Shown: piece by piece, positions 1-42,156 of the stretch | How the letters are laid out: the number at the start of each line of letters is the position of its first letter | How positions within the stretch are numbered: position 1 is the first letter of the stretch | NCBI GenBank assembly: GCA_937867305.1 | Contig: CALMKJ010000054.1 | Location: 1-42,156 of the forward strand | Length of the DNA: 42,156 nt | From: an uncultured Ectothiorhodospiraceae bacterium | GTDB taxonomy: Bacteria > Pseudomonadota > Gammaproteobacteria > JAABTG01 | Reading direction: 5' to 3' | The notes under the pieces: model-generated | Database searches by the model: none | What the model saw: only the letters and a program-made list of their open reading frames with translations | Told to the model about the DNA's origin: nothing | Translations under genes and position numbers: made by a program

Positions 1-477
1 CAGTCCGCCGATGTCCTCCGGCACCGTGATGGGCATGAAGAGGTGGACGGCGACCAGGAAGAAGAGCGCGAACCCGGTCAGCGCCTGCACCCACCAGAGC
101 CGGGTGTCGGTGTGGCGCATGGCCGAATTGTGGCGGCGGAAAATGGCGAGCTGCTGGTAGTCGTGGGGCAGCTTGCGCATGGCCAGGGCCGCGTGGGCGA
201 CGAGCAGCGCCAGGATCCCCAGCGAGAACACCGTGACGATCCAGGGCTGCGGCTCGTCGAGGATGCCCTTGCCCTCGAACAGACGGGCGATGAAGTCCAC
301 CGCCCCGGGGCCGAGCAGGATCGACGAGTCGAGGAACAGGTGGAAGCCCACGAAAAGGCCCAGGACGAGGCCCGTGAGGCTCTGGGCCACGTCGAGCCGC
401 GCCGGCCAGCGGCTCGCGCGCCGACTCGGCACGGGGGCGGTGCCCGCGGTCGCGGCGCCCGTAGAGTTCAAAGTCAT
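1..477 (-). CDS. frdC: Fumarate reductase cytochrome b subunit (partial, C-terminus off window)
   Basis: This is the membrane anchor of quinol:fumarate reductase of the Wolinella (di-haem) type, which carries electrons between menaquinone and the FrdAB catalytic subunits. The first 159 codons are present; the reading frame runs off the left edge. Three transmembrane stretches are visible (about residues 32-50, 80-100, 128-148). Histidines H46 (GFHLFLDSS), H95 (AHAALAMRK) and H145 (AVHLFMP) sit where the Wolinella subunit has three of its four haem b ligands; the fourth lies beyond the edge. The ATG at 477 follows a GGGGAG ribosome site. Because frdC is the first gene of frdCAB in Wolinella, frdA and frdB are expected to the left, which I cannot see. 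Succinate dehydrogenase of the same architecture is the alternative; direction of catalysis cannot be told from sequence. Confidence 0.85.
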   Translation of the reverse strand, partial: MTLNSTGAATAGTAPVPSRRASRWPARLDVAQSLTGLVLGLFVGFHLFLDSSILLGPGAVDFIARLFEGKGILDEPQPWIVTVFSLGILALLVAHAALAMRKLPHDYQQLAIFRRHNSAMRHTDTRLWWVQALTGFALFFLVAVHLFMPITVPEDIGGL

Positions 478-531
478 CGATTTTCTCCCCTGCGGGCGTC
501 CGACGGACTGCCGGTCCCGCTATCGGTAATT

Positions 532-581
532 CTTATATACCTATAAGTCGGGGTTGCCCCTATCCCTATGACCTAGCTCAA
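532..581 (-). promoter_or_regulatory. Putative FNR/CRP-family box and -10 region ahead of frdC
   Basis: Read on the minus strand, TTGAG-CTAG-GTCAT (568-581) matches 7 of 10 positions of the FNR consensus TTGAT-N4-ATCAA, keeping the TTGA and TCA cores. A TATAGG hexamer (540-545) lies at the distance expected if the box is centred at -41.5, the class II activator position, with transcription starting near 533. The -10 is embedded in an AT-rich dyad, CTTATA-N4-TATAAG (532-547), conspicuous in this GC-rich DNA. The match is partial, so this is an inference supported mainly by spacing and by the job of the gene. Confidence 0.4.
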
Positions 582-621
582 AAAGCCGGGAGCGACCACC
601 TATCCCCTGTGGAATACCCAT

Positions 622-663
622 GATATCCCGACAGGGGGACCTGGGCCCTCCTGTCGGGATATC
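622..663. terminator. 14-bp perfect inverted repeat downstream of fumA
   Basis: The arms at 622-635 (gatatcccgacagg) and 650-663 are exact reverse complements separated by 14 bases, and two or three further pairs are possible inward. It lies 58 bases past the fumA stop and about 145 bases upstream of frdC. There is no T-run on either side, so it may be a factor-assisted terminator, an mRNA-stabilising hairpin, or a binding site for a dimeric regulator of frdC. Confidence 0.5.
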
Positions 664-721
664 GGGGTATCGGGAACGGAGCGTGGGCCCCCCGGGCCTT
701 CGGGGACAGCCCCCGGTCGCC

Positions 722-2242
722 CTAACCTCCGCGAGCCGGGTTCTTCGCCGCGATGCGGGCCTTCCACTCCCTGGGGCCCGACTCGTGGACGGCGTTGCCC
801 TGCGCGTCGACCGCCACTGTCACGGGCATGTCCTTCACCTCGAACTCGTAGACCGCCTCCATGCCGAGTTCGGGGAACGCAAGGACCCGCGAGGACCGGA
901 CCGCCTTCGCGACCAGGTAGGCCGCGCCGCCGACCGCGATCAGGTGCACCCCCTGGTGACGCCGGATGGCCTCGACGCCCTGGGGCCCCCGCTCCGACTT
1001 GCCGATGGAGCCGAGGAGCCCGGTCTGGCCGAGCATCGTGTCCATGAACTTGTCCATGCGCCGGGACGTCGTGGGACCCGCGGGACCCACCGCCTCGTCC
1101 CGCACCGGGTCCACCGGGCCGACGTAGTAGATGAGCCGGTTGGTGAAGTCCACCGGCAGGGGCTCGCCCCGGGCCAGCAGGTCCGCCACCCGCTTGTGGG
1201 CGGCGTCCCGCCCGGTGAGGATGCGCCCGTTCAGGAGCAGCCGGTCACCCGCCTTCCATGCGGCGCTCTCGGCCTTCGTCAGGTGCTCCAGGTCCACCCG
1301 GCGCGCGCCCGCCGAGACGTCCATGGCGAGCTTCGGCCAGTCCTCCAGACTCGGCGGGTCGAATCGCGCCGGGCCGGTGCCGTCGAGCCGGAACTCGAGG
1401 TGCCGCGTGGCGGCGCAGTTGGGGACCAGGGCGACCGGCTTCATCACGGCGTGCGTCGGGTAGTCCAGCACCTTCACGTCGAGAACGGTGGAGAGCCCAC
1501 CCAGGCCCTGGGCGCCGATACCGAGCGCGTTGACCTTGTCGAAGAGCTCCAGGCGCAGCTCTTCGGCACGGTTCTTCGGGCCCCTCGCCCGCAGCGCCTG
1601 GATGTCCACGGGCGCCAGCAGGGACTCCTTCGCCATCACCATCGCCTTTTCCGGCGTGCCCCCGACACCGACCCCGAGGATCCCCGGCGGGCACCAGTCA
1701 CCACCCATGGTGGGGACCTGCTCGAGGACCCAGGCCACGAGGTCGTCACTGGGGTTCAGGATGGTGAAGCGGGTCTTGCTCTCGGAGCCGCCACCCTTGG
1801 CCGCGATCTTGACCTCCAGCGTGTCGCCGGGGACCAGTTCCACGTGCACGACCGCCGGGGTGTTGTCGCGGGTGTTCGTGCGCTTGCCGTCCGGATCGGC
1901 GACCACCGAGGCGCGCAGCGGATTGTCCGGATGGGTGTAGGCGCGGCGCACGCCCTCGTTGACCATCTCCTGGATGCTGGCCCGGGCGTCCCACTGCACT
2001 CCCATGCCGACCTTGAGGAACACGACGGCGATGCCGGTGTCCTGGCACACGGGGCGGTGCCCCTCGGCGCTCATGCGGGAGTTGATCAGGATCTGGGCGA
2101 TCGCGTCCTTCGCGGCAGGCGACTCCTCGCGCTCGTAGGCCTCGGTCAGGGCCCGCACGAAGTCGACGGGGTGATAGTAGGAAATGAACTGAAAGGCATC
2201 GGCGATGCTCTGAACGAAGTCGTCCTGACGAATGACGGCCAT
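722..2242 (-). CDS. fumA: Class I fumarate hydratase (iron-sulfur fumarase)
   Basis: Interconverts fumarate and malate with an oxygen-labile [4Fe-4S] cluster in the cytosol. The 506-residue protein is the fused form with both the alpha (N-terminal) and beta (C-terminal) fumarase domains. Cluster cysteines are recognisable at C66 (PVCQDTG), in GDWCPPG (near 190) and in PNCAATRH (near 280). The beta-domain signature GPAGPTTSRRMD is present. The ATG at 2242 has GGAGG 8 bases upstream. It is the third metabolic gene in a co-oriented series gltA, fumA, frdC, fitting the malate-fumarate-succinate steps. Class I fumarases typically dominate under low oxygen, consistent with the fumarate reductase next door. 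L(+)-tartrate dehydratase is a related possibility but the single-chain length favours fumarase. Confidence 0.93.
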   Translation of the reverse strand: MAVIRQDDFVQSIADAFQFISYYHPVDFVRALTEAYEREESPAAKDAIAQILINSRMSAEGHRPVCQDTGIAVVFLKVGMGVQWDARASIQEMVNEGVRRAYTHPDNPLRASVVADPDGKRTNTRDNTPAVVHVELVPGDTLEVKIAAKGGGSESKTRFTILNPSDDLVAWVLEQVPTMGGDWCPPGILGVGVGGTPEKAMVMAKESLLAPVDIQALRARGPKNRAEELRLELFDKVNALGIGAQGLGGLSTVLDVKVLDYPTHAVMKPVALVPNCAATRHLEFRLDGTGPARFDPPSLEDWPKLAMDVSAGARRVDLEHLTKAESAAWKAGDRLLLNGRILTGRDAAHKRVADLLARGEPLPVDFTNRLIYYVGPVDPVRDEAVGPAGPTTSRRMDKFMDTMLGQTGLLGSIGKSERGPQGVEAIRRHQGVHLIAVGGAAYLVAKAVRSSRVLAFPELGMEAVYEFEVKDMPVTVAVDAQGNAVHESGPREWKARIAAKNPARGG

Positions 2243-2288
2243 GGGGCCTCCAGGGGAACCATTGGGGATTTCAGTGTACTACCGCGGC

Positions 2289-2349
2289 CCGCCGACCCGC
2301 CTATACCTGTGTAAACCCGCAGGGCGCCCTGCAGTGAACGGGTCGGCGG
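2289..2349. repeat. Nested palindromes between gltA and fumA
   Basis: An outer 11-bp perfect inverted repeat (2289-2299 with 2339-2349, ccgccgacccg) encloses a 14-bp perfect palindrome gcagggcgccctgc (2319-2332). In RNA it can form a branched hairpin placed 26 bases after the gltA stop and 47 bases before the fumA start. No T-run follows. It could terminate gltA transcripts, act as an operator, or be a processing site in a gltA-fumA transcript. Confidence 0.5.
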
Positions 2350-2374
2350 AGCGGAATACCCGGCGGGACTGCGC

Positions 2375-3664
<1,290 letters not shown>

Positions 3665-3734
3665 GCCCCTCACTCCTCCCCTCATTCGGAGCCGTGGATG
3701 TTAGGGCGAGACGCCCCCGCCGCCAATCGCCGCC

Positions 3735-4937
3735 TCAGCCGCGCACGCAGGCGACGGTCTGCTCGGCGATCTCCAGTTCCTCGTTGGTGCGCACCACCAG
3801 CACGGCCACCCGGGACTGAGGGGCGTGCACCTCCGACAGCTCCCCCGCGGCCGAGCGGTTGCGTTCCTCGTCGAGGGTGATGCCGAGACCCTCGAGGCCT
3901 TCGCAGATCCGGCGGCGCAGGTCCGCGTCGTTCTCCCCGATCCCGGCCGTGAAGACGATTGCGTCGACCCGCCCCAGCACCGCCGTGTAGGCACCGACGT
4001 ACTTGCGGATGCGATAGGCGAAGACCTCGAGCGCCAGCAGCGCCCGGGGGTCGCCGGCGTCGGCCGCACGGTGCACCTCGCGCACGTCGTGAGCGCCGCA
4101 GAGCCCTTTCAGGCCGCTCTCCTGATTGAGGGCCGCCTCGACCCGGGCCGGCTCCAGGCCGGCGACCCGGCCCAGGTAGAAGACCACCGCCGGGTCCAGG
4201 TCCCCCGACCGGGTCCCCATCACCAGCCCCGCGAGCGGCGTCAGCCCCATCGAGGTGTCGACGCACCGCCCACCCTGCACGGCCGCCGCGCTGGCGCCGT
4301 TGCCCAGGTGCAGGGTGATCAGGTTCACCCCGTCGAGGGACCGCCCCAGGTGGTCGGCCGCCCGGCGGGCCACGTAGGCGTGGGAGGTCCCGTGGAAGCC
4401 GTAGCGCCGGACCCGGTAGCGCGTGTACCACTCCTCGGGCACCGCGTAGCGGTAGGCCCGGGCCGGCATGGTCTGGTGGAAGGCGGTGTCGAAGACCGCC
4501 ACCTGGGGCACGTCGGGGGCGGCCTCCAGCGCCGCCTCGATGCCCACCAGGTGTCCCGGGTTGTGCAGCGGTGCGAGGGGTGCGACCTCCCGGATGGCCG
4601 CCACCACCGCGGCGTCGATCCGGGCCGGGGCCCGGAAGACAGGCCCGCCGTGGACCACCCGGTGACCGATGGCGTAGAGCCTCCGGGGGTCGTCCAGACC
4701 ACCGCCCGAGCGCAGGGCCTCGCCCATCAGGGCGAAGGCAGCGCGGTGGCTCGGCACCGGCAGGCGGCGCACCGAGGTGTCGAGGCTGCCGTCCGCGCGC
4801 CGCACGCGCTCGCTGATCACACCGTCGGGCTCCCCGATCCGTTCCACCACACCACCGGCGACTTCTTCCCGGCGGTCCATTTCGAACAGGCGGTACTTGA
4901 CCGAGGAGCTCCCGGAATTCAGGACCAGCACCTTCAC
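3735..4937 (-). CDS. ackA: Acetate kinase
   Basis: Interconverts acetate plus ATP with acetyl phosphate plus ADP. The 400 residues match the family length, and the diagnostic stretches are in order: VLNSGSSSVKY at the N-terminus, GHRVVHGG, AVFDTAFHQTMP, YGFHGTSHAYV, LGNGASAAA, DTSMGLTPLAGLVMGTRSGDLDP and FTAGIGEN. The start is a GTG at 4937, preceded by AAGGAGG at 5 bases. The frame is open far upstream through the pta 3' end, but only this start gives the conserved N-terminus. It lies 44 bases downstream of pta, so the two are likely one transcript that can excrete or assimilate acetate. Confidence 0.96.
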   Translation of the reverse strand: MKVLVLNSGSSSVKYRLFEMDRREEVAGGVVERIGEPDGVISERVRRADGSLDTSVRRLPVPSHRAAFALMGEALRSGGGLDDPRRLYAIGHRVVHGGPVFRAPARIDAAVVAAIREVAPLAPLHNPGHLVGIEAALEAAPDVPQVAVFDTAFHQTMPARAYRYAVPEEWYTRYRVRRYGFHGTSHAYVARRAADHLGRSLDGVNLITLHLGNGASAAAVQGGRCVDTSMGLTPLAGLVMGTRSGDLDPAVVFYLGRVAGLEPARVEAALNQESGLKGLCGAHDVREVHRAADAGDPRALLALEVFAYRIRKYVGAYTAVLGRVDAIVFTAGIGENDADLRRRICEGLEGLGITLDEERNRSAAGELSEVHAPQSRVAVLVVRTNEELEIAEQTVACVRG

Positions 4938-4981
4938 GGACACCTCCTTCAGGGAATCGTGGGTGCCGGACCCTGCCCCGA

Positions 4982-7078
4982 TCAGCCGCCGGCGACGGCC
5001 TGGGCCTGAATGGCGGTGATGACGACCGTATTGACGATGTCGGTGACGGTGCAGCCCCGGGAGAGGTCGTTCACGGGCTTCGCGAGGCCCTGCAGGATGG
5101 GGCCGATGGCGACGGCGCCCGATGAGCGCTGCACCGCCTTGTAGGTGTTGTTGCCGGTGTTGAGATCGGGAAAGACGAAAACCGTCGCCTGCCCCGCCAC
5201 CTCGCTCGCGGGCAGCTTGGTGCGCGCCACCGCCATGTCCACGGCGGCGTCGTACTGGATGGGGCCCTCGACCTTCAGCTCGGGGCTGCGCTCGCGCACG
5301 AGGCGCGTCGCCTCGCGCACCCGATCCACGTCCTCGCCCTGGCCGGAGTCGCCGGTCGAGTAGGAGAGCATGGCGATGCGCGGCTCGATGCCGAAGTAGG
5401 CGGCGGTCTGCGCGGAGCTGATGGCGATCTCGGCGAGCTGCTCGGCATCGGGGTGGACGTTCACCGCACAGTCCCCGTAGACCAGCACGCGGTCGGAGAG
5501 GCACATGAGGAAGACGCTCGAGATGAGCGACCGCCCCGGGGCCGTGCGGATCACCTCGAAGGCCGGGCGGATGGTGTGCTGTGTGGTGTGCACCGCGCCC
5601 GAGACCATGCCGTCGGCGTCCCCCTGGTAGACCATCATGGTCCCGAAGTAGCTGACGTCGGTCAGTGCGTCGTACGCGCCTCCCCGGGAGACCCCCTTGT
5701 GCCGGCGAAGCGCGAAATAGGTCTCCGCGTAGCGCTCCCGTTTCTCGCTCTTCAGCGGGTCGACGATCCGCACGTCGGTGAGCCGCAGGCCCAGGTGCTC
5801 GATCTCCCGGCGCACCGCGCGCTCGTCCCCGAGCAGGGTCAGGTCGGCCACGTCGCGCAGCCGCAGGATCTCGGCCGCGCGCAGCACTCGCTCCTCGGTG
5901 CCCTCGGGCAGCACGATGCGCATGCGCCGGCGCCGGGCCCGCTGGATCAGCTCGAATTCGAACATCAGCGGGGTCACGCGCTGGGGCCGGGGCATCTCCA
6001 GCCGGCGTGTCAGGTCGGCCCCGTCGATCCGCGACTCGACCAGGCCGAGTGCCGCGGCGATCTTGCGCGGGTTGTCGGCGGTCAGGTGGCCCTCGAGCGC
6101 GGCCACCGCCATCGCCGTGGTGAAGGTGTCGGTCTGCACGCTCAGGACCGGCACCGGAGAGCGGTCCAGTCCGCCGAACACGCGCAGCACCTCGGGCGCC
6201 GGCTCGAGCCCGCCGGAGAGCAGCAGCGCCGCGACCCGCGGGTAGGCGGTCGAGGAGTCCGCCAGCAGGCTGCCCAGGATGATGTCGGCGCGGTCGCCCG
6301 GCGTGATCACCAGGCTCGATTCCTCGAGGTGGTCGAGAAAGTGCGGCAACTCCATGGCCGCCACCAGATAGCGGGCCACCTCGCGGCTCCCGCCGTCGTT
6401 GCCCTGGGAGAGCCAGCGGGCCCCGAGCGCCGTAGCCACCTCGCCGACGGTGGGCATGGCGAGGACCGGGTTCTCGGGGATCAGGTAGACCGGCACGTCC
6501 CGCCAGGGCCGGGCAGCGAACAGGTGCTCGGCCTCGACGAGGTCCGCAGGCTCCACGCCGTTCACGGCGACCGCCAGCACGTCGCCCTGCCGGTCGGACA
6601 GGCTGTCGAGGACCAGGTGCACGGCGTCCACGAGCTCCGAGGGCTCACGCTCCCGACCGTTCAGCACCAGGACCAGGCGCGCGCCCAGCTGGCGCGAGAA
6701 CTCGAGACTGAACCGGAGCTCGAGGGACGCGGTCACCCCGGAGAAGTCGGGGCCCAGGCAGAGCACCACGTCGAACTGGGACTCGATGGCCTTGTATCGC
6801 TCCAGGACCCGCTTCAGGAGCTCGTCGCCGGTCCCCTCGCCCATCAGGGAACGGGCCACGTCTGCGGTCACCCCGTACAGGGCGTCGGTGCTCACGTTCA
6901 GGGAGTAGCGGCTCGCGACCATCTCGAGCACCCGGTCGGTGCCGTCGCGCGAGGCGATCACCGGCCGGAAGAACCCGACCCGGTCGCTGCTCGCCGCGAG
7001 GAGGTCCATCAGGCCGAGCGCCACGAGGGCCTTTCCCGAACCCGGACCGGTACCCGTTACGAAGAGGACTTTTGCCAT
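4982..7078 (-). CDS. pta: Phosphate acetyltransferase (long, three-domain form)
   Basis: Interconverts acetyl-CoA and acetyl phosphate; partner of the adjacent acetate kinase. The 698-residue protein is the long type found in enteric bacteria: an N-terminal BioD-like P-loop domain (GTGPGSGK, residues 9-16), a central DRTGG domain, and a C-terminal catalytic PTA/PTB domain from about residue 380 (QRARRRRMRIVLPEGTEERV onward, with SGAVHTTQHTIRPAF and YSTGDSGQG). The ATG at 7078 gives the expected MAKVLFVTGTGPGSGK start, although its ribosome site is weak. The frame is open upstream to 7201, but those residues resemble nothing in the family. Confidence 0.95.
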   Translation of the reverse strand: MAKVLFVTGTGPGSGKALVALGLMDLLAASSDRVGFFRPVIASRDGTDRVLEMVASRYSLNVSTDALYGVTADVARSLMGEGTGDELLKRVLERYKAIESQFDVVLCLGPDFSGVTASLELRFSLEFSRQLGARLVLVLNGREREPSELVDAVHLVLDSLSDRQGDVLAVAVNGVEPADLVEAEHLFAARPWRDVPVYLIPENPVLAMPTVGEVATALGARWLSQGNDGGSREVARYLVAAMELPHFLDHLEESSLVITPGDRADIILGSLLADSSTAYPRVAALLLSGGLEPAPEVLRVFGGLDRSPVPVLSVQTDTFTTAMAVAALEGHLTADNPRKIAAALGLVESRIDGADLTRRLEMPRPQRVTPLMFEFELIQRARRRRMRIVLPEGTEERVLRAAEILRLRDVADLTLLGDERAVRREIEHLGLRLTDVRIVDPLKSEKRERYAETYFALRRHKGVSRGGAYDALTDVSYFGTMMVYQGDADGMVSGAVHTTQHTIRPAFEVIRTAPGRSLISSVFLMCLSDRVLVYGDCAVNVHPDAEQLAEIAISSAQTAAYFGIEPRIAMLSYSTGDSGQGEDVDRVREATRLVRERSPELKVEGPIQYDAAVDMAVARTKLPASEVAGQATVFVFPDLNTGNNTYKAVQRSSGAVAIGPILQGLAKPVNDLSRGCTVTDIVNTVVITAIQAQAVAGG

Positions 7079-7213
7079 CGAAGACTCATGCCTTGAAAGT
7101 CGGGCACGCAACCCATTGTCTCGCCAGAGCGTACCACGCCCGGGAGAACCTGCCCCTGCGCACCCCGCCTGGCTTGCGGACCACGCCCGCCGGGGCACCA
7201 CCCCCTCACGGCG

Positions 7214-8515
7214 TCACTCGAAGGCGTAACTGCCGTCGCTGCGGACGGTGATGCTGTCGCAGAGGTAGCGCACCTGCTCGTAACCGTTCTTCTTCAAGAA
7301 GTGGTACGCCATCTCCGAGCGCGGGCCGTTGGTGCAGTAGGCCACGATCGGGCGGTCCTTCGGCAGCGACGCGAGGCTCGCCTGCAGGCGATCCAGCGGC
7401 AGGTGCGTCGCCCCCTTCAGGACACCCCCCGCGGCCTCGGCGTCGTCGCGCACGTCGAGAAAGAGCACCGCCTCGGGGTTGGCAGCCAGCCGGGCGAACT
7501 CCTCCCGGGAAATCGCACCCTCCTTCAGTTTCTTCGCGTAGCTGAACCGGGTCGGCGCCTCCCCGACGGCGGTCGGCAGGCCCCGCGCCGTCCACTCCCG
7601 GAAACCTCCCGCCAGGATGGTTGCGTTCCGGTAGCGGTATTTCTTGAGCTCCGCGAACGCCGTCAGGACGTCTTCGCCGCCGTCGCCGTTGCCGTAGACC
7701 ACGATGGGTGCGGCCAGGTCGCTGACACCGGGCAGCCTGGCGACCGCCTTCTCGGCGATGAACCGCCGGGTCATGGCCGGAAAGGCCGCGGCCTCGAGGG
7801 ACACGGCTCCCCGGATGTGCCCCGCGGCCACCTCACCCGCGGGACGCACGTCGATGACCACGTGGTGCGGGTCGAGCCGCGCGGCGAGCCATTCGGGCGT
7901 CGAGACCACGGGCTTGCCGGCCTTGCGCCAAGCGGGGATCCCGCCCTGGAACGCCTTCACCTCGGTGTACCCGGCCGCGAGCGCGGCATCGACCGATCGG
8001 CCCGCGTGGACACAGGTCGGTCCGTCCCCGTAGAGCACGAGGGGCAGATCCCGGTCCGGGGCCAGCTGCGCAAGGCCCTTCCCCGGGTCGTCGGCGGAGA
8101 GGGATGCGGCACCCGGGATGTGCCCCTGCTCGTAGGCCTCCCGCGGGCGCGCGTCCACCACCAGGAAGGGGGCGTCCTCGCCGCGCAGCCACTCGAGCTC
8201 CTCGAGGCTCATCTCGGCCCCGGGCGGGAGCGGGACGACCAGCCGGGTGATCCGCTCCGCGGGCCGACCGGGGGTGTGCTCGACCCGGACCCGGTCGGGT
8301 AACGCGAGGTCCTTGACGCCGCTCGCGTTCACGAAGTCGGTCTGCGGGCCGAAGAGGACCAGGTGGCACCTCCCGCCCACCTCGAGGCGCAGGGTGTTGG
8401 CCTTGCTCGAGACGTCCTCGATGGCACCCTCGACGGTGTCGGCGCGCGCGCCCCAGGCCAGGGTAAGGGTGAAGCAGAGGAGCAGGCAGAGCGGCGTCGG
8501 GCGCAGGATCGACAT
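7214..8515 (-). CDS. Exported protein with three rhodanese domains
   Basis: A 433-residue protein with a probable Sec signal peptide (about residues 1-25, cleavage after WGARA). After a small beta-rich segment (27-95) come three rhodanese-like domains: about 105-200, 205-315 and 335-430. The first keeps an active-site cysteine, C168 (GPTCVHAGRS), and the third C394 (YCTNGPRSE); the middle one has no cysteine in the corresponding loop (YGNGDGGED) and is probably structural. Rhodaneses move sulfane sulfur or bind other chalcogens. It is the last gene of a run with two multihaem cytochromes (34-base gap to the cytochrome b/c fusion), so I infer a periplasmic sulfur- or chalcogen-handling role linked to electron transfer. 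Rhodanese-like lipoproteins occur in Geobacter ext conduit clusters, but this protein has no clear lipobox. Confidence 0.8.
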   Translation of the reverse strand: MSILRPTPLCLLLCFTLTLAWGARADTVEGAIEDVSSKANTLRLEVGGRCHLVLFGPQTDFVNASGVKDLALPDRVRVEHTPGRPAERITRLVVPLPPGAEMSLEELEWLRGEDAPFLVVDARPREAYEQGHIPGAASLSADDPGKGLAQLAPDRDLPLVLYGDGPTCVHAGRSVDAALAAGYTEVKAFQGGIPAWRKAGKPVVSTPEWLAARLDPHHVVIDVRPAGEVAAGHIRGAVSLEAAAFPAMTRRFIAEKAVARLPGVSDLAAPIVVYGNGDGGEDVLTAFAELKKYRYRNATILAGGFREWTARGLPTAVGEAPTRFSYAKKLKEGAISREEFARLAANPEAVLFLDVRDDAEAAGGVLKGATHLPLDRLQASLASLPKDRPIVAYCTNGPRSEMAYHFLKKNGYEQVRYLCDSITVRSDGSYAFE

Positions 8516-8549
8516 ACTCGGACACCTCGCAGTGGGACGTCTGCCGGAC

Positions 8550-10502
8550 TCAGGATTCCTCGTAGCCCGTCACCATCGCCCGGATGTGGCCGAGCGCAGT
8601 GGGTCCCAGCGTAGAAAGGTAGACGTGGACGAACAGGAAGGCCAGCAGGGCGAAAGACACGGCCACGTGCACTCCGGCAACGACGCCCAGCCCACCCAGG
8701 ACCTCGATCAAAGGAGCCAGCCGGACCACGTCCATCAGCAACACACCCGTGCCGATCTGCACGGGAAACAGGACCAGCATGACGAAGAAGTAGGAGATCT
8801 GCTGCAAGGGGTTGAACCGCGCCCCAGCCGGGGGGTGGTGCGGATTGGGCTCGCCCCGGAAGATGCCGTGGCCATAGTAGCGCGCCTGGGCCAGCATCCG
8901 CTGCCAGTATTCCCGCCGGTGCAGTCGGGGCACGTAGAGCCCGAGCCTTCCGGAGCAGGCGTACCCGCAGAGCCAGAGGAGGAATCCCAGGGCCATCAGG
9001 ACCCCCAGAACGTCGTGCAGCACCACGGCCGACCGGAAGCGTGCGAGGCTGACGAGGTCCTGGTAGCGCAGCGCCAGCCCCGTGAGTAGCAGGAGCACGA
9101 ACACCAGCGCGTTCCCCCAGTGCCAGAGCCGCAATGGCAGGGAGTTCACGTAGACCCGCTGCCCAACCCCCCGCACAGGCACCGGGGTCGCGCCCTCGCG
9201 GGGCAACCGGCCGGAGGCGCCGCGCCGGCGCAGCCAGAGGTGGGCGGCAGGAGCCAGCAACCCCAACCCGGCCATCGCGGCGCCCAGCCCGTCGAGCCAC
9301 ACGCCGCGGGTTCCCCCGAGGACGTAGAAGCCCGTGGCGAGCCCCGCGGACTCGAAGGAGGTCAGGGTCTCCGGGGCGGCCGCCACGGTGGTCATCCGCC
9401 CGTCCTCCCGGACGAGGGTCAGCTGTACGTTGCGGAAGACGGGCGAGTCCCGGTGGTGACAACTCTCGCACTCCCTGACCGCCCCCCCCGTGAAGGCCAC
9501 CTGGTGGGCTTCGGAATGCTCCGTGACGTCCATCCTCCCCACGAGGCCGATGCGCCTGCCACCACCCTGGCGGTTCGACTGCTTCAGGATGAACGAGACC
9601 TCCGCCGAATCGATGGCCCCGGCGCGACCCCGGATCCGCTCGGCGAGGTCGCCCGAGCCCGGCCCGAGGAGCCCCGCCAGATCCTCCTCCCGCACCGGAA
9701 GGCCGGTCTCCAGGTCCACGACCTGCAGGTACACCCCCTTGCCGGCGTCCGGGACGTGGCATGCCCAGCAGGAGACGCGCTGCAGGTGCAGGTCGGCGTT
9801 CGGCAGCCAGGCCCCGTGGGCCTCCTCGGCCCCCGCGTGGCATCCGAGGCACGCCGCCTTCATCGTGCCGCCCGCGCTGGCCGAGCCCACCTGGTGGGCG
9901 AAGTGGCACGAGGAGCAGAGCGGTGCCCGGTGCTCCCCCCGGGCCCGCGCCGTGCCGTGAACGCTCTTTTCGTAGACCGCGAAGACGCCCTCGTGGCACT
10001 TGCGACAGGGGACACCGGCGAGCGTGCGGTAGGAGTCCTTCGGGCCTACCGTGTGGAACCCGTGGCAGTCCGTGCAGAGTGGGCCCTCCCGGCCCCGGGA
10101 CTGACCTGCCCCTGCCGTCTGCGAAATGGACAGTCTGGAGTGGATGCTCCCCCGGACCAGCGCCGCCTGGGCCACGTGGCACCTGCCGCAGGCACCGACG
10201 GCCTGGCGCCGGAGCTCGGCGCGGCTCCCGGGCTTTCTCCCCGGGTGGGGACCCGCGGCGACTTCCAGGTGGCAGGACTCGCAGGGCAACGCCCGGTGCA
10301 CCGAGGCCTCCAGGTCCGCCCGGTCGACGAAGCCGGAGACCCGCTCGCCGTCGAGGAAGGTGACGGAGAGCCCGGGGGATGCGTGGCAGGCGAGGCAGTC
10401 TTGCACCCCCTCGGCAGGGGCACCGAGGGCGAGCCCGAGCAGGCCGAACAGCGTGGCGACGGCACGCAGACACGGGCGAAGCCCGAGCCCCGGACGATTC
10501 AA
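8550..10502 (-). CDS. Nine-haem cytochrome c / cytochrome b fusion, CbcL-like quinone oxidoreductase
   Basis: The 650-residue protein has a signal or anchor segment (12-30), a periplasmic domain with nine CXXCH haem c sites (C36, C74, C105, C143, C166, C196, C218, C245, C345), then a membrane domain of about five helices (403-425, 460-480, 494-516, 567-590, 607-632) resembling the b-type subunits of formate dehydrogenase, Ni-Fe hydrogenase and thiosulfate reductase. Candidate haem b histidines are H461 (LWHWGNA), H496 (VLHDVLG), H612 and H626. A nine-haem c domain fused to a HydC/FdnI-type b domain is the architecture of Geobacter CbcL, an inner-membrane quinol oxidase used for low-potential metal reduction. 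I infer quinol:periplasmic-carrier electron transfer. It sits between an NapC/NirT-type cytochrome and an exported rhodanese. The terminal acceptor is unknown. Confidence 0.85.
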   Translation of the reverse strand: MNRPGLGLRPCLRAVATLFGLLGLALGAPAEGVQDCLACHASPGLSVTFLDGERVSGFVDRADLEASVHRALPCESCHLEVAAGPHPGRKPGSRAELRRQAVGACGRCHVAQAALVRGSIHSRLSISQTAGAGQSRGREGPLCTDCHGFHTVGPKDSYRTLAGVPCRKCHEGVFAVYEKSVHGTARARGEHRAPLCSSCHFAHQVGSASAGGTMKAACLGCHAGAEEAHGAWLPNADLHLQRVSCWACHVPDAGKGVYLQVVDLETGLPVREEDLAGLLGPGSGDLAERIRGRAGAIDSAEVSFILKQSNRQGGGRRIGLVGRMDVTEHSEAHQVAFTGGAVRECESCHHRDSPVFRNVQLTLVREDGRMTTVAAAPETLTSFESAGLATGFYVLGGTRGVWLDGLGAAMAGLGLLAPAAHLWLRRRGASGRLPREGATPVPVRGVGQRVYVNSLPLRLWHWGNALVFVLLLLTGLALRYQDLVSLARFRSAVVLHDVLGVLMALGFLLWLCGYACSGRLGLYVPRLHRREYWQRMLAQARYYGHGIFRGEPNPHHPPAGARFNPLQQISYFFVMLVLFPVQIGTGVLLMDVVRLAPLIEVLGGLGVVAGVHVAVSFALLAFLFVHVYLSTLGPTALGHIRAMVTGYEES

Positions 10503-10572
10503 GCGTCCAGACCCCGAGCCTCGCCCACTCGACGCGACAGCCCCAGACTCCCGGGGAAACCCGGCCCCGGGC

Positions 10573-11922
10573 CTACCGCGACACGACGTTCAGGTTCACC
10601 TGCGGCCACTTCCGGCCGTGGCAGGCGGGGTTCGCACAGAACGACCCACCGTCCCGACCGAACTCCGTCTTGCCGTGGCAACCGGCGCAACTCGGGTCGA
10701 GCCGGGTGCGGTGGTCGTGCATGAAGTTCGGCTCCAGGTGCGTCGGCGGCTGGCGCATTCCCGGTATCGCCGTGGACGCCACCGGGGCGGGCCCACCCTC
10801 GCGCTGGACCTCCGGCACGTTGTGGCAGAGGTTGCACTGCAGGCGGATGGCCTGCCCCTTGGCGTTCAGGTGCTTGCCGTCGTGGCAACGGAAGCAGCCG
10901 GGGAAGTCCTTGTGGGCCCCGTTGGCAGGGAAGGTGCGCCAGGAGACCTCGGGCGCCGAGAAGACGCTCTTGCCGAGGATGTCCGTGAGAACGCGCCTGA
11001 ACTCGTCGCCGCCGGCCGGAGCCGCTGCACCACCCGCCTCCTGGCGGTAACGGCTCCCCGCGTCGTCCACCAGTTTGGCCACCGTCTCCTTGCTCACCAC
11101 GCCCTTCTCGTCGAGGGCGGCCAGCTCCTTCATCACGGCCATGACCCGCGCCTTGATGTCCGGGATGCTCTGGCGCAACTGACTCGCGTAGATGGCCGCG
11201 TCCACCCGGTCCTCCGGGTTGGGGAACGGGTGCCCCGACGCGTTGTGGCAGTCGATGCAGTCCATCGTCTTGCGGGGCAACTGGTCGCGCTGTGCGGCCG
11301 GAAGCTTCGAGGCGGCGTCGGTGAAGGTGTCGGTACGCCCGTCAGCGTACGTGACCTGGACCCAGGGGATCTCCTGCTTCTGGGGGTCCACCGCCGCGTA
11401 TTGAACCGTGTTCTCCACGTGCCAGTGGATGCCCCGGGCGTCGGCCTCGCGGATCGCCCCGAAGCCGGTGTGCAGGATCAGGCGCGTGGTCGTCTCGGTG
11501 CTCTTCGCGTCGGCGTCGTAATGCTTCTTCACCCGCACCGTGTCGTCGTGGGCGGTTGCGGGCCAGTGGCACGCCTCGCAGGCGATGCGGGCCGGCTTCA
11601 GGGTCTTGGCGACCACCGGCCGGTCGTAGCCCACGATCATGGACCAGAGCTCGTGGGCGTGCTCGGTCTTCAGCACCATGGCCTTCAGCGTGGGCACCCG
11701 GCCCATGTGGCACTCGACGCACTGCACCCGCGCGTGGGGCGACTCGGCGTGCGCGACCGGCTCCTCCGGGTGGACGGCGTGGCAGGCGTTGGTGCAGAAC
11801 CAATTGCTGTTGGTGAACTCCCAGCCCAAGATGCCGCCGACCGCCAGCACCGCGAGACCGATCAGGACGGCCACCAGCGCCAGGGCGCCACCCGCAATCC
11901 CACGCGACAGCAAAGGTTTCAT
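10573..11922 (-). CDS. NapC/NirT-type membrane-anchored multihaem cytochrome c (up to eight haems)
   Basis: A 449-residue protein with an N-terminal uncleaved transmembrane helix (about 10-35), then an NapC/NirT-like haem pair, then a long C-terminal extension carrying more haems. Canonical CXXCH sites begin at C68, C115, C222, C343, C363 and C412. Two spaced variants are also present: C43-TNA-CH (CX3CH) at the usual first-haem position of NapC proteins, and C429-ANPA-CH (CX4CH) near the end. Such proteins take electrons from menaquinol or ubiquinol; Geobacter ImcH is a larger NapC-family cytochrome with a comparable role. A GTG at 11925 is an alternative start; GGGAGGA at 11931-11937 serves either. 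It leads the operon with the CbcL-like fusion (70-base gap) and rhodanese. Confidence 0.85.
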   Translation of the reverse strand: MKPLLSRGIAGGALALVAVLIGLAVLAVGGILGWEFTNSNWFCTNACHAVHPEEPVAHAESPHARVQCVECHMGRVPTLKAMVLKTEHAHELWSMIVGYDRPVVAKTLKPARIACEACHWPATAHDDTVRVKKHYDADAKSTETTTRLILHTGFGAIREADARGIHWHVENTVQYAAVDPQKQEIPWVQVTYADGRTDTFTDAASKLPAAQRDQLPRKTMDCIDCHNASGHPFPNPEDRVDAAIYASQLRQSIPDIKARVMAVMKELAALDEKGVVSKETVAKLVDDAGSRYRQEAGGAAAPAGGDEFRRVLTDILGKSVFSAPEVSWRTFPANGAHKDFPGCFRCHDGKHLNAKGQAIRLQCNLCHNVPEVQREGGPAPVASTAIPGMRQPPTHLEPNFMHDHRTRLDPSCAGCHGKTEFGRDGGSFCANPACHGRKWPQVNLNVVSR

Positions 11923-12069
11923 CACGAGACTCCTCCCAGGACCTTCGTGACACTAGTCTCCGGAAAGATGACGCGTCAACGGCGAGTGGGCCTATCTACT
12001 TGATCTCGAGCACTCTCAGGTGTCGTCGAAAGCTGCCCGAGCCCCCCGTCGACCGCCCGTGTGCCGGGC

Positions 12070-13449
12070 TCAGCCGGGGGTGGCGGGAAACTCCAGCCGC
12101 ACCCGCAGACCGGGGGCGTTGTCCTCCAGGGCCACCCGCATCCCATGCAGACGGGCAACGGCGTCGACCAGGCTGAGGCCGAGACCGTTGCCGGGCGTGG
12201 ACCGGGCACCGTCGAGCCGGTAGAAGCGCTGGAACACCTTCCGGCTCTCGGCCTCGGGGACCCCGGGCCCCGTGTCGGCGACCACGACCACCGGCCGCTC
12301 GGGCGCCCCGGCGACGGTGATCCGCACCGTCCCACCCGCAGGCGTGTATTTCACCGCGTTGTCCAGCAGGTTGGCGAACGCCTGGAACAACAGGTCGCGG
12401 TCGCCCCGGGTCCGAACCTCGCCCGGCGCCTCCACCGCGAGCCGCAGACCCCGCTCCTCGGCTACCGGCTCGTAGAGCTCGGCGACGTCGCGCAGCAGCC
12501 CCGGCAGGTCGACGTCCGCGAAACCAGCCCGGAGCGCTGGCGACTCGGCCCGCGCGATCCGCAGCAGGGAGTTGAAGGTCGAGAGGAGGCCATCGGCGTC
12601 GGCGACCGCGTGGTCCACGGCCTCGAGGTCCACCTGGCCCTGCTGGGCCAGGCCACGCAGCTGCTCCAGCCGCCCGCGCAGGCGCGAGAGGGGGGTGCGC
12701 AGGTCGTGGGCGATGCTGTCGGAGACCCGCCGCACGTCGTCCATCAGGGCCTCGATGCGGTCGAGCATGCCGTTGAGATTTTCGGCCAGCTCGTCGAACT
12801 CGTCTCCGGCGCCGCGGGCGGGAACCCGGCGCGAGAGGTCGCCCCCCATGATCTGGCGCGCCGTCTGGTTGACCGCCTCGACCCGGCGCGCGGTGCTCCG
12901 GCTCATCAGGGCCGCGCCGAGAAGCGCGAGTGCCGCCGTCACCGGCAGACCCCACGCCAGCGCGCGGGTGATCAAGGCCCGGATCGCCGTCAGCTCCTGC
13001 AGGTCGCGCCCCACCAGCAGGCGGTAGTTACCCGGGAGCTGAAACGCGCGTGCCCGGGCCAGGTGCGCCTGGGCGGAGGGCCAGCCGGACTCCTCCAGAC
13101 GGAAGTCGAGCCAGCCCTCCGGGCTCTCGGCGCCGGGAGGCCACTGACTCAAGTTGCCGACCAGCGGGTGCCGGCGCTCGTCCACGAGCAGGTACACCGT
13201 GGACCCCGCGGGGCGACGGGCCACACGCTCCAGCAGCGCCCCGGTCAGCCCGGCGATCCCGGTCCTGCGATAGCGCTCGGCCAGGGTGGCGACCTCGGCC
13301 TCGATGGCGTCGTCCGCCTGCCGGAAGAGATAGGCCGCCGTCTGCCAGTAGACGAAGCCGAGCAGCAGGACCGCGGAGACCGCGAACAGCCCCGCGTACA
13401 CCAGGGCCAGGCGGAAGGTGACACTGCGCAGCAGCCTATGCGGGGGCAC
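12070..13449 (-). CDS. Two-component sensor histidine kinase
   Basis: An inner-membrane sensor partnered with the overlapping upstream response regulator. Two membrane helices (about 12-36 and 162-182) bracket a roughly 120-residue periplasmic sensor region, followed by HAMP and the kinase core: phospho-acceptor H248 in SIAHDLRTPLSRLRG, N box NLLDNAVKYTP, G1 DTGPGVP, F box FQRFYR and G2 GNGLGLSLV. The start is uncertain: GTG at 13449 (overlap of 14 bases with the regulator) or ATG at 13467 (overlap 32). The signal is unknown; the regulator-kinase order and HisKA type resemble the Cus/Qse/Phо-like envelope- or metal-responsive pairs. The multihaem operon lies just downstream on the same strand, so regulation of it is possible but not shown. 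Confidence 0.9.
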   Translation of the reverse strand: MPPHRLLRSVTFRLALVYAGLFAVSAVLLLGFVYWQTAAYLFRQADDAIEAEVATLAERYRRTGIAGLTGALLERVARRPAGSTVYLLVDERRHPLVGNLSQWPPGAESPEGWLDFRLEESGWPSAQAHLARARAFQLPGNYRLLVGRDLQELTAIRALITRALAWGLPVTAALALLGAALMSRSTARRVEAVNQTARQIMGGDLSRRVPARGAGDEFDELAENLNGMLDRIEALMDDVRRVSDSIAHDLRTPLSRLRGRLEQLRGLAQQGQVDLEAVDHAVADADGLLSTFNSLLRIARAESPALRAGFADVDLPGLLRDVAELYEPVAEERGLRLAVEAPGEVRTRGDRDLLFQAFANLLDNAVKYTPAGGTVRITVAGAPERPVVVVADTGPGVPEAESRKVFQRFYRLDGARSTPGNGLGLSLVDAVARLHGMRVALEDNAPGLRVRLEFPATPG

Positions 13450-14113
13450 GGAGCACGTACCCGGCACCGCGCACGGTGTGCAGCAGCGGCGTCTCGAAGT
13501 CCCGGTCGATCTTGCGCCGCAGCCGGCTCACGTGCACGTCGATGACGTTGGTCTGGGGGTCGAAGTGGTAATCCCAGACGTGCTCGAGCAGCATGGTGCG
13601 GGTGACCACCTGGCCCGCGTGGCGCATCAGGTACTCGAGCAGCCGGAACTCCCGGGGCTGCAGGTCGACGGGCCGGCCCGCCCGGGTGACGGTGCGGGCA
13701 AGCAGGTCCATCTCGAGGTCGGACACCTGCAGGCGGGTCGCAGGGGCCTCGCTGCCGCTCCGGCGCAGCAGGGCCTCCAGGCGCGCGTGAAGCTCGGAGA
13801 ACGCGAAGGGCTTGACCAGGTAGTCGTCACCGCCGGCCCGCAGCCCCTCGACACGGTGGTCCACCTCCCCGAGGGCGCTCAGGATCAGGACCGGGGTGCG
13901 GTCGCCCGCGGCCCGCAGGGCCCGGACGATCGCGAGGCCGTCGAGTCCGGGCAGCATGCGGTCGACCACCATCACGTCGTGAGGCGCGGCGGAGGCAAGG
14001 AAGAGGCCCTCTTTCCCGTCGGCCGCGTGGTCGACACTCGCCCCTGCCTCGCGCAGGGCCTTCACCAGGAACCCGGCGACGTGGGGGTCGTCTTCGATGA
14101 CCAGGACTTTCAC
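13436..14113 (-). CDS. OmpR/PhoB-family response regulator
   Basis: A 225-residue DNA-binding regulator. The receiver domain has the acidic pair D8-D9, phospho-acceptor D51 (MVVDRMLPGLDG) and K101 (LVKPFAFSEL). The C-terminal winged helix shows LQPREFRLLEYLMRH and the recognition-helix region NVIDVHVSRLRRKID, ending with HTVRGAGYVLR, all typical of the OmpR/PhoB family and close to CusR/QseB-like proteins. GTG at 14113 is chosen because it gives the standard MKVLVIEDDP start; an ATG at 14143 lies inside a repeat element and would add ten atypical residues. Cotranscribed with the overlapping kinase gene. Confidence 0.92.
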   Translation of the reverse strand: MKVLVIEDDPHVAGFLVKALREAGASVDHAADGKEGLFLASAAPHDVMVVDRMLPGLDGLAIVRALRAAGDRTPVLILSALGEVDHRVEGLRAGGDDYLVKPFAFSELHARLEALLRRSGSEAPATRLQVSDLEMDLLARTVTRAGRPVDLQPREFRLLEYLMRHAGQVVTRTMLLEHVWDYHFDPQTNVIDVHVSRLRRKIDRDFETPLLHTVRGAGYVLRAPA

Positions 14114-14140
14114 CGCAAGCACCTTCTTCGCGAGCACCAT

Positions 14141-14222
14141 CACCGCAGAGACGCAGAGACCAAAGGCGCATCGGAGGTCCCTTTCACCATCACCCTCTTT
14201 GCGCCTTCGCGCCTCTGCGGTT
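14141..14222. repeat. Imperfect inverted repeat of the CGCAGAG-CGCAGAG kind
   Basis: The left arm (about 14141-14168, ACCGCAGAGACGCAGAGA then AAAGGCGCA) and right arm (about 14196-14222, CTTTGCGCC then CGCGCCTCTGCGGT) are near reverse complements. This resembles the dispersed extragenic repeats containing ACCGCAGAG that I know from many proteobacterial genomes. It fills the gap between the protease gene and the response regulator. In RNA it forms a long hairpin that could separate expression of the two. Confidence 0.55.
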
Positions 14223-14239
14223 ACGTCTCCAAGCCTCGC

Positions 14240-15805
14240 CTAAGCCTCGAACTTCACCGCCACGAAGCGCCGGTCGCCCTCCCGCTCGACCAACAGCACC
14301 ACCGCGGACCGCTTCTGCTCGTAGGCCTGGCGTACCCTCTTCGCCACCGCGTCGGGCGAGTCGACCGGCGCCTGGTCGACCATCAGCACCAGGGTCCCGG
14401 GCTGGATTCCCGCACGCGCGGCCGGGCTGCCCTTCTTCACGTCGACCACCAGCACCCCCTCGACCTCACCCTTGACACCATACTTCTTCTTCGTCTCGGG
14501 CGTGAGCGCCGCCAACTGCAGGCCGAGCTGACCCCTGGCAGGCGCCGCATCCCCACCCTCGCTCGAGGCCACCTTTTCGGAGTCCGGGGTCCGGCCGAGC
14601 GTCACCGTCAACTCCCGGGTCTTGCCCTCGCGCACGACCTCGAGGGTCGCCCGCTTGCCCGGCTCGGCGGCGGCCACCAACCTGGGCAGGGCCTTGAAGT
14701 CCTCGAGGGTCCTGCCGTCCAGGGAGACGATCAGGTCACCGGGCTGCACGCCGGCCTTCGCCGCCGGGCTGTCGGGCGTCACCGCCGCCACCAGCGCACC
14801 CTTGCCCTCCGGGACCCCCAGACCCTGGGCCAGGTCCTCGCTGACCGGCTGGATCTGCACCCCGAGCCAGCCCCGGGCGATGCTGCCGTGCTCGCGGAGC
14901 TGCTCGACCACGCCTCTGGCGACCGAGGACGGAACGGCGAAGCCGATCCCCACGTTCCCGCCGGAGGGCGACCAGATGGCCGTGTTGACCCCGATCACGC
15001 GCCCCGTCGTGTCGAACAGGGGCCCGCCGGAGTTGCCGCGATTGATCGGGGCGTCGATCTGCAGGTAGTCGTCGAAGGGCCCCGAGCGCAGGTCACGGCC
15101 GCGGGCCGAGATGATGCCGGCGGTCACCGACCCGCCCAGGCCGAAGGGGTTGCCCACCGCGATGACCCAGTCCCCGACCTTGGCCCCGTCGGACTCCCCG
15201 AACTCCACGTGGGGCAGGGAGCGGGGGGTATCGATCTTGAGGAGCGCCAGGTCGGTCTTCGCGTCCCGACCCCTGACCGTGGCGCTGTGCTTGCTCCCGT
15301 CGTCCAGGGAGACGGTGATCTCCTGGGCGCCGTCGACCACGTGGTAGTTGGTCACGATATAGCCCGAGGGGTCGATGATGAACCCCGAGCCCTGGGCCTG
15401 CCGCGGGGCGGTCGGCCCCTCCTCGTCGCCGGGCACCCCGTGCTCCTCGAAGAAGCGCCGGAACAGGTCATTGAACGGCGATCCCTCCGGCAGCTGCGGC
15501 ATCCGGAACTCCGGCCGCCCGACGAGCCTGCCCTCGATACCCTTGCCCTTCACGGCGACGTTGACCACCGCGGGCTTCACCCTTTCCACTACGCCCGAGA
15601 AGCTTCCGGGCCCGGCGGACTCGGCGCTCGCCGCTGGGGAGCTCCAGGCCGCGCTCAGCGGTGGCGCCACCAGCGCGCCGCCGACGGCGGCCAGCACGGC
15701 CGCCGCGACCAGCAGGCGGGCCGGCCGGGTGCGGGCGCCCACCGGACGCGAACGGACGACCGGGGTCCGGGACGGGGTGAGAACGACGGCGAATGTCTGT
15801 CTCAT
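14240..15805 (-). CDS. degQ: Do-family periplasmic serine protease (DegP/DegQ type)
   Basis: Envelope protein quality-control protease/chaperone. The 521-residue product has an N-terminal membrane or signal segment (about 30-53), a trypsin-like domain with catalytic H155 (YIVTNYHVVDG), D185 (KTDLALLKI) and S259 (NRGNSGGPLFD), and two PDZ domains (about 285-385 and 410-515, the second containing KKGSPAARAGIQPGTLVL). ATG at 15805 follows GAGAGGAG by 8 bases. The basic N-terminal stretch before the hydrophobic segment is unusually long, so it may stay membrane-anchored like DegS, though DegS has only one PDZ. Together with the following two-component genes it suggests an envelope-stress module. 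DegP and DegQ cannot be separated with certainty. Confidence 0.92.
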   Translation of the reverse strand: MRQTFAVVLTPSRTPVVRSRPVGARTRPARLLVAAAVLAAVGGALVAPPLSAAWSSPAASAESAGPGSFSGVVERVKPAVVNVAVKGKGIEGRLVGRPEFRMPQLPEGSPFNDLFRRFFEEHGVPGDEEGPTAPRQAQGSGFIIDPSGYIVTNYHVVDGAQEITVSLDDGSKHSATVRGRDAKTDLALLKIDTPRSLPHVEFGESDGAKVGDWVIAVGNPFGLGGSVTAGIISARGRDLRSGPFDDYLQIDAPINRGNSGGPLFDTTGRVIGVNTAIWSPSGGNVGIGFAVPSSVARGVVEQLREHGSIARGWLGVQIQPVSEDLAQGLGVPEGKGALVAAVTPDSPAAKAGVQPGDLIVSLDGRTLEDFKALPRLVAAAEPGKRATLEVVREGKTRELTVTLGRTPDSEKVASSEGGDAAPARGQLGLQLAALTPETKKKYGVKGEVEGVLVVDVKKGSPAARAGIQPGTLVLMVDQAPVDSPDAVAKRVRQAYEQKRSAVVLLVEREGDRRFVAVKFEA

Positions 15806-15965
15806 GGGCACACTCCTCTCCAGTCTGGCTCGTGGTCTGGTCTGCGGGCAGCAGTGCCGCACCACAGCTTCGAATCTCTTAAATAGAGGTGGTAGGGTTA
15901 CGCCAGGCTTGCCGCCGGATTACGAATTGGCAAGGTCCGCAACCCCCGGCCACGCTCGGGCTCGA

Positions 15966-15994
15966 TTGCCGGGGCCCGCCCACTCGGCTACCGT
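15966..15994 (+). promoter_or_regulatory. Putative sigma-70 promoter for the patatin gene
   Basis: TTGCCG (15966-15971) and TACCGT (15989-15994) are spaced by 17 bases and point toward the GTG at 16076, giving a leader of roughly 75 bases. The -10 is degenerate. Found by eye in the divergent region between the protease and patatin genes. Confidence 0.35.
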
Positions 15995-16075
15995 GACCGG
16001 CGGGCACCGGACCCCGGCCGGAGCTGCTCCGGCACCGGCGCGGCGCCCCGATCCCCTTTTCAGGAGGCCTCTCGC

Positions 16076-18286
16076 GTGAAGCAGCGGACCCGCGCGTTGA
16101 TCGCCCTCGCCCTCCTCGTCCCCTCGGCGGGGACCCTCGCGGCACCCGACGCCCCCGCGGGGTCGCCCCGCATCGGTCTGGTGCTGAGCGGTGGGGGGGC
16201 CCGGGGCGCTGCCCACATCGGGGTCATCAAGATCCTGGAGGAGCTACGCATCCCGGTGCACGCCATCGCCGGCACCAGCATGGGCTCCCTCGTGGGTGGC
16301 GCCTACGCCGCCGGCCTCGGGGCCGGGGACCTGGAGCGTGCGGTGACGGGCGTCGACTGGAACGAGCTCTTCAACGACGACGCCCCGCGGGCCCTCTGGC
16401 CCGCCCGGCGCAAGGAGGGAAGCTACCGGCCCACCTGGAATTTCTCCATCGGGGTGCGCGAGGGGAAGGCACGCCTGCCCCCCGGGGCCATCGCGGGCCA
16501 GAACGTGCAGTTGTTCCTGAGCGAGTTGACGAAGGGCGTCGAGCACCTGGAGCGCTTCGACGAGCTGCCGATCCCGTTCCGGGCCGTGGCGACCGACCTC
16601 GAGACGGGCACGATGAAGGTCTTCGAACGGGGGTCGCTGCCGCTCGCCATGCGCGCGAGCATGTCCGTGCCCGGGGTGTTCGCGCCGTTGCACTCCGAGG
16701 GCCGCATCTACGTGGACGGGGGACTCGTGCGCAACACGCCCGTCGACGTGGCCCGGGAGATGGGCGTCGATCACCTGATCGTCGTGCGCCTGCTCGGTGA
16801 CCCGATGAAGCCCGAGCAGCTCAACACGGTCGTGGGCGTCGCCGGGCAGATGATCAACATTCTGATCAGCCAGAACGAGTCCGCCTCGCTCGCCGAGATC
16901 GACCCCGTGCGCGACGTCCTGGTCCAGCCCAATCTCGGGGATATCGGCTCCGGCCAGTTCAACCGCGCCGCCGACGCCATCGCCATCGGCGAGCGGGCCG
17001 CGCGCGCCGCCACCCCGCTCCTGGCGCGATTCAGCCGGAGCGAGGCCGACTACGCGGCCTGGCGCCGGGCGACGGGCCGGCCCGCCCGGCCCATCGAGCG
17101 GGTCGAGGAGGTTCGGGTCGTGGGTCTCGAGCGGGTGAACCCGAAGGTCTTCGCCCCGCTCGAGCGGGACCTGGAGAAGAAGCCGCTGGACCGGGAGCGG
17201 CTGGTGGACGACATCCGGGTGGTCTACGCCAAGGGCGACTTCGAGCGGGTCAGCTACCGTTTCGAGCGCGAGGACGAAGGCGACGTGCTGGTCGTCGACG
17301 CGGTGGAGAAGTCCTGGGGTCCGGGGTACTTCAGCCTCGGACTCGGGTTTTCCAGCGACAACGAGGGCGACGACCGCTTCGGGCTGCGCGGCACCTATCG
17401 CCAGAGCTGGCTCAACCGGCTCGGCGCCGAGTGGACCACCTCGGTCACGGTGGGCAACGAGCCCAAGCTGACGACCGAGTTGTTCCAGCCGCTGCGCCTC
17501 GACCGGGCGGTGTTCGTGGCGCCCTATCTCGACTACTCGAAGACGCCGCTCAGCGTCTTCCGGGACGACCGCCGGGTGGCCCGCTACGACATCGCCCGCA
17601 CACGCGCCGGGGCGGACCTGGGCACGACGCTGCAGAACGGCATCGAGGCCCGGGTGGGGGCGTACTTCCTGTCGAACGACACGCAGGTGGACACGGGCCC
17701 GAAGGCACTGCCCGAGGGCAGCGTCAACGAGTCCGGGGCGCGGGTCCGGGTCAGCTACGACACGCTGGACAGCCCCTACCTGCCACGGACTGGCAACCGC
17801 GTCACTTTGGAGGTCAACCGCCCGCTCCCGTCGATGGGCGCGGAAACGGACTTCACCCGCGCCTACGCGCGCTGGACCGGGGCCTGGGCGTTCGGCGAGC
17901 ACACCGTCAGCACGGACGTGCGGGGCGGAAGCAGCTTCGGCGACCACATGCCCTTTTACGAGCAGTTCGCGCTCGGGGGCTTCACGAGGCTCTCCGGCAA
18001 CCCCAACGAGCGCTTCCGCGGCAACCAGATGGCCCTCGGGAACCTCGTGTATCACCGCCAGATCGCGACCCTCCCGGCGCCGGTGGGCCGCGGGCTCTAC
18101 GTCGGCGGGTCGCTCGAGGCCGGCCGGCTGTGGGACGTGGACGAGATGCTCGACAACCCGTCGAAGTGGCGCTTCGGCAGCAGCGTCTTCTTCGGTGCCG
18201 ACAGCTGGATCGGCCCGCTCTTCCTCGCCTACGGCCTGTCGGACGGGGGCGATCACACCCTCTACTTCATGCTCGGACGGCCCTGA
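16076..18286 (+). CDS. plpD: PlpD-like patatin phospholipase with outer-membrane barrel (type Vd secretion)
   Basis: A 736-residue protein (Pseudomonas PlpD is of similar size). After a signal peptide (about 1-22) comes a patatin lipase domain: oxyanion motif GGGARG (39-44), nucleophile S68 in GTSMGS, and catalytic D214 in VDGGLVRNTP. A single POTRA-like segment (about 345-415) leads to a 16-strand-type surface-antigen barrel (about 425-736) ending HTLYFMLGRP. This layout is the type Vd autotransporter, in which the barrel inserts in the outer membrane and the lipase is exposed or released. The GTG start at 16076 has AGGAGG 8 bases upstream. The gene stops 23 bases before a protein methyltransferase-like gene. 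A role in phospholipid turnover or attack on other membranes is inferred. Confidence 0.9.
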   Translation: MKQRTRALIALALLVPSAGTLAAPDAPAGSPRIGLVLSGGGARGAAHIGVIKILEELRIPVHAIAGTSMGSLVGGAYAAGLGAGDLERAVTGVDWNELFNDDAPRALWPARRKEGSYRPTWNFSIGVREGKARLPPGAIAGQNVQLFLSELTKGVEHLERFDELPIPFRAVATDLETGTMKVFERGSLPLAMRASMSVPGVFAPLHSEGRIYVDGGLVRNTPVDVAREMGVDHLIVVRLLGDPMKPEQLNTVVGVAGQMINILISQNESASLAEIDPVRDVLVQPNLGDIGSGQFNRAADAIAIGERAARAATPLLARFSRSEADYAAWRRATGRPARPIERVEEVRVVGLERVNPKVFAPLERDLEKKPLDRERLVDDIRVVYAKGDFERVSYRFEREDEGDVLVVDAVEKSWGPGYFSLGLGFSSDNEGDDRFGLRGTYRQSWLNRLGAEWTTSVTVGNEPKLTTELFQPLRLDRAVFVAPYLDYSKTPLSVFRDDRRVARYDIARTRAGADLGTTLQNGIEARVGAYFLSNDTQVDTGPKALPEGSVNESGARVRVSYDTLDSPYLPRTGNRVTLEVNRPLPSMGAETDFTRAYARWTGAWAFGEHTVSTDVRGGSSFGDHMPFYEQFALGGFTRLSGNPNERFRGNQMALGNLVYHRQIATLPAPVGRGLYVGGSLEAGRLWDVDEMLDNPSKWRFGSSVFFGADSWIGPLFLAYGLSDGGDHTLYFMLGRP

Positions 18287-18309
18287 CTTCGGGGTTCGGC
18301 GCAACGTAC

Positions 18310-19854
18310 ATGGACAGCTACGACGAGGTCCCCTACCACAGCGCGCCCTTCGCCGAGACCCACCCCGTGAACCTCGCGGTGCTCGGCCGGCTCTTCGGGC
18401 TCGAGACCCCGGACCCGGACCGCTGCCGCTACCTGGAGCTCGGCTGCGCGAGCGGCGGAAACCTCATCCCCATGGCCGTGCACCTGCCCGGGGGCTGGTT
18501 CGAGGGGATCGAGCTCTCCGCCGCCCAGGCGGCGGAAGGGGCGTCGCTGGTGGCCGAGCTCGGCCTCCGCAATGCCCGCATCCGGCAGGGCGACATCCTG
18601 GACCTCGGGGACGAACTGGGGGAATTCGACTACATCGTCACCCACGGCGTGTACTCCTGGGTGCCCGAGGCGGTGCAGGAGAGGGTCCTCGGGCTCTGCG
18701 CCGAGCACCTCGCGCCGGGTGGCGTGGCCTACGTGAGCTACAACACTCTGCCCGGGTGGCGCACGCGGGGGATGCTGCGCGACGCCCTCCTCTACCACGT
18801 GCGCGGGATCGAGGCGCCGGCAGAGCGGCTCGCCCGGGCGCGCGAAGTGCTCCCCCGCCTGGACGGGGCGCTGGGGGGCCTCGACACCCTCCCCGCGCGC
18901 CTCCTGCGCCAGGAGATCGGCTACCTGCGCGGTGCCCACCCGAGTTATCTCTACCACGAGTACCTGGAGAGCCGGAACGAGCCCCTGCTGCTGAGCGAGC
19001 TCGTGCGCCGGGCCGGGCGCCACGGACTGCAATACCTCGGCGACACGGACCTGGCCGGGATGTTCCCCGCCAGTGCGGGCGACGGCGTGGAACCCCTGAT
19101 CGAGGGCATCGAGGACCAGGTGGAGTTGGAGCAGTACCTCGACTTCGTGCGCAACCGCGGCTTTCGCCAGACCCTGCTGTGCCGGGCGGAGCGGACCCTC
19201 CGACGGGAGATCGACCTGGAGACCCTGGACGGGCTGGCGGTCTTCGCCTCGCTCGAGCCGCCGCGCAAGCTGGACCTGCGCACCACCCGGCCGGCCCCGT
19301 TCCGCAAGGCCGACGGCAAGGGCTTCGAGGTCCACCATCCCTTGACGCGGGCCGCCCTGGCAGCCCTGGGAGAGGCGTACCCGGACTCCGTGCCCCTGCC
19401 CGCCCTGCGCGAAGAGGCGGTCCGCCGGGTGAGCGCCGCCGGTGCGGCCCCCCTGGCGCGCCAGACCGACCACCTGGCGGGTGAGGTCTTCAGCCTCTAC
19501 GCCCACGCGGCCCTCGGGCTCGACACCCGTCCCCGGCCCTGGCCCCGGGGGTCCCTCGAGCGCCCGCGCGCGACCCCGCTCGCCCGGGCTCAGGCCGCAA
19601 GGGACACCGGGCACGTGGCCACACCGCGCCACGGCACCCTCACGCTCGACCCGTTCGCCGCCCGGCTGGTGGCCCACATGGACGGGACCCGGGGCCGTGA
19701 CGAGCTGGTCGAGGAGCTCGCGGCCGACATCGCGGCGGCGCGGATGGAACGCGGCGTACCCGCCCCCCCTGCCCCGCAACGTCTGCGGCCCCGGGTGGCC
19801 GAGAACGTGGACCGCCTGCTGCGCCTCTTCGCCCGGCACGGGCTGCTCGAATAG
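18310..19854 (+). CDS. SAM methyltransferase with regulatory domain, PKMT-like
   Basis: A 514-residue protein with an N-terminal Rossmann methyltransferase domain (motif I YLELGCASGGN at 41-51; acidic residue in FEGIELS; IRQGDILDL; FDYIVTHGVYSWVP), a central methyltransferase regulatory domain (about 215-310) and a C-terminal part consistent with the winged-helix region of rickettsial protein-lysine methyltransferases. Those enzymes methylate lysines of the outer-membrane autotransporter OmpB. No signal peptide is seen, so modification would be cytosolic, before export. ATG at 18310 gives the conserved SYDEVPYHSAPFAETHP start. Being tightly downstream of the PlpD-like autotransporter, that protein is a candidate substrate, but this is inference only. 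Confidence 0.8.
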   Translation: MDSYDEVPYHSAPFAETHPVNLAVLGRLFGLETPDPDRCRYLELGCASGGNLIPMAVHLPGGWFEGIELSAAQAAEGASLVAELGLRNARIRQGDILDLGDELGEFDYIVTHGVYSWVPEAVQERVLGLCAEHLAPGGVAYVSYNTLPGWRTRGMLRDALLYHVRGIEAPAERLARAREVLPRLDGALGGLDTLPARLLRQEIGYLRGAHPSYLYHEYLESRNEPLLLSELVRRAGRHGLQYLGDTDLAGMFPASAGDGVEPLIEGIEDQVELEQYLDFVRNRGFRQTLLCRAERTLRREIDLETLDGLAVFASLEPPRKLDLRTTRPAPFRKADGKGFEVHHPLTRAALAALGEAYPDSVPLPALREEAVRRVSAAGAAPLARQTDHLAGEVFSLYAHAALGLDTRPRPWPRGSLERPRATPLARAQAARDTGHVATPRHGTLTLDPFAARLVAHMDGTRGRDELVEELAADIAAARMERGVPAPPAPQRLRPRVAENVDRLLRLFARHGLLE

Positions 19855-19870
19855 TGCCGGCCCGCCCGAC

Positions 19871-19904
19871 GGGCCTCCCCGAGGGGGGACCGACGGGAGG
19901 GCCC
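19871..19904 (+). terminator. GC-rich hairpin after the methyltransferase gene
   Basis: gggcctccc (19871-19879) can pair with gggagggccc (19895-19904) with one bulged base, starting 16 bases after the stop codon. No T-run follows, so a terminator role is tentative. Confidence 0.35.
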
Positions 19905-19952
19905 GCACCCAGGCCCTGAAACCCCGTCGATCTGTCTCTTCCTGGCGACAGG

Positions 19953-20016
19953 CTGATTCCTTACCCATCAATCAGTTGCCGACTTTGACACCCGGACCTG
20001 TCGGCGACCGGCGACA
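19953..20016. promoter_or_regulatory. Two dyads upstream of the sigma-54 promoter (possible activator sites)
   Basis: CTGATT-N11-AATCAG (19953-19975) and TGTCG-N8-CGACA (19999-20016) lie about 85-150 bases upstream of the predicted sigma-54 start site, the range in which enhancer-binding proteins usually dock. Neither matches an activator consensus I know. Confidence 0.3.
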
Positions 20017-20079
20017 AACGGGGTAAACCCCGCGGCCCGCGACCCAGGCGCGGCGCGGCTCCCAGCCACCTCCCCCATC

Positions 20080-20095
20080 TGGCATATCTCTTGCA
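20080..20095 (+). promoter_or_regulatory. Sigma-54 (RpoN) promoter for the NdvB-like gene
   Basis: TGGCATATCTCTTGCA matches the -24/-12 consensus TGGCAC-N5-TTGCA at every key base, with GG and GC at the required 10-base interval. Transcription would start near 20106, 75 bases before the ATG at 20181. The rest of the 326-base gap 19855-20180 holds the hairpin and two dyads listed separately. Confidence 0.72.
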
Positions 20096-20180
20096 GTTAT
20101 TGGGCCGCCTGCGCCGAAGGGGTGCGGGTGGCCCGGGCAAGCCTCGACTGCCCCAGAACGAGAACACCCTGTACCCATCC

Positions 20181-22838
20181 ATGGTCACACGCACATCCTT
20201 ACGCCTGTTCGTCGCCGCCCTGGCAGCGGCCGTCAGCCTGGGCGCCTGGGTCTGGCTGAACCAGGCGGAGCCCGCCGTCGACTGGCACGGCACCATCAAT
20301 GGCGTCTCGTTCAGCCCCTATCAGCGGGGCCAGGACCCTCTGGCCGAGCGTTATCCGAGCGCCGCGGACATCGACGGCGACCTCGCGCTGCTCGCCGGCA
20401 AGGTGAAGCGGGTCCGCACCTACTCCTCCCTCGACGGCATCGAGGAGGTCCCCCGGCTCGCCGCGAGACACGGCCTCACCGTCACGGCGGGCGCGTGGCT
20501 CGACCAGCGCATGGAGCGCAACGAGCAGGAGGTCGTCAGCCTCATCCGCAACGCCAGGGCCTACCGCAACATCGACCGCCTGATCGTCGGCAACGAGTCG
20601 GTGCTGCGCGCGGACCTGAGCGTGGACCGCCTGATCCGCTACCTCAAGGTCGTGCGCAACGCGACCGGCCTCCCGGTGTCCACCGCCGAGCCGTGGCACG
20701 TCTGGCTCAAGCACCCGGAGCTGGTGCGCGAGGTGGACTTCATCACCGTGCACCTCCTGCCGTACTGGGAGGGCGTGCCCGCCGACGGTGCCATCGACTA
20801 CGTGCTGCACCGCTACGACGAGCTGCGCGCCAGGTACCCCGGCAAGCCGATCCTCGTGGGCGAGGTGGGGTGGCCGAGCGGCGGCAGCAGCCGTGCGTCC
20901 GCCGGCGCCACCCGGGACGCCGAGGCCACCCGCGTCAATCAGGCCCAGTTCGTGCGCAGCTGGCTCAACGTCGCCCGCGAGCGCGGAATCGAGTACTTCG
21001 TGATGGAGGCGTTCGACCAGCCCTGGAAGCGCCCCATCGAAGGCAGCGTCGGTAAGTACTGGGGCATCTGGGACGTGGACCGCCTGCCCAAGTTCGAGAT
21101 GACCGGCGCGGTGGTCGAGAACCCGCACTGGGGGCTGCACGCGGCCCTCGCCGTGACCCTGGGCCTCCTGCCCGGGCTGTGGTTCGTGCTGCGCCAGCCG
21201 CGCCTGCGCTCGACCGGGCACGTCTTCATGACCGCGCTCCTGCAGGGCGCCGGCGCCCTCTTCACCTGGAACCTGCTGATGCCGTTGCGCGAGGACTACG
21301 GTCCGGCGGGGCTCGCCCTGTGGGCCGCCCTGGTAGCGGCCCAGCTGGTCCTGATCGCCGTCGTCCTGGTCAACGGCTTCGAGCTCGCCGAGATGCTCTG
21401 GACCGGGCGCTGGGCGCGCCGGTTCCTCCCCGCGCAGCCGCTGCCGACCCAGCGCTTCCCGAAGGTCTCGCTGCACCTGGCGATCTGCAACGAGCCGGCG
21501 AACCTCGTCATCGAGACCCTCGACAGCCTCGCCGCCCTCGACTACCCGGACTTCGAGGTCCTGGTGATCGACAACAACACGCCGAGCCCGGAGACCTGGA
21601 AGCCGGTCGAGGCGCACTGCCGCCAGCTCGGTGAGCGCTTCCGCTTCTACAGCCTGGGCAAGTGGCCCGGGTTCAAGGCGGGCGCGCTGAACTTCGCCCT
21701 GCGCGAGACCGCCCCGGACGCAGAGATCGTCGGCGTCGTGGACAGCGACTACGTGGTGGAGCGCGACTGGCTGAAAGGCCTGGTGCCGCACTTCAACCGG
21801 CCCGAAGTGGGCTTCGTGCAGGCTCCCCAGGACCACCGCGCCTGGGAGGGTAAGCGCTTCCAGGAGATGATCAACTGGGAGTACGCCGGCTTCTTCCACC
21901 TCGGCATGGTCCACCGCAACGAGCGCAACGCGATCATCCAGCACGGCACCATGACCCTCATCCGGCGCCCCGCGCTCGAGGTCCTGGGCGGCTGGGCCGA
22001 GTGGACCATCTGCGAGGACGCGGAGCTCGGTCTGCGGCTGCTCGAGTCGGGCTACGAGTCGGTGTACGTGAACCACGTCTACGGGCGCGGGCTGACCCCG
22101 CACTCCTTCGGGGCCTACCGCAAGCAGCGGTTCCGGTGGGCCTACGGCGCCATGCAGATCCTGAAGGGTCACTGGCGCGCCCTGACCGGTCGCGCGGAGA
22201 GCAAGCTCGACGGCGCGCAGCGCTACCACTTCGTCATGGGCTGGCTGCCCTGGGTCGCCGAGGGCCTGTACTTCGTGTTCACGGGCGTCGCGCTGGCCTG
22301 GACCGCCGCGATGCTGTTCTGGCCCCAGCACTTCGATTTCCCGCCGGTCGGCGTGCTGCTGCCGGTGCTCGGGGTGCTGGTGTTCAAGCTGGTGCACTCG
22401 CTCTCGCTCTACTCCGCCCGCGTTCCCTGCGGTTGGGGGCAGCGCATCGGGGCGGCGATCGCCGGCATGTCGCTCACCCACGTCATCGGGCGCGCCATGC
22501 TGCAGGGCATGGTGACCAACAAGGTCCCCTTCCTGCGCACGCCGAAGGCCGAGGAGAAGCCGGGCCTCGCGCTCGGCCTGTCCATGGCCCGGGAGGAGTC
22601 GCTGGCGATGGCCGCCCTGTGGCTCGCCTCGGCTGGCACGGTGCTGCGGTTCGGGACCCAGGGGGCGGAGGTGACACTCTGGGCGGTGGTGCTGCTCGCC
22701 CAATCGCTGCCCTACGCGGCGGCCCTGGTGACCTCGCTCGCCAACGCCCTGCCCACCCGCGCGCCGGCGAGCTCGCCGAAGACGGCCCTGGAGCCGATCG
22801 GCCTGCCGGAGCCCGAGGAGGTGGCCCGGCGCGCCTGA
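20181..22838 (+). CDS. ndvB: NdvB-like beta-glucan synthase: GH17 domain fused to GT2 glycosyltransferase
   Basis: An 885-residue inner-membrane protein. After one N-terminal helix (9-27) lies a periplasmic GH17 domain (about 38-310) with acid/base E139 (IVGNES) and nucleophile E228 (VGEVGWPS). Helices follow (about 320-405), then a cytosolic processive GT2 domain (427-660) with D464-N465, DSD (521-523), ED (612-613) and QRFRW (649-653), then further helices. This fusion is that of Pseudomonas NdvB, which makes cyclic beta-1,3-glucans that bind aminoglycosides in biofilms; the GH17 part acts as transglycosylase. The start at 20181 has a poor ribosome site but is the first ATG after the predicted sigma-54 start site, and gives a sensible membrane anchor. 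Product linkage is inferred from the family. Confidence 0.88.
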   Translation: MVTRTSLRLFVAALAAAVSLGAWVWLNQAEPAVDWHGTINGVSFSPYQRGQDPLAERYPSAADIDGDLALLAGKVKRVRTYSSLDGIEEVPRLAARHGLTVTAGAWLDQRMERNEQEVVSLIRNARAYRNIDRLIVGNESVLRADLSVDRLIRYLKVVRNATGLPVSTAEPWHVWLKHPELVREVDFITVHLLPYWEGVPADGAIDYVLHRYDELRARYPGKPILVGEVGWPSGGSSRASAGATRDAEATRVNQAQFVRSWLNVARERGIEYFVMEAFDQPWKRPIEGSVGKYWGIWDVDRLPKFEMTGAVVENPHWGLHAALAVTLGLLPGLWFVLRQPRLRSTGHVFMTALLQGAGALFTWNLLMPLREDYGPAGLALWAALVAAQLVLIAVVLVNGFELAEMLWTGRWARRFLPAQPLPTQRFPKVSLHLAICNEPANLVIETLDSLAALDYPDFEVLVIDNNTPSPETWKPVEAHCRQLGERFRFYSLGKWPGFKAGALNFALRETAPDAEIVGVVDSDYVVERDWLKGLVPHFNRPEVGFVQAPQDHRAWEGKRFQEMINWEYAGFFHLGMVHRNERNAIIQHGTMTLIRRPALEVLGGWAEWTICEDAELGLRLLESGYESVYVNHVYGRGLTPHSFGAYRKQRFRWAYGAMQILKGHWRALTGRAESKLDGAQRYHFVMGWLPWVAEGLYFVFTGVALAWTAAMLFWPQHFDFPPVGVLLPVLGVLVFKLVHSLSLYSARVPCGWGQRIGAAIAGMSLTHVIGRAMLQGMVTNKVPFLRTPKAEEKPGLALGLSMAREESLAMAALWLASAGTVLRFGTQGAEVTLWAVVLLAQSLPYAAALVTSLANALPTRAPASSPKTALEPIGLPEPEEVARRA

Positions 22839-22872
22839 CGGCCGCCGTCCACCCTCGCGGAACCCCCGTTGC

Positions 22873-22908
22873 CCGGTTCCCCGGCGGCCTCGGTCGCCGG
22901 GGAACCGG
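22873..22908. terminator. Bidirectional terminator-like hairpin between convergent genes
   Basis: A 14-bp perfect inverted repeat, ccggttccccggcg (22873-22886) with its complement at 22895-22908 and an 8-base loop, sits between the stops of the NdvB-like gene and the convergent ArnT-like gene. No T-run on either strand. Confidence 0.6.
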
Positions 22909-22915
22909 CCCCGTC

Positions 22916-24304
22916 TCAGGGGGCGGCCACCACTGCCAGGCTCTGCCCCCGGTAGGGCTGGACGTACTCCACCCGGCCGGGCCCCTGGTAGGAATCGCCC
23001 CGGAAGTACACCACCACGCGCCCCGAGGGGTGACCGGCCAGCCAATCGGGGATCTGCTCCTCTCGAACCACCTCCAGGGGCCGCTGCAGCCGGCCGAGGA
23101 AGTGGAACTGGCCGTGGTACTTGCCCTCGTTCGCGAGGGGCACACCCCGGGCCTCGAGCGAGCGCAGCGTGGTGGAGACCGCGCCCAGGTCCAGGGCCGG
23201 CCCGAGCAGCGGCACGGCTGCCACCGCGAGCACGGCGAAGACCAGGCCGCTCGCCGCCGCAAAGCCTTCGACGCCGCGCCGCGCGTTCCCCTGCTCGCGG
23301 CGCCCGGCCAGCATCCGCCCCCCGAGCGCCGCCAGCACCGCCACCTCGGGCAGGAGGTACTGCTCCTGCTTCCCACTCACGAGGCTCAGGGCCAGCAACG
23401 CGGCCGCGCCCTGGACCAGGACGAAGCGCACCCCGACCTCCCGGAGGGGCGTGCTCCGGGCCCCGCGCCAGAGCGCCGGCCATCCCCACCAGGGAATCGT
23501 CAACACGGGCAGGGCCGCCGGATAGAACCACCAGGGCTCCCGATGGGCGAAGGATTCGCTCATCCGCCCCGCGGTCTGCCCCCACAGGATCGCGTGCCGG
23601 TAGGCCTCGCCCCCGGAGACCCCTGCGGGGACGGCCCAGGCGAGGGCCACCGCCGCGCCGCCGAGCGTGCCGAGCAGGAGCCTCGCGTACCAGGCCCACC
23701 CGAGCACCCCGGCGCCCCGTCCCCAGAGGGGCGCCAGCACGGCGACGGGCAGCAGGTGCAGGAGCACCACGGGACCCTTGGTGAGGAGCCCCCCGCCGAC
23801 GGCGACCGCGTAGGCGACCCAGGCCCCGCTCCCCCCTCCGCGCCAAGCCCGGACGAGCCCGAGGGCACCGAGCAGGACGAAGAACGAGAGCACCAGGTCG
23901 AACATGACGGCCGAGGAGAAGTACGCCCACGGCCAGGAGGCGGCCAGCACGAGGGGCGCCCAGCCCGCGGCCTCGGGCCGCTCGGGGAAGAGCTCCCGGG
24001 TGAGCGAGCGCAGGAGCCCCAGGCTGCCCAGGGCGAAGAGCGCGACCAGGGCCCGGGGCCACCAGGAGCTGACCCCGGCGAGCGCCCACCCGGCCTGGAC
24101 CAGCCAGAAGAGGAGCGGCGGCTTGTGGCTGTAGGGCTCGCCGTTCAGGTACGGGACCAGGAGGTCCCCCCGCTGCCACATCTCCCAGGCGACCGCCAGG
24201 TACCGCGTCTCGTCCACCGGCAGGACGGGACGCGCGAGGCTCGCCGCGAAGTAGGTCGCGAGGAGCGCAACGGCGAGTGCCGTGGCCCGGGCCGGCCCGC
24301 TCAC
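22916..24304 (-). CDS. ArnT-like lipid-phosphate-sugar glycosyltransferase (GT39/GT83 family)
   Basis: A 462-residue polytopic membrane protein with about ten or more hydrophobic helices. The first periplasmic loop has the catalytic-type acidic pair D31-E32 in PVDETRYLAVAWEMWQRGD, followed by NGEPYSHKPPLLFW, the signature of ArnT-like enzymes that move a sugar from undecaprenyl phosphate to lipid A or a glycoprotein. The C-terminal soluble domain is shorter than in ArnT itself (about 550 residues). It overlaps by four bases with the upstream GT2 gene that would make the lipid-linked sugar. The rest of the arn pathway is absent here, so the sugar need not be aminoarabinose. Confidence 0.85.
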   Translation of the reverse strand: MSGPARATALAVALLATYFAASLARPVLPVDETRYLAVAWEMWQRGDLLVPYLNGEPYSHKPPLLFWLVQAGWALAGVSSWWPRALVALFALGSLGLLRSLTRELFPERPEAAGWAPLVLAASWPWAYFSSAVMFDLVLSFFVLLGALGLVRAWRGGGSGAWVAYAVAVGGGLLTKGPVVLLHLLPVAVLAPLWGRGAGVLGWAWYARLLLGTLGGAAVALAWAVPAGVSGGEAYRHAILWGQTAGRMSESFAHREPWWFYPAALPVLTIPWWGWPALWRGARSTPLREVGVRFVLVQGAAALLALSLVSGKQEQYLLPEVAVLAALGGRMLAGRREQGNARRGVEGFAAASGLVFAVLAVAAVPLLGPALDLGAVSTTLRSLEARGVPLANEGKYHGQFHFLGRLQRPLEVVREEQIPDWLAGHPSGRVVVYFRGDSYQGPGRVEYVQPYRGQSLAVVAAP

Positions 24305-25077
24305 CGCGACGGGGCCCGTGCTCCGCCGCCGGGGGGCGGGGCGAGGACCGGGCGGCGCATCCGCCGCTGCAGCCAGGCGACGCCCAGCAGGTCGACGATT
24401 CCGACCCAGAGCCGGTTGCCCACCCCGTACTTGGAGCGTCCCGCTGCCCGGGGCCGGTGACTCACCGGCACGGACACGACCCCGCCGCCCTCGCGCAGGG
24501 CCAGGGCCGGCAGGAAGCGGTGCATGTGGTCGAAGTAAGGCAGCGCGAGGAAGAAGTCGCGCCCGAACACCTTGAGCCCACAGCCGGTGTCCGGCGTGCG
24601 GTCACCGAGCAGCCACGACCGAACGCCGTTGGCCACCCGCGAGGAGAGCCGCCGCAGCCAGGTGTCGCGGCGGGTCACCCGGTGGCCGGCGACGAGCTCG
24701 AGGCCCGGCGCGCGGCGCCCCGGGGAAACCAGGGCGAGCAGCGCCGGCAGGTCCCGGGGATCGTTCTGGCCGTCACCGTCGAGGGTGGCGACCCAGGGGA
24801 AGCGGGCCGCGCGCACCCCGGAACGCAGGGCGGCGCTCTGTCCGCACACCTCGCTGTGCCGCACGACCCGCAGGCGCGGGTAGCGGGCGCATGCCTCGAC
24901 CAGCGCCTCGGCCGTCCCGTCCCGGCTGCCGTCGTCCACGTAGAGGACCTCGAGCTCGCCCAGTCCGGCGAGCGCCTCGTGGATCTCGGCCAAGAGGGTG
25001 GCGACGTTCTCCCGCTCGTCCCTGACCGGCACGACCACCGAGAGTCGGCCGTCGAAGTCGGGCGTCGCGTCGCTCAC
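24301..25077 (-). CDS. Family 2 glycosyltransferase, dolichol/undecaprenyl-phosphate sugar synthase type
   Basis: A 258-residue soluble GT2 enzyme expected to load a nucleotide sugar onto undecaprenyl phosphate at the inner face of the membrane. Visible motifs: VVVPVRDERENV (nucleotide fold), YVDDGSRDGT, LDGDGQNDP (DXD-type metal site), and DTGCGLKVFGRDFF. It lacks the C-terminal transmembrane pair of ArnC, being closer to DPM1-like short forms. Its stop overlaps the start of the ArnT-like gene (ATGA), so both are translated together. The donor sugar cannot be read from sequence. Confidence 0.87.
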   Translation of the reverse strand: MSDATPDFDGRLSVVVPVRDERENVATLLAEIHEALAGLGELEVLYVDDGSRDGTAEALVEACARYPRLRVVRHSEVCGQSAALRSGVRAARFPWVATLDGDGQNDPRDLPALLALVSPGRRAPGLELVAGHRVTRRDTWLRRLSSRVANGVRSWLLGDRTPDTGCGLKVFGRDFFLALPYFDHMHRFLPALALREGGGVVSVPVSHRPRAAGRSKYGVGNRLWVGIVDLLGVAWLQRRMRRPVLAPPPGGGARAPSR

Positions 25078-25316
25078 GTGGGATTCCCCTTCGCCGCGCC
25101 CCGTGGCGGCGCCTCCGAGGCCGGACAGCTTAGCCCAGAGCCAGCGGCCCTTTCACCCCGTGCCCCGATCCCGGTGCGCCGGTCCCTTCTCTCCCCCTTC
25201 AGGTCCCCCGCCCCCGTGGTACATGATGGCCGTGACCAGAACCCCCGGGGCCGCCGCGCGCCTCGCGCCCCCGGGGACGTCGCCCCACCCTTCCCGGCCT
25301 GCGAGGACCGCCTGCG

Positions 25317-27266
25317 TTGACCACGACCCGCGACCTCTTCTCCTATCCCCGATTCTGGGCCGAGCGCCTGGGTCCCGCGCCGTACCTGCCCATGTCCCGC
25401 GCGGAGATGGACGCCCTCGGCTGGGAGGAGTGCGACGTGGTCCTGGTGACGGGCGACGCGTACGTGGACCACCCGAGCTTCGGCATGGCCCTCATCGGGA
25501 GGCTGCTCGAGGCCCAGGGATTCCGGATCGGGGTCATCGCCCAGCCGGACTGGCACGGCCCAGAGCCCTTCCGGGCCCTGGGCCGGCCGCGACTCTTCTA
25601 CGGCGTCACCGCGGGCAACATGGACTCCATGGTGAACCGCTACACGGCCGACCGGCGGCTGCGCAGCGACGACGCCTACACGCCCGGCGGCGAGGCGGGG
25701 CGCCGGCCGGACCGGGCCGTGATCGTCTACGCCCAGCGCTGCCGGCAGGCCTTCCCGGACGTGCCCATCGTGCTCGGCGGGATCGAGGCGAGCCTGCGCC
25801 GCGTGGCCCACTACGACTACTGGTCCGACAAGGTCCGCCGCTCCATCGTGCCGGATGCCAGGGCCGATCTGCTGTTGTACGGCAACGCGGAGCGGGCCCT
25901 GGTGGCCCTCGCCCACCGCCTCTCGGCGGGGGAGCCGGTCGGCTCGATCACGGACCTGCGCGGGACCGCCTTCGTGCGTCCCGCGGGCGCCCCGGACGAC
26001 CCCGGCGCAGTCCGCCTTCCGGCCTACGAGGAGGTGGTCCGCGACCCCTTGCGCTACGCCCAGGCCTCGCGCCTCGCGCACCTGGAGTCCAACCCCGGCA
26101 ACGCCCGGCCCCTGGTGCAGCGCCACGGCGACCGCGACGTGTGGCTCAACCCGCCGCCGCTCCCGCTCTCCACCCGCGAGATGGACCGGGTGTACGAGTT
26201 GCCCTACGCGCGCCGCCCCCACCCCGCCTACGGTGAGGCCCGCATCCCCGCCTACGAGATGATCCGGTTCTCGGTAACCATCCTGCGGGGCTGCTTCGGC
26301 GGGTGCACCTTCTGCTCCATCACCGAGCACGAGGGCCGAATCATCCAGAGCCGCTCCGAGGCCTCGGTCCTGCGCGAGGTGGAGACGCTGCGCGACGAGG
26401 CACCCGGGTTCACGGGCGTCGTCTCCGACCTGGGTGGGCCCACCGCCAACATGTACCGCCTGGCCTGCCGGGACCAGCGCATCGAGGCGCAGTGCCGGCG
26501 GCTCTCCTGCCTGTACCCGGTCATCTGCCGCAACCTGCGGACCGACCACGGGGCGCTCGTCCGGCTCTACCGCAAGGTCCGGGCACTACCCGGCGTGAAG
26601 AAGGTGCTGATCGCCTCGGGCGTGCGCTACGACCTCGCGCTGGAGTCCCCCGAGTACGTGCGGGAGCTCGTCACCCATCACGTCGGCGGCTACCTCAAGG
26701 TCGCCCCCGAGCACGTCCGTCCAGGCCCCCTCACGCACATGATGAAGCCGCCGGTGACGGCGTTCGAGCGGTTCCAGGCGCTCTTCGAGCGCTATTCCCG
26801 GGAGGCGGGCAAGGAGCAGTACCTCGTCCCCTACTTCATCGCCGCGCACCCGGGGACCACCGACGAGGACATGCTGGAGCTCAGCCTCTGGATGAAGCGC
26901 AACGGCCTGCGCGCGGACCAGGTCCAGGCCTTCCTGCCCTCCCCCATGGCGCTGGCGACGACGATGTACCACTCGGGCAAGAACCCCCTGCACCGGGTGG
27001 ACCCGGAGTCCACCGACGTGCACGTCCCCCGGGGCGGACGCGTGCGCCGCCTGCACAAGGCCTTCCTGCGCTACCACGACGCGGAGAACTGGCCGCTCCT
27101 GCGCGAGGCCCTGCGCCGGATGGGCCGGGCGGACCTGATCGGCAACGGCCGCCACCAGCTGGTCCCCTCCTGGCAACCGCCCGGAACCGGACAACGGCCC
27201 GAGGGCGCCCGGGGTCCGGGACGCACGGGCCCCACCCGGCCGGCCGCGGGGCGGCGCCGGCGCTGA
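25317..27266 (+). CDS. ygiQ: YgiQ family radical SAM protein
   Basis: A 649-residue radical SAM protein of unknown function (UPF0313). The N-terminus ([33 protein letters not shown]) matches E. coli YgiQ closely. The [4Fe-4S] cluster cysteines are C326, C330 and C333 ([18 protein letters not shown]). The C-terminal [11 protein letters not shown] region is also typical of the family. The start is taken as TTG at 25317 with GAGGA about 10 bases upstream, since the conserved DLFS region begins only five residues later; there is no better ATG. The last 30 residues are a Pro/Gly/Arg-rich tail. It is divergent from the glycosyltransferase pair; in the 239-base gap 25078-25316 I see no clear site. 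Confidence 0.9.
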
Positions 27267-27296
27267 CCGCCCCGGCGGTCCCTCCGGCCCTGCGCC

Positions 27297-28625
27297 TCAG
27301 CGCTCGAAGAGCGCGATCGACTCCACGTGGGCGGTGTGGGGGAACATGTCCATCACGCCCGCCCGGGCGAGACGGTAGCCGTGCTGGCGCACCAGCTCGC
27401 CCGCGTCCCGGGCCAGCGTCTCGGGGTTGCAGGAGACGTACACGATGCGCGCCGGCAACTGCGGGCCGAGACCCTGGATGACCTCCAGGGCCCCGCTGCG
27501 CGGCGGGTCCAGGAGCAGCGCGTCGGGCGGGGGGGTGAGCCAGGGCTGGCCCGCGAGGGGCCGGGTCAGGTCGGCGGTGTGGAATTCCACGTTCTCCAGG
27601 CCGTTCCTCGCTGCGTTCTCGCGCGCCCGCGCCACCAGCGTGGGGTCGCCCTCGACCCCCACCACGCGCCCGCTCACCCGGGCGAGCGGGAGGGAGAAGT
27701 TTCCGAGACCGCAGAAGAGGTCGAGGACACGGTCACCCGGCCCCGCCCCGAGCAGATCGAGGGCGAGCCGGACCATGGCAGCGTTGATCCCGGCGTTCAC
27801 CTGGGTGAAGTCCGTCGGTTGGAAGCGCAGGGCAAGGCCCCACTCCGGCAGCCGGTAGGCGAGGGGACGAGGGTCGGCGGGCCAGACGGGCCGGACGCTG
27901 TCGGGCCCGCCGGGCTGGGCGAGGACCTGCAGTCCGGTCTCCTGCCCGAGGGACCGCAGGACCTCCAGGTCCCCGGCGGCGAGGGGCTGGAGGTGGCGGA
28001 TCACCACGGCGGCATCCTCGTCACCCACTCCCACCTCCACCTGGGGGACCGTGTGCGGGGCCGCGAGCGCCCCGAGCGCGCCCCGCAGCGGGTCGAGCAG
28101 GCCGGGGATCGGCGCCGCCAGGACCTCGCAGCGGGTCAGCTCCACCAGGCGCTGGCTGCGCCGCTCCCGGAACCCCAGGAGCAGACGCCCCTGCCCCCGC
28201 AGGTACCGGACGCTCAGCCGCGCCTTGCGCCGGTAGCCCCAGACAGGACCGGTCAGGGGCGGCAGGACCTCCCCGGGCTCGACCGAGCCGATGTGGGTGA
28301 GGCCCTGGATCAGCCGCTCCTGCTTGAAGCGCACCTGAGCGGCAGGCGCCAGGTGCTGCAGCGTGCAGCCCCCGCAGACCCCGAAGTGAGGACAGCGGGG
28401 AGCCACCCGGTCGGGGGACGGGTCCAGGACCTCCACCACCTCGCCCTCGTCGAACCGGCCCCGGTGCCGGGTGACGCGCAAGAGCACCTCCTCCCCGGGG
28501 AGCGCCCCGTCGACGAACACCACTTTGCCGTCGACGCGGGCGATGCCGTGCCCCTCGTGGGTCAGGTCGCCGACGCGGGCCTTCACGGGGGCCGCGACTG
28601 CCCCTGGCCCCGGGGCCCGCCTCAC
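27297..28625 (-). CDS. rlmD: 23S rRNA (uracil-1939-C5) methyltransferase
   Basis: Methylates U1939 of 23S rRNA using SAM and needs a [4Fe-4S] cluster. With the GTG start at 28625 (overlapping the upstream stop codon) the 442-residue protein shows a TRAM domain near the N-terminus, cluster cysteines C78, C84, C87 (CPHFGVCGGC) and C167 (TRCEVL), the SAM motif VLDLFCGLGNFSLPL, LDPPRSG, and catalytic C399 in VSCNPETL. An alternative GTG at 28586 would begin at KARVGDLTHEG, close to usual family starts. E. coli RlmD is 433 residues. Last gene of the minus-strand run starting at leuA. Confidence 0.93.
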   Translation of the reverse strand: MRRAPGPGAVAAPVKARVGDLTHEGHGIARVDGKVVFVDGALPGEEVLLRVTRHRGRFDEGEVVEVLDPSPDRVAPRCPHFGVCGGCTLQHLAPAAQVRFKQERLIQGLTHIGSVEPGEVLPPLTGPVWGYRRKARLSVRYLRGQGRLLLGFRERRSQRLVELTRCEVLAAPIPGLLDPLRGALGALAAPHTVPQVEVGVGDEDAAVVIRHLQPLAAGDLEVLRSLGQETGLQVLAQPGGPDSVRPVWPADPRPLAYRLPEWGLALRFQPTDFTQVNAGINAAMVRLALDLLGAGPGDRVLDLFCGLGNFSLPLARVSGRVVGVEGDPTLVARARENAARNGLENVEFHTADLTRPLAGQPWLTPPPDALLLDPPRSGALEVIQGLGPQLPARIVYVSCNPETLARDAGELVRQHGYRLARAGVMDMFPHTAHVESIALFER

Positions 28626-29392
28626 GCCGGCCACGCGCGCAGGAAGGCCTGCAGGTGCGAGCGCTCGTCCCCGGACAGGGCGTCGCGCACGAGCTGGCAC
28701 TCGCGGGCGTAGCCCTGCGGGTCGAGGCGCCCGCGCACCCGCTCGAGCCGGAGGTAGACGAGGTAGGTGTTGAGGACGTCGAGCTCGCAGTAGTCCCGGA
28801 TCCCCTGCAGCTCACCGGCGAGGTAGCGGTCCCAGACCTGGGCCCCGCTCTGCCCCATCTTCCCCGGCAACCCCAACAGGGTCGCCACCAACTCGAGCGG
28901 CGCCGCGGCCCTGCCCTGGTAGGCCGAGAGGACGTCCATCAGGTCCGTGTGCCGCTGGTGGAACCGGCTGAGGTAGTTGTTCCAGCGAAAGCCCGGGTCG
29001 TCCTCGCCCGTCTCCCAATAGCGCGGGGCGGCGACCCCGTGGAGCAGGGACCGGTAGTGCAGGACCGGCAGGTCGAAGCCGAGCCCGTTCCAGGAGACCA
29101 GCGTGGGGGTGTAGCGCTCGATGCCGTCGAAGAAGCGCTGCACCAGGTCGCGTTCGGGAGAGTCGAGGTCGCCGAGCGACCAGAGCGTGAAGCGCTCTCC
29201 GGCCCGCAGGGCCACCGAGATGGCCACCACCCGGTGCAGGGGATGGCGCAGGAAATCGCTCCCGGACTCCTGGTGGCGCAGGTGGAACATCGCCCGGCCG
29301 ACCTGGTCGTCCGAGAGCCCCTCGAGCCCGTAGAGCCGGCGCCCGGCGTCCACGTCCGGCACGGTCTCGATGTCGAAGGCGAGGACATTCAT
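28622..29392 (-). CDS. 3'-5' exonuclease, PolB-like (DnaQ fold)
   Basis: A 256-residue predicted nuclease of the DNA polymerase B-type proofreading family. Exo I is FDIETVPD (residues 6-13), Exo II is NGLGFDLPVLHYR, and Exo III is YCELDVLNTYLVYLR, giving the acidic metal ligands. There is no polymerase domain. In gammaproteobacteria this gene is commonly found between cysM and rlmD, as here. The start at 29392 uses TGAGG, which overlaps the cysM stop region 9 bases upstream. Cellular role is not established; DNA repair or RNA processing is assumed. Confidence 0.88.
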   Translation of the reverse strand: MNVLAFDIETVPDVDAGRRLYGLEGLSDDQVGRAMFHLRHQESGSDFLRHPLHRVVAISVALRAGERFTLWSLGDLDSPERDLVQRFFDGIERYTPTLVSWNGLGFDLPVLHYRSLLHGVAAPRYWETGEDDPGFRWNNYLSRFHQRHTDLMDVLSAYQGRAAAPLELVATLLGLPGKMGQSGAQVWDRYLAGELQGIRDYCELDVLNTYLVYLRLERVRGRLDPQGYARECQLVRDALSGDERSHLQAFLRAWPA

Positions 29393-29401
29393 GGCAAGGC
29401 C

Positions 29402-30298
29402 TCAGGTCGCTGGAAACACGCCGGTCGAAAGGTAGCGATCCCCGCGGTCGCAGACCACGCAGACGATGACCGCCCCCTGCACCTCGGCGCCGAGGCGCAG
29501 CGCCGCCGCCACCGCCCCCCCCGAGGAGACGCCGGCGAAGATGCCTTCCCGGGCGGCGAGGAGCCGGGTCGTCTCCTCCGCCTCCCTCTGCCCCACGTCC
29601 ATGACCCGGTCCACCCGGGAGGGCTCGTAGATCGCCGGCAGATAGGCCTCGGGCCAGCGCCGGATCCCGGGGATCTGGGCCCCCGCGGCCGGCTGGACGC
29701 CGATGACCTGGACGGCGGGGCTGCGCTCCTTCAGGTAGCGCGAGGTCCCCATGATCGTGCCCGTGGAGCCCATCGTACTCACGAAGTGCGTGACGGCGCC
29801 GCCGGTGTCCCGCCAGATCTCGGGGCCGGTGGTCTCGTAGTGGGCCCGGGGGTTGTCGGGGTTGGAGAACTGGTCCAGGACGAGGCCCTCCCCCGCCGCC
29901 TCCAGGGCACGCGCAGTGTCGATCGCCTGTTCCATCCCGCCGGCGGCGGGCGTCAGGACGAGCTCGGCGCCGAAGGCCCGCATCACGGCCCGGCGCTCCT
30001 CGCTCATGTTCTCCGGCATCACCACGAGCATGCGGTAGCCCCGGGTCGCGGCGACCATCGCGAGCGCGATGCCCGTGTTGCCGCTGGTGGCCTCGATCAG
30101 GGTGTCCCCGGGGCGGAGCCGGCCGCTGCGCTCGGCGCCGAGGACCATGGAGAGCGCCGGGCGGTCCTTCACCGAGCCCGCCGGGTTGTTGCCCTCGACC
30201 TTCGCCAGGAGCTGGTTGCGGCCCCCGGCCCCGAGCCGCCGCAGGCGCACGAGGGGGGTGTTGCCGACGAAGGATTCGATCGTCGACGGGTTGCTCAT
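29402..30298 (-). CDS. cysM: Cysteine synthase B
   Basis: PLP enzyme making L-cysteine from O-acetylserine with sulfide, or S-sulfocysteine with thiosulfate. The 298-residue length matches CysM rather than the longer CysK. PLP-binding lysine is K44 (NPAGSVKDRPAL), the substrate loop EATSGNTGIALA and phosphate-cradle STMGSTGTIMG follow, and GVSSGGAVAAALR closes the fold. Its start overlaps the rimI stop (ATGA). A thiosulfate-using enzyme would suit an organism with sulfur chemistry, but that is inference. Confidence 0.94.
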   Translation of the reverse strand: MSNPSTIESFVGNTPLVRLRRLGAGGRNQLLAKVEGNNPAGSVKDRPALSMVLGAERSGRLRPGDTLIEATSGNTGIALAMVAATRGYRMLVVMPENMSEERRAVMRAFGAELVLTPAAGGMEQAIDTARALEAAGEGLVLDQFSNPDNPRAHYETTGPEIWRDTGGAVTHFVSTMGSTGTIMGTSRYLKERSPAVQVIGVQPAAGAQIPGIRRWPEAYLPAIYEPSRVDRVMDVGQREAEETTRLLAAREGIFAGVSSGGAVAAALRLGAEVQGAVIVCVVCDRGDRYLSTGVFPAT

Positions 30299-30810
30299 GG
30301 CTCGCGGCCCTCCGCGTCCTCGGTGAATGGGTACCAGCCGTCGGGGCCCAGGTGCAGGGCCAGGATCAGCGCGTCCTCGCGCCCGTTGGCCGCAGGGTAG
30401 TAGCCGCGGCGCACGCCGACCTCGTTGAAACCGGCCTTGCGATAGAGGGCGAGCGCGGGCCGGTTGGACGGGCGGACCTCGAGCAGCGCGGTGTCCGCGT
30501 GATGCCGGCGGGAGAGCGCGACCAGATGGGCCAGCAGGCGCGCCCCATGCCCCCGACGCTGGTGCCCCGGGCTGACGCAGACGTTCAGGATGTGCGCCTC
30601 GCCAACCGCCACCATCATCACCCCGTAGCCGACCAGCTCCCTGCCCTCCTCGAGCACCCAGCAGCTGTAGCCGACCCGCAGACAGTCCTCGAAGATCCCC
30701 CGGGTCCAGGGATGCGTGTAGGCTACCCGCTCGATGGCGAGGACCGTCTCCAGGTCCCCCTCGCGCATGGGACGCAGGCCCGCGCGCGGCTCAGGCGCCC
30801 GCGCGCTCAC
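30295..30810 (-). CDS. rimI: Ribosomal protein S18 alanine N-acetyltransferase
   Basis: GNAT acetyltransferase for the N-terminal alanine of ribosomal protein S18. The acetyl-CoA pyrophosphate loop is VSPGHQRRGHGARLL, followed by LEVRPSNRPALALYRKAGFNEVGVRRGYYP, the RimI signature. GTG at 30810 is chosen (171 residues) because it retains the first beta strand (GLRPMREGDL) and follows AGGAGG, although the spacing of about 3-4 bases is short; ATG at 30768 would cut into that strand. The 5' end overlaps the uracil-DNA glycosylase gene by 20 bases. Confidence 0.88.
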   Translation of the reverse strand: MSARAPEPRAGLRPMREGDLETVLAIERVAYTHPWTRGIFEDCLRVGYSCWVLEEGRELVGYGVMMVAVGEAHILNVCVSPGHQRRGHGARLLAHLVALSRRHHADTALLEVRPSNRPALALYRKAGFNEVGVRRGYYPAANGREDALILALHLGPDGWYPFTEDAEGREP

Positions 30811-31543
30811 CCGCCTCCTCGAGCAGTCGCAGCACCAGGCGCAGGTCTTCCCAGGCGCGGCGCTTGTCCGCGGGGTTGCGCAGCAGATAGGCCGGGTGGA
30901 AGGTGACCACGACCGGTGTGCCGGCCGGGCCATAGGAGTGCGTGCGCCCTCGCAGCGCCTTCAGCGGGGCCTCCACCTTGAGCAGGTTCTGGGCGGCGAT
31001 GCGGCCGAGGCACAGGATGACCGCGGGGCGCAGCAGGGCGACCTGCCGATGCAGATAACCCTCGCAGTGCGCCACCTCCTCGGGCCGCGGGTCGCGGTTG
31101 TTGGGGGGGCGGCACTTCAGGATGTTGGCGATGAAGACCTGGTCCCGGGACCACCCCGTCGCCCGCACCATGGAGGTGAGCAACTGACCCGCCCTCCCCA
31201 CGAACGGCAGCCCTTGCCGGTCCTCCTCCGCACCCGGGGCTTCGCCGATCAACATCCAGCGCGCGCCGTGGTCCCCGACCCCGAAGACCGTCTGCGTGCG
31301 GGTCGCGGCGAGTTCGCAGGCCGTGCACGAGCGGACCCTGCGGGCGAGCGCCTCCCAGTCGTCACCCGCACAGGGGCCGGCGACCGGGCCGGCGGACGGC
31401 CCTGCGGCGGCAGACGGCCCTGCGCCAGGGGACGGCGCCGCGGCGGGGGACGGCGCCGGAGACGGGGCGAGCGGACCGTCGTCCCGCGGCTCCAGCGCCT
31501 CCACGCCGAGCAGCCTCAGATACTCCCGCCGCCGCTCGTCCAC
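30791..31543 (-). CDS. Type 4 uracil-DNA glycosylase (iron-sulfur)
   Basis: Removes uracil from deaminated DNA. The 250-residue protein has the family-4 motifs GEAPGAEED (100-108) and [14 protein letters not shown] (215-228), and four cluster cysteines C73, C76, C144 and C160 holding a [4Fe-4S]. Before the catalytic core lies a low-complexity Pro/Ala/Gly/Ser segment (about residues 23-60) that contains an extra cysteine C58; many members of the family carry such a linker of variable length. The N-terminal helix [14 protein letters not shown] is conserved in gammaproteobacterial relatives. It starts 13 bases after the leuA stop and overlaps rimI. Confidence 0.92.
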
Positions 31544-31556
31544 GACCCTGCGGCCC

Positions 31557-33092
31557 CTACAGCTGCGGGTGGGTACGCTCGGCCGGGGCCATGATCTTGT
31601 TCAGCGCGTGCAGATAGGCCTTCACCGAGGCGACCACGATGTCGGTGTCCGCCCCCTGGCCGTTCACGATCCGCCCTCCCCGCTCGACCCGCACGGTGAC
31701 CTCGCCCTGGGCGTCGGTGCCGCTGGTGATGTTGTTGACCGAGTAGAGCTGCAGGGTCGACCCACTGTGGAGCACCCCGTCGATCGCCTTGAACGAGGCG
31801 TCCACCGGTCCGCCGCCGTCCGACCGCGCCTGCACCTCCTGGCCGTCGACCAGCAGGGTGATGTCGGCGTGGGGCGAGCGCCCCGTCTCCGACACGACCT
31901 TGAGCCCCACGAGGCGGAAACGCTCGTGCTCGGCCTCGGTGCCGCTGTTGGTCACCAGCGCCTGGAGGTCCTCGTCGTAGATCTCGTGCTTCTTGTCGGC
32001 CAGCTCCTTGAACCGCTCGAAGGCCGCGTTCAATTCCGCGTCGCTCGCGAAGACGACGCCGAGCTCCTTGAGCCGCGCCTTGAAGGCGTTGCGGCCCGAG
32101 TGCTTGCCGAGGACCATGCGGTTCGCGGACCAGCCCACGTCCTCCGCCCGCATGATCTCGTAGGTCTCCCGGTGCTTCAGCACGCCGTCCTGGTGGATGC
32201 CGGACTCGTGGGCGAAGGCGTTGGCGCCCACGATGGCCTTGTTCGGCTGTACCGGGAAACCGGTGATGTTCGAGACCAGGCGCGAGCAGTGCACGATCTG
32301 TGTGGCGTCCAGGCGCACGTCCAGCGGGAAGAGGTCCTGGCGCGTTCGCACGGCCATCACCACTTCCTCGAGGGCGGCGTTGCCCGCCCGCTCCCCGAGG
32401 CCGTTCACGGTGCACTCCACCTGACGCGCCCCGTTCGCGACCGCCGAGAGGCTGTTGGCGACGGCGAGACCGAGGTCGTTGTGGCAGTGGACCGAGAACA
32501 CGGCACGGTCCGCGTTCGGCACCCGCGAGCGCAGGTCGCGGATGAGCGTGCCGAACCGCTCCGGGGTGTTGTAGCCCACGGTGTCCGGGATGTTCACGGT
32601 CCGCGCGCCGGCGTCGATGACGGCCTCGATCACCCGGCAGAGGAAGTCCGTTTCCGAGCGCCCGGCGTCCTCGGCCGAGAACTCCACGTCGTCCGTGTAC
32701 TGCCGCGCGCGCTGGACCGCGTGCACCGCCTGGGCGAGCACCTGGTCGGGGGTCATGCGCAGCTTGCGCTCCATGTGGATCGGAGAGGTGGCGATGAAGG
32801 TGTGGATGCGCGGGGCCGCCGCCTCGCGCAGGGCCTCCGCCGCCCGGTCGATGTCCCGGTCCAGCGCCCGGGCCAGCCCGCAGACGCCGCAGTCCCGGAC
32901 TGCCCGGGCCACCGCCTGCACGGCCTCGAAGTCGCCCGTGCTCGCCGTCGGGAAGCCCGCCTCGATCACGTCCACCCGCATGCGCTCCAGCGCCTTGGCG
33001 ATGCGGACCTTCTCGTCGCGGGTCATGGAGGCCCCGGGGCTCTGCTCGCCGTCCCGGAGGGTGGTATCGAAAATGATCAGTTTGTCACGCAT
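31557..33092 (-). CDS. leuA: 2-isopropylmalate synthase
   Basis: First committed step of leucine synthesis, condensing acetyl-CoA with 2-oxoisovalerate. The 511 residues match the long bacterial form. The catalytic HMGL-like barrel shows [13 protein letters not shown] at 8-20, metal-binding HCHNDLG, and [10 protein letters not shown]; the helical linker [10 protein letters not shown] and C-terminal LeuA allosteric domain (from about 390, [10 protein letters not shown] onward) for leucine feedback are intact. ATG at 33092 has GGAG 8 bases upstream. It belongs to the ilvB-ilvN-ilvC-pssA-leuA order common in gamma- and betaproteobacteria. Confidence 0.96.
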
Positions 33093-33099
33093 GGGGTGT

Positions 33100-33130
33100 G
33101 CTCCATCGGAGCCGCGCCGCCCGGCGGCGC
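33100..33130 (-). promoter_or_regulatory. Tandem hairpins covering the leuA ribosome-binding site
   Basis: Two adjacent perfect stems precede leuA: GCGCCGC-N3-GCGGCGC (33114-33130) and GCTCC-GAT-GGAGC (33100-33112). The second contains the GGAG of the ribosome site in its 3' arm, so folding would hide it. This may tune leuA translation within the long transcript; no known riboswitch is recognised. Confidence 0.35.
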
Positions 33131-33302
33131 CGGCATGGAATCCATCCGTCGGCCCGGGCCGGCGGATTCTTGAATTCTGGAATTTTGCGGCCCCCGAAGG
33201 GCCGATGAGAGTGTGTTTGCGCTGCCGTCAGGGCAGCCGCAGTCGCAGCGACAGCAGAACGGGGGCGGGGGCGCTGGCCCGAGCGCGCGCAGGGACACCG
33301 CA

Positions 33303-33314
33303 CCGGTATACCGG
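33303..33314. promoter_or_regulatory. 12-bp perfect palindrome CCGGTATACCGG in the pssA-leuA gap
   Basis: The palindrome extends to 18 bp with one mismatched position on each side. It lies about 210 bases upstream of leuA in a 300-base non-coding gap (33093-33392) and could be an operator. The same gap also has an AT-rich stretch near 33168-33186 and a short UUCG-type hairpin near 33188-33204, with no convincing promoter. Confidence 0.3.
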
Positions 33315-33392
33315 CGCCGTGCAGACCGTGCCTGGATGGCTCCGAATCATGTCCCCGTACCGCATCGAGACCCACGTACGCGGCGAACGATA

Positions 33393-34232
33393 CTATGGCG
33401 CGCCGGGCTTGCCAAGCTCGGGAGGCTCCTCGTCCCCCGGCCTGGCCGGGGGCGGGGTCCGGCGTGCCGCTCTCCGGCGGCGCCGTTGCACCACCGTCAC
33501 CACGGGGCCGGACAGGGCGTAGGCCAGGAACAGACCGAAGAGGACGTGGGACGGGTGGATGGAAACGAGGACGAAACCGAGGACGGCGAGGAGCACGCCC
33601 ACGAACGGCACCCGCTCCTTCAGGTCCAGGCCGCCCCTGAAGCCCTTCAGGTCCAGCCCGCCCTTGAAGCTGTAATAGCGCAGCTTGCTCACCATCAGGA
33701 GGCCGGACAGCACGGTGAGCACCCACGTCGCGTAACGCAGCGTCTCGCCCGGGAGCTCCCGGTCGGTCGCGAACCAGACCAGGCCCGCGACGATGGCCGC
33801 TGCCGACGGGCTCGGCAGGCCCTGGAAGTAGCGCTTGTCGGCAACCCCCACCTGGGTGTTGAAGCGGGCGAGCCGCAGGGCGGCGCCGACCGTGTACACG
33901 AAGGCCGCGAGCCAGCCGAGCTTGCCCAGGGAGTGCAACGACCACTCGTAGGCGACCAGCGCCGGGGCGACGCCGAAGGACACCATGTCCGACAGGCTGT
34001 CGTACTCGGTGCCGAAGGCCGTCTGGGTGTGGGTGAGACGGGCCACCCGACCGTCGAGGCCGTCGAGCAGCATGGCCACGAAGACCGCCACCGCGGCGGC
34101 CTCGAATCGCTCCCCCATCGCGGCCACGACCGCGTAGAAGCCCGCAAACAGGGCGGCAGTGGTGAACAGGTTCGGCAGCAGGTAGATCCCGCGCCGGCGC
34201 CGGTCCTGCGGGACGATGGGGTTGCTGTCCAA
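33393..34232 (-). CDS. pssA: CDP-diacylglycerol--serine O-phosphatidyltransferase
   Basis: Makes phosphatidylserine, the precursor of phosphatidylethanolamine, at the inner membrane. The 279-residue protein has the CDP-alcohol phosphotransferase motif DG-x2-AR-x8-G-x3-D-x3-D in LDGLDGRVARL through YDSLSD, and about seven or eight hydrophobic helices. It starts IYLLPNLFTTAALFAGFYA, as in the PssA type II family. A nine-codon tandem duplication, FKGGLDLKG then FRGGLDLKE, is inserted in the loop before the last helices. The tail is Arg/Pro-rich. Its place between ilvC and leuA is conserved in related bacteria. Confidence 0.93.
   Translation of the reverse strand: MDSNPIVPQDRRRRGIYLLPNLFTTAALFAGFYAVVAAMGERFEAAAVAVFVAMLLDGLDGRVARLTHTQTAFGTEYDSLSDMVSFGVAPALVAYEWSLHSLGKLGWLAAFVYTVGAALRLARFNTQVGVADKRYFQGLPSPSAAAIVAGLVWFATDRELPGETLRYATWVLTVLSGLLMVSKLRYYSFKGGLDLKGFRGGLDLKERVPFVGVLLAVLGFVLVSIHPSHVLFGLFLAYALSGPVVTVVQRRRRRAARRTPPPARPGDEEPPELGKPGAP
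33615..33668. repeat. 27-bp tandem duplication inside pssA
   Basis: Units 33615-33641 and 33642-33668 are identical at 23 of 27 positions and encode nine residues each, keeping the frame. Confidence 0.8.
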
Positions 34233-34342
34233 GGCTCGGGCCCCTGCTCTTTCGCCTGGAAGGCTGGGTACGCCCCGGAGGGCACGGAGTACACCGGGAA
34301 GAGCGTATCAGGAAATCCGGACCCCGCTCATCCCGGCGTGCC

Positions 34343-34363
34343 CCGTGGCTCCAGGGGCCACGG
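34343..34363 (-). terminator. Hairpin after ilvC
   Basis: CCGTGGC (34343-34349) and GCCACGG (34357-34363) form a 7-bp stem with a 7-base loop 14 bases past the ilvC stop. No T-run, so it may be a processing or attenuating hairpin between ilvC and pssA. Confidence 0.35.
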
Positions 34364-34376
34364 TCCGGCGGCCGCC

Positions 34377-35441
<1,065 letters not shown>

Positions 35442-35933
35442 TCACGCACGCAGGCAACGCTCGCCCCTGGCGATCCCAGACACCCCGGAACGGACGACCT
35501 CCACGATGTGTTTCGCTCCGACCGCGGCGATGAAGGCGTCGAGCTTGTCGCTCGAGCCAGTCAATTCGATGGTGTACGTCGCGTCCGTCACGTCGACGAT
35601 GCGGCCGCGAAAGATGTCCGCCAATCGCTTCAATTCGTCGCGCTCGGCGTCGACCGCACGCGCCTTGAGCAGCATCAACTCGCGCTCCAGGTGCGGCCCC
35701 TCGGTCAGGTCCGCAAGCTTGACCACGTCCACGAGCTTGTTCAGCTGCTTGGTGATCTGCTCGACGATCTCGTCGCTGCCCCGGGTGACGAGCGTCATGC
35801 GGGAGAGCGAAGGGTCTTCGGTCGGCGCGACCGTGAGCGATTCGATGTTGTAGCCGCGCGCGGAGAAAAGCCCCGCGATCCGCGAAAGGGCGCCGGACTC
35901 GTTCTCCACCAGGATCGAAATGATGTGTCGCAT
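35442..35933 (-). CDS. ilvN: Acetolactate synthase small (regulatory) subunit
   Basis: Regulatory partner of IlvB that confers valine feedback inhibition and stimulates the catalytic subunit. The 163 residues are the same length as E. coli IlvH. An N-terminal ACT domain (HIISILVENESGALSRIAGLFSARGYNI at about 3-30) is followed by a second ACT-like C-terminal domain. The start is one base after the ilvB stop codon, so translation is coupled. Confidence 0.96.
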   Translation of the reverse strand: MRHIISILVENESGALSRIAGLFSARGYNIESLTVAPTEDPSLSRMTLVTRGSDEIVEQITKQLNKLVDVVKLADLTEGPHLERELMLLKARAVDAERDELKRLADIFRGRIVDVTDATYTIELTGSSDKLDAFIAAVGAKHIVEVVRSGVSGIARGERCLRA

Positions 35934-35934
35934 G

Positions 35935-37662
35935 TCAGGCGAGCTCCCGCTCGGCGGAAAGGTGGGGCGGGAGCCGCATCTGGTCCTGGCCCTTGCCCGA
36001 TTCGATCATTGGGTACACGTTCTCGGTCGGGTCCGTCATGACGTCGAGGAAGACGAGCCGGTCGCTGGCCATGGCCTCACGAAGCGCCGGCTCGACCCGC
36101 TCCGGGCGGTCGACCCGGATCCCGACGTGCCCGTAGGCCTCCGCGAGCTTCACGAAATCCGGCAGCGCCTCCAGATAGGTGTGCGAATACCGGCTCTCGT
36201 AGAAGAATTCCTGCCACTGGCGGACCATGCCCATGTACCGGTTGTTCAGGTTCACGATCTTCAGGGGCAGCTTGTACTGGAAGGCCGTGGACAGCTCCTG
36301 GATGCACATCTGGATGCTCGCATCGCCCGTGACGCAGACGACCGGCGCGTCGGGGAAGGCGAGCTTCACCCCGATGGCAGCCGGCAGGCCGAAGCCCATG
36401 GTCCCGAGGCCCCCCGAGTTGATCCAGCGCCGCGGCTTGTCGAACTTATAGTACTGCGCGACCCACATCTGGTGCTGCCCCACGTCGGAGGTGACGTAGG
36501 CATCGCCCCCCGTGACCCGGTAGAGCGCTTCCACCACCGACTGCGGCTTGATGCGGTCGAGCGACGGCGTGTAGTCCAGGCAGCGCACGGCGCGCCACTT
36601 CTCGATCCGCTCCCACCACCCGGCGAGCGCCCTCGCGTCGGGGCGCACTTCGCCGCCCTTCACCAGGTCGATCATCTCGCGCAGCACGTGCTGCACCGTG
36701 CCGACGATGGGCACGTCCACCCGCACGTTCTTCGCAATGGAGGAAGGGTCCACGTCCACGTGGATGATCTGGGCGTGCGGGCAGAACTGGTCGGTGCTTC
36801 CCGTCACACGGTCGTCGAAGCGCGCCCCCACGGCCAGCAGGACGTCGCACTCGTGCATCGCCATGTTGGCTTCGTACGTGCCGTGCATGCCGAGCATGCC
36901 CAGGAACTGCCGGTCCGTGCCGGGGTAGGCCCCGAGCCCCATCAGGGTGTTCGTGATCGGATAGCCGAGGAGGCGGGTCAGCTCGGTGAGCTCGCCCGAC
37001 CCGTTGCCGAGGACGACGCCACCGCCGCTGTAGATCATGGGACGTTTGGCGCCGAGCAGCAGATCCGTCGCCCGCTTGATCTGCTTCCCATGCCCCTTGA
37101 CGGTGGGGTTGTAGGAGCGCACGTGGACCTTCCTGGGGTACACGTAGGGCACCTTGACGCGCGGGTCCGTGACGTCCTTCGGGATGTCCACGACCACCGG
37201 TCCCGGCCGCCCCGTGGAGGCCAGGTAGAAGGCGCGCTTCAGCGTCTCCGCGAGGTCCCGCACGTCCTTCACGAGGAAGTTGTGCTTCACGCAAGGCCGC
37301 GTGATACCGACCGTGTCGACCTCCTGGAACGCGTCGCTGCCGATCCAGGGCGTCGGCACCTGACCGGTCAGCACCACCAGCGGAATCGAGTCCATGAAGG
37401 CCGTGGCGATGCCGGTGACAGCGTTCGTGGAGCCCGGCCCGGAGGTGACGAGGGCGACGCCCGTGCGCCCAGTCGCGCGCGCATACCCGTCGGCGGCGTG
37501 CGTCGCGCCCTGCTCGTGACGGACCAGGACGTGCTTCACGGCGTCCTGCTTGTAGATCTCGTCGTAGATGTGCAGTACAGCCCCCCCGGGATACCCGAAG
37601 ATGCACTCCACGCCCTCGTCCTTGAGGAATTGCACGATGATCTGCCCGCCACTGAGCTCCAC
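35935..37662 (-). CDS. ilvB: Acetolactate synthase large (catalytic) subunit
   Basis: Thiamine-diphosphate and FAD enzyme that makes acetolactate and acetohydroxybutyrate, the first step of valine, leucine and isoleucine synthesis. The 575-residue length matches E. coli IlvI. Catalytic glutamate is E50 (LVRHEQGATHAADGYARA); the cofactor-binding motif is the stretch from GDASIQM to NLNNRYMGM; the FAD region GARFDDRVTG is present. The start is GTG at 37662 with GGAGG 7 bases before it; the frame is open upstream but those residues are not conserved. Leader of the ilvB-ilvN-ilvC-pssA-leuA series. Confidence 0.96.
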   Translation of the reverse strand: MELSGGQIIVQFLKDEGVECIFGYPGGAVLHIYDEIYKQDAVKHVLVRHEQGATHAADGYARATGRTGVALVTSGPGSTNAVTGIATAFMDSIPLVVLTGQVPTPWIGSDAFQEVDTVGITRPCVKHNFLVKDVRDLAETLKRAFYLASTGRPGPVVVDIPKDVTDPRVKVPYVYPRKVHVRSYNPTVKGHGKQIKRATDLLLGAKRPMIYSGGGVVLGNGSGELTELTRLLGYPITNTLMGLGAYPGTDRQFLGMLGMHGTYEANMAMHECDVLLAVGARFDDRVTGSTDQFCPHAQIIHVDVDPSSIAKNVRVDVPIVGTVQHVLREMIDLVKGGEVRPDARALAGWWERIEKWRAVRCLDYTPSLDRIKPQSVVEALYRVTGGDAYVTSDVGQHQMWVAQYYKFDKPRRWINSGGLGTMGFGLPAAIGVKLAFPDAPVVCVTGDASIQMCIQELSTAFQYKLPLKIVNLNNRYMGMVRQWQEFFYESRYSHTYLEALPDFVKLAEAYGHVGIRVDRPERVEPALREAMASDRLVFLDVMTDPTENVYPMIESGKGQDQMRLPPHLSAERELA

Positions 37663-37756
37663 GGTTCGCCTCCGGGTGGGGAACAACGCCACGGTCGCCC
37701 GCAAGCCCCCGGGGCGACAATCAGGCAAAGCTAATACGCCATCGGGAGGGTAAGCC

Positions 37757-37797
37757 GCGTGGCCGGCGCCACGCAAGCCCCCTGCGGCGCGGGGCTT
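37757..37797. promoter_or_regulatory. Back-to-back hairpins in the ilvB leader
   Basis: GCGTGGC-CGGC-GCCACGC (37757-37774) directly abuts AAGCCCC-N9-GGGGCTT (37775-37797), the latter followed by TT on the plus strand. They lie about 95-135 bases upstream of ilvB. I looked for a leader peptide rich in Ile, Val or Leu codons and found none, so classical attenuation is unsupported. The remaining part of the 311-base gap 37663-37973 shows no other clear site. Confidence 0.35.
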
Positions 37798-37973
37798 TTC
37801 CCGCCCCGTCAGGGCCTTCCCCGCAACCCGAGGGCCCCTGTGCGTGTCGGCGGACACAGTTCCCGGCTCGCGATTGTGACGGTCTTCGCGCCGCCGGAAT
37901 GGAGGGGGCGGCCGGGGATGATCGAGCGTGCGCCGGGGACTATGATTGCCACAGGATCCACCGGGCAGGACTG

Positions 37974-38444
37974 ATGAAACGGATCGGGCGCATCGTCGTG
38001 CTCACCGTCTTGGCCACGGCGCCCGCCCTCACGGCGGCGGCGCAGGTCTATCGTTGGGTGGACAGCGCGGGGACCGTGCAGTACTCGGAGCGCGTGCCGG
38101 TAGGGGTGCGGGCCGAGCCCGTTCCCCTGCACTACGCGCCCGCGAGCCAGGGCCAGGCGGGCGAGGAACTGAAGCGCCTGCGCGAGCGCTCGGGCCTCGG
38201 GGCCGCATCCACCCCGCCGGCAGCGCCCCCCCAGCCCTCGGCGGACCGCAAGGCGGAGCAGGAGCGCCAGCAGGCCGAGAACTGTCGCGTCGCCCGGGAG
38301 AACCTGCGCGTGCTCGAGACCGCCCAGCGCGTCTGGTCCAAGGATGCCCAGGGCAACGACGTACGCCTGGACGACGACCAGAAGCAGGCGCGCCTCGAGG
38401 AGACGCGGCGCCAGATCCAGCAGTACTGCGGCCCCTCACCGTAG
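37974..38444 (+). CDS. Exported DUF4124-domain protein
   Basis: A 156-residue protein with a signal peptide (1-23, ending LTAAA) followed by the DUF4124 motif [18 protein letters not shown], which is common in small secreted gammaproteobacterial proteins of unknown role. The middle is Pro/Ala-rich (about 75-92) and the C-terminal half is charged, helical and probably coiled-coil ([20 protein letters not shown]), with two cysteines (C103 and C152 by rough count) that could form a disulfide. ATG at 37974 follows AGGA; the frame is open upstream but gives no signal peptide. It is divergent from ilvB and precedes proS by 79 bases. Confidence 0.8.
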
Positions 38445-38523
38445 ACCGCCTGCCCCGCGCCCCCCGCGGGCCCCCGCTTTTTCCGGTAGACTCGCGGGTC
38501 CTCGAACGGGAGAGACCCTAGCC

Positions 38524-40245
38524 ATGCGCGCCAGCCGACTGTTGCTCGCCACCGTCAAGGAAACCCCGGCGGACGCCGAGGTCGTCAGCCACCAGTTGAT
38601 GATCCGGGCGGGAATGATCCGCAAGCTCGCGGCCGGCCTCTACACCTGGCTGCCCCTGGGTCTCCGCGCGCTGCGCAAGGTGGAGGCGGTCGTGCGCGAG
38701 GAAATGGACCGCGCGGGCGCCCAGGAAGTGCTGATGCCCGCGGTGCAGCCGGCCGAGCTCTGGCAGGAGTCGAAGCGCTGGGACTTCTATGGATCCGAGC
38801 TCCTGCGGTTGAAGGACCGACACGATCGGGAGTTCTGCTTCGGTCCGACCCACGAAGAGGTCATCACCGACCTCGTCCGCCGCGAGGTGCGCAGCTACAA
38901 ACAGCTGCCGGCAAACTTCTACCAGATCCAGACCAAGTTCCGGGACGAGGTCCGGCCCCGTTTCGGCGTCATGCGGGCCCGGGAGTTCCTGATGAAGGAC
39001 GCCTACTCCTTCCATCTGGACCAGGCCTCGCTCGACGAGACCTACCGGGTGATGTACGAGGCCTATTCGCGGATCTTCCGGCGCATCGGCCTGCAATTCC
39101 GGCCGGTACGCGCGGACACCGGGGCGATCGGCGGCAGCCTCTCCCACGAGTTCCACGTGCTGGCCGACTCCGGTGAGGACGCCATCGCCTTCTCCGACGG
39201 GAGTGACTACGCGGCCAACGTGGAGCTGGCCGAGGCCGTGCCCGCCCCCGGTCCGCGTCCGGAGCCCACGCAGCCGATGGCCGTGGTGGAGACCCCGGAC
39301 CAGCGCACCATCGACGAGGTGAGCGCGTTCCTCGGGGTGCCGCCCGCGCGCACGCTCAAGACGCTGATCGTGGACGGCGCCGACGGCGGGCTCGTCGCCC
39401 TGGTCCTGCGGGGCGACCACGCCCTGAACGAGGTGAAGGCCGCGAAGCTCCCCCAGGTGGCGCACCCCCTCACCTTCGCGGCCGCAGAGCGGGTGCGGGA
39501 GGTGGTGGGCTGCGAGGTGGGCTCGATCGGGCCGGTCGCGCTGCCGGTTGCCCTGGTCGTGGATCACGCGGCCGCCGCCGTCGGCGACTTCGTGTGCGGG
39601 GCGAACGCGGACGGGCGGCACCTCGTGGGCGTGAACTGGGGTCGGGACCTCCCCGAGCCCGTGACCGCGGACCTGCGCAACGTCGTCCCCGGCGACCCCA
39701 GCCCCGACGGGCGCGGCACGCTCTCCATCGCCCGGGGCATCGAGGTCGGGCACATCTTCCAGCTCGGCACGAAGTACAGCGAAGCGATGAAGGCCGAGGC
39801 CCTGGACGAGGAAGGCCGGCCGGTCACGCTCATCATGGGCTGCTACGGGATCGGGGTGTCCCGCGTGGTCGCCGCGGCCATCGAGCAGAACCACGACGAC
39901 AACGGGATCGTCTGGCCCGAGGCCATCGCCCCCTACACCCTGGCCCTCCTGCCCATGAACATGCAGAAGTCCATGCGCGTCGCCGAAGCCGCGGAGCGCC
40001 TCTACGACGAGTTGCAGGCCGCCGGCATCGAGGTCCTCTTCGACGACCGCCCGGTGCGCGCGGGCGTCATGTTCGCGGACATGGACCTCATCGGCATCCC
40101 CCACCGGCTGGTGGTGGGCGAGCGCGGGCTCGACGCGGGGACAGTGGAGTACAAGGCCCGACGGGACCGGGACAGCATCCAGGTCCCCCTGGCCGGTGTG
40201 GCTACCTTCCTGCGCGAGCGCCTCGCGGGCGCCCCGACGGGCTGA
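38524..40245 (+). CDS. proS: Prolyl-tRNA synthetase (bacterial type with editing domain)
   Basis: Charges tRNA-Pro with proline. The 573-residue protein is the bacterial type: class II motif 1 region ([17 protein letters not shown]), motif 2 ([26 protein letters not shown]), an inserted YbaK-like domain that edits Ala-tRNA-Pro (about 230-390, with [22 protein letters not shown]), motif 3 ([20 protein letters not shown]) and the C-terminal anticodon-binding domain ([11 protein letters not shown] onward). ATG at 38524 has GGGAGAG about 10 bases upstream. Its 3' end overlaps the convergent lipoprotein gene by 44 bases. Confidence 0.97.
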
Positions 40246-40858
40246 GGGACAGGGCGCGGGCCGACTCGTAGGCGCGGCGGCCGTCGTTGCCGTAGAAGGC
40301 CGCACGTGCCGCGGAGTAACGCTCGCGATCCTCGGCCGACATCGCCGAGACCCGCTTCTCGAGCCCGGCCAGCAGGTCCCGGGCACCTTCCAGGTAGTGC
40401 TGGTTGAGGGCAGCCTCGGCCGAGGCCCGTGACCGTTCGGCCAGCTCGGTCGCCTCGGCCGGGCGACCCGCCGCGGCGGCCCGCCGGGCCTCCTCCAGGT
40501 CCGCCCAGGCCTGGGGCACCGGGACACCTGCGCCGTCGGCTCCCTCCAGGGAGGCCTGCGCGGCACGCAGGGACAGGGCGAGACGCCGGGCGGCAGTGGC
40601 TCCCTCCCGGGCCGCCAGGGCCTCGGTGCGGGCTTCCGGGTAGTCGTAGGACTTGATGGCGCGCTCGGCCTTCACCAGCCGGCCCTCGGCCTGGTCCAGG
40701 GCCGAGCGGGCGTAGCTACCCGCGCCGGCCTCGCGCGCGGCCTGCACGGCCTGGCGGGCGTCGGACATTTCCTGGATGGGAGGCACGTGGGAGCACGCGC
40801 CCAGAAGCCCGAGGGCGAGGGTCGGGACGGCCAGCCATGCAACGCGCGCTCTTCTCAT
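40202..40858 (-). CDS. Putative DUF4398-type lipoprotein
   Basis: A 218-residue predicted lipoprotein: signal peptide with lipobox LLGAC (cysteine near residue 22), then an almost wholly alpha-helical, Ala/Arg/Glu-rich chain ([29 protein letters not shown]) resembling DUF4398 proteins, which are found at the outer membrane in some species and have no defined role. ATG at 40858 is chosen because it gives the signal peptide; its ribosome site is weak. The C-terminal 14 codons lie over the proS 3' end on the other strand. A good TTGACA promoter lies upstream. Confidence 0.75.
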
Positions 40859-40923
40859 GAAGGGTAGTCGGGGCCGGACCGGGAACGGGGCGCCGCGCAC
40901 AGCGGGGCGCGCAACCGAGCCGG

Positions 40924-40953
40924 ACCGTAGCACCGGCCTTTCCGGGGTGTCAA
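40924..40953 (-). promoter_or_regulatory. Sigma-70 promoter for the lipoprotein gene
   Basis: On the minus strand a perfect TTGACA (40948-40953) and TACGGT (40924-40929) are separated by 18 bases, between the tyrS stop and the lipoprotein start. Transcription would begin near 40917, giving a leader of about 58 bases. Confidence 0.5.
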
Positions 40954-40980
40954 GGAAACCGGGCCAGGCGCCGAGGTCCG

Positions 40981-42156
40981 TCAGGCGACCACGGACACCC
41001 GGGCGAATTTGCGCTTGCCGACCTGGTAGACGTGGGTCGTGCCGGCAGAGACCTCGAGGTGGGGGTCCTCGACCCGCTCCCCGTCGATGCGGACCGCACC
41101 CTGCCGGACCATGCGCATACCCTCCGAGGTGCTCGCCGCGAGGTCCGCCGCCTTCAGGAGATTGCCGATCGGGAGCCGCCCGGCAGGGGCCTCGACCCGC
41201 CGCTCCGGCATCTCCTCCGGGATCTCGCGCTGCCGGAAACGCCGCTCGAAGTCCTCCAGCGCCCCCCGTGCGGCCGCGGGGCCGTGATAGCGGCCCACCA
41301 GCTCTTGCGCCAGACGCACCTTCGCGTCGCGAGGATTCGCCTCCCCGGCCTCGGCCTGGGCCCGCAGCCGTGCCTGCTCGGCGGGGGTCGTGTCGAGCGA
41401 GAGAAGCTCGAAGTAGCGCCACATCAGGGTGTCGGAGACCGACATCAGCTTGCCGAACATCTCGGTGGGCGCCTCGTCGATGCCCACGTAGTTGCCGAGG
41501 GACTTCGACATCTTCTGCACACCGTCGAGCCCCTCGAGCAGGGGCATCGTGACGACGACCTGGGGCTCCTGCCCGTATGCCTCCTGCAGCTGGCGTCCCA
41601 CCAGGAGGTTGAACTTCTGGTCCGTGCCGCCGAGCTCCACGTCGGCGCGCAGGGCCACCGAGTCGTACCCCTGGACCAGGGGGTAGAGGAATTCGTGGAT
41701 GGCGATGGGCTGCCCGGAGCCGTAGCGCTTCGCAAAATCGTCCCGCTCGAGCATGCGGGCGACGGTGTGCCGGGCCGCGAGCTGGATCAACTCCGCGGCG
41801 CTCATCTCGCCCATCCAGCTCGAGTTGAAGACCACCAGCGTGCGCTCGGGGTCCAGGACCTTGAAGATCTGCTGCTCGTAGGTCCTCGCGTTCTCGAGGA
41901 CTTCCTCCCGCGTGAGCGCCTTGCGTGTGACGCTCTTGCCCGTCGGGTCACCGATCATCCCGGTGAAATCGCCGATCAGGAACAACGCCTCGTGTCCGAG
42001 CTCCTGGAACTGGCGCAGCTTGGTCAGCAGCACGGTGTGTCCCAGGTGCAGGTCGGGGGCGGTGGGGTCGAATCCGGCCTTCACCCGCAGCGGCCGCCCG
42101 GTCGCCAGCTTCTTCTTCAGGTCCTGCTCCAGCAGGACCTCGACGGTTCCGCGCTT
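40981..42156 (-). CDS. tyrS: Tyrosyl-tRNA synthetase (partial, N-terminus off window)
   Basis: Charges tRNA-Tyr. 391 residues are visible and the open frame continues past the right edge, so only the first few residues are missing. Class I signatures are HLGH (in [15 protein letters not shown]) and KMSKS ([14 protein letters not shown]); [15 protein letters not shown] is the tyrosine-binding region. The C-terminal S4-like RNA-binding domain ends [17 protein letters not shown]. The short HLGH-type enzyme with a late KMSKS is the TyrS2/TyrZ-like subgroup common in proteobacteria. An internal GTG at 42084 is not the start because conserved residues ([19 protein letters not shown]) precede it. 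Confidence 0.95.

Follow-up and report, generated by a model that had tools for sequence, protein, structure and literature searches.

ImcH and CbcL are usually treated as separate gates to extracellular electron transfer, picked by redox potential, and the sulfur-transfer partner of the PsrABC polysulfide reductase has a Sud-like role. ImcH homologues carry an atypical CX3CH motif beside a membrane segment, 5–9 CX2CH motifs and usually three transmembrane helices, and members with a single helix are known from Intrasporangium and Anaerolinea (Zhong and Shi; PMC6295460). The Geobacter rhodanese ExtH has a mass of about 49 kDa (PMC5877670), and cells need the porin ExtI of its cluster to reduce selenite and tellurite normally (PMC5877670; PMC6148476). 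Here, we analyzed a window of 42,156 nucleotides (contig CALMKJ010000054.1, assembly GCA_937867305.1) from the genome of an uncultured Ectothiorhodospiraceae bacterium, G000, in which an ImcH-family cytochrome, a fusion of CbcL-like architecture, and a predicted exported rhodanese are encoded side by side.

Anatomy and conservation of the three-gene set

The set consists of three co-oriented genes on the minus strand; in the open reading frames read from the sequence, exactly 70 bases separate the first gene from the second, and 34 the second from the third. They encode an ImcH-family (NapC/NirT) octahaem c-type cytochrome (P0003; 10573..11925) and a nine-haem c/cytochrome b561 fusion of CbcL-like architecture (P0002; 8550..10502), both assigned from Pfam matches, haem motifs, and alignment, as well as an exported triple rhodanese recognized by three Pfam rhodanese stretches (7214..8515). 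A sequence-only reading had described three co-oriented genes with these gaps and up to 17 haem c sites, which our count of eight in the ImcH protein and nine in the fusion confirms. Shuffled versions of the same proteins held means of 0.03–0.08 motifs and never more than two, ruling out a chance origin. Also supported is the proposal that an ImcH-type and a CbcL-type protein share one gene set with a sulfur-transfer protein.

Directly upstream of the ImcH gene, on the same strand, is a gene for a sensor histidine kinase (12070..13467), which stands in the same order in the sister species G001 and is a possible regulator of the trio. It is accompanied by an OmpR-type response regulator that resembles the heavy-metal family (13436..14143, minus strand; 246 bits against a cut-off of 279). 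Beyond these two, further upstream on the minus strand, lies a DegP-type protease, and the genes downstream of the trio encode phosphate acetyltransferase, acetate kinase, and citrate synthase. A scan of the region 6900–12400 found no sigma-70-like promoter match.

The second species of the genus (G001) keeps the order regulator, kinase, ImcH, b/c fusion, and rhodanese, with protein identities of 93% for ImcH, 81% for the fusion, and 88% for the rhodanese. Because the gene order is identical, contamination is an unlikely source of the putative operon. All three genes are under purifying selection, with dN/dS values against G001 of 0.17 for ImcH, 0.33 for the fusion, and 0.33 for the rhodanese, whose end residues are masked in the G001 record. 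Across 369 genomes sampled from the class, matches to the ImcH protein occur in four, to the rhodanese in eight, and to the fusion in three, with full-length matches to the fusion confined to the two genomes of this genus. G002, from another genus of the same family, encodes an ImcH protein of 43% identity without the other two genes on its short contig. Conservation of the three genes together, whose absence would have counted against the earlier reading, was seen in both species of the genus (2/2), but no intact trio was found outside the genus among the 369 sampled genomes, so that this check bears out the reading only in part. Plasmid records searched with the ImcH and rhodanese proteins gave no match.

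The ImcH-family cytochrome and the b/c fusion

The ImcH gene starts at GTG 11925 or ATG 11922. Its product contains six CX2CH motifs, one CX3CH, and one terminal CX4CH, and these eight haem sites hold all 16 of its cysteines. The Pfam NapC/NirT N-terminal region (PF03264) scores 33.2 bits with a cut-off of 24.1, and one N-terminal transmembrane helix is predicted at residues 15–33. Just past this helix lies the CX3CH motif (C44-TNA-CH), which is present in 10 of 10 aligned sequences. The protein aligns end to end, at 26–28% identity, with homologues of the exact ImcH layout (three transmembrane helices, CX3CH, and six CX2CH; L026, L028, L029, and L045), and its identity to other relatives is 30–43%. 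It is through the ImcH-layout homologues, rather than G. sulfurreducens ImcH itself, that we assign P0003 as a putative short-anchor member of the ImcH family. It has in common with the family the CX3CH by a transmembrane helix, the NapC/NirT-like start, the CX2CH series, and the full-length alignment. However, it has one helix in place of the usual three, a rare but published exception, an extra C-terminal CX4CH haem, and different operon partners. Structure prediction from five sequences gave a mean pLDDT of 45.0, too low for trust.

The fusion has nine CX2CH haem sites, cytochrome c7/c3-type Pfam stretches in its c part, and a Pfam cytochrome b561 domain (PF01292) at residues 454–646 (80.1 bits, cut-off 30.1). 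A profile of the c part matches the solved cytochrome 28pb_A (E = 2.8e-24), and the top model for the cytochrome b domain is a thiosulfate-reductase cytochrome b, at a score under the cut-off. Like CbcL, MtrH, and MtoC, it joins an N-terminal multihaem c part to a C-terminal cytochrome b in one chain (the family range is 3–23 CX2CH), with conserved histidines in the membrane helices as expected for haem b ligands. About five transmembrane helices are indicated in its C-terminal half by hydropathy and a low-confidence model, where six are expected of CbcL/MtrH/MtoC. Its mean pLDDT, predicted from 17 sequences, was 56.5, again too low for trust.

The closest relatives found for the fusion are two-gene modules in Nitrospirota, and its likeness to CbcL is one of architecture rather than of direct sequence comparison. 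Outside the genus, the nearest are sixteen Nitrospirota loci, fourteen of which we inspected gene by gene, with a 13-haem cytochrome gene and an overlapping cytochrome b gene. Residues His461, 496, 612, and 626 in the membrane part of the fusion match histidines in 5 of 5 Nitrospirota cytochrome b rows. Because it aligns with the last nine haems plus the cytochrome b of these pairs (39–52% identity), the fusion is a joined, shortened version of the Nitrospirota module missing the first four haems, with a CbcL-like architecture. As it is missing from the other class members sampled, it may have been gained by transfer. Conservation of the trio in Nitrospirota was considered and rejected, as the modules there have no such rhodanese or ImcH adjoining. 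At two of the loci (L008 and L016), the 13-haem and cytochrome b pair is convergent to apparent [NiFe] hydrogenase genes and also adjoins apparent V-type ATPase genes, both read from sequence.

Our searches reached six loci at which an ImcH homologue lies beside other multihaem or quinone modules, in a sample biased towards multihaem loci. ImcH homologues occur with apparent NrfD-type modules (L020 and L022), next to an 11-haem cytochrome gene (L089), and in a row of separate adjoining genes for a 13-haem cytochrome, cytochrome b, and ImcH (L028). The two remaining loci have a 13-haem cytochrome gene followed by one for a 730-aa fusion of cytochrome b with ImcH (L026:2010-4202 and L029:9323-11515). 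These two fusions are 93% identical, yet their phylum labels differ; one bin label is probably wrong through misbinning, and we counted both as one case. Such a fusion is direct evidence that cooperation of the two parts is possible. The pairing of ImcH with these modules is seen again in other phyla, in one case as a fusion, so joint action of the two “quinol-oxidase types” is more likely than their use as alternatives. This weakens the earlier view in which the two serve as alternative quinol oxidases for acceptors of different potential.

The triple rhodanese and its Psr/Ext-like relatives

Domain 3 of the operon rhodanese has a canonical active-site cysteine, Cys394 (YCTNGPRS), and is the only domain with the loop-start catalytic cysteine of sulfurtransferase-type rhodaneses. 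In domain 1, the loop-start cysteine is lost in both species (YCGGPTC in close relatives, YGDGPTC here) and Cys168 remains; domain 2 lacks cysteine both here and in relatives. Of the two cysteines described at first as intact, one is canonical Cys394 and the other is only the second cysteine of the domain 1 loop. The operon rhodanese may have an altered role because its domain 1 lost the cysteine that the Psr-linked paralogues keep.

The two nearest relatives of this rhodanese outside the operon (65% and 55% identity) are encoded in tandem on contig C26 of the same genome (L068:6820-19420 and on) and in G001 (C1:about 668-679 kb; L071). There they adjoin a molybdenum enzyme, closest among solved structures to the Thermus thiosulfate/polysulfide reductase PsrA (2vpw, E = 1.7e-204), and its FeS and NrfD subunits. 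The same PsrABC-type cluster also contains genes for an ExtM-like 11-haem, an ExtKL-like pentahaem, and a tetrahaem protein, together with FeS and NrfD genes. The Ext-like proteins score far under the NCBIfam equivalog cut-offs. Similar Psr/Ext-like sets occur in G002 (L073) and G300 (L076), with a partial set in G309. Because the tree puts the operon rhodanese next to one C26 copy, inside the genus group (support 98–100), it is a within-genus duplicate from a sulfur-linked family. Compared with G001, C26 (L068/L069 versus L071/L072) is 97–100% identical over most of its length and about 91% at its start, and the window is 88–92% identical; C26 could be mosaic, foreign to the bin, or a recent transfer. 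The link between the operon and the Psr cluster holds in G001, because that genome carries both on one 744-kb contig.

Two side observations concern this group of loci. The ExtM-like 11-haem protein (L068:14261-16237) ends in a retropepsin-like aspartyl protease domain (PF13975) that, at 27.8 bits, falls slightly short of the cut-off of 28.2. A possible haem-rhodanese hybrid is encoded at L078:4462-5907, where a distant triple rhodanese (23–32% identical to the others) carries a CXXCH haem motif near its N-terminus.

That the paralogues adjoin psrA/psrB/psrC-type genes suggests a role as a sulfane-sulfur carrier; the operon itself, however, has no molybdoenzyme, and its rhodanese has three domains. 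The operon rhodanese resembles ExtH of the Geobacter extHIJKLMNOPQS cluster in being an exported rhodanese-like protein of similar size, with paralogues that sit with ExtM/ExtKL-like cytochromes. Unlike ExtH, it has no adjoining porin ExtI or small ExtJ, no lipoprotein signal by eye, and no reported ExtH family match; its neighbors are the b/c fusion and the phosphate acetyltransferase gene, and its partners are ImcH and the fusion. It looks like a soluble periplasmic protein, and nothing outer-membrane is encoded at the operon, which counts against an action “at the cell surface” as first proposed.

Possible functions of the unit

We tentatively favor, at a little less than an even chance, a quinone-linked inner-membrane unit in which ImcH, as a quinol dehydrogenase, and the b/nona-haem c protein act jointly and exchange electrons with a periplasmic sulfur step, with the rhodanese carrying sulfane sulfur. 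Quinol would be oxidized by the unit at the membrane, up to 17 c haems would relay the electrons to the periplasm, and the rhodanese would deliver or accept sulfane sulfur, as polysulfide or persulfide, at the acceptor step. We infer a physical complex, a quinol-to-periplasm direction, a sulfur substrate, and a persulfide form on Cys394.

The sulfur reading draws on the Psr/Ext-like context of the rhodanese, the sub-cut-off thiosulfate-reductase-like score of the cytochrome b domain, and a SoxXA fusion elsewhere in the genome (424 aa; L085:960-2234 on contig C201), in which the SoxX and SoxA parts are both over curated cut-offs. No other sox genes were identified near it in the stretch of C201 read. 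Sulfur had been a guess in the sequence-only reading; independent support for it comes from the rhodanese paralogues, whose neighbors include a PsrA-type enzyme and Ext-like cytochromes. Against it, the operon encodes no sulfur oxidoreductase, no rhodanese or ImcH of this type flanks the Nitrospirota modules, domain 1 of the rhodanese lacks the cysteine kept by its Psr-linked paralogues, and the trio is found in one genus only. Our best reading is sulfane-sulfur chemistry for the module, with selenium less likely, and the trio has the look of a supplement to sulfur respiration specific to this genus, not of a classic route of metal reduction. A search that was positive in 11 of 14 control genomes turned up no NIR_SIR-domain protein in G000 (given as 100% complete), which leaves this genome without dsrAB and without an assimilatory sulfite or nitrite reductase of the NIR_SIR type.

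It is rather unlikely that the trio is an ordinary ImcH/CbcL entry to extracellular electron transfer towards metals or electrodes, with the rhodanese minor or unrelated. Both families are known inner-membrane entry points of this kind in Geobacter (PMC6295460; PMC6148476), and G178 encodes a related ImcH within an mtrABC-like cluster that includes cytochromes of 19 and 10 haems. However, the whole genome, searched for MtrB/PioB-type porins, gave no MtrB_PioB match above cut-off (best 15.3 bits, cut-off 23), which upholds and extends the earlier statement that no porin-cytochrome lies beside the operon, and the genome has few multihaem loci.

Contig C201 also encodes an NrfA-like octahaem cytochrome (L085:9173-10855; PF02335, E = 2.7e-50; seven CX2CH and a CXXCK) beside CcmF, and in the related genome G003 (L077) a 7-CX2CH cytochrome lies beside a CcmF-like gene, 2.3 kb from a rhodanese of the trio's family. 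The unit might feed the NrfA-like enzyme as it reduces nitrite or sulfite, the rhodanese being a source or a sink of sulfur, but the NrfA-like gene lies outside the trio operon, and we consider this route similarly improbable.

We give a still smaller chance to a cytochrome-based sulfur respiration without a molybdoenzyme: a single quinol-oxidizing complex of ImcH and the nine-haem b/c protein would reduce persulfide or polysulfide on the rhodanese directly via haem c, and the system would have arisen by duplication of a Psr-linked triple rhodanese. Least probable is selenite or tellurite reduction or detoxification in the manner of the ext cluster: ExtM-like and ExtKL-like cytochromes do occur with triple rhodaneses in the paralogous cluster, the size of ExtH is in keeping, and the adjoining regulator resembles heavy-metal response regulators, but the Ext-like proteins fall far short of their equivalog models, a PsrA-type enzyme is there instead, and the only ext-like gene of the operon is the rhodanese.

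The operon thus brings known families into a combination without found precedent; no report of an operon of ImcH, CbcL, and rhodanese was found in the literature searched, in which subscription journals are thinly covered. To return to the quinone-linked unit with a sulfur step, the pairing seen here, the pairing and fusion in other phyla, and the tie to sulfur transfer suggest that ImcH and CbcL can act as one quinone-linked unit, and that such a unit could serve periplasmic sulfur chemistry. If true, this would change how ImcH and CbcL genes are interpreted in metagenomes, where metal reduction is now often deduced from their presence.
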